A stretch of DNA of 64,000 bases from Bacteroides caccae (GTDB lineage: Bacteria > Bacteroidota > Bacteroidia > Bacteroidales > Bacteroidaceae): contig NZ_CP022412.2 of assembly GCF_002222615.2 (NCBI RefSeq), positions 4,340,001 through 4,404,000 of the forward strand. The letters are read 5' to 3'. Of the stretch, positions 1 through 64,000 are shown in pieces. How positions within the stretch are numbered: position 1 is the first letter of the stretch; each line of letters opens with the position of its first letter. The position numbers and the translations under genes are program-made. The notes below the pieces were generated by a model. That model did not search any database and was not told where the DNA came from. It saw only the letters and a list, made by a program, of their open reading frames with translations.

Positions 1-2797
1 AGCCTACTCCGAAAGAAGTCAGGTTCTGGAAGAAGTGTGTGCCTTGACTCGGATCTACGCGGTAATTAGTCAAACCGGCTTCCACTATCACACGGGCAGC
101 AGAAATATGCGGCCATTTCACCGGAATACCCAACCATGTATCGCTGCTTCCCCAACGTCCCGGACCGACAAGTACATAATTCTTACCTTCATTCAGGAAC
201 TGCCGGTTGATTTTTTCTATTTCCCAAGCAATAGCCTGATTGTTCGAAGCACTGTAACCCTCAGTCTTTACATAGACAATATCGTGAATTTCGTTCATAA
301 TGCCATGTCCCAACGAATTATAAGAACGAAGGATAACGTCCTCATCCCGTATCTCATTCAAATCTTCGTCCAACATTTCCTTACTATCCACAATCGGCCG
401 GATCTGTAACAAATAAAATGTGCCTGTCTTATCCTGTTCGCGACTCATGGTAGCCGCAAACTCAATTTCAACCGGACGGCGCATTTCCTGTTCGCCATAC
501 TTCAGCACTAATTGAAGAATCCGAGGCAACGGGAATACATCATGTTGCAGAATGTTTGCAAACGTAATCACCTTGCGTCCGCCCGGATACAAACCGTCAC
601 GGATAACCTGATCGTAAGGATCGTATGTAGAAGCAATATACCGCAAAGCTCCATCGTTTTCCGCCTCTTTCACATGAAGTTTCAACAAATTGAAGCCATC
701 ATCGATAGAGAAATCATGCCCTGCATTCTTCAAATCCAAGGCATAGAAGCGGGTCTGGGTTTCTTTCAGAGCTATTTCCATTTCGCTGGTCTGTAACACC
801 TGATTGGGGTGATAAGGAGAGAAACGAAGCGTCATACCGCCGTCTACAATATATTTTCCCAATCCCAGTGCCAGATTGACGGTTCCTTCCTCCGCTTTTT
901 CATCACCCAACGGATAATAATTCAGCGAACGAGCCACACCGGACATGGATGGATAATAACGGTCACCATACTGATTGCCGACTACTTCCTGCAAAATAAC
1001 GGCCATTTTTTCCTGATCGATCACATTCGATGTAGCCTGCATATAGGCTTTACTATCCCGAAAATAAACAGAAGCATAAACGCCTTTGATTGCATCGGAA
1101 AGCATACGCAACATTTCATACCGATCGTCCAGATAAGGAATCATATAAGTGTTATAGATTCCGGCAAACGGCTGATAGTGAGAATCTTCCAACAAAGAAG
1201 AAGAACGGATAGCAATAGGCGATTTCACCACATCAAAGAAAGTAAAAAAGTCCTCTACCAGTCTGTCCGGCAATTTTGCTTTCAGGAAATATCGCAATAT
1301 CGTATCATCATCCGCATCCGAAAGCGCAATCTGATACAGATTGTTAATGTCCATAAATTCATCGAATACGTCCGTACAAAGCACCACTGTCTTAGGAATG
1401 GCAACACGGGCATTCTCAAACTCTTCAAATTCGGGATAACGTTTCACCATATTATCTATAAAAGCCAAACCGCGTCCCTTTCCTCCCAACGAACCGTCAC
1501 CGATACGGGCAAAGTTGGAATAACGGTCGAAACGGTCACGTTTAAAGACGGCAACCACTCCCTGATTCTTCATTTTACGGTATTTCACAATCGCTTCAAA
1601 GATAATCCGGCGATGCGCATCCACGTCCTGAAGGCTGCTCCATGTAATAGGTTTCAAAAACTCTGCCACCGGGAACATGGCGCGTGAATAAAGCCAGCGT
1701 GACACATGATTCCGGCTAATATGATACAAGAAAGACTCGGCAGGCACAGCGAACAGGATATTCTGCAATTCTTTCAGATTACGTACACGGGCAATCTCCT
1801 CCCCTGTCTCCGGATTACGGAACACAAAGTCGCCGAAACCAAAGTTATCAGAAACGATACGCCGCAGGTCGACGTCCATTTTCTTGGAGTTCTTGTCGAT
1901 AAAACTAGCGCCATACTTTGCTGCATACGAAGCGTTCTCTGATTCGGAAGACTGGATAATCAACGGTACAAACGGATCATTCTTACGTATCTCAGCGCAT
2001 AACTTAATACCCGCCAGACCGTCTTTTTCGCCACGCTCCACCTTCGGGAAACGTACGTCTGTGATAACACCTAATATATTGTTCTGATATTTACGATAGA
2101 CCTCCATTGCCTCTTGATACGTGCGTGCCAGAACGATTTTAGGACGTCCACGCATACGGAGTGTACGCTGATGCGCATTCAACGCCTCGGTAGAAAATTC
2201 CTGGCTTTGCTTTAGCACGAATTTATACAAGTTGGGAAGAATGGAGGAATAGAAACGGATACCGTCTTCCACCAAAAGAATCAACTGTACACCGACTTCC
2301 TGCACATCATGTTCCAGATTCATCTTATCCTCCATTAACTTAATGATAGAAACCAACAAATCCGTATTACCCAGCCAGCAGAATACGTATTCGAACGCAC
2401 TCAGATCTTCGTTGATAATCCTCTTTGTAATACCATGGCTGAAAGGAGTCAGAATGACAATAGGAATATGCTCATATTTCTCTTTAATGTGACGGCCGAT
2501 GTCGAAACTGTCATTATCACCCGTACTCGGCATACAAATCACCAGGTCGAACGACATATTCTCTAATTGCGTCAAAGCCTCTTCCTCCGTAGATACTTGT
2601 GAGAAACGCGGCGGATAACGCAAGGACAAAGAGGTGTATTCATTGAATATCTTTTCATCAATACGTCCGTCATCTTCCAACATGAAAGCGTCATAAGGGT
2701 TGGCTATTAACAACACGTTGAAAATCCGCCTGGTCATCAGGTTGGCGAACTGCGTATCTTTGAAGTAAAGCTGGTTTAATTTATATTTACTGAGCAT
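1..2797 (-). CDS. Receiver-domain / PEP-synthase-type ATP-grasp fusion protein (3' end outside window)
   Basis: Open from an ATG at 2797 to the left edge (932 codons visible, no stop seen). Residues about 25-160 form a response-regulator-like fold without a phosphoacceptor Asp. Residues about 170-315 look like a second, intact receiver: acidic pair E177/D178, candidate phosphoacceptor D247 in ITDVRFP, S283/S284 and K302. From about residue 430 it resembles the N-terminal nucleotide-binding domain of pyruvate phosphate dikinase/PEP synthase, with a GGKGRGL loop (K440) and a downstream IAIRSSSLLED motif. The phosphohistidine and PEP-binding domains of a true PEP synthase are not seen in the visible part. 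A good AGGAG precedes the start, and a minus-strand TAACTTTG box lies at 2851-2858. It is divergent from gdhA. The homology calls are firm; the biochemical role is unknown. Confidence 0.85.
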   Translation of the reverse strand, partial: MLSKYKLNQLYFKDTQFANLMTRRIFNVLLIANPYDAFMLEDDGRIDEKIFNEYTSLSLRYPPRFSQVSTEEEALTQLENMSFDLVICMPSTGDNDSFDIGRHIKEKYEHIPIVILTPFSHGITKRIINEDLSAFEYVFCWLGNTDLLVSIIKLMEDKMNLEHDVQEVGVQLILLVEDGIRFYSSILPNLYKFVLKQSQEFSTEALNAHQRTLRMRGRPKIVLARTYQEAMEVYRKYQNNILGVITDVRFPKVERGEKDGLAGIKLCAEIRKNDPFVPLIIQSSESENASYAAKYGASFIDKNSKKMDVDLRRIVSDNFGFGDFVFRNPETGEEIARVRNLKELQNILFAVPAESFLYHISRNHVSRWLYSRAMFPVAEFLKPITWSSLQDVDAHRRIIFEAIVKYRKMKNQGVVAVFKRDRFDRYSNFARIGDGSLGGKGRGLAFIDNMVKRYPEFEEFENARVAIPKTVVLCTDVFDEFMDINNLYQIALSDADDDTILRYFLKAKLPDRLVEDFFTFFDVVKSPIAIRSSSLLEDSHYQPFAGIYNTYMIPYLDDRYEMLRMLSDAIKGVYASVYFRDSKAYMQATSNVIDQEKMAVILQEVVGNQYGDRYYPSMSGVARSLNYYPLGDEKAEEGTVNLALGLGKYIVDGGMTLRFSPYHPNQVLQTSEMEIALKETQTRFYALDLKNAGHDFSIDDGFNLLKLHVKEAENDGALRYIASTYDPYDQVIRDGLYPGGRKVITFANILQHDVFPLPRILQLVLKYGEQEMRRPVEIEFAATMSREQDKTGTFYLLQIRPIVDSKEMLDEDLNEIRDEDVILRSYNSLGHGIMNEIHDIVYVKTEGYSASNNQAIAWEIEKINRQFLNEGKNYVLVGPGRWGSSDTWLGIPVKWPHISAARVIVEAGLTNYRVDPSQGTHFFQNLTSFGVG

Positions 2798-2850
2798 AAA
2801 ATTATTCTCCTTTCTTATTCCAAATCATCATGTTTCCAAAATCCGGTTTG

Positions 2851-2858
2851 CAAAGTTA
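2851..2858 (-). promoter_or_regulatory. Promoter -7 box for the receiver/ATP-grasp gene
   Basis: Minus-strand TAACTTTG fits the Bacteroides TAnnTTTG box about 55 bp upstream of the start at 2797. No clear -33 TTTG is visible. Confidence 0.4.
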
Positions 2859-2901
2859 ATTTTTTAAATCTCATTTTCTATCATCTTCTTTATAAAGTTT
2901 A

Positions 2902-2932
2902 CTTGCTTATCTCTTATTATTTTGTAGATTTG
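2902..2932 (+). promoter_or_regulatory. Distal promoter upstream of gdhA
   Basis: TTG at 2903-2905, a 19-bp spacer, then TAGATTTG at 2925-2932. This fits the Bacteroides -33/-7 consensus in both boxes and spacing. Transcription would start near 2939 and give gdhA a leader of about 215 nt. Confidence 0.5.
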
Positions 2933-2966
2933 TAACATTAAGTTTATCCTCAATTTTTTTATTCAC

Positions 2967-3017
2967 ATGAAAAAAGTAGCATTATTAATGTGCGAATACT
3001 ATAAGCTCCTTAGCTAG
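2967..3017 (+). CDS. Possible 16-residue leader ORF upstream of gdhA
   Basis: ATG at 2967 through TAG at 3015-3017 encodes MKKVALLMCEYYKLLS. It begins about 28 nt downstream of the predicted start of the distal promoter and lies entirely within the gdhA leader. There is no evident Shine-Dalgarno sequence and no attenuator-like run of a single codon. It could be a leader peptide, a remnant or chance. I rate it a weak candidate. Confidence 0.2.
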   Translation: MKKVALLMCEYYKLLS

Positions 3018-3093
3018 TATCCCCAACTCTATCATTTTATCATTATTTAATCAAAATATAGTCATAAAATCAATCACATTTGAAAACTTTTCC

Positions 3094-3101
3094 TATATTT
3101 G
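3094..3101 (+). promoter_or_regulatory. Proximal promoter -7 box of gdhA
   Basis: TATATTTG, an exact TAnnTTTG match, lies 53 bp before the gdhA ATG. The -33 element is not convincing. Confidence 0.5.
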
Positions 3102-3154
3102 CAGTATAGTTAGTTGACATTTTATCAGAACAACCTTTTTAAAAACATACTATT

Positions 3155-4492
3155 ATGAACATCCAGAAAATCATGTCCTCTTTGGAAGCAAAACATCCCG
3201 GTGAGTCTGAATATCTTCAAGCAGTGAAGGAAGTACTTCTTTCTATCGAAGACATCTACAATCAACATCCTGAATTTGAAAAAGCCAAAATCATCGAAAG
3301 ATTGGTAGAACCAGACCGTATTTTTACTTTCCGTGTCACTTGGGTAGACGATAAAGGAGAAGTTCAAACAAATCTCGGCTATCGCGTACAATTCAACAAT
3401 GCGATTGGTCCGTACAAAGGTGGTATTCGTTTCCATGCTTCGGTCAATCTTTCCATCCTTAAATTCCTCGGATTCGAACAGACGTTCAAAAACGCGCTGA
3501 CTACCCTGCCTATGGGCGGAGGTAAAGGTGGTTCGGACTTCTCTCCACGTGGAAAGAGCGATGCTGAAATTATGCGTTTCTGCCAGGCATTTATGTTGGA
3601 ATTGTGGCGCCATTTAGGTCCGGATATGGATGTGCCTGCCGGTGACATTGGCGTGGGCGGACGTGAAGTAGGTTATATGTTCGGTATGTACAAAAAGCTG
3701 ACCCGCGAATTTACCGGAACATTTACCGGTAAAGGACTGGAATTTGGCGGTTCGCTGATTCGTCCCGAAGCTACCGGTTTCGGTGGTTTATATTTTGTCA
3801 ATCAAATGTTGCAGACAAAAGGAATTGATATTAAAGGTAAGACTGTTGCCATCTCCGGTTTTGGTAATGTAGCCTGGGGAGCAGCTACGAAAGCTACCGA
3901 GTTGGGTGCAAAAGTTATCACAATCTCGGGCCCGGATGGATACATCTACGACCCGGACGGAATCAGCGGCGAAAAGATAGACTATATGCTCGAGTTGCGT
4001 TCTTCGGGTAATGACATTGTAGCTCCTTACGCTGAACAATATCCGAATGCTACATTCGTAGAAAGCAAACGCCCATGGGAAGTAAAAGCAGACATTGCAC
4101 TTCCATGCGCAACTCAAAACGAATTAAATGGAGAAGATGCACAAAATCTCATAAAAAATGACGTACTTTGTGTCGGAGAAATTTCTAACATGGGATGTAC
4201 TCCCGAAGCAATCGATTTATTTATCGAACATAAAACGATGTATGCTCCGGGTAAGGCAGTCAATGCCGGCGGTGTTGCCACTTCCGGCCTGGAAATGTCT
4301 CAAAACGCAATGCACCTGAGCTGGAGCGCTGCCGAAGTAGATGAAAAGCTTCATGCGATCATGCACGGCATCCATGCCCAATGCGTGAAATACGGCACAG
4401 AACCCGACGGATATATCAATTATGTGAAGGGTGCTAATATTGCCGGATTTATGAAAGTAGCTCACGCAATGATGGGGCAAGGCGTTATTTAA
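3155..4492 (+). CDS. gdhA: NADP-type glutamate dehydrogenase
   Basis: Hexameric glutamate dehydrogenase of 445 residues, the normal length of the bacterial small class. It converts 2-oxoglutarate, ammonium and NAD(P)H to glutamate in the cytoplasm and is a main route of ammonium assimilation in Bacteroides. The substrate-binding GPYKGG (K88) and the catalytic-lysine motif MGGGKGGSDF (K124) are intact, and the Rossmann fingerprint SGFGNVAWG follows near residue 235. NADP preference is inferred from similarity to the family, not from a single residue. It is monocistronic: its own promoters lie upstream and a strong terminator follows. Two possible promoters (2902-2932 and 3094-3101) suggest that transcription is regulated, as expected for a nitrogen-assimilation gene. 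Confidence 0.97.
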   Translation: MNIQKIMSSLEAKHPGESEYLQAVKEVLLSIEDIYNQHPEFEKAKIIERLVEPDRIFTFRVTWVDDKGEVQTNLGYRVQFNNAIGPYKGGIRFHASVNLSILKFLGFEQTFKNALTTLPMGGGKGGSDFSPRGKSDAEIMRFCQAFMLELWRHLGPDMDVPAGDIGVGGREVGYMFGMYKKLTREFTGTFTGKGLEFGGSLIRPEATGFGGLYFVNQMLQTKGIDIKGKTVAISGFGNVAWGAATKATELGAKVITISGPDGYIYDPDGISGEKIDYMLELRSSGNDIVAPYAEQYPNATFVESKRPWEVKADIALPCATQNELNGEDAQNLIKNDVLCVGEISNMGCTPEAIDLFIEHKTMYAPGKAVNAGGVATSGLEMSQNAMHLSWSAAEVDEKLHAIMHGIHAQCVKYGTEPDGYINYVKGANIAGFMKVAHAMMGQGVI

Positions 4493-4529
4493 AAAGACTT
4501 TGTTTAGTTGTATTTGTATTTGTGGTTTT

Positions 4530-4577
4530 GCGCTACTCGCCTCCTGTGACAGGACGCGGGTAGCGCTATTTTTTTGA
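4530..4577 (+). terminator. Rho-independent terminator of gdhA
   Basis: GCGCTACTCGC (4530-4540) pairs with GCGGGTAGCGC (4556-4566), with one mismatch-type pair. TATTTTTTTG follows directly. It lies 38 nt after the gdhA stop. Confidence 0.85.
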
Positions 4578-4605
4578 GATTAACATTATTTTCAATGGAA
4601 TTAAT

Positions 4606-4613
4606 TATCTTTG
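4606..4613 (+). promoter_or_regulatory. Promoter -7 box of the M24 peptidase gene
   Basis: TATCTTTG, an exact TAnnTTTG match, lies about 113 bp upstream of the ATG at 4727, leaving a leader of about 105 nt. No good -33 box is seen. Confidence 0.45.
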
Positions 4614-4726
4614 TGGCATAATAAGGTAAATAATAGATTATGAATTTGTTGTTCACAGTAAACAACTCACAATTAATGATTTACTATTAGCAATTGTGTA
4701 ATTATTAATCATGTAACAAATATAAA

Positions 4727-5890
4727 ATGCTACAACCCGAATTAAAACTTCGCCGCGATAAGATTCGCAGTCTGATGGCGTTACAGGGCATTGACGCCGC
4801 ACTTATTACTTGTAATGCTAATTTAATTTACACGTATGGTTGCGTAGTCAGTGGTTATCTCTATCTCCCACTACACTCACCTGCTTTACTGTTTTTTAAA
4901 CGTCCCAACAATATCACAGGAGAACATTCATTCTCAATCCGCAAACCAGAACAAATTGTAGATTTGCTAAAAGAAAAAGGATTGCCCATGCCTGCCAAGT
5001 TAATGTTGGAAGGTGACGAACTCCCTTACTCGGAATATTGCCGGTTGGCAAGCTTGTTTCCTGAAACGGAAGTAGTCAACGGCACTCCGTTAATCCGCCA
5101 GGCACGTAGTGTAAAAACTGCCATTGAAATTGAAATGTTCCGTCGTTCGGGCATTGCTCACGCCAAAGCCTACGAACAAATCCCCAGCGTATACCGCCCC
5201 GGCATGACGGACATCGAATTTTCTATCGAAATCGAACGTCTGATGCGTCTGCAAGGCAATTTGGGAATCTTCCGCGTTTTCGGACGTAGCATGGAAATCT
5301 TCATGGGTAGCGTGCTGACCGGAGACAATGCCGGATACCCCTCTCCATACGACTTTGCTTTAGGTGGCCAAGGCCTCGACCCTGCCCTGCCGGGAGGGGC
5401 GAATAAAACCCCACTGAAAGAAGGCCAGAGTGTAATGATTGACTTAGGCGGCAACTTCAATGGATACATGGGTGACATGAGCCGTGTATTCTCTATTGGG
5501 AAATTACCGGAGGAAGCATATGCTGCTCATCAGGTCTGCCTGGATATTCAGGAAAAAATCGCTTCTATCGCCAAGCCGGGTATTCCTTGCGAAACCCTTT
5601 ACAACACTGCCATAGAAATGGTGACTGCTGCCGGATTTGCAGATAAATTTATGGGCACGCAACAGCAGGCCAAATTTATCGGTCACGGTATCGGACTCGA
5701 AATCAACGAGGCACCCGTCTTAGCTCCCCGCATGAAACAAGAACTGGAACCGGGAATGGTCTTTGCTCTTGAGCCTAAAATCGTTCTTCCGGGTATAGGT
5801 CCGGTAGGAATAGAAAACTCTTGGGTAGTAACGAACGAAAGAATAGAAAAACTGACGAACTGTAACGAAGAAATTATTGAATTGAAATAG
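4727..5890 (+). CDS. M24-family metallopeptidase (Xaa-Pro dipeptidase/aminopeptidase type)
   Basis: A cytoplasmic pita-bread-fold peptidase of 387 residues with no signal peptide. The N-terminal creatinase-type domain spans about residues 1-125 and the catalytic domain about 135-380. All five dimetal ligands can be placed: D239 (MIDLGG), D250 (MGDMSR), H320 (GHGIGLE), E349 (ALEPK) and E363 (GIENSW). It probably removes or cleaves peptides with proline in the second position, supplying amino acids from peptides. Whether it is an aminopeptidase P or a prolidase cannot be decided from sequence alone. It stands alone between the gdhA terminator and the sulfatase pair. Confidence 0.92.
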   Translation: MLQPELKLRRDKIRSLMALQGIDAALITCNANLIYTYGCVVSGYLYLPLHSPALLFFKRPNNITGEHSFSIRKPEQIVDLLKEKGLPMPAKLMLEGDELPYSEYCRLASLFPETEVVNGTPLIRQARSVKTAIEIEMFRRSGIAHAKAYEQIPSVYRPGMTDIEFSIEIERLMRLQGNLGIFRVFGRSMEIFMGSVLTGDNAGYPSPYDFALGGQGLDPALPGGANKTPLKEGQSVMIDLGGNFNGYMGDMSRVFSIGKLPEEAYAAHQVCLDIQEKIASIAKPGIPCETLYNTAIEMVTAAGFADKFMGTQQQAKFIGHGIGLEINEAPVLAPRMKQELEPGMVFALEPKIVLPGIGPVGIENSWVVTNERIEKLTNCNEEIIELK

Positions 5891-5967
5891 TTTATATTCA
5901 AAAAATATGCTGACAAATCCGGGATATATCAATTAATGCCAAAAAACAACTTCCGGGGTATTAATAT

Positions 5968-6018
5968 AAAGCAACTTTACTCTCTATTTTTTTTAAAGAA
6001 TGAGAATAAAGTTGCTTT
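5968..6018. repeat. Long imperfect inverted repeat upstream of the sulfatase pair
   Basis: A perfect 12-bp arm AAAGCAACTTTA (5968-5979) and its complement at 6007-6018 extend inward by about four more pairs after one mismatch. The AT-rich loop is about 12 nt. It lies between the peptidase stop and the first sulfatase. There is no T-run after the plus-strand stem, so it may be a terminator with a weak tail, an RNA-stabilising hairpin or an operator. Confidence 0.5.
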
Positions 6019-6106
6019 CAATGATTAAATATACTATATTAGCGTCTTAAAAACACATGGACAATAAAAAATTAAACACCTTAATCAATATAAATTTAAT
6101 AAAACA

Positions 6107-7669
6107 ATGAAACAACCTTTGCTTTTTACCCTTTTATCTTCTGCTGCCTGTGTGGCCACAGCCGCAGACAAAGCCCCCAAACAAACCACCCCCGAAAAAG
6201 CAAAAACACCCAACGTTGTGTTTATCTATGCCGACGATCTCGGTTATGGAGATTTGGAATGTTACGGAGCTAAAAACGTACAAACTCCCAATGTCAACAG
6301 ATTAGCAAAATCAGGTATTCGCTTTACTAATGCCCACGCCACCGCTGCAACCAGTACCCCTTCCCGTTATTCCATGCTGACAGGAGAATATGCTTGGCGC
6401 AAAAAAGGAACAGACGTAGCTGCCGGAAATGCCGGCATGATTATCCGTCCCGAACAATATACCATGGCGGATATGTTCAAAAGTACCGGTTATGCTACCG
6501 GAGCTATCGGAAAATGGCACTTGGGATTAGGAGACAAAGCCGGTACACAAGATTGGAACGCTCCACTGCCATGTGCATTGGGAGACTTAGGATTTGACTA
6601 CCATTACATTATGGCAGCTACCGCTGACCGTGTACCTTGCGTATACATTGAAAACGGGAAAGTAGCCAACTACGATCCTAGTGCACCTATCGAAGTAAGC
6701 TATCAAAGAAATTTTGAAGGTGAACCTACCGGAAAGAGCAATCCGGAAATGCTTTATAACCTGAAACCTAGTCACGGACACGATATGTCTATCGTCAATG
6801 GCATTTCCCGCATCGGCTTTATGAAAGGTGGAGGTAAAGCTCTTTGGAAAGACGAAAACATTGCTGACTCTCTGACAACACATGCCATTCAGTTTATTGA
6901 AGAAAATAAGGATAAACCTTTCTTCCTTTATTTTGCAACAAATGATGTACACGTTCCTCGTTTCCCCCATGACCGTTTTAGAGGAAAGAACCCAATGGGA
7001 CTGAGAGGTGACGCCATTGTACAATTCGACTATTGTGTCGGTGAAATTCTGAATACACTTGAAAAACTAGGCTTGAGAGAAAACACATTAATTATTCTTT
7101 CAAGTGACAACGGCCCGGTAGTTGACGACGGATATGATGATAAGGCGGAAGAACTCCTTAACGGACACAGCCCTGCAGGACCATTAAGAGGTAATAAATA
7201 TAGTGCATTTGAAGGAGGGACCCGTATCCCGGCTATCTTAAGCTGGCCGAAAGAAGTGAAAAAAGGTAAAACATCGGATTTGTTGGTTTCTCAGGTCGAT
7301 TGGTTAGCTTCACTGGCTTCTCTGACCGGAGCTGTTATGCCCAAAGGCACTGCACCTGATAGTTACAACTTCCTGGGAAGCTGGCTAGGCAAAGAAAAGA
7401 AAGACCGTCCGTGGGTAATCGAACAAGCTTCCAATCATACACTATCTGTCCGCACAAAAGATTGGAAATATATCGAACCGAATGGGGGACCGAAAATGAT
7501 CCAGTGGGGACCGAAAATCGAAACCGGTAACTCAAAAGAACCGCAACTGTATAAAATGGAAGAAGTGAAAGAAGTAACTAATTATGCTTCTCAAATGCCA
7601 GAAAAAGTGGCAGAGCTACAAACTATCCTTCAGGGTGTACGCGAAGGAAAAGACCTTATCGGCAAATAA
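6107..7669 (+). CDS. Secreted Ser-type sulfatase (S1 family), first of pair
   Basis: A 520-residue alkaline-phosphatase-superfamily sulfatase. The signal peptide spans about residues 1-20 (MKQPLLFTLLSSAACVATAA). The metal site starts with YADDLGYGD (residues 41-49). The maturation motif S83-T-P-S-R87 is the serine version of C/S-x-P-S-R, so activity requires conversion of S83 to formylglycine by an anaerobic radical-SAM maturase (anSME), which is not in this window. SSDNG and a C-terminal KYSAFEGGTRIP segment complete the active site. It probably removes sulfate from host or plant glycans in the periplasm; the substrate cannot be told. A 37-bp gap to the next sulfatase suggests one transcript. 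No SusC/SusD pair is nearby. Confidence 0.93.
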   Translation: MKQPLLFTLLSSAACVATAADKAPKQTTPEKAKTPNVVFIYADDLGYGDLECYGAKNVQTPNVNRLAKSGIRFTNAHATAATSTPSRYSMLTGEYAWRKKGTDVAAGNAGMIIRPEQYTMADMFKSTGYATGAIGKWHLGLGDKAGTQDWNAPLPCALGDLGFDYHYIMAATADRVPCVYIENGKVANYDPSAPIEVSYQRNFEGEPTGKSNPEMLYNLKPSHGHDMSIVNGISRIGFMKGGGKALWKDENIADSLTTHAIQFIEENKDKPFFLYFATNDVHVPRFPHDRFRGKNPMGLRGDAIVQFDYCVGEILNTLEKLGLRENTLIILSSDNGPVVDDGYDDKAEELLNGHSPAGPLRGNKYSAFEGGTRIPAILSWPKEVKKGKTSDLLVSQVDWLASLASLTGAVMPKGTAPDSYNFLGSWLGKEKKDRPWVIEQASNHTLSVRTKDWKYIEPNGGPKMIQWGPKIETGNSKEPQLYKMEEVKEVTNYASQMPEKVAELQTILQGVREGKDLIGK

Positions 7670-7706
7670 TTTAAACAACCCATACAACATTTAATTACGT
7701 AACATT

Positions 7707-9233
7707 ATGAATTACAAATCTATATCATTAATAAGCGGCACATTACTCCTTTCCACTCTCTCCGCCAACGGACAGAAAAAGGATTCCAAACCCAACATTA
7801 TATTTATCCTCTGTGACGACATGGGATATGGCGACTTAGGATGCTACGGCCAGCCATTCATACGCACTCCCCATATAGACGCTATGGCAAGCGAAGGAAT
7901 GCGCTTCACACAAGCGTATGCAGGCAGCCCGGTCAGCGCACCTTCCAGAGCTTCATTTATGACAGGACAACATACAGGTCACTGTGAAGTACGCGGAAAC
8001 AAAGAGTATTGGGGAAATTCACCCATTATCATGTACGGAAACAACAAAGAATATTCGGTAGTGGGACAACATCCTTATGATCCGGATCACGTTATCCTAC
8101 CGGAAATTATGAAAGACAACGGATATACCACCGGTATGTTCGGTAAATGGGCCGGAGGTTACGAAGGATCTTGCTCTACTCCGGACAAACGCGGCATAGA
8201 TGAATATTATGGTTACATTTGCCAATTCCAAGCTCACCTCTACTACCCTAATTTCTTAAACCGATATAGTAAAGCTCTGGGCGATACAGGAGTAGTACGT
8301 ATAGTAATGGACGAAAACATCAAATACCCGATGTACGGTCCTGAATATCAGAAACGCTCGCAATATTCTGCCGACATGATTCACGAGAAAGCAATGGAAT
8401 GGCTGGACCAACAGGATACCAAACAGCCTTTCTTCGGCATATTTACCTACACTTTGCCTCACGCAGAACTGGTGCAACCGGAAGATTCGATCTTAAACGA
8501 GTATAAAGCAAAATTCGATCCGGATAAGGTTTACAAAGGAAGCGAAGGTTCAAGATACAATGCTATCACCCATACACACGCTCAATTTGCCGCCATGATT
8601 ACCCGCCTGGACTATTATGTAGGGGAAGTTTTGAAGAAATTGAAAGAAAAAGGATTGGATGAAAACACATTAGTTATCTTCTCCAGCGACAACGGGCCTC
8701 ACGAAGAAGGAGGAGCCGACCCTACTTTCTTCGGTAGAGACGGAAAATTGCGCGGACTGAAACGCCAATGCCACGAGGGAGGAATTCGCATTCCATTCAT
8801 TGCCCGTTGGCCGGGACACGTACCGGCAGGCAAAGTCAATGACCACATCTGCGCTTTCTATGATTTAATGCCTACTTTCTGTGATGTGGCCGGCATCAAA
8901 AATTATGAAAAGAAATACCGTAATAAAGAAAAAGAAGTTGACTATTTCGACGGAATTTCTTTCGCACCGACCTTGCTTGGCAAGAAAAAACAGAAACAAC
9001 ATGACTTCCTGTATTGGGAATTTAACGAAACCAACCAGATAGCAGTGCGCATGGATGATTGGAAATTAATCGTTAAAAAAGGAAAGCCGTTCCTATATAA
9101 CCTAAAGACAGATATTCACGAAGACAACGATGTAGCACTCCAACATCCGGATATCGTAGAAAAGTTGAAAAAAGTTATATTTGAACAACGCATACCTAAC
9201 CCATATTTTTCTGTGACACTGCCTAAGCAGTAA
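7707..9233 (+). CDS. Secreted Ser-type sulfatase (S1 family), second of pair
   Basis: A 508-residue sulfatase with a signal peptide (about residues 1-22, ending SANGQ). The core motifs are intact: LCDDMGYGDLGCYG, maturation motif S77-A-P-S-R81 (serine type), a GKWAGG segment, SSDNGPH and a C-terminal RMDDWKLI strand. It is not a close duplicate of its upstream neighbour: the sequences diverge strongly outside the motifs, so the two probably act on different sulfate positions or glycans. Like its neighbour it needs a separately encoded anSME. Transcription ends at a 22-bp perfect stem shared with the convergent cca gene. The sulfatase call is secure; the substrate is unknown. Confidence 0.93.
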   Translation: MNYKSISLISGTLLLSTLSANGQKKDSKPNIIFILCDDMGYGDLGCYGQPFIRTPHIDAMASEGMRFTQAYAGSPVSAPSRASFMTGQHTGHCEVRGNKEYWGNSPIIMYGNNKEYSVVGQHPYDPDHVILPEIMKDNGYTTGMFGKWAGGYEGSCSTPDKRGIDEYYGYICQFQAHLYYPNFLNRYSKALGDTGVVRIVMDENIKYPMYGPEYQKRSQYSADMIHEKAMEWLDQQDTKQPFFGIFTYTLPHAELVQPEDSILNEYKAKFDPDKVYKGSEGSRYNAITHTHAQFAAMITRLDYYVGEVLKKLKEKGLDENTLVIFSSDNGPHEEGGADPTFFGRDGKLRGLKRQCHEGGIRIPFIARWPGHVPAGKVNDHICAFYDLMPTFCDVAGIKNYEKKYRNKEKEVDYFDGISFAPTLLGKKKQKQHDFLYWEFNETNQIAVRMDDWKLIVKKGKPFLYNLKTDIHEDNDVALQHPDIVEKLKKVIFEQRIPNPYFSVTLPKQ

Positions 9234-9244
9234 CCGGATCAACA

Positions 9245-9307
9245 AAACAAGAAAACAGTGAACACTTAATGAATCTACTCCATACAGTGTTCACTGTTTT
9301 CTTGTTT
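9245..9307. terminator. Bidirectional terminator between sulfatase and cca genes
   Basis: A perfect 22-bp inverted repeat (9245-9266 and 9286-9307) with a 19-nt loop. Both ends are A/T-rich, giving U-rich tails on either strand. It lies between convergent genes. Confidence 0.8.
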
Positions 9308-9349
9308 ATACAGATTTAGACTTATATAAATAGTAAAAACAACCGCCAA

Positions 9350-10783
9350 TTAGTCAAGTGGTTTCAATCCCATTTTCGCAGCTCTTTCCAACATAAAGGC
9401 ATGAGCGGCCTCATATTCATTCGGGATAACTCCATCCAATATAGCATCTTTAATCGCACTTTTCAAAGCCCCGACTTCACGGCAAGGCTGCAAACCGAAG
9501 GTTTCCATGATTTCCTCCCCACTTACCGGAGGCTGAAAATTACGAATCCGGTCTTTCTCCTCCAAGTCTTTCAATTTCTGACGAACCAACTGGAAATTAT
9601 TCAAGAAACGTTGCTTACGCTCCATATTCTTTGAAGTAATATCCGCTTCACACAAAGTCATCAAATCATCAATATCATCTCCCGCCTCAAAAAGCAGACG
9701 ACGAACAGCCGAATCTGTCACCACGTCATCCGCAATCACGATTGGTCTCATGTGCAGACTAACCATTTTCTGTACATACTTCATCTTCTCATTCATCGGC
9801 AACTTCATCTTACGGAAAATATTCGGAACCATTTTTTCACCGATGAAATTATGGTTATGGAACGTCCAGCCAGCTTTTGGTTCCCAACGTTTAGTGGCAG
9901 GTTTGGCAATATCATGCAACAAGGCAGCCCAACGCAGCCAAAGATTATCCGTTTTCTTGCTGATATTATCAAGTACTTCCAACGTATGATAAAAGTTATC
10001 CTTATGCGAACGGCCATTCCGTGTTTCTACCCCCTGCAAAGCAGCCAGTTCGGGAAAGATTAACGACAACAACCCACTACGCTCCAAGTCAATAAAGCCC
10101 TTTGAAGGAACAGGCGAAAGAATTATCTTATTCAATTCATCTGCAATACGCTCACGGGATATGATGTTGATCCGTTCCCTATTACGGCAAAGCGATTCAA
10201 AAGTGTCATCATCAATGTAAAAATTCAGTTGCGTAGCGAAACGGATACAGCGCATCATACGTAACGGATCATCACTAAACGTAATATCTGGATCAAGAGG
10301 AGTACGAATCGTCTTCTCCTTCATATCTTCCATACCGCCAAACGGATCTACCAGTTCCCCAAAACGTGCTTTATTCAGGCAAACGGCAAGAGCATTAATC
10401 GTAAAATCACGACGGTTCTGATCATCTTCCAGTGTTCCGTCTTCCACGATAGGTTTTCGTGAATCCCGATGATATGACTCTTTGCGGGCTCCTACAAATT
10501 CTACTTCCGTGCCTTTATATTTTACTTGTGCCGTTCCGAAATTCTTGAAAACAGAGACATGAGCACCACGTCCCAGACGTTTTCCAAGTGCTTCTGCCAT
10601 AGCAATTCCACTGCCTACAACTACTACATCTATATCTTTAGAGGGACGTTGCAGAAAAATATCACGAACGTAACCACCTACCACATAGCACTCTAAGCCC
10701 AGTGCATCGGCAGTTTCGGCTATTTGTCCGAAGATTGGTTCGCTGAAATGCTGCTTCAATTCCTCTTGAGTCAACTCTATCAT
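9350..10783 (-). CDS. cca: CCA-adding tRNA nucleotidyltransferase / poly(A) polymerase family with HD domain
   Basis: 477 residues. The class II nucleotidyltransferase head has GGYVRD (residues 36-41) and the catalytic carboxylate pair D50/D52, followed by the [10 protein letters not shown] signature of this family near residue 130. An HD phosphohydrolase-type domain follows (LLHDIAKP near residue 290, with later His residues). The enzyme adds or repairs the CCA end of tRNA; the HD domain may remove 2',3'-cyclic phosphates. The family also contains poly(A) polymerases, and the distinction cannot be made with certainty here. A clear AAAAGGA precedes the ATG. A minus-strand TAATTTTG box at 10811-10818 lies just upstream. 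Confidence 0.9.
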
Positions 10784-10810
10784 TCCTTTTAGTTATAAGT
10801 TTTGAGGGGG

Positions 10811-10839
10811 CAAAATTACAAAAATAAGGGATATATTTG
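10811..10839. promoter_or_regulatory. Divergent -7 boxes: cca (minus) and lipoprotein gene (plus)
   Basis: TAATTTTG reads on the minus strand at 10811-10818, and TATATTTG on the plus strand at 10832-10839. Both match TAnnTTTG and are correctly placed for the two divergent genes. Confidence 0.45.
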
Positions 10840-10895
10840 TATTTTTGTCGCTAATAAAGTAAACGAAGGATGATGAACAATAAAATATATACAGT

Positions 10896-11738
10896 ATGAT
10901 AAAAAAACTGATTTACCTCTTTTGCGGCACATTAGTGCTGACAGCTTGCGGAAATAGCATTGAAAAAAAAGCGAACGAGAAACTGGTGATTGCTAAAGCC
11001 GCTTATGAACGTGGCGACTACGAAGAAGCAAAATCTCAAATCGACAGTATCAAAATTTTGTATCCGAAAGCATTCGAAGCGCGTAAAGCCGGTCAGGAAC
11101 TAATGCTGGATGTTGAGACGAAAGCACAACAAAAAACACTTGCGTATCTGGACAGTGCCCTGCAAGTAAAACAACAGGAATTTGATGCAATCAAAGATAA
11201 ATTCACGCTGGAGAAAGATGCGGAGTACCAGCAAATAGGAAATTATCTGTGGCCTACCCAAACCGTTGAAAAGAATCTGCACCGTTCATATCTACGCTTT
11301 CAGGTAAATGAACAAGGTATCATGAGTATGACTTCTATTTATTGTGGCAGCAATAACATTCATCATGTCGGTGTCAAAGTAATTGCTCCTGACGGTAGTT
11401 TTGCAGAAACTCCTACATCCAAGGACAGTTATGAGACAGTTGATATGAACGAAAAGATAGAAAAAGCGGACTATAAACTCGGAGAAGACGGAAGCGTAAT
11501 CGAATTTCTGAATCTCAATAAAGACAAGAATATCCGGATTGAATATCTCGGCGACCGTATTTACAAAACGACCATGAGCCCCACTGACCGTCAGGCAGCA
11601 GCAAATATCTACCAATTATCACAGATCCTTTCGGCAATGCAGCAAATCAAGAAAGAACAGGAAGCTGCGAATCTGAAAATCGAGTTCATCAATAAAAAGA
11701 AAGAACGGAAAGCACAGGAAACTGCAACAGAGCAATAG
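10896..11738 (+). CDS. Lipoprotein of unknown function with a TPR-like N-terminal region
   Basis: 280 residues. The lipobox LTAC puts the acylated cysteine at residue 18. Residues about 25-65 are helical and resemble one tetratricopeptide-type repeat (AAYERGDYEEAKSQID). A helical linker and a beta-rich middle domain (about residues 95-230) follow, ending in a strongly charged, Lys/Glu-rich helix. It should be anchored in the cell envelope. I do not recognise a specific function. The gene is monocistronic, with its own promoter box and a strong terminator, and is flanked by genes of unrelated role. Confidence 0.85.
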   Translation: MIKKLIYLFCGTLVLTACGNSIEKKANEKLVIAKAAYERGDYEEAKSQIDSIKILYPKAFEARKAGQELMLDVETKAQQKTLAYLDSALQVKQQEFDAIKDKFTLEKDAEYQQIGNYLWPTQTVEKNLHRSYLRFQVNEQGIMSMTSIYCGSNNIHHVGVKVIAPDGSFAETPTSKDSYETVDMNEKIEKADYKLGEDGSVIEFLNLNKDKNIRIEYLGDRIYKTTMSPTDRQAAANIYQLSQILSAMQQIKKEQEAANLKIEFINKKKERKAQETATEQ

Positions 11739-11767
11739 TCAACAGCCTATCATAAACTGTAATTCTA

Positions 11768-11817
11768 AAATAAGGAGGAGCCGGAGGATAATAAAAATCT
11801 CCGGCTCCTCCTTATTT
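11768..11817. terminator. Terminator between lipoprotein and GH20 genes
   Basis: A perfect 19-bp stem (11768-11786 with 11799-11817), GC-rich in the centre and A/T at the ends, with a 12-nt loop. It serves convergent genes on both strands. Confidence 0.85.
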
Positions 11818-11854
11818 CATTTTTAAGAACACATACTTAAAAATACCAGGCAAA

Positions 11855-13498
11855 TCACTTCATTATATGTTTGCCGTAATTCCACCCTTTGAGATCATAC
11901 AATACGGCATCCTTACGAATCCGTTCCTTAAAACTTACATAATCCCTTTTCTCCTGTGGAGTCCATCCGGCTTCCGCAACAGCCGCAAGACGAGGTAACA
12001 TCAGATATTCAAGTACAGAAGAATCAACCACCCATTCAGTCCAAAAGTTAGCCTGCACACCGCTATAATAAGGTTGCAAGTCTGCCTCCACTCCCTTCAT
12101 CGGCTGATAATTATAAACGGCTTCCACCGTCTCGGTACCATGTCCCTGCGACATAGGTTCCGTAGGGAGATCAGATTGCCTCCTGTTTATATAATAAGGA
12201 ATTTGTGGGCTTAAAATTGTACTCATACCTTGTTTTGCTGCATTTTGAGCCGCAGCATCAGCCCCTATCCATGCCATAATGGTGATGTCATTACCTAGGA
12301 GCGCAGTATTTCCGTGGAGTACTTCATTCCAAAACACCAGTCGTCGTTGTTGGTTGGCAGGTTTCGTGGCCATATAATCTTTTAGTTGTTTATAGAAATA
12401 AATCTGTAAATCTCTAAAATTAGTAGAGCCCATTTCTTTTAGTAAGGACTGACACTCTTCGTTTTTCTGCCATTTATTAGTAGGACATTCATCACCGCCC
12501 AAGTGAATATAACGGAATGGAAACAGGTCGATAAGTTCATCAATTACATCCCTGGCAAATTGCATGGCTTGAGGATTAGCTACATTGATAACATCCGTCG
12601 AAATGCCTTGCCGTAGCCACACCTCATGCATATTTTCAGGATCACAAGCCAGAAACTCCGGATAAGCGGCAACAGCAGCCTGGGAATGTCCGGGGATATC
12701 TATTTCAGGAATAATCTCCACAAATTTAGTTTTGGCGTAAGCTACAATTTCTTTGATGTCATTCTGGGTATAAAATCCTCCATAACGCTGCCCGTCCGTT
12801 TTCACATCGCCATACGCCAAAACTTTGCTATTCCGCCAAGCACCTACTTCCGTCAACTTGGGATACTTCTTTATTTCTATTCTCCAGCCCTGATCTTCAG
12901 TCAAATGCCAATGAAAACGATTCATTTTATAAGTAGACATGATATCAATCACCCGTTTTACCTCATCTTTTCCGAAAAAGTGCCTGCCCTCGTCCAGCAT
13001 AAAGCCCCTCCATTCGAAACGGGGAACATCTTCTATTTCTACGGTCGGAATACTCCACTCCTGCCGGCCGCCTACTGCCACCCCTGCCATTACATGACGG
13101 GAGATTAACTGCTTCAATGTTTGAAGTGCATAATAAAACCCGGCAGGGCGCGCAGCTTCAATACGAATCTGTTTTGGCGAAACATCCAACTTATAAGCCT
13201 CCGGTGCAAGCGTTTGATTCACACTTAAAACGATTCCAGCCTTAGCCTCACTACGCACAGACGTAACTTTTATGCCCGTAGCCTTTTGGAAATCATCTTT
13301 AAATGAATCGAAAACAAGAGTAACGCTATCACCCCGATAAGAAGCGATACAGACTTTGAGCTGCTTACCGAATTTAAAACTTTCATTTTTCACGATCAAA
13401 TGAGCCGGTTGCGGAATGATAGCTATTTCTTGTGCCATCAAGATTCCAAATCCGCTTACTATCACCCATAATAAAGATAAAAGATACTTGTTTTTCAT
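11855..13498 (-). CDS. Secreted beta-N-acetylhexosaminidase (GH20)
   Basis: 547 residues with a signal peptide (about 1-22). An N-terminal GH20b domain (about 25-155) precedes the TIM-barrel catalytic domain (about 160-500). The family's catalytic pair is D336-E337 in HLGGDECP: Asp orients the substrate acetamido group and Glu is the acid/base. FHWHLTEDQGWR (near residue 195) and the EIDIPGHS segment are also typical. It releases terminal GlcNAc or GalNAc from host glycoproteins, glycolipids or chitooligosaccharides. It is transcribed toward the lipoprotein gene. The small basic ORF lies 12 bp upstream in the same direction and may share its transcript. Confidence 0.94.
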   Translation of the reverse strand: MKNKYLLSLLWVIVSGFGILMAQEIAIIPQPAHLIVKNESFKFGKQLKVCIASYRGDSVTLVFDSFKDDFQKATGIKVTSVRSEAKAGIVLSVNQTLAPEAYKLDVSPKQIRIEAARPAGFYYALQTLKQLISRHVMAGVAVGGRQEWSIPTVEIEDVPRFEWRGFMLDEGRHFFGKDEVKRVIDIMSTYKMNRFHWHLTEDQGWRIEIKKYPKLTEVGAWRNSKVLAYGDVKTDGQRYGGFYTQNDIKEIVAYAKTKFVEIIPEIDIPGHSQAAVAAYPEFLACDPENMHEVWLRQGISTDVINVANPQAMQFARDVIDELIDLFPFRYIHLGGDECPTNKWQKNEECQSLLKEMGSTNFRDLQIYFYKQLKDYMATKPANQQRRLVFWNEVLHGNTALLGNDITIMAWIGADAAAQNAAKQGMSTILSPQIPYYINRRQSDLPTEPMSQGHGTETVEAVYNYQPMKGVEADLQPYYSGVQANFWTEWVVDSSVLEYLMLPRLAAVAEAGWTPQEKRDYVSFKERIRKDAVLYDLKGWNYGKHIMK

Positions 13499-13510
13499 AT
13501 TAGAATTATT

Positions 13511-13648
13511 TTATTTCACCCTTCTGTTCAACTGATTATTAGCCTTTTCCTGTTTCGACTTCCCGACTCTTTTTCCCGAAGTTTTTTTCTTTCCGACTCC
13601 GGGTTTTGCCTTTCCGGCAAAGGGATTATTACTTTTTTTGATTACCAT
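13511..13648 (-). CDS. Small, very basic protein (45 residues), unknown
   Basis: An ATG at 13648 and TAA at 13511-13513 frame a 45-residue product. It begins MVIKKSNNPFAGKAKPGVGK and is followed by a Lys/Arg/Ser/Gln-rich tail, with no acidic patch and no membrane segment. The composition resembles small ribosome- or nucleic-acid-binding proteins, but I recognise no family. It lies between the DUF3843 gene (24 bp upstream of its start) and the GH20 gene, all on the minus strand, so it could be the last gene of a ruvA-DUF3843 transcript. AGAAGAG lies close to the start. The biased but coherent composition argues for a real gene. Confidence 0.5.
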   Translation of the reverse strand: MVIKKSNNPFAGKAKPGVGKKKTSGKRVGKSKQEKANNQLNRRVK

Positions 13649-13672
13649 ACTCTTCTCGGTATTTATACTAAT

Positions 13673-14662
13673 TTACTCCCCTTCGTAATACTCTCCCAAG
13701 TACCAACGGGCCACAAAATCCCAATTCTCGTGAAGCAGAGCCTTTCCATTCTCAAACGGGAACTGGGCCTCCGGCAATAAGTCATGTTCCATAGCATATT
13801 TCAACAAATCGAATGGACACAAGCCTTCTTCACAAAACAGTTCGTACGCTTCCTCCTCCGCTTCTTCAGCACTATAAAGCGGATTATGCTTATCTGCAAA
13901 ATAAGAAGCAACATCCGGCCCTATCAACAGACCTTTCGGATTGGCATATAACACAAAGTTATCAAACTCCTTCAAATCAGGTAAAAGAGAATCCTCTTCG
14001 TCCTCCCATTTCAGTGCTTGCACAAAAAAGACTTTCAATGCCTCATAAGAATCAAAGAACATTAATGCCTCTCCCTTGCTTGCCTCCAAAAAGCGTTCGA
14101 CATTCGTAGGTAACTTTTCACCGGGTACGGCAGCAGGCAACGGCTTCCGTTTTCTCTGCATCAATTCCGTTTCCATTATCCAGTCCACAGCCAGATTCTC
14201 ACTGATAAGAGCCTCTTCAAAAACAGCATCCAAACGGTTATAGATTACATCCGCAAACTTCAACAAATCTTCATCCAACGGATTTTCCACTCCATCGAAA
14301 GAGTCACCTACCGGAGAATTGACAGCCCACAAAAGAAAAGCGACATCCTCACGATTTATCTCGTCAGGCAGATATTCGTCCGTCAACGAATAAAAAGGAA
14401 GGTAACGTCCGTAACTTTTCTGATGCCAACGGATAAATTGTCTCCAGTTTCCCCCGTCAGCCACACAGTCTTCCAAATACAAAGCTAGTATTAAAGCAAC
14501 CTGCTGTTGATCTTCCTCCGCAGTCTCCCAGTATAAACTAGATTCTGCCACCAAAGGCAGTAATTCATTGACAAAATCAAGATACCACTGGTCCGTAGCT
14601 ACCACCTTTACACGACGATGAGCCTCCAGCCATGTTTTCATATAAATTTTCCGTTGCTTCAT
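13673..14662 (-). CDS. DUF3843 family protein
   Basis: A 329-residue cytoplasmic protein with no signal peptide or membrane segment. It is rich in aromatic and acidic residues, with a markedly acidic C-terminal third. I recognise it as the Bacteroidetes family DUF3843, which has no assigned function. Its start overlaps the end of ruvA by 4 bp (ATGA), so the two are translationally coupled. The pairing with ruvA might hint at a DNA-related job, but nothing in the sequence shows this. Confidence 0.82.
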
Positions 14663-15264
14663 AATCTCTTCAAAGCCAGTTTAATCACCTTTTCTACCGG
14701 GGCTTCCGGTTCTTCCTTTAAAACAGCCAGAACAACCTTCTGCGAAGGTGCGGCAGCAAAACCCAACATTGTCAACGCAGCCACCGCTTCTTCCTGCACT
14801 TCGGCATTGGCAGACTGCAACAACATTCCGGCGGATGTTGTTCCGCCTACGGCAGCCATTCCTACCGTCTTTATCTTATCTTTCAGTTCGACAATGAGAC
14901 GCTGTGCAGTTTTCAGCCCGATACCTTTCACCGTCTTCAGGAGATTCGCGTTTTCAGCACTGATTACACTGACCAACTCTGATGGAGAAAGAGCAGAAAG
15001 AATCATTCGTGCCGTATTTCCTCCAATCCCCGACACAGAAATCAATAATAGAAAAATCTCCCGTTCCTGTTTGTCGGCAAATCCGTAAAGCACGTAAGCG
15101 TCTTCACGGATAGCTTCATAAATAAATAATTTACAAGTTTTCTTCCCCTGAATAGCCGAATAGGTATTCAGAGATATATTGGCGGCATACCCCACCCCAT
15201 TACAGTCTATCACTGCGGTTGCCGGACTGAGTTCGGCAAGCTCGCCTCTAACATATTCTATCAT
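14659..15264 (-). CDS. ruvA: Holliday junction branch migration protein RuvA
   Basis: 201 residues, the normal length. An N-terminal OB-fold ([14 protein letters not shown], residues 1-62) precedes two helix-hairpin-helix motifs (SGIGGNTAR near residue 80, [10 protein letters not shown] near 115). A flexible linker and the C-terminal RuvB-binding domain follow (about 150-201). RuvA tetramers bind Holliday junctions and load the RuvB motor. ruvB and ruvC are not in the window, which is usual in this group. The minus-strand TATCTTTG box at 15273-15280 leaves almost no untranslated leader. Confidence 0.97.
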
Positions 15265-15272
15265 AATGGGAA

Positions 15273-15280
15273 CAAAGATA
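15273..15280 (-). promoter_or_regulatory. Promoter -7 box of ruvA-DUF3843
   Basis: Minus-strand TATCTTTG, exact TAnnTTTG, ends 9 bp before the ruvA ATG. The transcript would be nearly leaderless. Confidence 0.4.
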
Positions 15281-15289
15281 AAACAATTT

Positions 15290-15317
15290 CACCACAGAGG
15301 ACATAGAGGACACAGAG
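15290..15317. repeat. Short purine-rich direct repeat (ACAGAGGAC type)
   Basis: Three tandem, imperfect copies of a 9-10 bp word (accacagagg, acatagagga, cacagag). I recall similar text in other bacterial intergenic regions but cannot verify that here. Confidence 0.4.
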
Positions 15318-15462
15318 TTTTTTCAATGAGATGATAGCATACTAATTAAAGAATTACGTTATTTTTGTTCATCTAGTTTGACGTTCGCAACAAATATATT
15401 CATTACTAGTGAAAAAATTAAAAATAATTAAGCTAACGAACCAAAGCTACTAGTAAAATGTT

Positions 15463-15470
15463 TATTTTTG
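15463..15470 (+). promoter_or_regulatory. Promoter -7 box of ddh
   Basis: TATTTTTG at 15463-15470 fits TAnnTTTG and predicts transcription starting near 15477. This makes the in-frame start at 15468 unlikely and supports the ATG at 15513. Confidence 0.5.
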
Positions 15471-15512
15471 CAAGCAAAAGAAAGAAATTTGTTCACTAAA
15501 ACCAATAAAAGG

Positions 15513-16412
15513 ATGAAAAAAGTAAGAGCTGCCATCGTTGGTTATGGCAACATTGGTCATTATGTACTTGAGGCGCTTCAAGCCGCACCAGATTTCGAAA
15601 TAGCCGGAGTAGTTCGTCGTGCAGGAGCCGAGAATAAACCGGAAGAGTTGGCAAATTATGCAGTTGTAAAGGATATAAAAGAGTTGGAAGACGTAGAAGT
15701 TGCCATCCTTTGTACTCCGACCCGCAGCGTTGAGAAATATGCAAAAGAATATCTGGCTATGGGAATCAACACCGTAGACAGCTTCGACATCCACACCGGT
15801 ATCGTTGACTTACGACGCACACTGGATGCTACGGCCAAAGAACACAAAGCCGTATCTATCATCTCCGCAGGCTGGGACCCGGGAAGCGACTCTATCGTAC
15901 GTACTATGCTCGAAGCCATTGCTCCGAAAGGGATCACTTATACCAACTTCGGTCCGGGAATGAGTATGGGACATACAGTAGCCGTGAAAGCCATTGACGG
16001 AGTGAAAGCCGCCCTGTCTATGACTATCCCTACGGGTACGGGAATCCACCGTCGCATGGTATATATCGAGCTGAAAGACGGATACAAATTTGAAGAAGTA
16101 TCCGCAGCTATCAAAGCAGATCCTTATTTCGTGAATGACGAAACACACGTGAAACAGGTTCCGAGCGTGGACGCCCTTCTCGACATGGGACACGGAGTAA
16201 ACCTCACCCGCAAAGGCGTATCGGGCAAAACCCAGAATCAGCTATTTGAATTTAATATGCGCATCAACAACCCTGCACTGACTGCACAAGTACTGGTATG
16301 CGTAGCACGTGCTTCCATGAAGCAGCAACCGGGTTGCTACACAATGGTGGAAATTCCGGTGATCGACCTCCTTCCGGGTGACCGCGAAGAATGGATCGGA
16401 CATCTGGTATAA
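15513..16412 (+). CDS. ddh: meso-diaminopimelate D-dehydrogenase
   Basis: 299 residues from the ATG at 15513. It is an NADPH-dependent enzyme that makes meso-2,6-diaminopimelate from tetrahydrodipicolinate in one step, giving lysine and the cross-linking residue of peptidoglycan. The N-terminal Rossmann motif GYGNIG is at residues 10-15. The substrate-domain segments SAGWDPGSDS and GPGMSMGH are characteristic of the family. An in-frame upstream start at 15468 would add 15 unconserved residues and lies before the predicted transcription start, so I reject it. A strong terminator lies 20 nt downstream. Confidence 0.95.
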   Translation: MKKVRAAIVGYGNIGHYVLEALQAAPDFEIAGVVRRAGAENKPEELANYAVVKDIKELEDVEVAILCTPTRSVEKYAKEYLAMGINTVDSFDIHTGIVDLRRTLDATAKEHKAVSIISAGWDPGSDSIVRTMLEAIAPKGITYTNFGPGMSMGHTVAVKAIDGVKAALSMTIPTGTGIHRRMVYIELKDGYKFEEVSAAIKADPYFVNDETHVKQVPSVDALLDMGHGVNLTRKGVSGKTQNQLFEFNMRINNPALTAQVLVCVARASMKQQPGCYTMVEIPVIDLLPGDREEWIGHLV

Positions 16413-16433
16413 AACATGATCCGCATAACAGAT

Positions 16434-16475
16434 AAAAAAAATAGAGAAAGACTGTTAATCTTTCTCTATTTTTTT
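16434..16475. terminator. Terminator after ddh
   Basis: AAATAGAGAAAGA and its complement form a 16-17 bp stem around a 7-nt loop, with A-runs before and T-runs after. It abuts the next gene's promoter. Confidence 0.8.
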
Positions 16476-16483
16476 TATCTTTG
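16476..16483 (+). promoter_or_regulatory. Promoter -7 box of the DUF3857 gene pair
   Basis: TATCTTTG directly follows the ddh terminator and lies 28 bp before the ATG at 16512. Confidence 0.45.
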
Positions 16484-16511
16484 TCCGAATACTAAAAACA
16501 CGCACAAGATT

Positions 16512-18545
16512 ATGAAAAAGCTATTCATTCTATTTACACTCCTGTTACAGCTTTTGTCACCCATTTACCCGCAACAAGCCGCAACAGTAATCACTCCCAG
16601 TCTGAAATACGGTAAACCCTCCAAAGAAGAACTCTTGTTCACCACTTATACTCCGGATACTACTGCCACAGCCCTCTATCTGTTCCACCAGGGGCAGAGC
16701 AACTTTACCTACCACGATGGTTTTCAACTGATAACAGAACACTGGATACGCATAAAAATCCTGAAGCCACAGGGAACGGCATACGCCGATGTTTCTGTCC
16801 CGTTTTATGCCCCTACGGATAAAGAGGAAGGAGAAGAAAGGGCCAGCGAAGTAGAAGGTTGCTCTTATAACATGGAAAACGGGAAATGTGTAAAAACACC
16901 TATGAAACGCGAATCCATATCTTTCGAACGGATTGACAACCGATACAAAATTCTTAAATTCTCCCTACCCGCTGTCAAGGAGGGGACTATTATCGAATAT
17001 CACTACAAGCTCTACTCCGACTACTTCATCCACATAGATAACTGGATGATGCAAGAAGAACTGCCCATGCTATACAACCAATACAAAATCACAATTCCCA
17101 ATGTATTCATCTACAACATCGAACTTCGGGGAAAAGACTACATACAAATGAAACAAAAAGAATCTGCCCTTCACGCAACGGCACGTGAAGGTGGAACGGC
17201 AGGAATCAACAAAGATTTCACTATCCTGGCACAAGAAACGACATTCATTTCTCAGAACCTCCCAGCTATCCGTCAGGACGAACCCTATTGCTGGTGTCCG
17301 GAAGATTATAAAGTACAAATAAGTTTTGACCTACAAGGTACCAACTTCCCCGGCAAAGAATACGAACCATATAGCCAGAAATGGGAAGATGTAGATAAAC
17401 AACTGATTAAGCCGGAGAATACACAATTCGGCGTGTTCCTCTCTTTCATCAACCCGTTCCGCCCGGAGACCAAAGAGATTTTCACCAGCAAAATGAATTT
17501 TGAGGAAAGAATCATCCACTCATTCCGTCTGCTAAAAAAGAAACTGGCTTGGAACGGAAGATATAATCTTTATAGCAAAGACCTCGAAAAAGTAATTCAA
17601 AAAGGAAGCGGCAGCAATGCTGATCTGAATTTTATCCTAATCAGCATCCTTAAAGACTTCGGGCTGAAAGCCTACCCTGTTGTTTTAAGCCGCCGTTCAG
17701 CAGGAATGTTGCCTCATAATTTCCCGTCTCTGCAAAAGCTTAATACCTTCGTTATCGCCGTTTACGATACGGACAAAGAAAAATACGTCTTTTTGGACAG
17801 TTCTATGGATATTCCTTCTCTTAACATTCTGCCGCCCGACTTGTCTGTTAACCAAGCACGCATACTTTCGCCAACAGAAAAGGAGGAGAACAAATGGGTA
17901 GACTTAATGATGCTCACAGAAAACACAAGCTTTATGAACATTAAAGCTAAATTAGAAGGTAACCTAATTAAAGGACACCGCAGTACAGTCTTGCACGGAC
18001 AGGAAGCGGTGGAATACCAGAAAAAGAGACAACAAGAACAAGACAGTATCGTTCCAGACCCGACAACCGAAATTACCCCGAAAGACAGGCTAACCGTCAC
18101 CAACCTAAAAGTGGAACATACGGAAAACGATCCGGGTACGATAAAAGAGGAACTCGACTTCACCATACAAACCGAACAGGTAGGTGATCACCTCTACATC
18201 AATCCGATGCTTTTCCCACAACTGGAGACCAATCCATTTATTCAGACCGACCGAGTGCTTCCTGTCGAATTTCCATATCCGTATAAATTCACATTATTAT
18301 GCAAATTGGCCCTTCCCGAAGGCTATGAAGTGGAAGAACTACCCCAATCGCAATTTATCCGAGCAGAGGGGGATCATCTGCAATGCAGATATATGATTCA
18401 AAAACAAGGGAATACGATCCTGGTCAGCTACAGATTCCACCTCAAAGAATATATATTCCTTCCTGAACATTATAAACAACTGCAAGATATGTGGACAAAA
18501 ATCATTGAGAAGAATCACACGTTGATAGTACTCAAAAAAATATAA
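16512..18545 (+). CDS. Exported DUF3857 / transglutaminase-like protein, probably inactive
   Basis: 677 residues from the ATG at 16512 (signal peptide about 1-22, ending in a PQQA-type site). An upstream in-frame start at 16416 would run through the terminator and promoter, so it is rejected. A DUF3857 domain spans about residues 40-240, a transglutaminase-like domain about 270-450, and a DUF2569/3858-like beta-rich tail follows. Where an active enzyme has the catalytic Cys (GDC in the next gene), this protein has GSN369, and the His position (NH) is replaced by TF. The fold is thus kept but the Cys-His pair is lost. It probably acts as a binding or regulatory partner of the intact paralogue 24 bp downstream. 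The molecular target is unknown. Confidence 0.85.
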   Translation: MKKLFILFTLLLQLLSPIYPQQAATVITPSLKYGKPSKEELLFTTYTPDTTATALYLFHQGQSNFTYHDGFQLITEHWIRIKILKPQGTAYADVSVPFYAPTDKEEGEERASEVEGCSYNMENGKCVKTPMKRESISFERIDNRYKILKFSLPAVKEGTIIEYHYKLYSDYFIHIDNWMMQEELPMLYNQYKITIPNVFIYNIELRGKDYIQMKQKESALHATAREGGTAGINKDFTILAQETTFISQNLPAIRQDEPYCWCPEDYKVQISFDLQGTNFPGKEYEPYSQKWEDVDKQLIKPENTQFGVFLSFINPFRPETKEIFTSKMNFEERIIHSFRLLKKKLAWNGRYNLYSKDLEKVIQKGSGSNADLNFILISILKDFGLKAYPVVLSRRSAGMLPHNFPSLQKLNTFVIAVYDTDKEKYVFLDSSMDIPSLNILPPDLSVNQARILSPTEKEENKWVDLMMLTENTSFMNIKAKLEGNLIKGHRSTVLHGQEAVEYQKKRQQEQDSIVPDPTTEITPKDRLTVTNLKVEHTENDPGTIKEELDFTIQTEQVGDHLYINPMLFPQLETNPFIQTDRVLPVEFPYPYKFTLLCKLALPEGYEVEELPQSQFIRAEGDHLQCRYMIQKQGNTILVSYRFHLKEYIFLPEHYKQLQDMWTKIIEKNHTLIVLKKI

Positions 18546-18569
18546 GAAAAATCATTCAATATTCTGATA

Positions 18570-20459
18570 ATGAAAAAATCAGCAATGAAAATCATCGGAT
18601 TATTATTCGGTCTCTACCTCGGTTCTATCATGTCTGTACAGGCACAAGACCTTTCAAAAGACGCCACTTCTATTATAACGGATTCGCGGACGGAAGTCCT
18701 CTGCAAATCAATGACGCAATCTATCGAAAAAGAAAGCCGCACGATTCTCATTCTTAACCGTAAAGGACTGAATGCTGCACACTTCGTCTGTGAATGCGAT
18801 ATGTTCCGTTCCTTACAGAAGTTCTCGGGAGAAATACTTAACGCATCCGGTCAAAGCGTCCGAAAGATAAAAAAATCGGAACTGCAAAAGAGCGAATATA
18901 GTTCCTCGTTAAGCACAGATGACTATGCCTATTATTACGAATGTAACTTCCCCTCTTTCCCCTTCACCGTAAAATATGAATGGGAAATAAAATGTAATAA
19001 CGGGCTTATCGGCTACCAGTCCTTCCTTCCGCAAACAGACTTTCAGCAAGGAGTGGAACAAGCGACATACCGGATCGAATTGCCTGCCGGACAAGAATGC
19101 AGGTACCGCGAGCTAAACACTGGAGGAAAAAATATCCAAGTGACAAAGTCGACCGGTACGGACGGGCAGCAAGTGATTGAAGTTACCGCTTCGAAACTGC
19201 TGCCGATACAGAAAGAGCCGTTCGGTCCCGATTTCGCAAAATTGTTTCCACGGATTTATTTCGCTCCTTCCGCTTTCAAATATGACAAATCGGAAGGGGA
19301 CATGAGTACTTGGCAAAAATACGGAGAATGGCAATACAAACTACTCGACGGACGCGACGAACTCACCGAACCTTTCCGCAACAAGTTGCACGGACTGACT
19401 GCTCACTGCTCTACCGACCGCGAAAAAGTAAAGGCAATTTATGACTATCTGGCAAAAACTACCCGCTACGTCAGTATACAGCTAGGTATCGGAGGATTGC
19501 AGCCTATCGCAGCATCCGATGTCTGCCGCACCGGATTTGGCGATTGTAAAGGACTTTCCAATTACACCCGTGCCATGCTGAAAGAAATAGGCATACCTTC
19601 TACTTATACGGTGATAAGCACTACCAACGAACGCCTGTTGCCTGATTTCTCCAACGCCAACCAGATGAATCACGTCATTCTGCAAGTACCTCTCCCCAAG
19701 GACACTCTGTGGCTGGAATGTACCGATCCATCGCTTCCCTTCGGCTATATCCACCAAGGCATTGCCGGACATGACGCATTGCTTATCGAACCCGCCGGTG
19801 GCAGCATACATCGTCTGCCCACGTATCCCGATTCATTGAACACACAGCACATCATAGCTACTATCACCCTATCGCCTACGGCAGAAACACAAATAGAAGT
19901 GAACGAAATATCCCGATTATTCCAGTACGAAAATGAGGCAGGAATCGTTTATTTGGAACCTAACAAACAGAAAGACCACATCCGTTCGACCCTCAACCTC
20001 TCGCAAGCCGACATCCTTCGCCTGCAAATCAAAGAATGTAAGGAAGCGAATCCATCTATCACTTTCAGTTATACGGCAAGCAGCCAGCAATACGGTTACA
20101 AAACAGGAAACCGGCTGTTCATCCCGACTAACATATTTAAAAAAGGATTCAGTGTACCTCGTGCCATCAGCCGGAAATATCCTATCCATATTAACTACGG
20201 GTATTCGGACACTGATAGTATCTGCATCAAACTACCTGACGGATATATCGTGGAAGGACTTCCCAAACCAATCGATCTAAAAAGTAAATTCGGGAACTTT
20301 CATTCCAGTATCTATACAAAAGACAATAAGATATATATTGTTCATCAACTGTTTATGCGTAAAGGGGTATACAAGCCCGGCGAATATACCGCTTTCCTCG
20401 ATTTCCGTAAACAAGTGGCGGAACAGTACAATGGAAAAATCATATTAAAAAAAGAATAA
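18570..20459 (+). CDS. Exported DUF3857 / transglutaminase-core protein with intact triad
   Basis: 629 residues with a signal peptide (about 1-25, ending SVQAQ). A DUF3857 domain covers about residues 45-230 and a transglutaminase-like core about 270-400. The predicted triad is C326 (GFGDCKGLSN), H368 (MNHVIL) and D386 (CTDPS). Such periplasmic proteins may cleave or cross-link peptides; no substrate is known. It follows the inactive paralogue by 24 bp on the same strand, so the two are probably co-expressed. The similarity between them runs the full length, consistent with an old duplication. Confidence 0.88.
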   Translation: MKKSAMKIIGLLFGLYLGSIMSVQAQDLSKDATSIITDSRTEVLCKSMTQSIEKESRTILILNRKGLNAAHFVCECDMFRSLQKFSGEILNASGQSVRKIKKSELQKSEYSSSLSTDDYAYYYECNFPSFPFTVKYEWEIKCNNGLIGYQSFLPQTDFQQGVEQATYRIELPAGQECRYRELNTGGKNIQVTKSTGTDGQQVIEVTASKLLPIQKEPFGPDFAKLFPRIYFAPSAFKYDKSEGDMSTWQKYGEWQYKLLDGRDELTEPFRNKLHGLTAHCSTDREKVKAIYDYLAKTTRYVSIQLGIGGLQPIAASDVCRTGFGDCKGLSNYTRAMLKEIGIPSTYTVISTTNERLLPDFSNANQMNHVILQVPLPKDTLWLECTDPSLPFGYIHQGIAGHDALLIEPAGGSIHRLPTYPDSLNTQHIIATITLSPTAETQIEVNEISRLFQYENEAGIVYLEPNKQKDHIRSTLNLSQADILRLQIKECKEANPSITFSYTASSQQYGYKTGNRLFIPTNIFKKGFSVPRAISRKYPIHINYGYSDTDSICIKLPDGYIVEGLPKPIDLKSKFGNFHSSIYTKDNKIYIVHQLFMRKGVYKPGEYTAFLDFRKQVAEQYNGKIILKKE

Positions 20460-20483
20460 GATGACTACTTACAGAAAATAAAG

Positions 20484-20491
20484 TATCTTTG
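20484..20491 (+). promoter_or_regulatory. Promoter -7 box of the hemolysin III-like gene
   Basis: TATCTTTG lies 28 bp before the TTG start at 20519. Confidence 0.4.
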
Positions 20492-20518
20492 TAACTTCAA
20501 CAAAGTACGTAAGAAACA

Positions 20519-21169
20519 TTGAAAAACAAAAGATACAGCAACGGAGAAGAATGGGCAAACACGCTCAGTCACGGAGCAGGCATACTGCTTGGAGTTATCG
20601 CAGGTTACTTCCTGCTAGTGAAAGCAACCGAAAATGCCGAACCGCAATGGGCAGTGGCTTGTATTTCTGTTTATTTGACAGGAATGCTTTCATCCTATAT
20701 CAGTTCTACGTGGTATCACGGTACGCGTCCGGGCAAAACGAAAGAGCTACTCCGCAAATTCGACCACGGAGCCATTTATCTTCACATAGCGGGCACATAC
20801 ACACCCTTCACATTACTCGTTTTGCGTCAGGCAGGCGGTTGGGGCTGGGGTATTTTCGCCTTCGTCTGGCTGTCGGCTATCGCCGGTTTCATTTTGAGTT
20901 TCAAAAAGCTGAAAGAACACAGTAATCTGGAAACGTGCTGTTATGTGGCCATGGGAGCCAGTATTTTGGTCGCTATGAAGCCTTTAATGGATCATCTGGC
21001 ATTGCTGAATGCCACCCCGGCTTTCTGGTGGCTGATAGGAGGAGGCGTATCTTATATTACAGGTGCCGTATTCTATTCATTGCGCAAGCCTTATATGCAC
21101 GCCACCTTTCATCTGTTCTGCTTGGGAGGAAGTATCGGGCACATCATAGCTATCTGGCTGATATTATAG
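20519..21169 (+). CDS. Hemolysin III / TrhA family (PAQR-like) membrane protein
   Basis: 216 residues, seven predicted membrane helices. The PAQR signature residues are present: an N-terminal NGEEWANTLSHG helix, SSTWYHG, the KFDHGAIYLHIAGTYTP segment, and the C-terminal HATFHLFCLGGSIGH with His residues that in this superfamily form a metal site. The only sensible start is TTG at 20519 (MKNKRYSNGEE), because the next in-frame Met lies beyond the first helices. TrhA is linked in other bacteria to membrane energetics and fluidity; the name hemolysin is historical. The gene stands alone, and its terminator also serves the small RNA candidate on the other strand. Confidence 0.9.
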   Translation: MKNKRYSNGEEWANTLSHGAGILLGVIAGYFLLVKATENAEPQWAVACISVYLTGMLSSYISSTWYHGTRPGKTKELLRKFDHGAIYLHIAGTYTPFTLLVLRQAGGWGWGIFAFVWLSAIAGFILSFKKLKEHSNLETCCYVAMGASILVAMKPLMDHLALLNATPAFWWLIGGGVSYITGAVFYSLRKPYMHATFHLFCLGGSIGHIIAIWLIL

Positions 21170-21200
21170 AGGGAGACATAACGATTGTAGACATACAGAC

Positions 21201-21270
21201 AAAAAAAAGGCTATCTATCCCAGACAGCCAATCTTTTTTGTTAACCTTAAATCTAATACTATGAAAAACA
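21201..21270 (-). ncRNA. Candidate small RNA of about 70 nt on the minus strand
   Basis: A complete minus-strand promoter (TTTG, 19-bp spacer, TATCTTTG at 21306-21276) is followed within about 75 bp by a GC-rich hairpin and a run of eight T. No ORF with a plausible start fits between them. Promoter, short body and intrinsic terminator together make a minimal small-RNA gene. The same hairpin, read on the plus strand, would end the hemolysin III transcript. There is no experimental support here. Confidence 0.5.
21203..21239. terminator. Bidirectional terminator: hemolysin III gene (plus) and small RNA candidate (minus)
   Basis: GGCTaTCT pairs with AGAcAGCC around a short loop (21209-21229). 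A-rich sequence lies on the left and TCTTTTTTG on the right, so each strand has a U-tail. Confidence 0.6.
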
Positions 21271-21275
21271 CATTG

Positions 21276-21306
21276 CAAAGATACGGACTTTCTGCATATC
21301 TCCAAA
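21276..21306 (-). promoter_or_regulatory. Strong consensus promoter on the minus strand
   Basis: On the minus strand, TTTG (21306-21303), a 19-bp spacer and TATCTTTG (21283-21276) match both Bacteroides boxes exactly. No protein gene follows in that direction before 20519. Confidence 0.6.
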
Positions 21307-21499
21307 TTTTCAAGGCAAAGTAGGGCATCTTATAACATGGTTTAATAGAATACAGGTAACCGTTAACAATTAACGGAATTAAATTTAAAAATTAACTAAA
21401 AAGGCAGAAGACAGTTATTCGATTATCAAAAAGCAAGATTGAACCAAACATCCTCATCCGGTTGTTATACATATTTAAAATCATCGAGAATGTAAGATC

Positions 21500-21761
21500 A
21501 TGAACCGGGAAAAATCATCTGATAAAGAATCTGCAATGGTCGGATTCAATTATCAACCGGGAAGCGAAAGAACGTATAGCATGCGAAATTGCGACCATGG
21601 CGAAAGATGGACCGGTTCTTACCGAAAACGGCAACTTTATCCCTGATACTCGTTTTCATTACATTGACTCTTCTTTGGAGGAACAAGTGAAGGCAATCAC
21701 CGGAGCGATTGAGAGCGAGCTGTTCATCGGATATGATGTAGAAATAATAACGGCAGAATAA
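21500..21761 (+). pseudogene. Probable frameshifted remnant of a small conserved gene
   Basis: An ATG at 21500 opens MNREKSSDKESA, then the natural-looking reading continues one frame over as WSDSIINREAKERIACE and onward to TAA at 21759-21761. The second frame has no ATG until 21597, from which 54 residues (MAKDGPVLTENG...) could still be made. The mature-looking composition upstream of that ATG in the same frame suggests that a longer protein of about 85 residues has been broken by one extra base near 21537. I recognise no family. A sequencing error or a genuine 54-residue gene are the alternatives. Confidence 0.35.
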
Positions 21762-21850
21762 GACAAAGAAGATATTTTTTATTTTTGTACGGAACATAAG
21801 AAAATAATTTCGCACCTTTGCAGCCCAAATAAAGGAAAACACACCGAATC

Positions 21851-21949
21851 ATGTCCGGTTTCGAGAAAAGAAACAGGCAAAAAGAGAACACTTCACGAGT
21901 TAAATTCAGAAAAAAGTTTTCCAAAACGGAAAAGTTTCTGTATCAGTAA
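21851..21949 (+). CDS. Possible 32-residue basic ORF
   Basis: An ATG at 21851 to TAA at 21947-21949 encodes a Lys/Arg-rich peptide beginning MSGFEKRNRQKENTS. A CACCTTTG box at 21813-21820, with TATTTTTG further up at 21780-21787, could drive it. The bias toward A-rich codons may simply reflect AT-rich intergenic DNA, so confidence is low. Confidence 0.2.
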   Translation: MSGFEKRNRQKENTSRVKFRKKFSKTEKFLYQ

Positions 21950-22008
21950 GAAAGAAAAGTTTCCCGAAATTTAATGTTAAAAGGTAACCGGGATATTAGA
22001 TTATCACT

Positions 22009-22016
22009 TATCTTTG
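22009..22016 (+). promoter_or_regulatory. Promoter -7 box of the riboswitch-nrdDG transcript
   Basis: TATCTTTG is placed so that transcription starts near 22023, at the 5' arm of the riboswitch P1 helix. Confidence 0.5.
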
Positions 22017-22017
22017 T

Positions 22018-22193
22018 ATCCGGTTTCGGAACTAAAAAGAGGTTTAGTCAATGAGGGAACGCTGTGCAAATCGGCGACAGTACCCGCTGCTGTAATTCTC
22101 TGTGAATCCGCACACTATGTCACTGCATCGGCTGATGTGGGAAGGCGTTGCGAGGGAGAGATAAGTCAGAAGACCTGCCGGAACAAATCAACC
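22018..22193 (+). promoter_or_regulatory. Cobalamin (adenosylcobalamin-type) riboswitch controlling nrdDG
   Basis: All hallmark blocks of a cobalamin riboswitch occur in order: GAGGGAAC near 22053, GTGCAAATCGGCGACAGTAC, CCCGCTGCTGTAA, a variable arm, GATGTGGGAAGGC near 22134, and the B12 box AGTCAGAAGACCTGCC (22164-22179). The outer P1 helix pairs CCGG near 22020 with CCGG near 22178. The distance to the nrdD ATG is about 40 nt and no T-run follows, so control is more likely through access to the ribosome site (GGGAG at about 22218) than by termination. Cobalamin should lower expression of the anaerobic reductase. Confidence 0.93.
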
Positions 22194-22230
22194 ATATTAT
22201 TAATGTCTAACACTTTCGGGAGTTAAAGTT

Positions 22231-24624
22231 ATGAACTACGCGGAAATTTGTATCATCAAACGTGATGGTAAAAGAGAAGATTTCTCTATCAGCAAGATTA
22301 AGAATGCAATCAGCAAGGCATTCAGTGCGACAGGCATTCAGGATGAACAGCAATTAATTGCTGATATCACGATGAATGTAATCAGCCAGTTTGCCACCCC
22401 TACGATTACCGTAGAGGAAATCCAGGACTTAGTAGAAAAAGCATTGATGAAGGTACGGCCGGAGGTCGCCAAAAAGTACATCATCTACCGTGAATGGCGG
22501 AATACGGAACGAGACAAGAAAACCCAGATGAAGCACGTCATGGATGGTATTGTCGCTATCGACAAGAACGATGTAAACCTAAGCAACGCCAATATGAGCA
22601 GCCATACACCTGCCGGACAGATGATGACGTTTGCATCGGAAGTAACCAAAGATTATACTTATAAATACCTGTTGCCGAAGCGTTTTGCCGAAGCTCACCA
22701 ACTGGGAGACATTCATATTCATGACTTGGATTATTATCCGACAAAAACGACGACTTGTATCCAATATGACATGGATGATTTGTTCGAACGCGGTTTCCGT
22801 ACCAAAAACGGCAGTATCCGCACCCCACAAAGCATTCAAAGTTATGCAACTCTGGCTACGATCATCTTCCAGACAAACCAGAACGAGCAGCACGGCGGAC
22901 AGGCAATTCCCGCCTTCGACTTTTTCATGGCAAAGGGTGTGGCCAAGTCATTCCGCAAGCATTTATCTTCTTTCATCAATTTCTATGTGGCCATGGAAAA
23001 CGGTATACAGGCCGATGAAAAAGCGATCCGCACACTGATTAAAGAATATCTGCCGTCTATCCAATCCGGTGAACGGGAACGGGAAACGTTACGCATCGCC
23101 CTGATAGCCCTGCAAATCAATATTGACAAAGAGCACTTGGCACGCATCATAGAGAAGGCATACCAACAGACACGGAAAGATACGCATCAGGCAATGGAAG
23201 GATTTATACACAACCTGAACACGATGCATTCCCGTGGTGGTAACCAGGTGGTATTCAGCTCTATCAACTACGGCACGGATACTTCCGCTGAAGGCCGCAT
23301 GGTGATTGAGGAGCTACTGAAGGCCACGATTGAAGGGTTGGGAACCCGTGGTGAAGTACCCGTATTCCCGATTCAGATCTTCAAAGTGAAAGACGGAGTT
23401 TCTTATTCGGAAAAGGACTATGAGAAGGCTATGAAAATGGAAAGCATCGAAGAGGCCATGAAAGCAACTTACGAAGCTCCTAATTTCGACCTGCTGCTGA
23501 AAGCCTGCCAGACGACATCGAAAGCTCTTTTTCCAAATTTCATGTTCCTCGATACTCCTTTCAACAAGAACGAAAAATGGAAAGCAGACGACCCGAAACG
23601 TTATATTTACGAGCTGGCAACAATGGGTTGCCGCACTCGTGTGTTTGAAAACGTAGCCGGAGAGAAATCGTCTTTAGGACGCGGCAACCTTTCATTCACA
23701 ACACTAAATATGCCCCGACTGGCTATCGAAGCTCGTATCAAAGCTGAAAATCTGATAGAGGACGAACGCAACAAAGACGCTATCGAACAGAAAGCAAAGG
23801 AGATTTTCATGGAATCGGTACGTAACACGGCTACTTTAGTGGCCGACCAGCTTTACGAACGTTATCAATATCAGCGTACAGCCCTTGCACGCCAGTTCCC
23901 CTTTATGATGGGAAATGATGTATGGAAAGGCGGCGGCACACTGAACCCAAACGAACAGGTAGGTGACGTGCTGCGTAGCGGTACGCTGGGAATCGGATTC
24001 ATCGGCGGGCACAACGCAATGGTTGCTCTCTACGGAGAAGGCCACGGGCATAGCCAAAAGGCATGGGACACATTGTACGAGGCCGTAACGGAAATGAACA
24101 AGGTAGCGGATGAATATAAAGCGAAATATAACCTGAACTATTCTGTACTGGCTACTCCCGCCGAAGGTCTTTCCGGACGTTTCACCAAAATGGACCGCCG
24201 GAAATTCGGTAAAATTCCGGGAGTAACGGACAGGGACTATTATGTCAACTCATTCCACGTAGACGTGAAAGAGCCTATCAGTATTGTTGAAAAAATCAAA
24301 TGCGAAGCTCCTTTCCACGCTATTACCCGTGGCGGACACATCACATATGTGGAACTGGACGGAGAAGCACAGAAAAATGTACGTGCCATTGCCAAAATAG
24401 TAAAGGTGATGCACGACGAGGGTATCGGTTACGGCTCTATCAATCATCCGGTAGACACCTGCCATAACTGCGGCTACAAAGGGGTGATTTTCGACAAATG
24501 CCCCGTATGCCAGAGTGAAAGCATTCTCCGGATGCGCCGCATCACCGGCTACCTGACAGGTGACTTAAGTTCGTGGAACTCCGCTAAACGGGCGGAAGAA
24601 AAAGACCGCGTAAAACACTTGTAA
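22231..24624 (+). CDS. nrdD: Anaerobic (class III) ribonucleoside-triphosphate reductase
   Basis: 797 residues. An N-terminal ATP-cone (about 4-95, IIKRDGKREDFSISKI) senses dATP/ATP for allosteric control. The ten-stranded glycyl-radical barrel follows. Near the C terminus are four zinc cysteines (C744, C747, C757, C760) and the radical glycine G773 in RITGYL. It reduces ribonucleotides to deoxyribonucleotides without oxygen; the radical is installed by NrdG, encoded 48 bp downstream. The cobalamin riboswitch upstream implies that this enzyme is turned down when B12 is available, presumably because a B12-dependent class II reductase encoded elsewhere then takes over. That last step is inference. 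Confidence 0.97.
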   Translation: MNYAEICIIKRDGKREDFSISKIKNAISKAFSATGIQDEQQLIADITMNVISQFATPTITVEEIQDLVEKALMKVRPEVAKKYIIYREWRNTERDKKTQMKHVMDGIVAIDKNDVNLSNANMSSHTPAGQMMTFASEVTKDYTYKYLLPKRFAEAHQLGDIHIHDLDYYPTKTTTCIQYDMDDLFERGFRTKNGSIRTPQSIQSYATLATIIFQTNQNEQHGGQAIPAFDFFMAKGVAKSFRKHLSSFINFYVAMENGIQADEKAIRTLIKEYLPSIQSGERERETLRIALIALQINIDKEHLARIIEKAYQQTRKDTHQAMEGFIHNLNTMHSRGGNQVVFSSINYGTDTSAEGRMVIEELLKATIEGLGTRGEVPVFPIQIFKVKDGVSYSEKDYEKAMKMESIEEAMKATYEAPNFDLLLKACQTTSKALFPNFMFLDTPFNKNEKWKADDPKRYIYELATMGCRTRVFENVAGEKSSLGRGNLSFTTLNMPRLAIEARIKAENLIEDERNKDAIEQKAKEIFMESVRNTATLVADQLYERYQYQRTALARQFPFMMGNDVWKGGGTLNPNEQVGDVLRSGTLGIGFIGGHNAMVALYGEGHGHSQKAWDTLYEAVTEMNKVADEYKAKYNLNYSVLATPAEGLSGRFTKMDRRKFGKIPGVTDRDYYVNSFHVDVKEPISIVEKIKCEAPFHAITRGGHITYVELDGEAQKNVRAIAKIVKVMHDEGIGYGSINHPVDTCHNCGYKGVIFDKCPVCQSESILRMRRITGYLTGDLSSWNSAKRAEEKDRVKHL

Positions 24625-24708
24625 AAATTGAGAGTTGAGAACTTTACTTATATTTTCATATCCTAATTTACAATGACAACTCTTGACTCTCAACTTTCAA
24701 CTCTCCGC
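24625..24708. repeat. Imperfect inverted repeat of the TTGAGAGTTGAGA type spanning the nrdG start
   Basis: TTGAGAGTTGAGAA (about 24629-24642) faces CTCTCAACTTTCAACTC (about 24687-24703). The right arm lies inside the first codons of nrdG. A related sequence (GTTGAAAGTTGAAAG) occurs at the end of menA near 54344, suggesting a dispersed repeat family. Confidence 0.45.
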
Positions 24709-25176
24709 TTGTTAGGAACTTATCCGGAAACAATCGTTGACGGTGAGGGGATACGGTATTCCATTTATCTTGCCGGATGTTCCCATCACTGTCCCGGTTG
24801 TCATAACCCGGAAAGTTGGAATCCGAACGCAGGTGAAGAACTTACGGAAGAAAAGATACAATCGATTATCCGGGAAATCAAAGCGAATCCTTTACTGGAT
24901 GGAGTCACTTTCTCCGGGGGGGATCCCTTGTTCTACCCGGAAGAATTTCTGGCGCTTGTCAAAAGAGTGAAAGAGGAAACAGGAATGAATATATGGTGTT
25001 ACACAGGATATACGTATGAAGAAATCCGGGAACAACCCCGACTGAATGCGGTTCTTCCTTATATAAACGTATTGGTAGACGGACGTTTCGAACAGGATCT
25101 TTTCTCTCCTTATCTGGAATTTCGTGGAAGTAGTAATCAACGAATCCTAAAATTATCAGACCGTTTTCAACCATAA
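24673..25176 (+). CDS. nrdG: Anaerobic ribonucleotide reductase activating protein (radical SAM)
   Basis: 167 residues. The radical-SAM cluster motif is CSHHCPGC (C36, C40, C43; the CX3CX2C form). TFSGGDPL follows as the SAM-binding GGE/GGD segment. It makes the glycyl radical on NrdD. The first 11 residues ([11 protein letters not shown]) are encoded by a repeat-like sequence and are not part of the conserved core, which begins near [14 protein letters not shown]. The annotated ATG is the only good start close by, so the extension is probably translated. Confidence 0.95.
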
Positions 25177-25338
25177 AAACAGACGGTTGCCGGCACTAAA
25201 GACAAAGTCTCCCCGGCATCCCGGACAGCACCACCGGCTGCACTAAAAAAACTTATTTTTTTAAGAAAACGAAAACACGTAAAGCGCTGTTTTGTTTACT
25301 TTTACAGAAAAAAGAAAATTCTACAAGAATAAGTTTTT

Positions 25339-26742
25339 ATGATACAATCAGTAAATCCTGCTCCAACGGACGAAACCGACGGACTACCAATGCCCAGACG
25401 TATCTGGGCGGTAATCTCCGTCGGATTCGCTCTTTGTATGTCAGTATTGGACGTTAACATTATTAACATCGTACTCCCCACCCTTTCGCACGATTTCGGG
25501 ACTTCCCCCGCCGTGACTACCTGGATTATCAACGGTTACCAGTTGGCAATCGTTGTTTCTCTATTGTCTTTTTCCGCTTTGGGGGAGATTATCGGTTATC
25601 GAAAAGTATATCTTTCGGGGATTGGGTTATTCTGTATCACTTCACTGATTTGCGCCCTGTCCGATTCATTCTGGACATTGACGATCGCCCGCATTTTTCA
25701 AGGATTCAGCGCTTCGGCTATTACAAGTGTGAACACGGCGCAGTTACGATATATTTATCCGAAAAGCCAGCTCGGACGCGGAATGGGAATTAATGCCATG
25801 GTAGTAGCGATCTCTGCCGCCGCAGGACCTTCCGTAGCCAGCGGGATTCTTTCCATTGCCAGTTGGCACTGGCTGTTCGCGATCAACGTACCCTTGGGAA
25901 TTACGGCATTAGTGCTGGGTATGAAGCATTTACCGAGACAAGAAGAACGCACGAAACGAAAGTTCGATACGATCAGTGCCATAGCCAATGCTATTACTTT
26001 CGGATTACTGATTTACACGCTGGACGGATTCGCACATCACGAAAAAATGGATTTTCTTTTCATCCAATTAATTGTTCTCGTGGTGGTGGGTACTTATTAC
26101 GTGCGCCGTCAACTCAGCCAAGCCACTCCGTTACTACCCTTGGACCTATTACGTATCCCTATTTTCCGACTGTCTATCCTGACCTCCATTTGTTCGTTTA
26201 TCGCGCAAATGTCGGCAATGGTTTCTTTACCCTTTTTCCTGCAAAACACCTTGGGACACAGTGAAGTTATGACAGGACTCCTGCTAACCCCGTGGCCGTT
26301 GGCGACCCTCGTCACTGCTCCTTTGGCGGGATACCTGGTGGAACGGATTCATCCGGGAATATTAGGAAGCGTCGGTATGGTGCTGTTTGCCGTGGGGCTT
26401 TTCTCCCTGTCCGGCCTGACTGCCGAGTCCTCCGATATCAGCTTAATCCTACGGCTGATGCTATGTGGTGCAGGTTTCGGGCTTTTTCAGACACCGAACA
26501 ACAGTACAATTATTTCTTCTGCTCCGACGAAACGTTCGGGAGGAGCAAGCGGAATGCTGGGTATGGCACGCCTGTTGGGACAGACATCGGGAACTACGCT
26601 CGTCGCATTACTTTTCAGTTTCGTTATTCCAGGTAAAAGCACGGCGGTCTGCCTGATAGTAGGAAGCATATTTGCAGTGGTAGCGGCAATCGTTAGTAGT
26701 TTGAGACTTTCGCAACCTTCTACATTAAAAAACAATTCATAA
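25339..26742 (+). CDS. DHA2-family MFS drug:proton exporter
   Basis: 467 residues, about 14 membrane helices, as in EmrB/QacA-type transporters. The first helix has VLDVNIINIVLPTL, with the acidic residue common to this group. The A-like loop GEIIGYRKVYLSG and motif C-like AAAGPSVASG in helix 5 point to an antiporter. It should expel toxic compounds using the proton gradient; the substrate cannot be predicted. There is no adjacent membrane-fusion protein or outer-membrane channel, so it may act alone. It is convergent with phnW. Confidence 0.88.
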   Translation: MIQSVNPAPTDETDGLPMPRRIWAVISVGFALCMSVLDVNIINIVLPTLSHDFGTSPAVTTWIINGYQLAIVVSLLSFSALGEIIGYRKVYLSGIGLFCITSLICALSDSFWTLTIARIFQGFSASAITSVNTAQLRYIYPKSQLGRGMGINAMVVAISAAAGPSVASGILSIASWHWLFAINVPLGITALVLGMKHLPRQEERTKRKFDTISAIANAITFGLLIYTLDGFAHHEKMDFLFIQLIVLVVVGTYYVRRQLSQATPLLPLDLLRIPIFRLSILTSICSFIAQMSAMVSLPFFLQNTLGHSEVMTGLLLTPWPLATLVTAPLAGYLVERIHPGILGSVGMVLFAVGLFSLSGLTAESSDISLILRLMLCGAGFGLFQTPNNSTIISSAPTKRSGGASGMLGMARLLGQTSGTTLVALLFSFVIPGKSTAVCLIVGSIFAVVAAIVSSLRLSQPSTLKNNS

Positions 26743-26745
26743 ATT

Positions 26746-26791
26746 GAGGCCGGCACGATAGGTGGGCTACTACTGACCTTCTACCGGCCTC
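26746..26791. terminator. Inverted repeat between MFS exporter and phnW
   Basis: GAGGCCGG (26746-26753) pairs with CCGGCCTC (26784-26791), with a shorter inner AGGT/ACCT stem. It lies between convergent genes. The T-run is poor, so it is a probable terminator only. Confidence 0.5.
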
Positions 26792-26803
26792 GCAGCAAAA
26801 AAA

Positions 26804-27892
26804 TCAATATTCCGTTTCACGAATCACCTCTACCAGCCGGCAGAAATCCTCCGGATATACGTCACCGATGTTTCCGATACGGAAAGTGTCGGCTTTTGAG
26901 ATTTTGCCCGGATAGATGACGAACCCTTTGCTTTTCAGTGCCAGATAGAAAGCCTTAAAGTCAAAATCCTTATGCGGGTAAAGGAAAGAAGTGATAATCG
27001 GTGACTGAATAGCGTCGTCGAGCAAAGTTTGGAAACCGAGAGAACGCATCCCTTCTACTAATATACGATGATTTTCGCAATAACGCTGGTAACGTGCTTC
27101 TACCCCTCCTTCTTCGAGAAGTTCGGCCAACGCCTGTTTGAAAGCGCGGACTACATGAGTAGGAGAAGTGAAGCGCCATTTTCCATGCCCTTTTTCCATA
27201 GTTTCCCATTGGTCGTAGATGTCCAGAGAAAGAGAGCGGGCCACCCCCTTGCAACGCATCAATTCCGAACGGCGGGCAATGATAAACCCGAATCCGGGTA
27301 CGCCTTGAATACATTTGTTGGAACTGCTGATAAGAAAGTCAATTCCTAATTCATTTACATCCAACGGAATTCCTCCGAAGCTGCTCATGCAGTCAACAAT
27401 CAGTTTCTTGCCATGCATTTTGACGATGTGGGACAACTCTTTGATAGGGTTCAAAATTCCCGTAGTCGTTTCACAATGTACAAAAGCCACATGAGTGACA
27501 TCGGAATTATTGCTCAAATAGTCGTCTACATATTCCACAGATACCTGCTCTGTTTCTTCAAAAGCGAGCATATCATAATCGAGGTGATAATATTCGGCAA
27601 TATTACCCATGCGGTCTCCGTAAGCGCCGTTGCTGCAAATCAGAAGTTTGTCTTTCGGAGTGATAGTGGCGCCAAGTACAGCTTCCACGCAATAGGTCCC
27701 GCTTCCCTGCAAAAGTACAGAAGTATAATCTTTAATATTCTTTGTGGCAATGCTCACCAGATCTTTGCGCAATTCCTGAACAATGCCGAGGTTATAATCT
27801 TCGTCCCATGTACACCAGTCAGTCATCATGGTTTCTTTTACTGTTTCAGACGTGGTCAGAGGACCGGGAGTTAATAATAAATATGGTTTCAT
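26804..27892 (-). CDS. phnW: 2-aminoethylphosphonate:pyruvate aminotransferase
   Basis: 363 residues from the ATG at 27892. A GTG 24 bp further up would add eight residues but overlaps a palindrome, and the conserved start is [13 protein letters not shown]. It is a class V aminotransferase (SGHMT fold), with the PLP lysine at K193 in SSSNKCIQG. It transfers the amino group of 2-aminoethylphosphonate to pyruvate, giving phosphonoacetaldehyde and alanine. It works with PhnX, encoded 94 bp upstream on the same strand, to release phosphate from the C-P bond. It is the last gene of the three-gene phosphonate operon. Confidence 0.93.
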
Positions 27893-27909
27893 AATGATAC
27901 ATTTTTTTA

Positions 27910-27924
27910 CCAGCACAGTGCTGG
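27910..27924. promoter_or_regulatory. Perfect 15-bp palindrome between phnX and phnW
   Basis: CCAGCACAGTGCTGG, seven bp each side of a central A, lies 18 bp before the phnW ATG. Its size and symmetry suit a dimeric repressor or activator site, or a small RNA hairpin that affects the phnX-phnW message. Confidence 0.45.
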
Positions 27925-27985
27925 AATAAAGTTTCTTTGCGATATATTGTTATAAAAAGTACAGAAGCGGTTACCGTTCCGCTTA

Positions 27986-28771
27986 TCATCTGTCAGCGTT
28001 CATTCTTTCGATCAATGCAGGCAGTTCCTCCATGGAAAGAATCACATAAGAGGCACCTGCAGCAAACATACGTTCCTTCACATCAGCGATGCGAGCTTCA
28101 AGTTCGGCAGCCGGCATGGCCTTTGTTTCGGCCTCGGTGAGAGCCATTTCGTTACTTCCGAGAACAACTCCCACACTGCAAACCTTTGCGTTGACTCCCT
28201 CTTTGATGTCGGCAATCGTGTCCCCAACTTTTACTACGGCATCAAGACTGTCGACACCCAGCTTTATCAGGTTTTCAAAAATCATGTAAGGAGCCGGACG
28301 TCCGGCGGGAAGTAAGTTCGGAGTAGCACAGTAATCCACCCGATACCCTTTTGCCTGCGCAGCAGGAAGAACAACATTCATCATTTCGCGGGTATATCCG
28401 GTAGTAGAGCCAATTTTCAGACCTTCGGCACGCAGTTTCTCCAGTGTCGGAATCACGCCCGGAATAGGGTCTGTGTAATTTTCGAGCGAGGCAAACAGAT
28501 GTTTTTCAAAAAGACGGTTCAATTCCACCACATCTTCCTCCGTCCAGGCACGCTGATAACGCGTAGCAAACTGTTCATTCACCTCGGGCATCGACAGCAA
28601 CTCGCGAATATGCTGAATCTTTGGTAACCCCATTGGTTTGCGGGTCTGCACCACATCTATAATCAGTCCTTTTTCGGCAAATGCTTCGATAAAAGCTGCC
28701 ACCGGGGCAAAACATCCGTAATCGACGGCTGTACCGGCCCAATCCATAATTACACATTTAATCTTTTTCAT
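27986..28771 (-). CDS. phnX: Phosphonoacetaldehyde hydrolase (phosphonatase)
   Basis: A 261-residue HAD-superfamily enzyme. The nucleophile D10 lies in MDWAGT, and the Schiff-base lysine typical of phosphonatase is K51 in KPMGLPKIQHI. The motif GSTTGYTREMM and the later VGDTIADIKEG carry the remaining HAD motifs II-IV. It cleaves phosphonoacetaldehyde to acetaldehyde and phosphate, completing 2-aminoethylphosphonate breakdown started by PhnW. The gene lies between phnW and the DUF5690 transporter-like gene in one direction, which supports a dedicated 2-aminoethylphosphonate operon. Confidence 0.95.
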   Translation of the reverse strand: MKKIKCVIMDWAGTAVDYGCFAPVAAFIEAFAEKGLIIDVVQTRKPMGLPKIQHIRELLSMPEVNEQFATRYQRAWTEEDVVELNRLFEKHLFASLENYTDPIPGVIPTLEKLRAEGLKIGSTTGYTREMMNVVLPAAQAKGYRVDYCATPNLLPAGRPAPYMIFENLIKLGVDSLDAVVKVGDTIADIKEGVNAKVCSVGVVLGSNEMALTEAETKAMPAAELEARIADVKERMFAAGASYVILSMEELPALIERMNADR

Positions 28772-28814
28772 TCTTGTTTCCTATATATAATTAATTTATT
28801 TATGATTTATCTTT

Positions 28815-30158
28815 TCAATAAGAAGATGCAAGGGAAGGAACCGGACAAGAAGTTGCCTTTTCACGTATTTCCTTCCGCTTGCCTTTCCGGTAGCGCTGCA
28901 TCAGGTAGAACAAGGAAACTGTAAACGCCGTACAGCAAACGATTCCCACCGTGCCCGCCATTGTATTGTAAAATTCGAGCCAGTCCAGATTCGGATTGAA
29001 ACATTCTTTAAATACCAACACCAATACCGTTCCCGTATAGCCGATAGAATCAACCATTGCGATGAAGAAACCCACATTTCCCCTAATCCGGAAACAGGCT
29101 ATAAAACGGTCGAAGAAAATTGTCTGAAAACTAAGATAGGAAAAGTAGAGGCAAAGGCTCTGAATAAACAACCACACCAACGGAGAAAGTTGCAAGCTAT
29201 CGTAATTGAAAGCGACGAAACTGAGAGTTACCGCACCTGCAATGACCAGCGTCAGCAAGGTCGAAAGAACTTTGATATGACTTTTCACTAATGCAAGAGT
29301 GGCAAAAACAGCCAGAATAATCAACGTCACAACACCGTCTACTTTGGCAAATACCCAAGAGGAAAGACCGGCGGCATTCACATCTATAATCTTCACAAGA
29401 AAGTCTTCCTTGACATCTTGCAGGACAGTGAGAAAGAGATTGGCAAAGAAAAGTAACGTCAGCACAGGGGCAAAGTTGCGGAAAAGTTCCCAACGTTGTT
29501 GTCTGTCCAACGTGACACGCTCCACACGCAACGCTTTATCTTCGGCAGTCGGCTTGGGTAGGTGGTCGAGAATGTATCCCAGCCCCGCCAACAGAGGCAG
29601 CGCTACCGCACCAATCAACGCAGGCATCCAAAACTCGCTGACATTCAAGATATCGACTACGAAAAGCCCGATCGACTTTGCCGTACCACTACTCACCGCA
29701 ATACTCAGCCCGAAAAGGGAAGCGAGTAAGTCCGTCACCCGCCGGCCTTCGAGGAAGCTGAAGATAACGCCCCACATACAACCCAACGATAGCCCGTTGA
29801 AGAACAACGCCAGCACATTGAACGGACGAGGCAGACATCCGAAAAGAACTAAAGAGAGCTCGGCAACCCCAATGGAGACAAGAATGAATTTCAGGCGGCC
29901 CTCTCTCTTCAGTTCAGAAATAAGTTTGATTCCGATAAACTTGGATACCATGTACCCGAATATCTGAATGATGCTTGTTGCCACTTTATAATCCATGCCG
30001 AACAGTTCCATGCCGTCGAATGTAGCAGCGGTGAATGGCTTGCGAAGCGCATACACCAGTGAGTAAGACAACAGCGCCGCACCTCCCGCATAGAAGATAA
30101 AAAGTAAATCAGAAAGTTTTTTTTGAGCCGAAGGCGACAGTTTTTCTTTGAAATTCAT
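28815..30158 (-). CDS. DUF5690 membrane protein, candidate phosphonate transporter
   Basis: 447 residues with about 12 membrane helices in two blocks, resembling major facilitator proteins (LRKPFTAATFDG in the first loop; FLEGRRVTDLLA in the middle). I recognise the family as DUF5690, which lacks a proven function. It is the first gene of the operon with phnX and phnW, and no PhnSTU-type ABC transporter is present, so uptake of 2-aminoethylphosphonate is the simplest role. This is inference from context. A minus-strand TACATTTG box at 30184-30191 lies 26 bp upstream. The basic, Lys/Arg-rich tail is cytoplasmic. Confidence 0.85.
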   Translation of the reverse strand: MNFKEKLSPSAQKKLSDLLFIFYAGGAALLSYSLVYALRKPFTAATFDGMELFGMDYKVATSIIQIFGYMVSKFIGIKLISELKREGRLKFILVSIGVAELSLVLFGCLPRPFNVLALFFNGLSLGCMWGVIFSFLEGRRVTDLLASLFGLSIAVSSGTAKSIGLFVVDILNVSEFWMPALIGAVALPLLAGLGYILDHLPKPTAEDKALRVERVTLDRQQRWELFRNFAPVLTLLFFANLFLTVLQDVKEDFLVKIIDVNAAGLSSWVFAKVDGVVTLIILAVFATLALVKSHIKVLSTLLTLVIAGAVTLSFVAFNYDSLQLSPLVWLFIQSLCLYFSYLSFQTIFFDRFIACFRIRGNVGFFIAMVDSIGYTGTVLVLVFKECFNPNLDWLEFYNTMAGTVGIVCCTAFTVSLFYLMQRYRKGKRKEIREKATSCPVPSLASSY

Positions 30159-30183
30159 ATAGCGTCATTTTTTGTTTCCGGTG

Positions 30184-30191
30184 CAAATGTA
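30184..30191 (-). promoter_or_regulatory. Promoter -7 box of the phosphonate operon
   Basis: Minus-strand TACATTTG, TAnnTTTG type, lies in the intergenic region shared with the divergent HTH gene. Confidence 0.4.
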
Positions 30192-30347
30192 GGACACCGG
30201 GACGAGTGAAAAAATGAATTTCAATGAATCATATCGTATATTTTTCTTTTCGGACAGAGTGAAATATTAATGTAATATTCATGCAACAAAATCATAATAC
30301 ATTAGTCATTCCTTTGCAACGAAATTCAATTTGCAACCTCAAGAATC

Positions 30348-31229
30348 ATGGATGAACTGACCGATATTTACAAAAGAATAGAATACCTGCGCAACAATGG
30401 CGTAAAGATGAAAGAAATTGCCGACCGTGTAGATATGGCACCAAGCGTATTGTCCGCCTTATACTCCAGCGTACTGCCTGCCTACATCGACCTGCTGAAA
30501 ACCCGCACACCGGACGAGGCATTGGACGACGCGCTGGCACTAGTGAACAATGTGTCGAAAAAACGCTTATTAAATAATGTAAGCTCGATGAGAATACTGC
30601 TGCAGGAAATGGAACCGGAACAACAGAATGAAGCGGACAGCGGTAACTCATTCATCAAGCTGCTGGAAAAGGAAATGAAAGAATCCGTACAAGATGTTTT
30701 CAATTACAGCGGCACTTATCTCAGTTACAGTCTCTCCTCCTCTACGGACAGCCTGAAAATCGAACCTTACATGATTTGCGCTTCCGAAAACAGTGAATAT
30801 GTGAAAATGGGCATGATAAACGCTTATAAATCTGTTCATTGGGGAAGTGGAATTATCAGTAATCACCAAAACTCATACCTGATGTTCAACGAACGGGATC
30901 TGCCCCAGTTTGCTTTGGTCACCATTTACCTGCAACTGCCGCATTACGAATTTCCCACTATGCTGAAAGGGCTGTACCTTTGTCTGGACTATAACCACAA
31001 CCCCATTGCCCGACGCATCGTATTAGTGAAACAGTCGGACAGCACGGACATCCGGACTTTCTTGGAAATGGAAAGCAAACTGGTCCCGAAAGCGGAACTG
31101 ACACCGGAACTGGAGGCATATTATAATTATACCTGCCGGGAAGGAGATTACATCAAAACGTGTACTGTTCCCTCCCCAAAACTGGACGAAACTGACTTGG
31201 AGCGGGAAAAGAAAATGTTAACAATTTAA
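30348..31229 (+). CDS. Helix-turn-helix protein divergent from the phosphonate operon
   Basis: 293 residues. Residues about 15-50 form a helix-turn-helix of XRE/Cro type (KMKEIADRVDMAPSVLSALY). A long helical stretch and a C-terminal domain of unknown type follow, with no enzyme motif that I recognise. It is transcribed divergently from the DUF5690-phnX-phnW operon with 189 bp between the starts, the classic layout for a local regulator. It may sense 2-aminoethylphosphonate or phosphate status. The HTH call is fairly firm; the regulatory target is inference. Confidence 0.75.
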   Translation: MDELTDIYKRIEYLRNNGVKMKEIADRVDMAPSVLSALYSSVLPAYIDLLKTRTPDEALDDALALVNNVSKKRLLNNVSSMRILLQEMEPEQQNEADSGNSFIKLLEKEMKESVQDVFNYSGTYLSYSLSSSTDSLKIEPYMICASENSEYVKMGMINAYKSVHWGSGIISNHQNSYLMFNERDLPQFALVTIYLQLPHYEFPTMLKGLYLCLDYNHNPIARRIVLVKQSDSTDIRTFLEMESKLVPKAELTPELEAYYNYTCREGDYIKTCTVPSPKLDETDLEREKKMLTI

Positions 31230-31264
31230 CAGTCATGACTGATTACAAACGGAAGAAAAAGAGG

Positions 31265-31349
31265 AAACGCCGTTTCTTGTATGCAGACCAGGGCATTTCT
31301 GCATGCAAGAACGGCGTTTTAACACAATGTTAAAACGCCGTTCTTGCAT
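31265..31349. repeat. Three-arm inverted repeat able to form two exclusive hairpins
   Basis: Arm 1 (31265-31287) and arm 3 (31328-31349) are near-identical, and arm 2 (31298-31324) is complementary to both. Arms 2 and 3 form a perfect 22-bp stem with a 3-nt loop. Arms 1 and 2 form a longer-looped stem with one bulge and one mismatch, followed by TTTT. Between the HTH gene and rseP. Confidence 0.75.
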
Positions 31350-31484
31350 CACAGGAATCACGTATTCCATTTCATTGAATATCAACACAATGCAGCATAC
31401 TCATGCGCTAACATCCACACCAAATACCGATCATCCCGTTTTAATGAGATTGCCAATCTGACAACTACCTTGTCAGAGTAGAGT

Positions 31485-32840
31485 TTAGAAGAAAAACCTC
31501 AAAATATCATTAAAGTTTGCCCAAATAAGCAGACCGAAAAGTAAAATCATACCGGTCATCTGGGCATACTCCATAAACTTGTCACTCGGTTTGCGGCGGG
31601 CTATCATCTCGTAAATAAGGAAAAGAACATGGCCACCGTCCAACGCAGGGATAGGCAGAATATTCATGAAAGCAAGGATGATAGACAGGAAAGCTGTCAT
31701 GTACCAGAACTGGTGCCAGTCCCATGTAGCCGGGAAGATACTGCCGATCGTTCCGAAACCGCCCAACTGCTTCGCTCCTTCTTTAGAGAACAGGTATTTC
31801 ATATTGCCCACATAGCCTTTCAGCGTTTTCACACCAAGAGAGACGCCTGCAGGGAAAGACTCCAGGAAGGCATATTGCTTTTTCACCATTGGAAGAAGGC
31901 GGTCGGTGACAAGGCAGGCGGTTACTCCCATTAGATAGGCAGAATCGACACGCATACTCAATGTATCCGTCACGCCGCCACGCACATAAGCCAAGGTGAT
32001 GAAGCGGGGGTCTATGCTGTCTTTAAGGAGAGTCGCAGCATTCTTTTTGCGCTCCGCCATGGCTTGTTTGAAATCGGAGAAAGAAATCGGAGTTCCATTC
32101 AAGGCGATAATACTATCCCCCGGCTGGATACCGGCTTGCGCGGCAGGCGAGTTCACCATTACACTGTCTACGACATACGGGAAACGGAAAGAAGCGAAGC
32201 GGATACTGTCCGCCAACAGACGTTGCATCATATCATCGGGAATATAAACGGAAGCCTTTGCACCGTCACGCAACACACTGACTTCGCGTGCATCGGCAAT
32301 CTGGCTCAACATATCACCGTCATAACGTTCGAAAGGAACACCGTCGGCAGAGAGCAACACGTCTCCGTCTTTGAAACCTACGGACTTGGCTGTTTCATTA
32401 AAATCCATACCGAGGGGAGCTTCCTGTACTTTTATATATTGGTCGCCCCACGCGAAAAGAATCATTGAGTAGATGAACAACGCCAACAGGAAATTGAACA
32501 ACACACCGCCCACCATGATCAGCAGACGTTGCCAGGCCGGCTTGGAACGGAACTCCCACGGCTGTTCGGGTTGTTTCATCTGTTCGGTATCCATTGATTC
32601 GTCAATCATACCGGCTATCTTGACATAGCCACCCAACGGCAACCACCCGACAGCATATTCTGTTTCGCTTTTCTTTGGTTTGAACTTGAACAAAGTGAAC
32701 CAAGGGTCGAAGAATAAGCAGAATTTTTCCACCCGCACTTTGAACAAACGGGCAAATAAGAAATGCCCGCCTTCATGAATGATGACGAGCAACGAAAGGC
32801 TCATTATCAATTGCAGGGCACGAATCAAAAATGTTTCCAT
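31485..32840 (-). CDS. rseP: RIP metalloprotease RseP (site-2 protease)
   Basis: A 451-residue polytopic zinc protease of the inner membrane. The zinc motif HEGGHF (H22, E23, H26) lies in the first helix, two PDZ-like domains follow (one around residue 210-250, GIQPGDSIIALNG), and the third zinc ligand Asp is in NILPIPALDGGH near the C terminus. It cuts anti-sigma factors or other membrane-bound substrates inside the membrane in envelope-stress signalling. It follows dxr by 30 bp in the same direction, as in many bacteria. Confidence 0.95.
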   Translation of the reverse strand: METFLIRALQLIMSLSLLVIIHEGGHFLFARLFKVRVEKFCLFFDPWFTLFKFKPKKSETEYAVGWLPLGGYVKIAGMIDESMDTEQMKQPEQPWEFRSKPAWQRLLIMVGGVLFNFLLALFIYSMILFAWGDQYIKVQEAPLGMDFNETAKSVGFKDGDVLLSADGVPFERYDGDMLSQIADAREVSVLRDGAKASVYIPDDMMQRLLADSIRFASFRFPYVVDSVMVNSPAAQAGIQPGDSIIALNGTPISFSDFKQAMAERKKNAATLLKDSIDPRFITLAYVRGGVTDTLSMRVDSAYLMGVTACLVTDRLLPMVKKQYAFLESFPAGVSLGVKTLKGYVGNMKYLFSKEGAKQLGGFGTIGSIFPATWDWHQFWYMTAFLSIILAFMNILPIPALDGGHVLFLIYEMIARRKPSDKFMEYAQMTGMILLFGLLIWANFNDILRFFF

Positions 32841-32870
32841 GTTTATTATTTACAAATTACTAATTACAAA

Positions 32871-34064
32871 TTATTTCTGAGGATTTTGCCGGCGCACAAG
32901 CTCGGAAGCGATTCTTCTTGCTTCTTCGTCGGTCGCTACATAGTCCTCATAACTCGGATTCGCCACGAAAGCGGCTTGCTCCATTGTTTTCTCTATCACA
33001 TCACTCATGCCGAGAAAGCTGATGCCGTCTTTCAGGAAAGAGGCGACCACCACCTCGTTGGCAGCATTGACAATACAAGGCATATTTCCGCCCCGATACA
33101 TCGCTTCGTAAGCCAGAGAGAGGTTACGGAAACGCTTCGTGTCGGGTTGTTCGAAAGTCAGGTTGGTACATTTTGCAAAGTCGAGCCGTTCAAAAGAAGC
33201 GCTGATACGGTCGGGATAAGAGAACGCGTACTGAATGGGCAAACGCATATCCGGCATACCGAGCTGCGCCTTCACGGCACCGTCCTCAAACTGGACCATT
33301 GAATGAATGACCGACTGCGGATGTACGACCACTTCTATCTGGCCGGGCTGAACGCCAAACAACCACTTGGCTTCAATTACTTCAAAGCCTTTGTTCATCA
33401 TGGAGGCAGAATCAATCGTTATCTTTGCGCCCATTTCCCAATTAGGATGTTTCAGGGCTTGTGTCTTGGTCACGGTTTTCAGTTGTTCCAACGTATACGT
33501 GCGAAAAGGACCGCCCGAAGCTGTCAGAATCACTTTTTCAATCGGATTGCCTACTTCTCCCGCTAAACACTGAAAGACGGCCGAGTGTTCAGAATCTACC
33601 GGCAAAATCGGGGTGCGGTATTGCTGTGCCAACTGGTTTATCAACTCACCCGCCACGACCAGCGTCTCTTTATTGGCGAGAGCAATAGCCTTGCGGGCAC
33701 GGATAGCGTTCATGGTCGGTTTCAACCCGGCATATCCGACCATGGCAGTAAGCACCATGTCAATCGGTCCGGCTTCCACAATCTGGCAAATAGCATCAGT
33801 ACCTGCATACACTTTAATAGGCAGGTCGCTCAATGCTTCCTTCAGTTCAGCATACTTTGCTTCGTTGGCAATCACAACGACTTCCGGCTGGAATTTTCTT
33901 GCCTGCGCAACCAACAGGTCCACCCGGTTGTTGGCTGTCAGGGCATAAGGCTCGTACAGGTCCGGGTGTTCTTCAATCACCTGCAATGCCTGTGTGCCGA
34001 TAGAACCGGTAGAGCCCAGAATAGCTATTTGTTTCTTCTTTTTATTATTCTCTATACTCATCAT
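32871..34064 (-). CDS. dxr: 1-deoxy-D-xylulose 5-phosphate reductoisomerase
   Basis: 397 residues. The NADPH motif is GSTGSIGTQAL (near residue 15). The metal and substrate residues lie in LPVDSEHSA, with the flexible-loop Trp segment HPNWEMG. It makes 2-C-methylerythritol 4-phosphate, the committed step of the MEP isoprenoid pathway that feeds menaquinone and undecaprenyl phosphate. The start ATG (34064) overlaps the stop of the upstream M23 gene by one base (TAATG), so translation is coupled. A second ATG follows immediately. Confidence 0.97.
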   Translation of the reverse strand: MMSIENNKKKKQIAILGSTGSIGTQALQVIEEHPDLYEPYALTANNRVDLLVAQARKFQPEVVVIANEAKYAELKEALSDLPIKVYAGTDAICQIVEAGPIDMVLTAMVGYAGLKPTMNAIRARKAIALANKETLVVAGELINQLAQQYRTPILPVDSEHSAVFQCLAGEVGNPIEKVILTASGGPFRTYTLEQLKTVTKTQALKHPNWEMGAKITIDSASMMNKGFEVIEAKWLFGVQPGQIEVVVHPQSVIHSMVQFEDGAVKAQLGMPDMRLPIQYAFSYPDRISASFERLDFAKCTNLTFEQPDTKRFRNLSLAYEAMYRGGNMPCIVNAANEVVVASFLKDGISFLGMSDVIEKTMEQAAFVANPSYEDYVATDEEARRIASELVRRQNPQK

Positions 34065-34924
34065 TAAAATACAATGTATTTCTCCGGATTAATGGGATGT
34101 CCCTTATACCAAAGTTCGAAATGCAGGTGCGGACCGGTGCTAAGTGTGCCGCTATTGCCCACCAAAGCAATGGCTTCGCCGCCTTTCACACGTTCGCCCT
34201 CTTTCTTCAGCAGGGAACCACAATGTTTGTAAATCGAAATCAAATCCTGATTATGCTGTACACCTATCAGATAGCCTGTTTCGGCGGTATAAGTGCTTAG
34301 AATAACCGTTCCGTCCATAGTAGCCAACACACTTTCATTGGGATTGGCGGCTATATCGGTTCCAAAATGTTTCTTTTCCGCATTGAAATGGTCGGAAACC
34401 ATTCCGCGTGTGGGACGATATAAAATCAGTCCGTTCACATCCGGTTGGGAAGTGACCGTGGTAAGGTTATATTTTTCATTCTCTTCGTACTGACGGCGGA
34501 ATTCTTCTTCGCGTTTCGTGCGTTCCATTAGTGTGTCTTCACGGGCGGCGGTCAGCGAGTCGAGCGTCTGCACGCTGTCTATCGCCACTTTTCCACTGAA
34601 AATATCCTGAATATTCATAATGTAGAGGTTCTGCTTGTTGAGTATCTGTTGCAGGGAGTCTACCCGTAAGGCATTGTCCACAATCTGCGTGCGGACCTCA
34701 CTGTTCATATATCCCGGAAGATAATTCTGCAAAGGGGTGAAAGCAATGATGCAGGCCGCAATCAGGAAAAGCACCGCCAGCACACTAAGCAGCACCGAAA
34801 GGCCATTCAGTTTTGACACACGAAGCCCTACAATTTCTTCAAGTGTATTCTCATTAACAACCGTTAGTTTATACTTGAACTTGAAATTTTTCCAGAAAGC
34901 TCTGCTTCGTCTTTTCTTCGGCAT
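34064..34924 (-). CDS. Membrane-anchored M23 peptidase
   Basis: 286 residues. A basic N terminus, one membrane helix (about 41-62), a coiled-coil-like segment (about 85-150) and a LytM/M23 domain (about 165-286). The zinc ligands fit H186 and D190 (HFGTD) and H268 in HLHFE, with the catalytic H266. An active endopeptidase of peptidoglycan cross-links is therefore likely. It lies between rimM and dxr, and the coupled stop/start with dxr suggests one transcript. Confidence 0.92.
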   Translation of the reverse strand: MPKKRRSRAFWKNFKFKYKLTVVNENTLEEIVGLRVSKLNGLSVLLSVLAVLFLIAACIIAFTPLQNYLPGYMNSEVRTQIVDNALRVDSLQQILNKQNLYIMNIQDIFSGKVAIDSVQTLDSLTAAREDTLMERTKREEEFRRQYEENEKYNLTTVTSQPDVNGLILYRPTRGMVSDHFNAEKKHFGTDIAANPNESVLATMDGTVILSTYTAETGYLIGVQHNQDLISIYKHCGSLLKKEGERVKGGEAIALVGNSGTLSTGPHLHFELWYKGHPINPEKYIVF

Positions 34925-34983
34925 TTCGTTTATTCTAAATTATAAGCGATTACGCTTTAGTACTTTAACTTTATTCTGATTAC

Positions 34984-35523
34984 TTATTCTTCCTCCTCCA
35001 GTTCGTCCAAATTCAACAAACCTTCGGGAAGTTCCACTGTGATGAGTTTCTGTTGCTGGTCTATCCCCCGGATAAATTCTTCCTGCGCGGGAACAAGCAA
35101 TTCTTCCCCTTCTCTTTCAACGATAAAAAGCGTGTTAACCGTGGCGGTATCCACATCTACCACTTCTCCCAACATCCCGTGGTGCACGTCTTCCATACGG
35201 AAACCGACAAAAAATTCCCACGACAATTCTCCTTCACCGGCTTCTTCCGCATGCTTCACCGGAAAGTAAACCTCGACGTTGGTAAACATACGGGCACGTT
35301 CGGCCGTGTCCACCCCTTCGAGCTTCACCAAAGCGGTGGAATCCGAACGGAAACGGTATTCCTCCATAAAGAAAGGAACGAAAATCCCGTCGAGCAGGCA
35401 TACCAGATAATCACAGTCCACCCGGTCGAAAATATCGTCCGTGAAGGTAAACTGCAACTCGCCGTGTATGCCGTGCGGCTTGTTGAATAGTCCTATTTTA
35501 TATACTTCTTCTTTCTTTATCAT
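34984..35523 (-). CDS. rimM: Ribosome maturation factor RimM
   Basis: 179 residues with an N-terminal RimM domain (about 5-95, [14 protein letters not shown]) and a C-terminal PRC-barrel (about 100-175). It helps assemble the 30S head around ribosomal protein S19. Its start overlaps the end of murA by 4 bp, so translation is coupled. Confidence 0.95.
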
Positions 35524-36824
35524 ATTCGAGTAATTCTGGCTCCGATAGCGTTCAGGCGTCCTTCTATGTTTTGATAACCACGGTCTATCTGCTCGATATT
35601 ACTGATCGTACTAGTTCCTTCCGCACTCATGGCGGCTATCAGCAGGGCGATACCGGCACGGATATCCGGAGAGGTGAGGCGCGCACCGCGCAACTTGAAC
35701 CCATGGTTATGTCCGATAACTACGGCACGATGCGGGTCGCAAAGAATGATCTGCGCACCCATGTCGATCAGTTTGTCCACAAAGAACAGACGGCTTTCGA
35801 ACATCTTCTGATGAATAAGCACGCTCCCTTTGGCTTGCGTGGCAACGACAAGCATTACGCTGAGCAAGTCGGGAGTCAGTCCCGGCCACGGTGCGTCGGC
35901 TATCGTCATGATAGAGCCGTCAATGAAAGATTCTATCTCGTAGACCTCCTGTGCGGGAACGTAAATATCGTCTCCCCTCTGCTCGAGCTTAATGCCCAGA
36001 CGACGGAAACTCTCGGGAATAATGCCCAGATTTTCGTAGGAGACGTTTTTAATGGTTATTTCGCTTTTGGTCATCGCTGCCATACCAATAAAGCTACCGA
36101 CTTCAATCATATCGGGCAATACGGTGTGCTGTGTACCGTGCAGTTCTTCCACGCCTTCAATCGTCAGAAGGTTGGAAGCTATACCGCTGATCCGGGCACC
36201 CATGCGGTTCAGCATCCGGCACAGTTGTTGCAGGTAAGGCTCGCAGGCAGCGTTGTAAATAGTGGTAGTTCCTTTGGCTAGTACGGCTGCCATTACAATG
36301 TTCGCCGTTCCGGTGACGGAGGCTTCGTCCAGCAGCATATAATTGCCTTGCAACCTGTCGGCGGTGATTTCGTAAATGCCGCGTCCTTCGTCATAACGGA
36401 AGTCCGCACCCAAGTTCTGAATGCCCAAAAAGTGAGTATCCAGACGGCGTCGGCCGATTTTATCTCCGCCCGGTTTCGATATTAACGCTTTTCCGAAACG
36501 GGCAACCATGGGGCCGATCAACATCACTGAGCCACGGAGGCTGGAACATTTCTTCAGAAATTCGTCGCTTTCCAGGTAAGCCAGATCGACGTTTTCTGCT
36601 TTAAAGCTATATGAGTCAATGCCTTTCTTTGAAACCGTCACACCCATTTCCCGCATCAGCTGGATCAGGTTGTTGACATCCAAGATGTCAGGTATGTTGT
36701 CCACCGTCACTTCTTCGGCAGTCAGCAACGTGGCGCAGATTATCTGCAAAACTTCGTTTTTGGCGCCTTGCGGATGAATTTCCCCGCTTAGCCGATGTCC
36801 TCCTTCGATTACAAATGAAGCCAT
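35520..36824 (-). CDS. murA: UDP-N-acetylglucosamine 1-carboxyvinyltransferase, Asp variant
   Basis: 434 residues. It catalyses the first committed step of peptidoglycan synthesis, adding enolpyruvate from PEP to UDP-GlcNAc. The K22-N23 pair and the usual two-domain layout are present. The active-site loop reads [13 protein letters not shown], with D121 where most enzymes have the catalytic Cys (PGGCxIG). An Asp here still supports catalysis in known natural variants but cannot be alkylated by fosfomycin. It is coupled to rimM by a 4-bp overlap. The product is expected in the cytoplasm. Confidence 0.96.
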
Positions 36825-36863
36825 TGATTGAATTTTAATTGTTTACGATTCCAAAAAAGAGAA

Positions 36864-37553
36864 TTATCTGTCCTGGTTATTCTGACGGTAGTTTCTCCGC
36901 TGGTTATTCTGACGATTGTTGGTATAGTTCGTCTTCGGACGGTAATTCTGGTTGAGACGTTCTGCCATTAGACGGACAATATCATCGGTCATCTGGAGCT
37001 TTCCGTCGGAAAGTTCGTACAGGTCTTCGGCAATTTTCTTATCGTCCACCGTGTCCTTGTTCCACGCCATGTAGTCTTTCTTCATGTGGTTGCAGATCAA
37101 AGCAATCAAGTTGCGTTTTTCGTTTCCTTCGGGAAACTCGATCGCTTTCTTAATCAGCACTTCCAGTGTATGTCCGTAGTGACGGTAACGCATACGGGTA
37201 GTGTTGTAAGGGATATGATCCGGACGGGTGACGAGGTTGTCCTTGCGGATGATCTCGTAAGGATAGTCAATATCGAGTTCAAAACCGGACATAATAGCGA
37301 GGTGATCCCACAACTTATGCTTGAAATCGGGTACATCACGCAGGTGGGGAAACATATTCCCCATTATATTGATAATGGTGTTGGCACAACGCTGACGCTC
37401 TGCACGATCTTGAATGGTCAACGCATAATCTACCATGTTCTGAATACTCCGCCCATATTCGGGAAGCGGCATTCTTTTCTGTTGGGTATTGTATTGCATC
37501 TCTTTACTGGATAAATCTTTAATGGATAATGTATATTTATTCATAACGGACAC
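36864..37553 (-). CDS. DUF4290 family protein
   Basis: 229 residues, with a possible later start at Met4 (MNKYTLSIKDL). Residues about 20-190 form the DUF4290 domain, alpha-helical, typical of Bacteroidetes and of unknown function. The C-terminal about 30 residues are low-complexity, rich in Asn, Gln, Arg and Tyr, and may bind RNA. It is placed between tsaB and murA on the same strand, 3-40 bp from each neighbour, which suggests cotranscription. Confidence 0.88.
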   Translation of the reverse strand: MSVMNKYTLSIKDLSSKEMQYNTQQKRMPLPEYGRSIQNMVDYALTIQDRAERQRCANTIINIMGNMFPHLRDVPDFKHKLWDHLAIMSGFELDIDYPYEIIRKDNLVTRPDHIPYNTTRMRYRHYGHTLEVLIKKAIEFPEGNEKRNLIALICNHMKKDYMAWNKDTVDDKKIAEDLYELSDGKLQMTDDIVRLMAERLNQNYRPKTNYTNNRQNNQRRNYRQNNQDR

Positions 37554-37556
37554 GGC

Positions 37557-38246
37557 TTATAATAGTTTCTTCGGCATGGAAGCTACGAATTCTTTCAGGT
37601 AGAAAGGTTCGAAATAAGCCACGTCTTTATAATCTTCTGTCGCCACCGCTTTCTCTGCCAACGGGAACATCATCTTCGCCAACGGGTGAATGCCGTCGAT
37701 GAAATGTGCGTTGGGATGCGTGATTTTCTCACGGCATTTGGCGGCTCCGTTTCCGAAAAAGTAAACCGGGTGCTCATTCAGATATTCCAGATAGGAATTT
37801 TCGTCCACAATATCTGCGGCAATAGCCCGCTTCACGTTCAGGGCACGGTCATAAACGGCTGCATATACTTCCATGCGGCGTGCGTCAATCATCGGGCAGA
37901 GCAATGCGTCTTCCGGCAAATCATGGTGCAACAACACAGGAACACTTAAAACCTCCGGTGTAGGGATAGCGATCAACGGGATATTCCGCCCGTAACAAAC
38001 ACCTTTTGCCATTGACACTCCTATCCGAAGTCCGGTGTACGAACCCGGTCCGCAGCTTACCGCAACGGCGTCCAACGGTATGGCATGACTATCAATGAAC
38101 GACAACGCTTCATCTACAAAAACTCCTAACGACACGGCGTGTGAAGGGCCTTTCAAGTCTTCTTTCACAAAAATCGTCTGTCCGTCTTGACTGGCCGCTA
38201 CCGAGCAAACAGAGGTAGAGGTTTCAATATTCAGTATACACGACAT
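37557..38246 (-). CDS. tsaB: tRNA threonylcarbamoyladenosine biosynthesis protein TsaB
   Basis: 229 residues from the ATG at 38246. The in-frame start at 38273 lies within the promoter box (38271-38278) and is rejected. The ASKHA-fold N terminus MSCILNIETSTSVCSV and the motif VSCGPGSYTGLRIGVS are typical. TsaB is the non-catalytic partner that stabilises TsaD in the complex making t6A37 of tRNAs that read ANN codons. It heads the minus-strand cluster tsaB-DUF4290-murA-rimM-M23-dxr-rseP. Confidence 0.94.
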   Translation of the reverse strand: MSCILNIETSTSVCSVAASQDGQTIFVKEDLKGPSHAVSLGVFVDEALSFIDSHAIPLDAVAVSCGPGSYTGLRIGVSMAKGVCYGRNIPLIAIPTPEVLSVPVLLHHDLPEDALLCPMIDARRMEVYAAVYDRALNVKRAIAADIVDENSYLEYLNEHPVYFFGNGAAKCREKITHPNAHFIDGIHPLAKMMFPLAEKAVATEDYKDVAYFEPFYLKEFVASMPKKLL

Positions 38247-38270
38247 AAAAATCAGCTTATTAAATTGTCG

Positions 38271-38278
38271 CAAATTTA
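38271..38278 (-). promoter_or_regulatory. Promoter -7 box of the tsaB-rseP cluster
   Basis: Minus-strand TAAATTTG, TAnnTTTG type, placed to start transcription near 38264. Confidence 0.45.
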
Positions 38279-38590
38279 CATGATTTGTCGGAAACTACCT
38301 AATATTTGCGTAGATATTCTCAGAAGGGGTATAAGAGCACTTCTAATCTATACAAAGTATCATATTCAGTCCAAAAGGACGGATTTGAAGCACCAAATGA
38401 AAGAACCGATTCAAAGAATGAGGTGATGACAAGAGAAGTCTTTATCAATAAAATTGTAAAACTAATTTCAATATTAATCAGTTAAAAAGTGAGAGGCTGA
38501 CTAATAGTTATTTGATAGTACACATAAACCAAAAGCAGGTTAAATTGCCGACAGGAGTAAAAGTATGTCCCGAACATTGAGATAAAAAAA
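38279..38590. other. Intergenic stretch without a recognisable gene
   Basis: About 310 bp of AT-rich sequence. Short ORFs are present but none has a plausible start site or composition, and no riboswitch or tRNA fold is evident. Confidence 0.5.
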
Positions 38591-38629
38591 ATGCCGAAGA
38601 AAAAGAAATATCTATCTTTTCTTCGGCAT
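38591..38629 (-). terminator. Terminator of the fimbrial operon
   Basis: ATGCCGAAGAAAA (38591-38603) pairs with TTTTCTTCGGCAT (38617-38629). On the minus strand, TTTTTTTATC follows the stem. It lies 24 bp after the last fimbrial gene. Confidence 0.85.
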
Positions 38630-38652
38630 AAGTCCAACAGGTAAAAGAATCT

Positions 38653-41600
38653 TTATTCAAGATCCCTTACGCAACGCACGTATCCTTTTTTGTCATTGAC
38701 AAGCCTGTCTTTATCGCCTCCCCACTGCGTGTCCACAGTCGTGACGAATCTAAGATAACCATCAAAATACATCTGATAGCCGGCACTAAATGATCTTCCT
38801 CCGTTCATATCCCGTTTAGAAAATCCTGTCCGAGAATGGATTACCTGTCCATCTTTCATATTCAAAGAAGATAAATTACCACCAAAGTCATAGACTTTAG
38901 GTTTCTCCCGGTCATCCCAGTCAAACAAACTGCCGGCCATTATCATCAGTTCAGCCTCATTAGGCAAGCGCCATGTCCCCAAATCACTCTTATCCGGTTT
39001 CTGATAATAATAAGCACACGGAGAGTTTCCTTTCTCTATATCGCTCATCAAGGTAGTCCAGGTTTCGTAGTAGTATTCACTGCTCCTGTTAGGATTCTTC
39101 AAATCCTTCGGCTTGTCTATCGTATTCGCAATATATTGGGCAACTTCGAACCCTTTGTGATAAATCGTATTAATCTGTGAAGTCTCATTATGTGCCGGAA
39201 GTTCATAAATAGCTCTTGAGGCCCTGGTAGTATTAGCAGGTAAATTGTCAGCCCTGAAAATCAGATACTCATGCTCTGTCCATTTGTTGATCAGTGTCTT
39301 GCTGAGTTCCTTACCTATTTCATCAAGATGATAACTATGATCCTCCGAGGTTTCCAAGATTCCCAAATCCCTGATCAGTCTCACATCCGAAAAAGGAGTT
39401 CTTTCTCCGGGACTTGCCGTTTTCTGGTAATCAAAATTATATAAAGGGGTCATACTATGCGATTCTTCTACAAAGATAATGGCATTAGGGCTGTTCAATG
39501 TCAAGTTGGTACTTCCCATGAAAGCTCTTGAGGTAAATAATGCTGTAGCATTATCCGACGGAGCGTGCCCAACAAGCCTGCTCTTTAACGGCAATACCCG
39601 CTCTGCTACATACAACATGTTTGCTTCACAAATAGAAGGAATATACCATTGCATTTCATTTGCCTGCATCTGTCCGTCACGGTTGTTGTCCCTGTTTCTC
39701 AGGAACGGGGTGAAGCAGGCGTATGTAGCATGATAATACTTCATAGCCAGGTTGGTGTGATCTTTACTTAGTGTCAACTTCGCATTATTGACTTTTGTCA
39801 TAACTTGCCATAAAGTTTTCTCTTTTCCTCTCAACATCGGATCAGGCATTATATTATCGGTTTCATCTAATCCTCCCGTACGTCTGCTCATCAAAGACCA
39901 TGTGTTTGCCCAACCATTGGAATAGTATTTATTATAAAAAGCATCCGCTTCACTGGGACCTCTTACAGACCAATCCAAATCAGGGGTTTCATTCACATTC
40001 TCCACTCCCCAAACGCGCATACCGTCAGGACTGTTGACAAACACCGTTTTTATGGACATTTGCCGAATGGTTACAATAGCTTGATGATAACGTGACTGTC
40101 CGTCAGGAGAAATTTCATGCGACGTGTTCACCAGCAAATCAAACGTACGATCCGGGGAGTTGGCAAAGGTTTTCCACAAATTTTTATCCTTGGGAGCGTT
40201 CTCCTGCATAGGATTTTGTTCGTAGAAATATTCATTGGCATAAACAGTTACTTTACAAAGTCCCGAAGCCGCATTGAATACATAATCAGGTTCATTCATC
40301 AGCCTGTAAAGAAACTGCTCCAGCGAAAGCAGATTAGCACCCGTATCGGAGAAATATTGCATATCCTCGTTTCCATTGTCGGGCAGAGTGCTTGGATGGA
40401 TATAGAATTTGAGCCAGTTCGTATCAGCCTTTTTTTCTTTAGAAGGAATATAATTGTTATTCTTCAACTGTTCCAATTCCGCTTTCGTATAAGAGATAAT
40501 CTTATCACAGAACGGTGTGCGTATGGCAAAAGAAATCATGGCATCATCTTTCAGAGTACCGTCCGGATTGAAGATAGCAAGTTCATCTTTCTTAAAACGC
40601 ATCAGTCCCTGTTCATAATGACAGTCAAAATTGAATGACCGGTGTGCGTCATACACCAGCCCCTCTACTCCGGGAGCGGGTTCCTCCTCTTTCGCCTTGT
40701 CCGATTTTGCTTCTACAACCAGATCATTCATGCCTTTAATGGTCACATTATAGGTATAATGTACGTTACGTTCTATATCATAATCATTGGCCGGATCGTT
40801 TTCCGCCGTATATCCCAGATAAATGCGGTAGGTCACCCTTCCGAAACGCTCGGTAGGAGTATCACCGGTTGCAAGATTCTGACGTAACTCACCTGTAAAT
40901 TCAATATAGGGAGCCAGATCCGGGGCATATTCCGTCTCACCGTTTTGCAGATTAGGTTTGTCAGTTGCACCTGCAACGGGAGACTTCAGTTGCTTCTGTC
41001 TCAGATCATATCCCTTCCTTTCCGCATTATAACCGGGGGAAGCCGGAGAAATAGCCTTCTTCGCGATCTTTCGGTTTTCGGGCATGTAGAATGAAGTGGT
41101 AATATTGTCGGCATCACCCTCGAACTGGAAATATTCCGAAACCCAGTATGATTTTTTGTCCACCCCGTCAGCATCCCATGAAGCAGTCTGATCGGTTCCT
41201 TTTGCATGTTCCGCAATGAAGGTCGATCCCGGCACATTACCAAGACGATATGTTCCAGGCTCAAAAGTGAGTCCGGCAATTGTTTGCAGGTTCAATGTGA
41301 TTTTGGCTTCCGAGCGTTTCAAGGAGACTTCGATTTGTTTTGTAGCGGTAGAAACCGTTACTGTTTGGGTTAGCGACATCAATAAGTTACCATTCGGACG
41401 AAACAGGGTATGAACAGTCATGGCCGCTCTTACTTTTTCCAGGTCTGAATATTTTGAAATCCCGTTTAATACTTCAGGCTCCACATGAAACAACCCGTCA
41501 GCATCCGATTTATAGTTCGCCAGAAGAAACAGTGTCTTTTTCCCTGTGGTAAGACTGATATTTTTCAACAATCCCATGCTGGTGGGCGCATCTGCATCCA

Positions 41601-41913
41601 CTTCACCTGTGGATGTTGTAAGATCAGTTGCAGCCTGAATAAGGTCGGCTCTTGAATACTCACGTGAGCATTCCACGTTACCGGAAGAATTGAAAACCCA
41701 CAGATAAAGGTTATAGATTTTTCTCTCTTCACTTTCCAGTAAGGCGGAACGTGTCTTGGCCGTATTAGCTGCCGTACCGACACTTATATCCACCGTCGTG
41801 GGAACTCCCTCCGTGACACCGCTCCCTTGAAAGATTTCTTCATCCGTACAGGATGCAAAGAGGGGTAGTAACAGCAGAATAAAATAAGTTATTTTCAGCT
41901 TGTATCGTTTCAT
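38653..41913 (-). CDS. Large DUF4906-type fimbrial lipoprotein, candidate tip adhesin
   Basis: 1086 residues, acylated cysteine C22 (LFASC). The N-terminal 300 residues are fimbrillin-like with a KTRSAL site. A DUF4906-type region and long beta-rich segments follow, and the C-terminal part ends in GTWRLPNEAELMIMAG and GYVRCVRD, a formylglycine-enzyme/FISUMP-like fold often seen in Bacteroidetes surface proteins. It is by far the largest subunit and the last gene, as expected for a tip adhesin. I see no von Willebrand A domain as in Mfa5. The adhesin role and the ligand are inference. Confidence 0.82.
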   Translation of the reverse strand: MKRYKLKITYFILLLLPLFASCTDEEIFQGSGVTEGVPTTVDISVGTAANTAKTRSALLESEERKIYNLYLWVFNSSGNVECSREYSRADLIQAATDLTTSTGEVDADAPTSMGLLKNISLTTGKKTLFLLANYKSDADGLFHVEPEVLNGISKYSDLEKVRAAMTVHTLFRPNGNLLMSLTQTVTVSTATKQIEVSLKRSEAKITLNLQTIAGLTFEPGTYRLGNVPGSTFIAEHAKGTDQTASWDADGVDKKSYWVSEYFQFEGDADNITTSFYMPENRKIAKKAISPASPGYNAERKGYDLRQKQLKSPVAGATDKPNLQNGETEYAPDLAPYIEFTGELRQNLATGDTPTERFGRVTYRIYLGYTAENDPANDYDIERNVHYTYNVTIKGMNDLVVEAKSDKAKEEEPAPGVEGLVYDAHRSFNFDCHYEQGLMRFKKDELAIFNPDGTLKDDAMISFAIRTPFCDKIISYTKAELEQLKNNNYIPSKEKKADTNWLKFYIHPSTLPDNGNEDMQYFSDTGANLLSLEQFLYRLMNEPDYVFNAASGLCKVTVYANEYFYEQNPMQENAPKDKNLWKTFANSPDRTFDLLVNTSHEISPDGQSRYHQAIVTIRQMSIKTVFVNSPDGMRVWGVENVNETPDLDWSVRGPSEADAFYNKYYSNGWANTWSLMSRRTGGLDETDNIMPDPMLRGKEKTLWQVMTKVNNAKLTLSKDHTNLAMKYYHATYACFTPFLRNRDNNRDGQMQANEMQWYIPSICEANMLYVAERVLPLKSRLVGHAPSDNATALFTSRAFMGSTNLTLNSPNAIIFVEESHSMTPLYNFDYQKTASPGERTPFSDVRLIRDLGILETSEDHSYHLDEIGKELSKTLINKWTEHEYLIFRADNLPANTTRASRAIYELPAHNETSQINTIYHKGFEVAQYIANTIDKPKDLKNPNRSSEYYYETWTTLMSDIEKGNSPCAYYYQKPDKSDLGTWRLPNEAELMIMAGSLFDWDDREKPKVYDFGGNLSSLNMKDGQVIHSRTGFSKRDMNGGRSFSAGYQMYFDGYLRFVTTVDTQWGGDKDRLVNDKKGYVRCVRDLE

Positions 41914-41950
41914 AAATAATAAAAATTATCGTAATAAATTCTCGTATACA

Positions 41951-43357
41951 TCATTGGAATGGAGGAAGGTCTACCTCTTTACTATTCCAAGGCTCAACCC
42001 GGTAAATAATCTCTTTATCTGAAGATTCCGGCAGGACTATGAATACTTTATAATCCCGATTCGGATAAATAGGACCGGAATATACTCCGGGAGAAGTCTC
42101 CTCACCAACATCAAGCAGGAAAGTCCTCGTTTTTGTTTGTGATTCATCTCCTCCTGTAAAATAATCCAATGTCAACTGTATTTTCGGGTGATTTTGCTTT
42201 TTCTGCCAGGAATTACTTTCCGGAATATAAGGGGCCAGATACTGGGGCACAACAAACTGTTCGTATAATCGAGCTTCCATTGCCACATAATCAATCTCTC
42301 CCTCGGCAGTAAGGGGAGCCTCGTATACAGTCAATTGTGCTCCTTCATTTTTTACCCCATAAGAATATGTACCTGTATGTTCCATAGCCTTTCCTGTTCC
42401 TGGGGTGGAGGCAGCCAACTGAGTTTTCTCGGAATCATTTTCCCTGAAAGAGGGAGACATCAATACAGGAAAGTTCAAAAAGGAAATCCTTTGGTAATTA
42501 TACGTAACCTGACCGTAACGGGGTGCGCTTGCCAGATATACTCTGATACGGGCAAAATCACGGAATAGGGGAACTGTTATCTCTTGCGCCAGCTTTCCTG
42601 ATGCAGGCAGAACAGATGCCACCGTTTTCCCCGAAAGCAAACTCAAATGTAGTCTGTTAGACACGCCGGGCAAATCTGTCCAAGCGACAACAGAAGTTCC
42701 TTTCCAGTCAATAATCTTTTCATCTGCTGGAGAAGGAGTTACACCGTCATAAGGATTATTCACAGGTAATCCCAAACTTCCATCCTGCTGTTCCTTAATA
42801 ATAGCAGGAAAAGCAGCACCTGCAAATTCCTCTTTGGAGATTTCCTCCGTACCAGCTCCCAGGAAGTCCCATGGAATCTTATTCTGAAGATTGCCTTCAG
42901 GAGTATAATAAGGTAGATCCTTTCCTGTCTGGTTAGGAGCATACAATGCATAAAACTCGGTTTCCCCCTTAGGAATACGTATATTGATCTGATATTGTCC
43001 GTCCACCCCGGTTGAATTGAAGGGAAGCAGTTGATTATACACATACCGATTCAAATCTCTGTTAAAGATCATAAGTGCTATCCTTGGCTGGGCGGGAGCC
43101 TGAGGAAACAGAGTACCGGTCTTAAACCACTGAAAAGGATCAGAGGAAAGTTCATCCAGCAGATCGCTGTCACCGGTTTCAACACCTCTGGTTGTAAGAT
43201 TTAGTCTGACAGTCACAGCATCCTCATCGAAAAACTGTTCCGAAACAGTATCTTCATTTCGGCAGGATACCGAAATAAAGCAAAGAACCAGTGACATCGT
43301 TATCATAGAGTACCTCACAGCCTTCATCATACGAATATATTTAATATTTTTCAACAT
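41951..43357 (-). CDS. Fimbrial accessory lipoprotein (fimbrillin-like)
   Basis: 468 residues from the ATG at 43357; an in-frame TTG at 43369 overlaps the upstream stop and is less likely. The lipobox SVSC gives the acylated cysteine near residue 32. LTTRGVETGD carries a TRG site like that of other fimbrillins, and the C-terminal strand RVEPWNSKEV resembles those of the two upstream subunits. It is probably a minor shaft or tip-complex subunit. It lies between the FimB/Mfa2-like anchor and the large tip candidate in one transcript. Confidence 0.8.
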   Translation of the reverse strand: MLKNIKYIRMMKAVRYSMITMSLVLCFISVSCRNEDTVSEQFFDEDAVTVRLNLTTRGVETGDSDLLDELSSDPFQWFKTGTLFPQAPAQPRIALMIFNRDLNRYVYNQLLPFNSTGVDGQYQINIRIPKGETEFYALYAPNQTGKDLPYYTPEGNLQNKIPWDFLGAGTEEISKEEFAGAAFPAIIKEQQDGSLGLPVNNPYDGVTPSPADEKIIDWKGTSVVAWTDLPGVSNRLHLSLLSGKTVASVLPASGKLAQEITVPLFRDFARIRVYLASAPRYGQVTYNYQRISFLNFPVLMSPSFRENDSEKTQLAASTPGTGKAMEHTGTYSYGVKNEGAQLTVYEAPLTAEGEIDYVAMEARLYEQFVVPQYLAPYIPESNSWQKKQNHPKIQLTLDYFTGGDESQTKTRTFLLDVGEETSPGVYSGPIYPNRDYKVFIVLPESSDKEIIYRVEPWNSKEVDLPPFQ

Positions 43358-43365
43358 AACATTAA

Positions 43366-44283
43366 TCAATCAGTTATAGGAACCACATCAACAGCTTCCC
43401 ATGGTTTTACACTTATACTCAGTGAGAGGGGATTCTGGCGGAAAAACAGTGGAAGAACCGCTTCTTGCCGTCCCGTTATCCGTATCTGCTCGGGATATTG
43501 TGCGATATATTGTGCCACATTTACAGTACAAAGAACCTTGTCACCCTGCATAAGACGGATCATTAGCGGGTCCTTGTCATCAAAGCGCAGGGTATTGAAG
43601 TCAAGCACGAAGCGATCATTCTCCTCGCCTGCGATAAACGGAAGGTCAAAAGAAGTTTCACCAGCCCGCTGTCCGGAAAGATAGAAACGTGCGGAAAGTG
43701 ATTCCATTGTCAGGCGAAAACCTGCCTCCTTGTTCTGCTCAAACCAGGTCTGCGAATTGTTATCATCATCAGAAAGGACTACCGCATGGATTTTCACATG
43801 CTGGGAATAAAGGCGAACTACGTCACGGGACTCGTTCATAACTTTAGATGTAATATCTGTTTCTCCCAAGTATAACCTGTCAAACGTACCGGATGCTCGT
43901 CCGTCCTTTTCCATTAGTTCGGGGCGGGAAACCGACGAACCTTTGTAGCTGTCCTCTTTACCGATAATCGTTTCTGTCAAAGCGTTGCCTACGGCCACCA
44001 CTTTATAATCCCCTTCCGGAAGCGTGACCTCCAGTGGTGAAAGCAGCCGTTCTCTCTCCAGATGATGCTTTTCTATAAGAACTTCGCCTTTGGCATCAAA
44101 AATAAAGACATCAATACCATCCACATATTCCTGTAAATGTTCCTGATTGTCATCAGCCAGATAAGAAAAGACAATCGTGTTGCCAAGACAGCCGCTCAAA
44201 TCGTCATATACCCGATCACAGGCGGTCACGAGGTATAAAGTGAGTAGCAGCCCCAGCCAAGTGGGTATGTATCTTATGTTCAT
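43366..44283 (-). CDS. FimB/Mfa2-family fimbrial anchor subunit
   Basis: 305 residues, lipobox LVTAC with C22. The N-terminal DRVYDDLSGC segment and the transthyretin-like beta-sandwich layout are those of the FimB/Mfa2 family, which anchors the fimbria in the outer membrane and limits its length. The C terminus ends in SVKPWEAVDVV. It is the first gene after the intercistronic terminator that follows the major subunit. The family call is confident; the anchoring role is by analogy with Porphyromonas gingivalis. Confidence 0.87.
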   Translation of the reverse strand: MNIRYIPTWLGLLLTLYLVTACDRVYDDLSGCLGNTIVFSYLADDNQEHLQEYVDGIDVFIFDAKGEVLIEKHHLERERLLSPLEVTLPEGDYKVVAVGNALTETIIGKEDSYKGSSVSRPELMEKDGRASGTFDRLYLGETDITSKVMNESRDVVRLYSQHVKIHAVVLSDDDNNSQTWFEQNKEAGFRLTMESLSARFYLSGQRAGETSFDLPFIAGEENDRFVLDFNTLRFDDKDPLMIRLMQGDKVLCTVNVAQYIAQYPEQIRITGRQEAVLPLFFRQNPLSLSISVKPWEAVDVVPITD

Positions 44284-44360
44284 ACTTTATACTAATTATT
44301 ATAAATCAAATGCAGATAACTTCCCCGGAAGAGATAACGTATACTTCTCCCGGGAATAAT

Positions 44361-44392
44361 AAAAAAGGGAGGAGATAACCTTTCCCCTCCCC
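44361..44392 (-). terminator. Intercistronic terminator between the major fimbrillin and minor subunits
   Basis: On the minus strand, GGGGAGG pairs with CCTCCC across a 13-nt loop, followed by TTTTTTATT. It lies in a 193-bp gap after the Mfa1-like gene and should let only part of transcription through. Confidence 0.7.
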
Positions 44393-44476
44393 AAAAGTCA
44401 GGCGGATTCCGGTATTGACCTGTCAGAGCCAACACGGGAGAACCGCTCCGGCAAGTGACTATTATTCTCCTATCTG

Positions 44477-45901
44477 TTAAAGGATAGGGAAGACGTTCAC
44501 AGCAGTCCAAGCTTGTACTTGAACACGAACAATAACATTCACATTTTCATCTTCCAAATCTTCCTGACCACCCGGTTCTGGAGTCACTCCTTCCGGAATA
44601 GTCGGATCTGTATCCACCAGGATACCCTGTCCGTTGTTCAATGTGCTAAGATTCAGATTGATCAGGTAACCACCCTTACCGGCCGGAACATCAGTCGTAC
44701 CGTCTGTTGCACCTTCTGTCTTCGCATAACCGGATATAACTACAAAACGTCTGTCTACAGATACGCCTGCATCACCTGTTTTGAAAACGAAAGCGAGTTT
44801 TGGAGCATTGTTAGTCTTTCCGTAACCGGTAATTCCATTTGAGAAGAAGTTAAATGCCGCAGCTTTTTTACCTGCTCCGAAATCAAAAGCAGTTGCTGTA
44901 AAGTAGGAAGATACATCGGACAAGTCTGTCTTGCCATCAGGTTTGAATGTTCCATTGGTAAAATCATATCTGTCACCTGCATAAGTCTTGGCCCAGAACC
45001 AGTTTGCTTCTTCTTCTACTGTAAGTGCAGGAATAGAAAGTGTTCTGCTGAAACGGTTCATCAGGATACCCTGGTTTGCAGAGGTCACGTCAACAACCTG
45101 CAACCATTTGCTCAAAGCGGCTTTCTTGCTAAGGTCAGACTTACCATCCCACACTTCGTTATTGAAGCCATCGGCAGCAGCTTTGAAAGCCGTCCATGCA
45201 TCAGCACTGGTTTTTCCGTTGTTTTCAGCCTTACCCAGCCATGTCTTGCACCACTGTTCCGCCTCGGCCTTTTTTCCGTCTTTCCAAGTAACTTTGATAA
45301 ATTTGGTTCCAGTCACTTGGAAACGGTTCATACTGGCAGCCAAGGTGAGTTCCGCTTTCTTGACGGTACGCTTATCCTGCTGGGGATCAACGCCATAAGA
45401 TTCGGCACCAACAGTGGTAAGTTCTTTGGAACCTGCATAGATCACTTCATTAATTTTAGCCTTCAACAGTTGTTTGCTAACATCAGACACGGGCTTGTTC
45501 TCAACCAATGCACCTTGAGGGTTTGCAATAACAAGAGCTTTTGTTGCGCCTTTGTCCACGTTAAGGAATTTATAACCTCCTGTCGCTTCACCAGCTCCCA
45601 CGGCGGTAGATGAAGTCAACTTAGTAAAATCATCAGACCCCTTCGTAAACTCCTTCGCAAAGACAATATCATCTCCCTTTAACAAGTACACATGCAGTTT
45701 TTCAACCGTTGCCGGATCACCATTGTTGGCAGTGTTCTGCAAATCGCCCATGGCGGCACGTGTACCGGGACCGGGCAATGCTACTGACATCATCACATCA
45801 ACCGGCTGATTAGCACCCTCCGGTACAACCAGATTTTCTTCATTGTTACATGCAGCAAACAACGCCAGCGAAGCCACTGCAAAATACTTCATTACTTTCA
45901 T
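44477..45901 (-). CDS. Mfa1-family major fimbrial subunit
   Basis: 474 residues. Lipobox FAAC gives C18, and a PGTRAAMGD segment (R48) is the likely protease-cleavage site that opens the subunit for donor-strand polymerisation. The central part is rich in beta strands; the C-terminal strand VQVQAWTAVNVF is the expected donor or final strand. Position first among the subunit genes, clean lipobox and typical length fit the shaft-forming Mfa1 group. The gene is followed by a terminator that should make it the most abundant product. Confidence 0.88.
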   Translation of the reverse strand: MKVMKYFAVASLALFAACNNEENLVVPEGANQPVDVMMSVALPGPGTRAAMGDLQNTANNGDPATVEKLHVYLLKGDDIVFAKEFTKGSDDFTKLTSSTAVGAGEATGGYKFLNVDKGATKALVIANPQGALVENKPVSDVSKQLLKAKINEVIYAGSKELTTVGAESYGVDPQQDKRTVKKAELTLAASMNRFQVTGTKFIKVTWKDGKKAEAEQWCKTWLGKAENNGKTSADAWTAFKAAADGFNNEVWDGKSDLSKKAALSKWLQVVDVTSANQGILMNRFSRTLSIPALTVEEEANWFWAKTYAGDRYDFTNGTFKPDGKTDLSDVSSYFTATAFDFGAGKKAAAFNFFSNGITGYGKTNNAPKLAFVFKTGDAGVSVDRRFVVISGYAKTEGATDGTTDVPAGKGGYLINLNLSTLNNGQGILVDTDPTIPEGVTPEPGGQEDLEDENVNVIVRVQVQAWTAVNVFPIL

Positions 45902-45969
45902 GATTTGAATTGTTTTAAATTGAAATTACTAATACAATATATAACTGAGTTACATCCGCAACCCACGAT

Positions 45970-47454
45970 TTATTCATTTACCCTTACAGCCTTGAATGCT
46001 TTCGCACGGTTACATCCCCGAGCCGCTGCCTCTTCCAACAGTTTCTCTGCCTTCCTCCAATCACCTTTCATATCATAGGCAATTGCCATTGGGAACAGGA
46101 CACGACTGTCTTCTCTTACCACTTCCAATACCTGCAACGCACCGTCCGCATCCTTGCCATATTTCAACAAGGCATTGGCATAATTCAAAACCGCCACAAT
46201 GTCCCCCGGAAACTGCTCGTATGCCTTCTTATATACCGGCAGAGGATTCTCCCCCCGGGAAGCATACAATCCGGCCAGCTGGTACATTTCGTACAAGCTA
46301 AGACATTCGGGCTTGGTCTCAAAAACTCCGGGGAGTTCCTCCGACGTATAAGGCCTTACATCAAAGCTGAGACTGAATGTTGTACGCCGCAGAGCCGGGT
46401 AAAACTCTTCCAAAAGAATATGGTAAGTCTTATCATTATCTAACTCACGGATAGCCGACTCACGTTCCGTATCATTTGAGTTATGTTCAATGATAAAAAG
46501 GATTTTGTCCTTATTGGAAAGAGTGGAACCACTGACTGCTGCCTTAAGACCTTCCCAGTCTTCCCCAACCCCTTCGGTACGATAAACCGGTGCTTTCTTG
46601 AGGGCGGGATATTGACTGGAAATATAATTTGAAAGGGTTTGAGTCCGTCTTTGCGCAAGGGATTTGTTATAATTAAAATCTCCTTCGGGAGAAGCGTAAC
46701 CTTTTATATACACATCCTTTAGCTCCGCCCCTTTAATCAATAGGTTTTCAGATACAAATTGGCCGAGTCCGGCAAGCTCCTGACGGTTATCCGCAAAGGT
46801 CTTGCGAAGATCGTGTTGTGCCACGGGAAAAGTCACTTTACAATCAAAAGAATCCTTGTAGCACTTGACCAGCACCTTTTCCGGTTCGATAAAATCGTAG
46901 GCATAATCTTTCGCTCCAAAGAGCGGAATACCGGCTTGCAATGCAATACCATCGTTTTTACTCATACCACATTCGGCACAACCATATAACTTTTCATCCA
47001 CAACAAGATGACCATCTGCCATCCAACTTTCAAAAGGGAAACTGCTTTTGAATGTCAAGGGTGTTTCTTTCAGCTCCTTGACAGAATGCACCTCACCGTA
47101 GCCAAGCTGGTCACTCTTCACATTATGCAGGGTCTTGCGACGTTTAACAACCTTATACCTCCTTCGGCCGGAAATGCATACAGGTTCCAGTTCCACACTT
47201 TTTTTTCCATCCACTGAAACAAAACGGGGAGAAATATACATCATTTGCTGGCTTTTCAACTTTTCGACAAGCCCTATCGAAAATTCTATATCCAATTTAT
47301 CCCCGTCCGCGCTTCTCTCTACACGGCTTCCGGAATAATCCCCGTGCAGACCATTAGCTGACGATAAAGTTTCCTGGGCAAAAACCAACATGGGAAACAT
47401 TCCCAGGCAGCCCATAATAAAAATTTGTTTCTTATAATATTGTAACGGTTTCAT
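45970..47454 (-). CDS. DUF3868 protein with OmpA-like C-terminal domain
   Basis: 494 residues with a signal peptide (about 1-26). The N-terminal half is DUF3868, found in Bacteroidales fimbrial loci. Around residues 230-350 an OmpA/MotB-like peptidoglycan-binding segment appears (KDVYIKGYASPEGDFNYNKSLAQRRT). The last about 100 residues contain TPR-like helices. It probably ties the fimbrial export or anchoring apparatus to the cell wall. It is placed between DUF3575 and the major subunit, as in other loci of this kind. Confidence 0.85.
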   Translation of the reverse strand: MKPLQYYKKQIFIMGCLGMFPMLVFAQETLSSANGLHGDYSGSRVERSADGDKLDIEFSIGLVEKLKSQQMMYISPRFVSVDGKKSVELEPVCISGRRRYKVVKRRKTLHNVKSDQLGYGEVHSVKELKETPLTFKSSFPFESWMADGHLVVDEKLYGCAECGMSKNDGIALQAGIPLFGAKDYAYDFIEPEKVLVKCYKDSFDCKVTFPVAQHDLRKTFADNRQELAGLGQFVSENLLIKGAELKDVYIKGYASPEGDFNYNKSLAQRRTQTLSNYISSQYPALKKAPVYRTEGVGEDWEGLKAAVSGSTLSNKDKILFIIEHNSNDTERESAIRELDNDKTYHILLEEFYPALRRTTFSLSFDVRPYTSEELPGVFETKPECLSLYEMYQLAGLYASRGENPLPVYKKAYEQFPGDIVAVLNYANALLKYGKDADGALQVLEVVREDSRVLFPMAIAYDMKGDWRKAEKLLEEAAARGCNRAKAFKAVRVNE

Positions 47455-47502
47455 GATATACTTTTTTGCATAAAAAATAAAAAATCCGGGTACGTAAGAA
47501 GA

Positions 47503-48099
47503 CTATTTCAACATATAAATAATGGAAATCGCCGCTCTGGTGGGACCGATATAATCAGCATCCCCCTTCCCCTCCTTTTTTCCGCAGGTAGTACACTTGT
47601 ACTTATCATAACGGGTATGTACATAACCGATGCCCAAGGAGGCCTCTATATTGAAACGATTGGAAACGACCCACTGATAGCCGGCACTCAGACCACCACC
47701 CCAAAAATATCCTTCATAACGGTGCTCCTTCATTTTCCCGTCTCCCTTTTGAAGAACAAAAGGTACATCAATGCCACCGATGTTCATCTGCCCTCCATGC
47801 GCGTGCAACCCGAAGAACCAGCCATTGAAAACATCACACGTCCAGTAACGTAGCTCAGGCTGTACCAACCAATGACTAGCCTTCTTTGTTTTATACCGGG
47901 AGGAGGTAGCATCCTGCGTGTAGAAAAAGAAATTCATCCCCACTTGGGTGTCAAGCGTCCATTTCCGTCCCATTGAAAACTCAAGGGAAAGATTCGGAGT
48001 CTTCAGGGCATCATACGCCAAATTATTTTTTATTGCCACCTTCTGTGCAAAAGAATGGGTGCAAAAAAATAAAAAGAAAAGAAAAATAGTCCTCTTCAT
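47503..48099 (-). CDS. DUF3575 outer-membrane protein
   Basis: 198 residues from the ATG at 48099 (MKRTIFLFFLFF..., signal peptide about 1-18). An in-frame ATG at 48192 lies upstream of the promoter box and is rejected. The product is beta-strand-rich with aromatic girdle residues, like a small outer-membrane barrel. DUF3575 genes usually accompany DUF3868 and fimbrillins. It is the first gene of the fimbrial operon. Confidence 0.85.
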   Translation of the reverse strand: MKRTIFLFFLFFCTHSFAQKVAIKNNLAYDALKTPNLSLEFSMGRKWTLDTQVGMNFFFYTQDATSSRYKTKKASHWLVQPELRYWTCDVFNGWFFGLHAHGGQMNIGGIDVPFVLQKGDGKMKEHRYEGYFWGGGLSAGYQWVVSNRFNIEASLGIGYVHTRYDKYKCTTCGKKEGKGDADYIGPTRAAISIIYMLK

Positions 48100-48154
48100 A
48101 CTAAAGATTTTTATCATTATTATTAATACTCTGTTTCTCGTTTTTTTGATGTTG

Positions 48155-48162
48155 CAAAAGTA
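48155..48162 (-). promoter_or_regulatory. Promoter -7 box of the fimbrial operon
   Basis: Minus-strand TACTTTTG, TAnnTTTG type, lies about 55 bp before the DUF3575 ATG. A second candidate, TACATTTG, is at 48299-48306 on the same strand. Confidence 0.45.
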
Positions 48163-48327
48163 CTGCGCTGCTATCGCATTGGCATTATACAAAAAAGACA
48201 GAAATTAACAAATACATGACTATTTTAGAAAAAATGTCATTATTGTGTAAATGTATCATACTCACAGAACCCAATGTGAAGTCAAAAAGCCGGTCAATCA
48301 AATGTAAAGCAATGCAAAATATCTATT

Positions 48328-48990
48328 CTATATAAGAATATAACGAAACAGATAACAAGTATCTTTACTCGTCAAAATATCTTTATCTTTTAAGATTAGA
48401 TATAAATCTTCACAGGACCGCTTGCCTACACCATGTAATTTGCCCAATGCGTCAAAACCATTTTTCTTGATAAACCGCAACAGGTCCTCCAACAGATAGA
48501 TATTATACCTCCTAAGGTTCCGTAAGATTCTCGGTTGTATCTCCAAATATTCCAAAGGAGTAGAAAGTTTATCCACACATTCCGCAGGTATATCATATTC
48601 TTTGAGTGGAACAAAGACTTTAAATTGTCCGCAAACAACATTGTTCCTGTGTAAAACAGCCTTATAGTTTCTATACCGGAGATGGACTGATTGAAGCCTT
48701 TGCTGTTCTTGAACCAGACTTTCCCAACAACGACTTACTTCCCTTACGCCTTCCTCATACATGAAAATTAATTCTCGTATGGAAAGATTATACCTGTAGG
48801 ACAGATCGGATATATCAGTCCCTGTCATCAGGGAATAAAAAATATCCTGCCTCTTTTCATCCCTTACATACATGGACATCATTTTGACAAGATCCTTATA
48901 AAGACGGAAACAATATACCGACAAGCCATGTGCACGAAGAGAAATAAAAGTCTTTTCCTTCTTGCTTACTTTTTGAATAGAAGATTCCAT
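48328..48990 (-). CDS. Regulator combining a sigma4-like HTH with an RNA polymerase alpha-CTD-like domain
   Basis: 220 residues with no signal peptide. Residues about 46-85 (RQDIFYSLMTGTDIS...RYNLSIREL) resemble a sigma-70 region 4-type helix-turn-helix. Residues about 141-204 resemble the alpha-subunit C-terminal domain: LSTPLEYLEI, then RRYNIYLLEDLL, then GVGKRSCEDLYLIL, matching its two helix-hairpin-helix-like turns that contact DNA and activators. No known protein with this exact order comes to mind. It lies between the AraC gene (44 bp) and the fimbrial operon (228 bp), all on the minus strand, so control of the fimbriae is likely. The domain calls are moderate; the function is inference. 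Confidence 0.7.
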   Translation of the reverse strand: MESSIQKVSKKEKTFISLRAHGLSVYCFRLYKDLVKMMSMYVRDEKRQDIFYSLMTGTDISDLSYRYNLSIRELIFMYEEGVREVSRCWESLVQEQQRLQSVHLRYRNYKAVLHRNNVVCGQFKVFVPLKEYDIPAECVDKLSTPLEYLEIQPRILRNLRRYNIYLLEDLLRFIKKNGFDALGKLHGVGKRSCEDLYLILKDKDILTSKDTCYLFRYILI

Positions 48991-49034
48991 ATTGCTTAAT
49001 ATTGTATTAAAAAAGACAGGTATTTATCATACGG

Positions 49035-49889
49035 TCAAATTTTATCTTTTTTGCTTTCGCTCCGCAATTCTGTCGGAGTTAGCCCAAACAGTCTTTTACA
49101 ATAGCAGGTGAGATGGGCGGGAGAACTAAATCCAAATTCCATGGCTATTTCCCGGAAAGCAACATCCGGATCACAGACTTTCTCACGAACAATCTCAGCC
49201 TTCCGTTCCTGCATCCATTGATAGGGGCTCTGGTTAAAACAATCTTGGAACTTGCGGTTGAAAGAGCGTTCTGACACACAACACAAACTGGCAAATTCTT
49301 TCACAGATTTCACTTTCCGATAATTTTCCAGCACAAAATCTTCAAATTTTCTTCCTACTCCGGATGTTCCTGAAAAGAAGGAAGCAAGCTCGGGCTTGGT
49401 ATAAAATCCCCTCAATACAAGTATTATTTCCTGTTGTTTGAGAATGTGCATATGCCTACATAATAATCCTGCATCCAGATAAATAAGCAACTGCCTTAAC
49501 ACGTGAAGCAGCGGTTTGCGAATTAGAAGAATACAGTTATCCCTCTCTCCCAACTTGTCACGGGAAATAGAATCAAAATACATTTTGTCACAAGCCGTTA
49601 TCTGTTTGTTCCAAAACAATAAAAGACATTCTGCCGGTACAACACTTTTAATCCGGTTCTCCTCCCGCTGTGGAATAAGGAGCATCCTGTTTCTGAGAAG
49701 AGAAATATGATGTTCCTGCCCTATATCAACTAACAATTCTCCTTTCAACAGGAATAAAATACAAAAACAGCTGTCATTATCAACTTGCCCACATTCTTGT
49801 GCAGCCAATTTATATCGAGTAAACCCACTTGCAAAATTAAGCTGATAATTAAAGCAGGAGCGGTGCTCAGACAAATTAAGTAGTTTCAT
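49035..49889 (-). CDS. AraC-family transcriptional regulator
   Basis: 284 residues. The N-terminal about 170 residues are a cupin-like sensor of no clear ligand type. Two helix-turn-helix units follow (SVKEFASLCCVSERSFNRKF near residue 195, and the EIAMEFGFSSPAHLTCYCKR signature near 245). It is the most upstream gene of the fimbrial block and is probably its regulator, together with the alpha-CTD-like protein. Confidence 0.88.
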   Translation of the reverse strand: MKLLNLSEHRSCFNYQLNFASGFTRYKLAAQECGQVDNDSCFCILFLLKGELLVDIGQEHHISLLRNRMLLIPQREENRIKSVVPAECLLLFWNKQITACDKMYFDSISRDKLGERDNCILLIRKPLLHVLRQLLIYLDAGLLCRHMHILKQQEIILVLRGFYTKPELASFFSGTSGVGRKFEDFVLENYRKVKSVKEFASLCCVSERSFNRKFQDCFNQSPYQWMQERKAEIVREKVCDPDVAFREIAMEFGFSSPAHLTCYCKRLFGLTPTELRSESKKDKI

Positions 49890-49917
49890 GTTATATCTTA
49901 AAATAATTATGTTTAGA

Positions 49918-49939
49918 AAACATCGTAATCAAGATGTTT
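49918..49939. repeat. Short inverted repeat upstream of the AraC gene
   Basis: AAACATC and GATGTTT flank an 8-nt centre. It may be an operator for the AraC protein. The rest of 49890-50223 holds only promoter boxes for yicC. Confidence 0.35.
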
Positions 49940-50076
49940 GTTTTTAACAAAAAAGACATATATTTTCAGATATCAGACAATTAAAACATGCTTATAATTT
50001 CACGCCTGTTTCCCTGATTTTTCTGCAATCAAAGTTTTTTATTGCAGCTATTTTTAGATGTATCATTGAAAATAGT

Positions 50077-50084
50077 TATATTTG
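50077..50084 (+). promoter_or_regulatory. Distal -7 box of yicC-gmk-nadD
   Basis: TATATTTG, TAnnTTTG type, about 140 bp upstream of yicC. Confidence 0.35.
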
Positions 50085-50198
50085 CGACTAGTTTATTAGG
50101 ACAGATATGAGCCAGCATTAAAATCGGCATATAAGTTTCTGATAATCAGATATAAATATAAAATTACATGATTATTTCCAATTCTTAAAATATTCGTG

Positions 50199-50214
50199 TA
50201 GTTTTGCGCAAAAC
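50199..50214 (+). promoter_or_regulatory. Proximal -7 box overlapping a 14-bp palindrome
   Basis: TAGTTTTG (50199-50206) leads into the perfect palindrome GTTTTGCGCAAAAC (50201-50214), which covers the predicted transcription start just before the yicC ATG at 50224. Confidence 0.45.
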
Positions 50215-50223
50215 TTTAAAAAT

Positions 50224-51102
50224 ATGATACAGTCAATGACAGGTTACGGCAAAGCTACTGCCGAACTTCCAGAAAAGAAAATAAACGTAGAAATCAAGTC
50301 GCTCAACAGCAAGGCAATGGATTTATCCACTCGCATCGCCCCGGCTTATCGTGAAAAAGAAATAGAAATCCGTAACGAGATTTCCAAGGTTCTGGAGCGC
50401 GGAAAAGTAGATTTCAGCCTGTGGATCGAGAAAAAAGAGGGCGCCGAGAGTGCAACACCTATCAACCAGGCATTGGTGGAAGGATATTACAAACAGATTC
50501 AGGCTATCTCGGAAAACATCGGCATTCCTGTCCCTACGGATTGGTTTCAAACGTTGCTCCGTATGCCGGACGTGATGACGAAAACGGAAATCCAGGAATT
50601 ATCGGAAGAGGAATGGAAAGTAGTGCACGCCACGGTGCTTGAAGCGATTAATCATCTGGTAGATTTCCGCAAACAGGAAGGTGCCGCACTGGAAAAGAAG
50701 TTCCGCGAAAAGATTGCGAATATCTCGCTGTTGCTCGAAAAGATCGCTCCTTATGAGAAAGAACGGGTAGAAAAGGTGAAAGAACGCATCACGGACGCAC
50801 TCGAAAAGACGTTGAGCGTAGATTATGACAAGAACCGTCTGGAACAGGAATTGATTTATTATATCGAAAAATTGGATGTAAACGAAGAAAAACAACGCCT
50901 TGGCAATCATCTGAAGTATTTTATTAGTACTATGGAAAGCGGTAACGGACAGGGGAAAAAGCTCGGATTTATCGCACAGGAAATGGGCCGGGAAATCAAC
51001 ACATTAGGTAGCAAGTCCAATCATGCGGAAATGCAGAAGATTGTTGTCCAGATGAAGGATGAACTGGAACAGATCAAGGAACAGGTACTGAATGTAATGT
51101 AA
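50224..51102 (+). CDS. yicC: YicC family protein
   Basis: 292 residues beginning MIQSMTGYGKA, the family signature, with a C-terminal ATP/phosphodiesterase-like helical region ending GREINTLGSKSN. The family has been linked to RNA decay (endoribonuclease activity in E. coli). It is followed 20 bp later by gmk, a conserved gene order in many bacteria. Confidence 0.94.
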   Translation: MIQSMTGYGKATAELPEKKINVEIKSLNSKAMDLSTRIAPAYREKEIEIRNEISKVLERGKVDFSLWIEKKEGAESATPINQALVEGYYKQIQAISENIGIPVPTDWFQTLLRMPDVMTKTEIQELSEEEWKVVHATVLEAINHLVDFRKQEGAALEKKFREKIANISLLLEKIAPYEKERVEKVKERITDALEKTLSVDYDKNRLEQELIYYIEKLDVNEEKQRLGNHLKYFISTMESGNGQGKKLGFIAQEMGREINTLGSKSNHAEMQKIVVQMKDELEQIKEQVLNVM

Positions 51103-51122
51103 TTTCAAATAGAAAGAATCAC

Positions 51123-51689
51123 ATGACAGGTAAATTAATTATTTTCTCCGCCCCGTCAGGCTCGGGCAAATCTACTATCATCAACTATCTACTGACACAG
51201 CATTTGAATCTTGCGTTTTCTATTTCCGCAACAAGCCGCCCGCCGCGCGGAACGGAGCAACACGGGGTTGAGTATTTCTTTCTCACTCCGGAGGAGTTTC
51301 GTTGCCGTATCGAGAACAATGAGTTTCTGGAGTACGAGGAGGTGTATAAAGACCGTTACTACGGCACACTGAAAGAACAGGTGGAAAAACAGTTAAAAGA
51401 AGGTCAGAATGTGGTGTTTGATGTAGATGTAGTAGGCGGATGCAACATCAAGAAGTTTTACGGTGACCGTGCATTGTCGGTATTTATCCAACCGCCTTCG
51501 GTAGATGAACTGCGCTGCCGACTGGAAGGTCGCGGCACAGATGCGCCGGAAGTAATCGAAAGCCGCATCGCCAAAGCGGAATATGAGTTGAGCTTTGCTC
51601 CGCAGTTCGATTGCGTGATCGTTAATGACGATCTGGAGACGGCTAAGGCGGAAGCTTTGAAAGTAATTAAAAAGTTTTTGGAGGCCTAG
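51123..51689 (+). CDS. gmk: Guanylate kinase
   Basis: 188 residues. Walker A motif APSGSGKS (residues 10-17), the GMP-binding segment [15 protein letters not shown], and the lid region all intact. It phosphorylates GMP to GDP with ATP. Middle gene of yicC-gmk-nadD. Confidence 0.97.
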
Positions 51690-51721
51690 TTAATTGTCTT
51701 TTGCCAGACAGAAAGATACAA

Positions 51722-52315
51722 ATGAAGAAACATAAAACCGGAATCTTTAGCGGCTCATTCAACCCGATTCATATCGGACATCTTGCCTTGGCCAATTATC
51801 TTTGCGAATACGAAGGGTTGGACGAAATCTGGTTTATGGTCAGCCCACAGAATCCCTTAAAAACGCAGTCCGAATTATGGAGTGACGGGCTGCGTCTTAA
51901 ATTGGTGGAGTTATCTATCAACGGTTATCCGCATTTTCAAGCTTCGGATTTCGAGTTTCACCTGCCACGTCCCTCTTACAGCGTGCATACATTGGAAAAG
52001 CTACGCGCTGCTTATCCCGAACGGGACTTCTATTTCATTATCGGCTCTGACAACTGGGCGCGTTTCGACCGTTGGTATCAGTCGGAGCGTATCCTAAAAG
52101 AGAACAACATTCTGATTTATCCCCGCCCCAACTACCCCGTAAAAGAAGATGAATTGCCGGAAACTGTACGCCTCGTCCATTCACCTGTATTCGAGATCAG
52201 TTCTACATTTATTCGCAAAGCACTGGACACAGGAAAAGATATACGGTATTTTCTGCATCCGGCAGCTTGGGAATATATAAAAACAAATTTACAATACTAC
52301 TCCGCCAACCGATGA
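51722..52315 (+). CDS. nadD: Nicotinate-mononucleotide adenylyltransferase
   Basis: 197 residues from the ATG at 51722 ([15 protein letters not shown]). An alternative start about 20 bp upstream would add seven unconserved residues. The nucleotidyltransferase motif [10 protein letters not shown] and the later SSTFIRK motif are intact. It makes nicotinic acid adenine dinucleotide in NAD synthesis. The 3' end overlaps the convergent phosphoesterase gene by 19 bp. Confidence 0.94.
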
Positions 52316-53355
52316 AGCGTTATCATTACCACTTCTGCCGGTGCACCAATGCGAATCGGGAGTTGTGAAGTGCCGATTCCGTTTGTTATAATAAGGGGAA
52401 TTTTTGCGGTGTTGTAGGCCAGCCCGGTTAAGAAGCGGTTTCCGTAATGAGAATTTAACACCGGGGCGACTCCAAAGACACGGACTTGTCCGCCGTGGGT
52501 ATGCCCGGCCAGAGCAAGGTCGGTGTTAGCCACTGAAACATCTTCGATATAGTCCGGTGTATGTACTAATAATATGACAAAATCTTTGGGAGAGAGTGCC
52601 AATGTAGGCGACACGCCGTTGTGTGTCAAGTCGAAAGGATTGCGTACGCCTGCGATAATGATCTGCTGGCCGTCTTTCCGAAGAGTATCTACCTCATGTT
52701 CCAACACCCTCATCCCATAATGTTTCATTGTACGGACAATTTCGTCGTGACAGCGTTCGTAATCATTGTTTCCCATTACGCCGTATGTCCCCATGGGCGT
52801 TTTCACACGGGAAAGGGCAGCGAACAAAGGTTCCACATATTCGCAACCTTCCTGATAGTCACCTCCCATTAGCAGGACATCGGCCTTTTGGGCAATCAAC
52901 AGACGGACAAGGTTGTTCAGTCCTTGTTCTTTCAACAGGCTTTTATAATGCAAATCGGAGACGAAGGCAATGCGGAAACCTTCAAAAGCTTCGGGAACAT
53001 CCCGGTGAGTGAAATCATATTTCACGACACGGTCGACACCTGCATAAGCGGATGACACACTTTCGGTTGATGAAGTGATTTTGGCTTCACGAAGTACACG
53101 ATCAGCAGATTCGGTTCCGGCAATGGTTTGTTTCTTTGCCGGTTCACTTTTCTTTTCTTTCGAGACATCCAGCTCTTTGAGTCCGGCATGATCCGGCGCA
53201 AAAACATCTGCCGGGACAGTGGAAGCGGTATCCGCATGAACGGAATCTGTATTTAAAACAGGCGAAGGCAAAGTGGACACCATATTTTTCTTCGACTTAC
53301 AAGAGGCCAGCGAAAGCAGTGTCAACAAGATAACGGAATAAATTATTTTCTTCAT
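52297..53355 (-). CDS. Lipoprotein calcineurin-like phosphoesterase
   Basis: 352 residues. Lipobox LASC gives the acylated cysteine near residue 19. A low-complexity linker (about 20-115) precedes a metallophosphatase domain with FVSDLHY, GGDY, GNND, a later H in VHTP, and GHTHGG motifs, all the usual metal ligands. Similar to YkuE-type enzymes. It may act on a phospholipid, cyclic dinucleotide or other phosphodiester in the envelope; the substrate is unknown. Convergent with nadD. Confidence 0.87.
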
Positions 53356-53454
53356 TTTCTCTTAATTTGAAGTATTTTGAAGTATTTCGGGGGTGCAAAG
53401 ATACGAAAAATCATCTATCTTTGTCCGTCAAAACTCTCTATAATATATTAAAGC

Positions 53455-54348
53455 ATGAAAGAAATAAAGCGTAACTCACTGCAAGCATGGATATTAGCGG
53501 CACGCCCCAAGACTCTGACAGGTGCAGTTACTCCCGTTTTAATAGGTACTGCACTTGCCGCCATGGACGGGCATTTTGAATGGTTACCTGCACTAATCTG
53601 TTGCGTGTTCGCCAGCCTGATGCAGATTGCCGCCAACTTTATCAATGACCTTTTTGACTTCCTCAAAGGGACGGACAGGGAAGACCGCCTGGGGCCTGAA
53701 CGCGCCTGTGCGCAAGGTTGGATTTCTCTTCAGGCAATGAAAACGGGAATCATCGTCACGGTTACCCTTGCCTGCCTCATCGGTTGTACGCTGCTTTTCT
53801 ATGCGGGGTGGGAGCTGATTATCGTCGGCGTTCTCTGTGTACTTTTTGCTTTTCTCTATACAACCGGACCTTATCCCCTATCCTACAACGGTTGGGGAGA
53901 TGTTTTAGTAATCATTTTTTTCGGTTTTGTCCCCGTAGGTGGAACCTACTATGTGCAAGCGCTAACATGGACGCCGGATGTTACCGTAGCCTCACTCGTT
54001 TGCGGACTACTCATTGACACTTTACTTGTTGTCAATAATTACCGCGACCGCGAAGCGGATGCACGAAGCGGAAAACAAACCATTATCGTCCGTTTCGGTG
54101 AGAAGTTCGGACGCTATTTTTATCTGGCACTGGGAATAACAGCGTCCTTGCTCTGTCTCCGGTTCTTGAGTGAAGGACATTTTTATGCGGGACTGCTTCC
54201 GCAACTTTATCTGATCCCCCACTTCTTCACATGGAAAAAAATGGTACGTATATATAATGGTAAAAAACTAAACAACATATTAGGCGAAACGTCGCGTAAT
54301 ATGCTGCTCATGGGAGTCCTTTTGTCGTTAGGGCTATTATTAGGTTGA
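53455..54348 (+). CDS. menA: 1,4-dihydroxy-2-naphthoate polyprenyltransferase
   Basis: 297 residues, about eight membrane helices. The two Asp-rich motifs of UbiA-family prenyltransferases are NDLFDFLKGTDRED (near residue 65) and NNYRDREADARSGK (near 195). It attaches a polyprenyl chain to 1,4-dihydroxy-2-naphthoate in menaquinone synthesis. The stop codon lies in a GTTGAAAGTTGAAAG repeat, related to the repeat at the nrdG start. Confidence 0.94.
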   Translation: MKEIKRNSLQAWILAARPKTLTGAVTPVLIGTALAAMDGHFEWLPALICCVFASLMQIAANFINDLFDFLKGTDREDRLGPERACAQGWISLQAMKTGIIVTVTLACLIGCTLLFYAGWELIIVGVLCVLFAFLYTTGPYPLSYNGWGDVLVIIFFGFVPVGGTYYVQALTWTPDVTVASLVCGLLIDTLLVVNNYRDREADARSGKQTIIVRFGEKFGRYFYLALGITASLLCLRFLSEGHFYAGLLPQLYLIPHFFTWKKMVRIYNGKKLNNILGETSRNMLLMGVLLSLGLLLG

Positions 54349-54405
54349 AAGTTGAAAGTGAAAATTACCGGGTTAGCATTATTAACAAGACAAGACATTA
54401 ACAGT

Positions 54406-54489
54406 TATACGTTATTAACGACTTATTATACGTTATTAGTGACTTATTACACGTTATTAACGACTTATTATACGTTATTAGTGACTTAT
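54406..54489. repeat. Tandem repeat: four 21-bp units
   Basis: Units follow the pattern TATACGTTATTAACGACTTAT, alternating with a GTGACTTAT form, at 54406, 54427, 54448 and 54469. Units 1+2 and 3+4 differ at one base, so a 42-bp block has been duplicated. Lies 57 bp after menA. Confidence 0.85.
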
Positions 54490-54575
54490 TATTTAGCGAC
54501 ACAAGTGTTTTCTTATAGGTTCTTTGTCAAATTTGACGACAAGATAAATTAGGGAAAAATAATTCAACAGTTCAT

Positions 54576-54742
54576 AGTCGATAGTATCCAATACTCTCCT
54601 CCTTCGGGAAGGAGGAGTCCCCGTAGGGGGAGGTGGTAGGTGAGTACATAAGTCTATTATTAAAACAAATAGGCGCACCTACCACCCCGGCTTTCAGCCA
54701 CCCCTCCTTCCCGGAAGGAGGGGAATGGAGTTACCACCGACT
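54576..54742 (-). mobile_element. 167-bp palindromic MITE-like element, copy 1
   Basis: A highly structured element rich in C/G runs. It contains CTCCTCCTTC...GAAGGAGGAG, then GGTGGTAGGTG, a loop of about 35 nt and CACCTACCACC. The right end (GGAGTTACCACCGACT) matches the left end of copy 2 inverted; the left end has diverged. No coding capacity. The copy at 59881-60047 is in the opposite orientation. It could be a MITE, or a transcribed structured RNA or REP-like repeat. Confidence 0.65.
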
Positions 54743-54839
54743 TGTTAAATGCACATTATAATTATATCTAAAGAAAAACCTTCTTTTTTCTAACGTTCTT
54801 TTTCTATCTCCTATTATCAATCCTCTATTATCTTATTTT

Positions 54840-54991
54840 CTCCTACTATCTTATCTTCCTCTATTATCAATCTCCTACTATCTTAATCTTCCCCTATTAT
54901 CAATCTCCTACTATCTTAATCTTCCTCTATTATCAATCTCCTACTATCTTATCTTCCCCTATTATCAATCTCCTACTATCTTATCTTCCTA
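54840..54991. repeat. Minisatellite of 32-33 bp units abutting the end of rfbB
   Basis: Four units of 32-33 bp (starting at 54840, 54872, 54905, 54938) with a partial fifth that runs into the rfbB stop. Unit pattern: CTCCTACTATC, a TTA(A)TCTTCC part and CTATTATCAAT. A degenerate unit may precede. Confidence 0.85.
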
Positions 54992-56125
54992 TTTCCCGTA
55001 CATTTTTTCGTAATAGCCTTGATAATCTCCGCTAGTTACTTCTTCCACCCACGGCTGGTTATTCAAGTACCATTCGATAGTCTTCACAATGCCGACTTCG
55101 AATTTCGTTTCGGGATACCAACCTAAGGCATTGGTAATTTTGGTCGGGTCGATTGCGTAACGCTGGTCGTGTCCGAGGCGGTCTTTGACAAAAGTAATCA
55201 AATCCTCGTTAATCCAGTCGATTGAGATTTCTCCGTTTTCACCTTTCACTTTCTTTTTAAGCATTTGGCGATATTCGGGATGTTCCGTCATCAAGCGGTG
55301 AATGGTCGAGATAGTCAGTTTCACAATTTCGAGGTTTGTCTTTTCGTTGTGTCCACCTACGTTGTAGACCTCTCCCTCTTTGCCTTCGCGCACAACGAGG
55401 TCAATCGCCTTGCAATGATCTTCCACATACAACCAGTCACGCACGTTACTTCCGTCGCCGTAGACAGGCAGATGTTTACCTTCAAGGATATTCTTGATAA
55501 TCAATGGAATCAGTTTTTCCGGGAAATGATACGGGCCGTAGTTATTTGAGCAACGGGTAATCGTAACCGGCATTTTATAAGTGTCGTGATAGGCCATAAC
55601 GACCATATCCGCGCTAGTCTTGGAAGCGCTGTACGGGCTATGCGGACAAAGCGGCGTAGCCTCCGTGAAAAACCCTTCAGCACCCAGAGAGCCATACACT
55701 TCGTCGGTAGAAACCTGATGATAGCGCACACCTTTCCTCCAAGTCGGGTAGCCCTGTTCGTCCTTGCCCATTACCCACGCGCGGCGTGCACAGTCCAACA
55801 AGTTCTGCGTGCCGAGAATATTAGTAATCAAGAACAACTGCGGGTTTTCAATGCTACGGTCCACATGGCTTTCGGCAGCGAAATTCACCACGTAATCGAA
55901 GCGATACTCAGCAAACAGACCGTCTACTACTTCGCGGCTGCAAATATCTCCCTTGATAAAAAAGCAGCGTTCATTGTCGATATCCTTGGCAATGGTTCCC
56001 AAATTTCCTGCATACGTCAAAGCATCCAGAATCACGACCTTCACGTCGCTATGTTTTGCCAGAATATACTTAATGTAGTTTGCGCCGATAAATCCTGCGG
56101 CACCGGTCACCAGATAAGTTTTCAT
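54989..56125 (-). CDS. rfbB: dTDP-glucose 4,6-dehydratase
   Basis: 378 residues of the extended SDR family. The NAD motif is GAAGFIGANY (residues 8-17), with STDEVYG and the catalytic YSASK. It makes dTDP-4-keto-6-deoxyglucose from dTDP-glucose for rhamnose or other deoxy-sugars in capsule or O-antigen. It lies 21 bp downstream of rfbA on the same strand. Its 3' end touches the minisatellite. rfbC and rfbD are not in this window. Confidence 0.95.
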   Translation of the reverse strand: MKTYLVTGAAGFIGANYIKYILAKHSDVKVVILDALTYAGNLGTIAKDIDNERCFFIKGDICSREVVDGLFAEYRFDYVVNFAAESHVDRSIENPQLFLITNILGTQNLLDCARRAWVMGKDEQGYPTWRKGVRYHQVSTDEVYGSLGAEGFFTEATPLCPHSPYSASKTSADMVVMAYHDTYKMPVTITRCSNNYGPYHFPEKLIPLIIKNILEGKHLPVYGDGSNVRDWLYVEDHCKAIDLVVREGKEGEVYNVGGHNEKTNLEIVKLTISTIHRLMTEHPEYRQMLKKKVKGENGEISIDWINEDLITFVKDRLGHDQRYAIDPTKITNALGWYPETKFEVGIVKTIEWYLNNQPWVEEVTSGDYQGYYEKMYGK

Positions 56126-56146
56126 ATATTTCTTATTATGTTGATT

Positions 56147-57016
56147 TTAGGATTGTTTTGCCAGTTCAATAAGGTATTTGCCGTATTCCGTCTTTTCGAG
56201 TTGCCGGCCGAGCAGAAGCAGCTGTTCCGTCGGAATCCAGCCCTGACGCCATGCGATTTCTTCGATGCAACTGACATAAAAACCTTGACGGTTCTGAATG
56301 GTGGCAACAAAGTTGGAGGCTTCCAGCAAACTGTCACAGTTACCGGTATCGAGCCATGCAAATCCACGTCCGAAAAGTTCCACTTTCAGCGTGTCTTCTT
56401 CCAGATAGAGGCGGTTTAAGTCCGTTATTTCATATTCTCCACGGGCGGAAGGACGGAGGGCGGCAGCCTTTTCCGTCACGGTAGCGTCATAGAAATACAA
56501 TCCGGGAACGGCATAATTGCTTTTCGGAACGGCAGGTTTCTCTTCCAGGGAAACGACTTTGCCCGTCTCGTCAAATTCCACCACACCGTAAGCGCGGGGA
56601 TCTTTCACGTAATAACCGAATATGCAAGCTCCTTTCTCCACACTGGCAGCACGGCGGAGCATGGCGGAAAATCCCTGGCCGTAGAACATATTATCGCCCA
56701 AAATCAGACATCCCGGTTCACCGTTCAGGAAATCGGCTCCCAATACGAAAGCCTGTGCCAGACCGTTGGGTTGCTCCTGCACCTGATAAGAGAAGGACAT
56801 TCCCAGTTCTTCACCTGTTCCCAGCAGATCGCGGAACATCGGCAAGTCACGTGGAGTAGAGATAACCAATACTTCGCGTATTCCCGCCAACATCAGTGTA
56901 GACAACGGATAATAAATCATCGGCTTGTCGTACACAGGCATGATCTGTTTAGAAATCGCCTTAGATAGCGGATAGAGGCGGGTAGCACTTCCACCGGCCA
57001 GAATAATTCCTTTCAT
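56147..57016 (-). CDS. rfbA: Glucose-1-phosphate thymidylyltransferase
   Basis: 289 residues. The nucleotide-binding loop GGSATRLYPLSKAISKQ and the metal-binding segment GDNMFYGQG are intact. It makes dTDP-glucose from glucose 1-phosphate and dTTP, supplying RfbB. First gene of the rfbA-rfbB pair. Confidence 0.96.
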   Translation of the reverse strand: MKGIILAGGSATRLYPLSKAISKQIMPVYDKPMIYYPLSTLMLAGIREVLVISTPRDLPMFRDLLGTGEELGMSFSYQVQEQPNGLAQAFVLGADFLNGEPGCLILGDNMFYGQGFSAMLRRAASVEKGACIFGYYVKDPRAYGVVEFDETGKVVSLEEKPAVPKSNYAVPGLYFYDATVTEKAAALRPSARGEYEITDLNRLYLEEDTLKVELFGRGFAWLDTGNCDSLLEASNFVATIQNRQGFYVSCIEEIAWRQGWIPTEQLLLLGRQLEKTEYGKYLIELAKQS

Positions 57017-57088
57017 GTTCGTCTTTGTTATTCATTCACTGGCTGCAAAGGTCGGAAAGAAATCCGAAATGACAAAAATAATGCGAAG

Positions 57089-57583
57089 TTATTTATCCGC
57101 CAGCTCGATAACTTCCAAATCCTTGAACGCTCCTTCGTCAATGACAAACCGCACCAATGTACGTACTTTATGAAATCCGGACATTCCCGCCGCTCCCGGG
57201 TTGATGTGCAGCATATCCAACGTTTTGTCATATTTCACCTTTAATATATGAGAATGCCCGCTGATAAAGAGTTTCGGCGGCCGCGTCATCAGGCTTCCGA
57301 CAATGGAAGGATCGTACTTTCCCGGATAGCCTCCGATGTGTTTTATGAGTACTTCCGCACCGTCCACCGTAAAACGGTTCACCTGCGGAAACAACTTCCG
57401 GATTTCCTGCCCATCAATATTCCCGTAGACTGCCCGTAACGGCCGGAAAGCCGCCAATTTTTCCGCTACCTCCAACGAACCGATATCGCCCGCGTGCCAG
57501 ATTTCATCGCACGGTTCAAAATATTCCAGGTATTTCTCGTCCCAGTAAGCGTGAGTATCTGATAATAATCCTATTCTTGTCAT
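57089..57583 (-). CDS. YfcE/MJ0936-type metallophosphodiesterase
   Basis: 164 residues, one metallophosphatase domain with LLSDTHAYWD (D9, H11), HAGDIG, GNID and GHSHI. It is small, cytoplasmic and lacks a signal peptide. It probably hydrolyses phosphodiesters; the natural substrate is unknown. It lies 72 bp upstream of rfbA on the same strand and divergent from ppk. Confidence 0.9.
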   Translation of the reverse strand: MTRIGLLSDTHAYWDEKYLEYFEPCDEIWHAGDIGSLEVAEKLAAFRPLRAVYGNIDGQEIRKLFPQVNRFTVDGAEVLIKHIGGYPGKYDPSIVGSLMTRPPKLFISGHSHILKVKYDKTLDMLHINPGAAGMSGFHKVRTLVRFVIDEGAFKDLEVIELADK

Positions 57584-57638
57584 AATTTTCTTTGTTTAAT
57601 CCCGCAAAGATACTATATTTGGAAAAATCTTAAAGTAC

Positions 57639-59726
57639 ATGGAAAGCAAATATAATTATTTCAAGCGAGATATCAGTTGGCTCTCATTCAATTACCGCGT
57701 ATTGTTGGAGGCAACGGATGAACATTTGCCGCTCTACGAGCGGATTAACTTCATCTCAATCTACTCTTCCAATCTGGAGGAGTTTTACAAAATCCGGGTG
57801 GCCGACCATAAAGCAGTGGCTTCCGGAGCAACGGAAAGCGATGAAGAAACCGTACAATCTGCCCGTGAACTGGTAGAGGAAATCAACCGGGAAGTCACCC
57901 GGCAGCTGGACGACCGTGTGCACATCTACGAACAGAAAATACTCCCCGCCCTACGTAGAAACCATATCATTTTCTATCAGGACAGACACGTGGAGCCGTT
58001 CCACCAACAATTTATCAAAGATTTTTTCCGGGAAGAAATCTTCCCTTACCTGCAACCCGTACCGGTATCGAAGGACAAAATCGTCTCTTTCCTCCGGGAC
58101 AACCGCCTCTATCTGGCCATACGAGTTTATCCGAAAAAAGAGAATGAGGCAGAGCAACGGCAGCAGCCGTATTACTTCGTCATGAAACAGCCTTATGCCA
58201 AAGTGCCCCGTTTCATCGAACTTCCCGCACATGAGAAAGACCATTATCTGATGTTCACCGAAGACATCATCAAGGCGAACTTAAACCTGATCTTCCCCGG
58301 CTACGACGTCGACTCCAGCTACTGCATCAAGATCTCCCGCGACGCTGACATCCTGATTGACGACACCGCCAGCAGCGCCGACCTTGTAGCCCAACTGAAG
58401 AAAAAAGTAAAGAAACGCAAGATCGGCGACGTCTGCCGCTTCGTCTACGACCGTGCCATGCCGCAAGACTTCCTCGATTTTCTGGTGGACGCCTTCCGCA
58501 TCCAGCGTGACGAGCTTGTCCCCGGCGACAAGCATCTGAATCTGGAAGACCTGCGTCACCTCCCCAACCCGAACAAGTCGCTCCACAGCCTTGAGAAGCC
58601 AAAGCCGATGAAGCTAACCGTCCTCGACGAGAAAGAATCCATTTTCAACTACGTCGCCCGGAAGGACCTGCTCTTATATTATCCGTATCATTCCTTCGAA
58701 CACTTCATCCATTTCCTTTATGAAGCCGTTCATAACCCGGAAACGCGGGAAATCATGGTCACACAATACCGTGTGGCAGAAAACTCCGCCGTTATCAACA
58801 CCCTGATAGCCGCCGCCCAAAACGGCAAGAAAGTAACCGTATTCGTTGAGCTGAAAGCCCGCTTCGATGAAGAGAACAACCTTGCCACCGCCGAAATGAT
58901 GCAAGCCGCCGGCATAAAGATAATATATAGTATCCCGGGACTGAAAGTGCATGCCAAGGTAGCCCTCGTCCGCCGTCGCGGACAGAACGGCGAGAAGCTC
59001 CCCAGCTACGCTTATATCAGCACCGGCAATTTCAACGAGAAGACTGCCACCCTCTACGCCGACTGCGGCCTGTTCACCTGCCGCAAGGAAATCGTGAACG
59101 ACCTATACAACCTCTTCCGCACCCTGCAAGGTAAAGAAGACCCCAAATTCACGACTCTCCTTGTCGCCCGTTTCAACCTCATCCCCGAACTGAACCGCCT
59201 CATCGACCGTGAAATAGAACTTGCCGACCAAGGCAAGGGTGGACGTATCATCCTCAAGATGAACGCCCTCCAAGACCCTGCAATGATTAACCGCCTCTAT
59301 AACGCCTCCGAACACGGCGTTCAGATCGACCTCATCGTCCGTGGCATCTGCTGTCTCATCCCCGGGCAGTCATACAGTCGTAACATCCGTGTCACCCGTA
59401 TTGTCGACAGTTTTCTGGAACACGCCCGCATCTGGTACTTCGGCAACAACCACCACCCGAAAGTATTCATGGGTTCCCCCGACTGGATGCGCCGCAACCT
59501 CTACCGGCGTATCGAAGCGGTCACCCCGATACTCGACCCCGACCTGCGTGCCAGCCTGATAGAAATGCTGAACATCCAACTGGCCGACAACCAAAAAGCC
59601 TGCTGGGTAGACGCCCAACTGCAAAACGTATTCAAGAAAAGAACGCCCGGTACCCCAAGCGTCCGCGCACAATATAATTTTTACGAGCAACTAAAAAACA
59701 GCCTGCTTCCACATAATCCCACATAA
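57639..59726 (+). CDS. ppk: Polyphosphate kinase 1
   Basis: 695 residues with the four-domain PPK1 layout. The autophosphorylated His lies in GLKVHAKVALV and a second active-site His in FLEHARIWYFG. It reversibly builds inorganic polyphosphate from ATP. The last codons overlap a decamer repeat (59711-59760). A PiT phosphate transporter follows 500 bp later, so phosphate storage and uptake genes are neighbours, though separated by a mobile-like element. Confidence 0.96.
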   Translation: MESKYNYFKRDISWLSFNYRVLLEATDEHLPLYERINFISIYSSNLEEFYKIRVADHKAVASGATESDEETVQSARELVEEINREVTRQLDDRVHIYEQKILPALRRNHIIFYQDRHVEPFHQQFIKDFFREEIFPYLQPVPVSKDKIVSFLRDNRLYLAIRVYPKKENEAEQRQQPYYFVMKQPYAKVPRFIELPAHEKDHYLMFTEDIIKANLNLIFPGYDVDSSYCIKISRDADILIDDTASSADLVAQLKKKVKKRKIGDVCRFVYDRAMPQDFLDFLVDAFRIQRDELVPGDKHLNLEDLRHLPNPNKSLHSLEKPKPMKLTVLDEKESIFNYVARKDLLLYYPYHSFEHFIHFLYEAVHNPETREIMVTQYRVAENSAVINTLIAAAQNGKKVTVFVELKARFDEENNLATAEMMQAAGIKIIYSIPGLKVHAKVALVRRRGQNGEKLPSYAYISTGNFNEKTATLYADCGLFTCRKEIVNDLYNLFRTLQGKEDPKFTTLLVARFNLIPELNRLIDREIELADQGKGGRIILKMNALQDPAMINRLYNASEHGVQIDLIVRGICCLIPGQSYSRNIRVTRIVDSFLEHARIWYFGNNHHPKVFMGSPDWMRRNLYRRIEAVTPILDPDLRASLIEMLNIQLADNQKACWVDAQLQNVFKKRTPGTPSVRAQYNFYEQLKNSLLPHNPT

Positions 59727-59760
59727 CTCTATATAACCCTATATAACCCTATATAACTAT
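59711..59760. repeat. Decamer repeat at the 3' end of ppk
   Basis: Five 10-bp units of A(C/T)ATAA(C/T)CCT type begin inside the last ppk codons and continue past its stop at 59726. Confidence 0.75.
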
Positions 59761-59828
59761 AACACATATAACGCCCCATGCCGCACCCACCCGCATGGTT
59801 TCCCCGGACTACTTTTTTATCCGTCAAG

Positions 59829-59857
59829 CGAGCTTCCGTAACGGAGCGGATTTTTCT
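59829..59857 (+). terminator. Probable terminator of ppk
   Basis: GC(T)TCCG and CGGAGC form a short stem with a bulge, followed by GGATTTTTC. Confidence 0.4.
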
Positions 59858-59880
59858 TCAAGTTTGGTGGTAATTTAGCC

Positions 59881-60047
59881 AGTCGGTGGTATCTCCATTC
59901 CCCTCCTTCAGGAAGGAGGGGTGGCTGAAAGCCGGGGTGGTAGGTGGATACACAATGCTGATAATAACAGACTTACGCATTCACCTACCACCTCCCCCTA
60001 CGGGGACTCCTCCTTCCCGAAGGAGGAGAATGGAGATACCACCGACT
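59881..60047 (+). mobile_element. 167-bp palindromic MITE-like element, copy 2
   Basis: The element opens with AGTCGGTGGTATCTCCATTC and ends with its exact complement, a perfect 20-bp terminal inverted repeat that continues imperfectly into CCTCCTTC/GAAGGAGG arms and inner GTGGTAGGTG/CACCTACCAC arms. It has the same length as copy 1 and lies in the opposite orientation. No ORF with gene-like features. No target duplication is evident. Confidence 0.7.
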
Positions 60048-60113
60048 ATAAACTGTCAAGTCATTATTTCACTAATTCACCTTATAACCAAATTTTTTGT
60101 TTGTTTCTCTGTC

Positions 60114-60142
60114 TCTTTCTTTTGTTTCAAGACAAAAGAAAG
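60114..60142. repeat. Small inverted repeat before the phosphate transporter
   Basis: CTTTCTTTTGT and ACAAAAGAAAG flank a short loop, followed by no T-run. Possibly a leader hairpin. Confidence 0.35.
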
Positions 60143-60230
60143 AAAGTTGTAACACAAATGTAACAAGTATGACATCCCCCTGCAACCTCAAACTCCGTCC
60201 TTTGCAGGCGGAAATAACATACACACATTT

Positions 60231-62480
60231 ATGGAGACAATTTATTTATGCATTATCATTTTCCTCTTCGTACTAGCCATATTCGACCTGATCGTCGGTG
60301 TGAGTAACGATGCGGTTAACTTCCTCAATTCGGCGGTAGGTGCCAAGGCGGCCTCCTTCAAGACCATCCTGTTTATTGCAGGCATCGGCATATTCATCGG
60401 AGCATCGCTCTCTAACGGCATGATGGACATTGCCCGGCACGGCATCTACCAACCCGAGCACTTCTACTTTGCAGAAATCATGTGTATCCTGCTTGCCGTC
60501 ATGCTCACCGACGTTGTCCTGCTGGACGTATTCAATTCAATGGGAATGCCTACCTCCACCACCGTATCCCTCGTCTTCGAGCTGCTGGGAGGAACCTTCG
60601 CCCTCTCCCTCATCAAAGTCCGTAACAGCGACACCCTCGGGTTGGGCGACCTGATAAACACCGACAAAGCCCTTTCCGTCATCATGGCGATATTCGTATC
60701 CGTGGCAATCGCCTTCTTTTTCGGTATGCTCGTCCAATGGCTGGCCCGTGTCATCTTCACGTTCAACTACACGAAAAAGATGAAATACAGCATTGCACTG
60801 TTCGGAGGCGTGGCCGCCACCTCCATAATCTATTTCATGCTCATCAAAGGACTGAAAGACAGTTCCTTCATGACCCCCGAAAACAAGCAATGGATACAGG
60901 ACAACACTTGGATGCTTATCAGTGTGTTCTTCGTATTCTTCACCATACTAATGCAGATCCTTCACTGGCTGAAAATCAATGTCTTCAAAGTAGTAGTACT
61001 CATGGGTACTTTCGCCCTCGCCCTCGCCTTTGCCGGCAATGACCTTGTGAACTTCATCGGCGTTCCCCTCGCAGGCTTCTCGTCCTTCATGGATTTCACG
61101 GCCAACGGCAACGGCAATCCGGACGGATTTCTGATGACCTCACTGCTCGGCCCCGCCAAAACTCCGTGGTACTTCCTCATCGGCGCCGGCGCTATCATGG
61201 TCTACGCCCTTTGCACCTCCAAGAAGGCACACGCGGTAATCAAAACTTCCGTCGACCTCTCCCGTCAGGACGAAGGCGAAGAAACCTTCGGAAGCACCCC
61301 GATAGCCCGTACAATCGTCCGTTTCAGCATGACACTCGCCAACGGCATCTCACGCATCACCCCGGACAGCACCAAGAAATGGCTGGACACCCGCTTCCGC
61401 AAAGACGAAGCGATCATCGCCGACGGAGGTGCTTTCGACCTCGTCCGCGCCTCCGTGAACCTTGTCCTTGCCGGCCTGCTCATCGCACTGGGAACTTCGC
61501 TGAAACTCCCGCTGTCCACCACTTACGTCACTTTCATGGTAGCCATGGGTACTTCGCTCGCCGACCGTGCCTGGGGACGTGACTCAGCCGTTTACCGTAT
61601 CACAGGCGTACTGAGCGTCATCGGCGGTTGGTTTATCACTGCCGGAGCTGCCTTCACGATCTGTTTCTTCGTCGCCCTCGTGCTGCATTTCGGTGGAAAT
61701 ATTTCAATCATTGCCCTCATCGCTCTGGCAGCATTCATCCTGATACGCAGCCAGGTGATGTATAAGAAACGCAAAGCAAAAGAACAAGGCAACGAAACTC
61801 TCAAACAACTGATGCAAACATCGGACAGCGAAGAAGCGCTGCAACTGATGCGCAAACATACCCGCGAAGAGCTTTGCAAAGTTCTCGAATACGCAGAGAC
61901 GAACTTCGAGTTGACCGTCACCTCGTTTATCCACGAAAACTTGCGGGGACTGCGCCGTGCCATGGGTTCCACAAAGTTCGAGAAACAACTTGTCAAGCAG
62001 ATGAAGCGCACGGGAACGGTAGCCATGTGCCGCCTCGACAATAACACCGTGCTCGAAAAAGGGCTGTACTACTATCAGGGCAACGACTTTGCCAGCGAAC
62101 TGGTGTATAGCATTTCCCGCCTTTGCGAACCGTGTCTGGAGCATATCGACAATAACTTCAATCCGCTGGACGCTATCCAAAAAGGAGAATTCAGCGATGT
62201 GTCCGAGGACATTACCTACCTGATTCAGCAATGCCGCAAGAAAATGGAGAATAATGAGTACAACGATATGGAAGAAGAAGTCCGCCGTGCCAACGACCTC
62301 AACGGACAGCTTTCGTTGCTGAAACGCAAGGAGTTGCAGCGCATCCAAAGTCAGGCGGGCAGTATCCGGGTCAGCATGGTTTATCTGACAATGGTTCAGG
62401 AGGCACAGAACGTGGTGACTTATACAATCAACCTGATGAAAGTAAGCCGGAAATTCCAAGTGGAAACGGAAATGCCGTAA
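60231..62480 (+). CDS. PiT-family phosphate transporter with C-terminal PhoU-like domain
   Basis: 749 residues. Residues about 1-510 hold the PiT fold (about ten helices; GVSNDAVNFLNSAVG near residue 24 and its inverted repeat FAGNDLVNFIGVPLAG near 265 are the two signature copies). A C-terminal helical part (about 520-740) resembles PhoU/DUF47-type regulatory proteins. The fusion suggests built-in control of phosphate uptake. It is placed downstream of ppk. Whether it is low-affinity and whether sodium- or proton-coupled cannot be seen. Confidence 0.9.
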   Translation: METIYLCIIIFLFVLAIFDLIVGVSNDAVNFLNSAVGAKAASFKTILFIAGIGIFIGASLSNGMMDIARHGIYQPEHFYFAEIMCILLAVMLTDVVLLDVFNSMGMPTSTTVSLVFELLGGTFALSLIKVRNSDTLGLGDLINTDKALSVIMAIFVSVAIAFFFGMLVQWLARVIFTFNYTKKMKYSIALFGGVAATSIIYFMLIKGLKDSSFMTPENKQWIQDNTWMLISVFFVFFTILMQILHWLKINVFKVVVLMGTFALALAFAGNDLVNFIGVPLAGFSSFMDFTANGNGNPDGFLMTSLLGPAKTPWYFLIGAGAIMVYALCTSKKAHAVIKTSVDLSRQDEGEETFGSTPIARTIVRFSMTLANGISRITPDSTKKWLDTRFRKDEAIIADGGAFDLVRASVNLVLAGLLIALGTSLKLPLSTTYVTFMVAMGTSLADRAWGRDSAVYRITGVLSVIGGWFITAGAAFTICFFVALVLHFGGNISIIALIALAAFILIRSQVMYKKRKAKEQGNETLKQLMQTSDSEEALQLMRKHTREELCKVLEYAETNFELTVTSFIHENLRGLRRAMGSTKFEKQLVKQMKRTGTVAMCRLDNNTVLEKGLYYYQGNDFASELVYSISRLCEPCLEHIDNNFNPLDAIQKGEFSDVSEDITYLIQQCRKKMENNEYNDMEEEVRRANDLNGQLSLLKRKELQRIQSQAGSIRVSMVYLTMVQEAQNVVTYTINLMKVSRKFQVETEMP

Positions 62481-62481
62481 A

Positions 62482-62527
62482 AGTCAGACGGAAATGTTAC
62501 AGAAGTCTCAGACAGAGATGTTACGAT
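62482..62527. repeat. Imperfect 22-bp direct repeat after the phosphate transporter
   Basis: AAGTC...AGAC.GA.ATGTTAC occurs twice in tandem just beyond the stop. Confidence 0.4.
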
Positions 62528-62638
62528 GAAATATATAAAAACACACAAAAGAGGGTTTATTCAAAGTGCAGAATTACTAAGTCATTTTTAGGTTGGGGAA
62601 CCATAGATGTACAATGAGAGATAAACCCAAAAACAGGC

Positions 62639-62703
62639 AGAGGGTGACTAAACAGTCGGAAGTTTTCAGATACTCTTGACTTTTAGTCACCCTCTTTTTT
62701 TGT
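62639..62703 (+). terminator. Rho-independent terminator
   Basis: AGAGGGTGACTAAA (62639-62652) pairs with TTTAGTCACCCTCT (62682-62695), followed by TTTTTT. Lies 159 bp after the phosphate transporter and can also serve the minus-strand HU region. Confidence 0.8.
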
Positions 62704-62818
62704 CCGTTCCACCTGCCCGCTTTCGCTTGGTGGAACTACGTGCGGGTGGCACGTTTTCGTTTTACGTCATACTTTTCTTTCTTTTTTCCTGCCGGTCTCT
62801 CTTTTTTTCTGCCGGCTG

Positions 62819-62908
62819 CTAATCCTTCTCCGTCTTTCCGTTTCTCCGGCGACGGAAGCGCAGAAGCGCTTCGAGAATATCAAGCAGTTTTTCAAGAAAT
62901 AGTTTCAT
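62819..62908 (-). CDS. 29-residue amphipathic peptide downstream of the HU-like gene
   Basis: ATG at 62908 to TAG at 62819-62821 encodes MKLFLEKLLDILEALLRF followed by a run of arginines and a charged tail. The first half is an amphipathic helix, the second very basic. It starts 30 bp after the HU-like stop on the same strand. Similar tiny ORFs often follow HU-like genes in Bacteroides, but I cannot name a family. Probably real. Confidence 0.5.
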   Translation of the reverse strand: MKLFLEKLLDILEALLRFRRRRNGKTEKD

Positions 62909-62938
62909 CTTTTTCTTTTTTTAAGGTTAATAATTCGT

Positions 62939-63460
62939 TTAGACAGACGGGTCCGGCGTTACACCACCGCCACCGGGTGTGTTTCCGCCGCCGGGTTTGT
63001 CATCGCCGCCCGGATTTTCCGTATCACCGTCGGCAATCAGACCGGCTGCTACGTCTTTGACGTGTACAAATTCCACTCCGGCAGTCAGTGCGCGGGTCGT
63101 GTTTCCGGCAGACCGGGTGTACTCCGGCGTGAACTGACAGCGCAGCGAAACGATTTGCGAGCTGCTGACTTTGCTTTCCTGTTCCACGCCTTTTCCGCAG
63201 GCTTTGGCAACCATAGTGAATGTTCCCAATCCTTCGAGACGCACTGTGCGGCTATTGAGCAACTGTTCGCGCATCACGGACATCAGATTCCGAATCACGT
63301 TGTGCACGTCGCCCGCCGTCAACGAAGCCTTTTCGGCAATCAATTCCGCCATTTTCTGCGTGTTGACCGTTCTCCCGATTTTCACCAGGCGGGGATAAAA
63401 GAGTTTCTGTCCTTCTTTGTTGGCAAGCGTTGCCTGGTAAGGTTTGTAAATTAATGGCAT
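62939..63460 (-). CDS. HU-like DNA-binding protein (HU-HIG type)
   Basis: 173 residues. Residues about 30-120 form an HU/IHF-like fold (GRTVNTQKMAELIAEKASLTAGDVHNVI, TVRLEGLGTF). The C terminus is a Gly/Pro/Asp-rich low-complexity tail (GGDDKPGGGNTPGGGG). Such proteins are typical of Bacteroidetes and often lie near surface-polysaccharide or mobile loci. Function beyond DNA binding is not known. Divergent from the DUF4248 gene. Confidence 0.88.
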   Translation of the reverse strand: MPLIYKPYQATLANKEGQKLFYPRLVKIGRTVNTQKMAELIAEKASLTAGDVHNVIRNLMSVMREQLLNSRTVRLEGLGTFTMVAKACGKGVEQESKVSSSQIVSLRCQFTPEYTRSAGNTTRALTAGVEFVHVKDVAAGLIADGDTENPGGDDKPGGGNTPGGGGVTPDPSV

Positions 63461-63708
63461 ACTACTGTTTTCCTTTCTTTTTAATGATTAATGGATCAAT
63501 TGTCTCTGTAACCGATTACGCCGACAAAAGTAAACGGGCCAAAGAAAGTCGAGAGACACGATGTGACAAGTCGTGACGGGAGAGAGCAAGTTCAAACCGT
63601 TTCGCACAAATGCTGCCTGTAAGCACTTCTGTCCAAAGAAGTACCAGACAACAAAAAATCACGTACCTTTATAACCGAAACGAACAATCCAATAAAAAAG
63701 CAGTAACA

Positions 63709-63969
63709 ATGAAAACAACTACCACAGAAACTTCAATTCCGGAAGAGAAAACAACCTCCGCCCGCATACAAGCATACAGTAAAAGTCAACTGGCCGCCCT
63801 CTACCTACCCCACATCCAGCCTGCCTCTGCCCGCCGGACGCTCCGCAGCTGGATTGCCAAAAACACGGAACTGCAAGCGGCACTCGCCCGTTCGGGGTAT
63901 ACCGGAAAAGCAATCCTGTTGACTCCTGCACAAGTCGGGCTGTTCTTTCGATTTTTGGGAGAGCCTTAG
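63709..63969 (+). CDS. DUF4248 family protein
   Basis: 86 residues from the ATG at 63709 (MKTTTTETSIPEE); an in-frame start at 63610 would add 33 unconserved residues. The core YSKSQLAALYLPH...SARRTLRSWI resembles a small helix-turn-helix. The family is DUF4248, commonly divergent from HU-like genes in Bacteroides. A transcription regulator is possible but unproven. Confidence 0.82.
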   Translation: MKTTTTETSIPEEKTTSARIQAYSKSQLAALYLPHIQPASARRTLRSWIAKNTELQAALARSGYTGKAILLTPAQVGLFFRFLGEP

Positions 63970-63979
63970 AAAGCTCTCC
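63958..63979 (+). terminator. Hairpin across the DUF4248 stop
   Basis: GGAGAGC and GCTCTCC flank an 8-nt loop that contains the stop codon. It may end the transcript, although no T-run is visible before the window ends. Confidence 0.35.
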
Positions 63980-64000
63980 GGTACCGGACGAACCCACATC

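Follow-up and report, generated by a model that had tools for sequence, protein, structure and literature searches.

REG, a protein encoded between an AraC-family gene and a row of fimbrial genes in Bacteroides caccae, is by profile and model comparison a carrier of a C-terminal homologue of the RNA polymerase alpha-CTD, preceded by a helix-turn-helix (HTH) domain that resembles sigma region 4 (sigma4). REG probably helps the neighbouring AraC protein to switch on surface-structure genes. Our main reading, to which we assign a probability of about 0.4, is that it is an accessory transcription factor dedicated to the neighbouring AraC, co-activating the fimbrial operon. The relevant features of the window, i.e. 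the whole 64-kb stretch of DNA that was analysed, are collected in Table 1.

Table 1. Genes, protein segments and DNA sites of the REG locus (nucleotide positions in the window; segments of REG as residues)
Feature	Position	Strand	Remarks
Tandem TTGTCTG / ATGTCTTTTTT site	49949..49980	-	21-bp spacing; upstream of AraC gene
AraC-family regulator	49035..49889	-	Pfam HTH_18 63.7 bits; 44 nt upstream of REG
Single TGTCTTTTTT copy	49009..49018	-	just upstream of REG
REG	48328..48990	-	220 aa; sigma4-like HTH N-terminal, alpha-CTD homologue C-terminal
REG, sigma4-like HTH	residues ~26-95		continues into long helix (~45 residues)
REG, linker	residues ~118-131		modelled with low confidence
REG, alpha-CTD homologue	residues ~138-217		
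TGTCTTTTTT at putative fimbrial operon promoter	48191..48200	-	
TACTTTTG	48155..48162	-	fits Bacteroides -7 box TAnnTTTG; 37 nt downstream of motif GTC
DUF3575 protein, first fimbrial gene	47503..48099	-	PF12099 223 bits; start at 48099 picked from homologues, longest ORF starts at 48192
DUF3868/OmpA/TPR protein	45970..47454	-	DUF3868 23.9 bits, cut-off 27
Mfa1-like fimbrillin	44477..45901	-	NF038041 48 bits, under cut-off 130
Mfa2-type anchor protein	43366..44283	-	PF08842 130 bits
DUF5042 protein	41951..43369	-	PF16445 1030 bits, whole profile matched
Large FimA-related protein	38653..41913	-	PF06321 30.7 bits

Domain structure of REG

The REG-family profile matched alpha subunits in the PDB and, in 325 of 393 genomes sampled from the order, reading frames of rpoA size; alpha-CTD ranked first for the C-terminal domain in profile, hhalign and structure comparisons alike. 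Likewise, the structure prediction and fold search that an earlier note on this DNA had proposed as a check returned an alpha-CTD fold, the model superposing on alpha-CTD structures at about 2 Å. When PF03118 was searched against the window's own genome, rpoA scored highest (81 bits), followed by REG (18.7 bits); as a single sequence, REG scores under the Pfam cut-off for this model.

The likeness to alpha-CTD comprises the fold, the helix order and a set of DNA-contact residues. By alignment, R154 corresponds to what we take to be R265 of E. coli alpha, and G189, position 191 and S192 presumably correspond to G296, K298 and S299. Residue 154 is R in all 13 close REG rows, which include near-duplicates (P0014/P0016 and P0021/P0022), and R or K in 39 of the 41 other rows. 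G189 and S192 are invariant across the 13 close rows; all of them have K or R at position 191, where 36 of the 41 others carry V, T, L or H. As judged from this alignment, the alpha-CTD DNA-contact residues are kept in the REG branch, whereas most paralogues are unlike alpha-CTD in missing the K298 equivalent. Of the 13 close rows, 11 have E or D at position 150, which we take to be the equivalent of the sigma4-facing E261. REG itself differs from alpha-CTD in a 4-residue insertion between helices and an R at the N268 equivalent, and from the alpha subunit in having no attached alpha N-terminal domain.

The N-terminal domain was modelled alone, since the structure-match list of the full-length protein was filled mostly by the C-terminal domain. 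Sigma4 was the commonest match among the nearest structures listed, with moderate scores and with other HTH folds present too, and a profile alignment with sigma4 (PF08281 type) was collinear over 59 columns; at E ≤ 1, no Pfam sigma-region match was found in REG. The earlier note had recognized both a sigma4-like HTH and an alpha-CTD pattern in this product, and profile and model bear out the two domains: the N-terminal HTH is confidently modelled, its homology to sigma4 less sure. Sigma region 2, responsible for -10 recognition, is absent, with no room for it beside the two domains, and consequently REG is not classed as a sigma factor. It is further unlike one in the long helix after the HTH and in the acidic recognition helix of the window protein (net charge -2, as against 0 to +5 in 27 sigma4 helices of the same genome); across the other close REG rows this charge runs from -2 to +5. 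Pfam detected no HTH_18/HTH_AraC domain in REG itself, only in the neighbouring gene.

The REG family

REG belongs to a Bacteroidales family without a name, from which 27 relatives were listed by single-protein search and 91 by profile search. No curated model seen names the REG architecture: PF03118, rpoA and HTH_17/excisionase models recur, none spanning the whole protein, and 41 of 54 aligned members match PF03118, 17 HTH_17 and 12 HTH_21 (E ≤ 0.01). A family member (E ≤ 1e-12) is found in 20 of 158 Bacteroides genomes and in 6 of 399 genomes sampled from the taxonomic family. In its own genome REG is single copy, the sole other match having an E value of 0.013.

Most relatives have an additional N-terminal segment of HTH_17 type. 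The residues ahead of the M38 column number 98-120 in the members outside the REG branch, four of which are truncated at 58, and 21-49 within it, too few for that domain. An N-terminus of HTH_17 size is accordingly missing from the AraC-linked REGs of the window, L012, L013 and L016 in the alignment, and also from the corresponding ORFs of L011 (223 aa) and G546 (205 aa). HTH_17 was presumably lost by the REG branch rather than never gained. Bacteroides paralogues with HTH_17, sigma4-like and alpha-CTD segments (e.g. P0030, P0053, P0061) belong to the family by full-length profile match, and differ from REG in the extra N-terminus and the mostly lost K298 equivalent; those of their loci that were inspected contain neither an AraC partner nor fimbrial genes. 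The architecture is thus shared with a wider family and not peculiar to REG. A PMC search, with most subscription papers and preprints outside its scope, turned up no mention of a stand-alone sigma4/alpha-CTD regulator in the titles and abstract openings listed.

A phage origin of REG was rejected, as a PHROG search gave no match for REG or two paralogues, and only one of 21 candidate stretches from a viral collection (L016) encodes a relative. On that contig (L016:1625-7134), AraC and REG lie beside a phage-terminase-like gene, as judged by eye. Elsewhere, a family member in a Tannerellaceae MAG is split into two ORFs and is probably broken (L015:9493-10264), and a paralogue of HTH_17 type adjoins an ECF-sigma-like gene (L142:8756-10240, by eye). 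Two further sequences (L009:1260-1922 and L010:1264-2097) match the REG N-terminal domain and have a coiled-coil-like tail with no alpha-CTD match, according to a profile scan for L010 and inspection by eye for L009.

Association with AraC and fimbrial genes

The minus-strand order in the window is AraC gene, REG, fimbrial gene row. The row has the Mfa2 anchor and fimbrillin-type genes of an Mfa/FimA-type operon and is read as one operon because its genes stand in a row. REG comes after the AraC gene, at gaps of 4-44 nt, in all six REG-branch loci, namely the window, B. congonensis (L011), B. fluxus (L012), B. finegoldii (L013), L016 and G546 (in L139), where the contigs of L011, L012 and L013 are those in G435, G441 and G440; other REG-like relatives lie outside this count. 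The six AraC proteins share 47-95% mutual identity. Fimbrial genes are found near REG in five of these loci: the operon is directly downstream of REG in the window and in B. congonensis, and directly upstream, with an OmpA gene downstream, in B. fluxus and B. finegoldii, while L016 has a DUF3868-like ORF upstream. The exception is G546, which in place of the fimbrial genes has OmpA genes and a gene for a lipoprotein that looks collagen-like by eye and gave no Pfam match.

Conversely, REG accompanies five of eight AraC orthologues (at least 50% identity) among the matches listed in 158 Bacteroides genomes, with up to 15 candidates scored in each. The three without it are those of G442 and G446 and, in the same genome as the window, a 77%-identical paralogue. 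This paralogue (G000:C1:146201-147043, L190) has an OmpA-like neighbour and a degenerate upstream site. With tblastn (E ≤ 1), no REG remnant was detected in seven AraC loci without REG, two weak matches falling elsewhere in the loci. G541 keeps the fimbrial operon and its promoter motif and has no REG.

In none of 11 loci with other members of the family (L030, L031, L032, L033, L140, L141, L142, L143, L014, L015 and L195) did blastp find a homologue of the window's DUF3575, DUF3868 or Mfa proteins, or an adjoining homologue of its AraC; this search detects window-like AraC only. L032 and L033 hold partial members, the L015 member is broken, and L014 and L140 have short upstream sequence; the closest HTH_17-bearing relatives, P0023-P0028, are outside the set. 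In L141, the family member lies 5 kb from a gene whose large product has a C-terminus of AraC type. These loci count against a family-wide fimbrial role and go part of the way towards the refuting outcome named in the earlier note, homologues without a link to fimbrial or surface genes. The tie to AraC and fimbriae suggested in the earlier note, together with the neighbourhood analysis it proposed, thus holds for the REG branch, with AraC in six of six loci and fimbrial genes in five; it does not extend to the 11 loci of other members, and G541 has fimbriae without REG.

DNA sites and promoter geometry

Two GTC half-sites 21 bp apart precede the AraC gene in all six AraC-REG loci (degenerate in L016 and G546), and this tandem arrangement is new in this analysis. 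In the window, the second of the two half-sites is TGTCTTTTTT, which occurs three times in the 64 kb (0.49 expected), always with the same orientation and each time ahead of one of the genes AraC, REG and DUF3575; none of 100 shuffled controls reached three copies. No copy was found in the examined stretches upstream of REG in L011, L012, L013 and L016. A scan with the strict tandem pattern returned 9 sites in 8 of 158 Bacteroides genomes, as against 3 in 158 for the reversed-pattern control. Four of the nine sit upstream of AraC in AraC-REG genomes, and the fifth such genome, G546, escapes the strict pattern owing to a degenerate first half-site. G541 has two, one upstream of DUF3575 and the other ~0.4 kb ahead of an AraC-like gene. 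The matches in G492, G509 and G524, inside unrelated or unverified ORFs, were taken to be due to chance.

The sigma-ABfr consensus, as quoted in PMC7366714, is TAnnTTTG with TTTG near -33. The strict promoter TTTG-N21-TAnnTTTG has 0 matches in the window. A spacing of 36/37 nt from TGTCT to TAnnTTTG was found in 6 cases in 365,188 bases, with ~0.7 expected, all in the loci considered here: upstream of DUF3575 in the window, B. congonensis and G541, at the second B. congonensis and G541 sites, and upstream of the G546 lipoprotein gene. This excess is a guide and not a clean test, since the 18 sequences, partly redundant, were chosen through this work and the spacing was noticed first in the window and L011; in the same scan, an unrelated 68-nt spacing also gave 3 cases. 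The DUF3575 gene of B. finegoldii provides a further 37-nt case with a degenerate motif. No TTTG lies between motif and -7 box in five of the six cases (by eye). Upstream of AraC, no TAnnTTTG was found up to 80 nt downstream of the motif (window, L011, L012, L013 and G546), and the OmpA genes just 3' of REG in L012, L013 and L016 likewise showed no 37-nt geometry. An invertible promoter was rejected, the 13 inverted pairs in 47400-50300 being short or imperfect, with none neatly bracketing a promoter.

About 0.8 kb upstream of AraC in B. congonensis (L011:8176-8260), a tandem TGTCTG site is followed at 37 nt by TAATTTTG. The 63-aa ORF behind it may be a small gene that has escaped annotation and belongs to the same regulon.

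Proposed role of REG

Direct repeats of 21 bp are typical of AraC-family sites and fit an AraC-family dimer, E. coli AraC at araBAD being an activator with tandem sites. The REG locus is like these systems in its AraC-type neighbour, its half-sites and the position of the proximal one near the place of the -33/-35 box, and to our knowledge none of them has a counterpart of the second protein, REG. We infer which protein binds the motif, all binding and the sign of the effect; the mimicry or displacement of RNA polymerase contacts suggested in the earlier note is likewise conjectural. AraC would bind the tandem TGTCT-type half-sites and give DNA specificity; it is the likelier reader of the motif because the 21-bp half-sites fit its dimer and G541 has the site without REG. 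In front of the fimbrial operon, the proximal half-site would place AraC in a class-II-like activator position, from which class-II activators touch sigma4 and alpha-CTD. REG, devoid of the HTH_17 of its relatives, may be recruited to the promoter together with AraC, its alpha-CTD-type domain holding AT-rich DNA adjoining the site and its sigma4-like domain contacting RNA polymerase or AraC. The fimbrial operon would be activated more strongly as a result, with araC-REG expression probably tuned as well. REG is accessory and dispensable for this promoter type, since G541 has two such promoters and a fimbrial operon without it. Several findings count against co-activation: the three AraC orthologues without REG, the araC promoters and the three OmpA promoters without the 37-nt geometry, the acidic recognition helix of the window protein and the three cases of 68-nt spacing.

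A wider and more tentative proposal, less probable than the main reading, is a detachable RNA polymerase arm. The stand-alone sigma4-like/alpha-CTD proteins of Bacteroidales would include one branch that gave up its DNA-binding domain and became a cofactor of an AraC activator, providing in trans those upstream contacts that are lacking at promoters with a good -7 and no evident -33 box. How activators of Bacteroides engage an RNA polymerase with a weak -33 element is poorly known, and a family whose members consist of detached polymerase-type domains, together with its likely partner, site and promoter geometry, opens this question to direct testing. It also suggests a novel mode of control for the fimbriae of gut commensals.

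With both polymerase-type domains and no HTH_17, REG looks like an AraC-recruited cofactor, which could also work in the opposite sense. As a decoy or anti-activator, it would offer AraC a detached sigma4/alpha-CTD surface and block engagement of RNA polymerase, limiting fimbriae by feedback. The presence of both part types usually touched by class-II activators, the acidic residue at the presumed E261 equivalent and the position just 3' of araC agree with this, whereas a pure protein decoy needs no conserved alpha-CTD DNA-contact residues; we regard it as rather unlikely and prefer the co-activator. The alternative that the TGTCT motif is recognized by REG, acting as a sequence-specific DNA-binding factor, with AraC working elsewhere, draws on the tandem site being upstream of araC in 6/6 loci with REG and 0/3 without (one degenerate trace). 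It is made doubtful by the G541 motif at two promoters without REG and by a repeat spacing typical of AraC-family sites. Finally, an ordinary HTH factor whose C-terminal helix-hairpin-helix is alpha-CTD-like with no RNA polymerase-type function would fit the sub-threshold single-sequence Pfam score and the weak RecR_HhH and HHH_5 matches in some family members, but is improbable in view of the first rank of alpha-CTD in all three comparisons and the residue pattern that the REG branch has retained.
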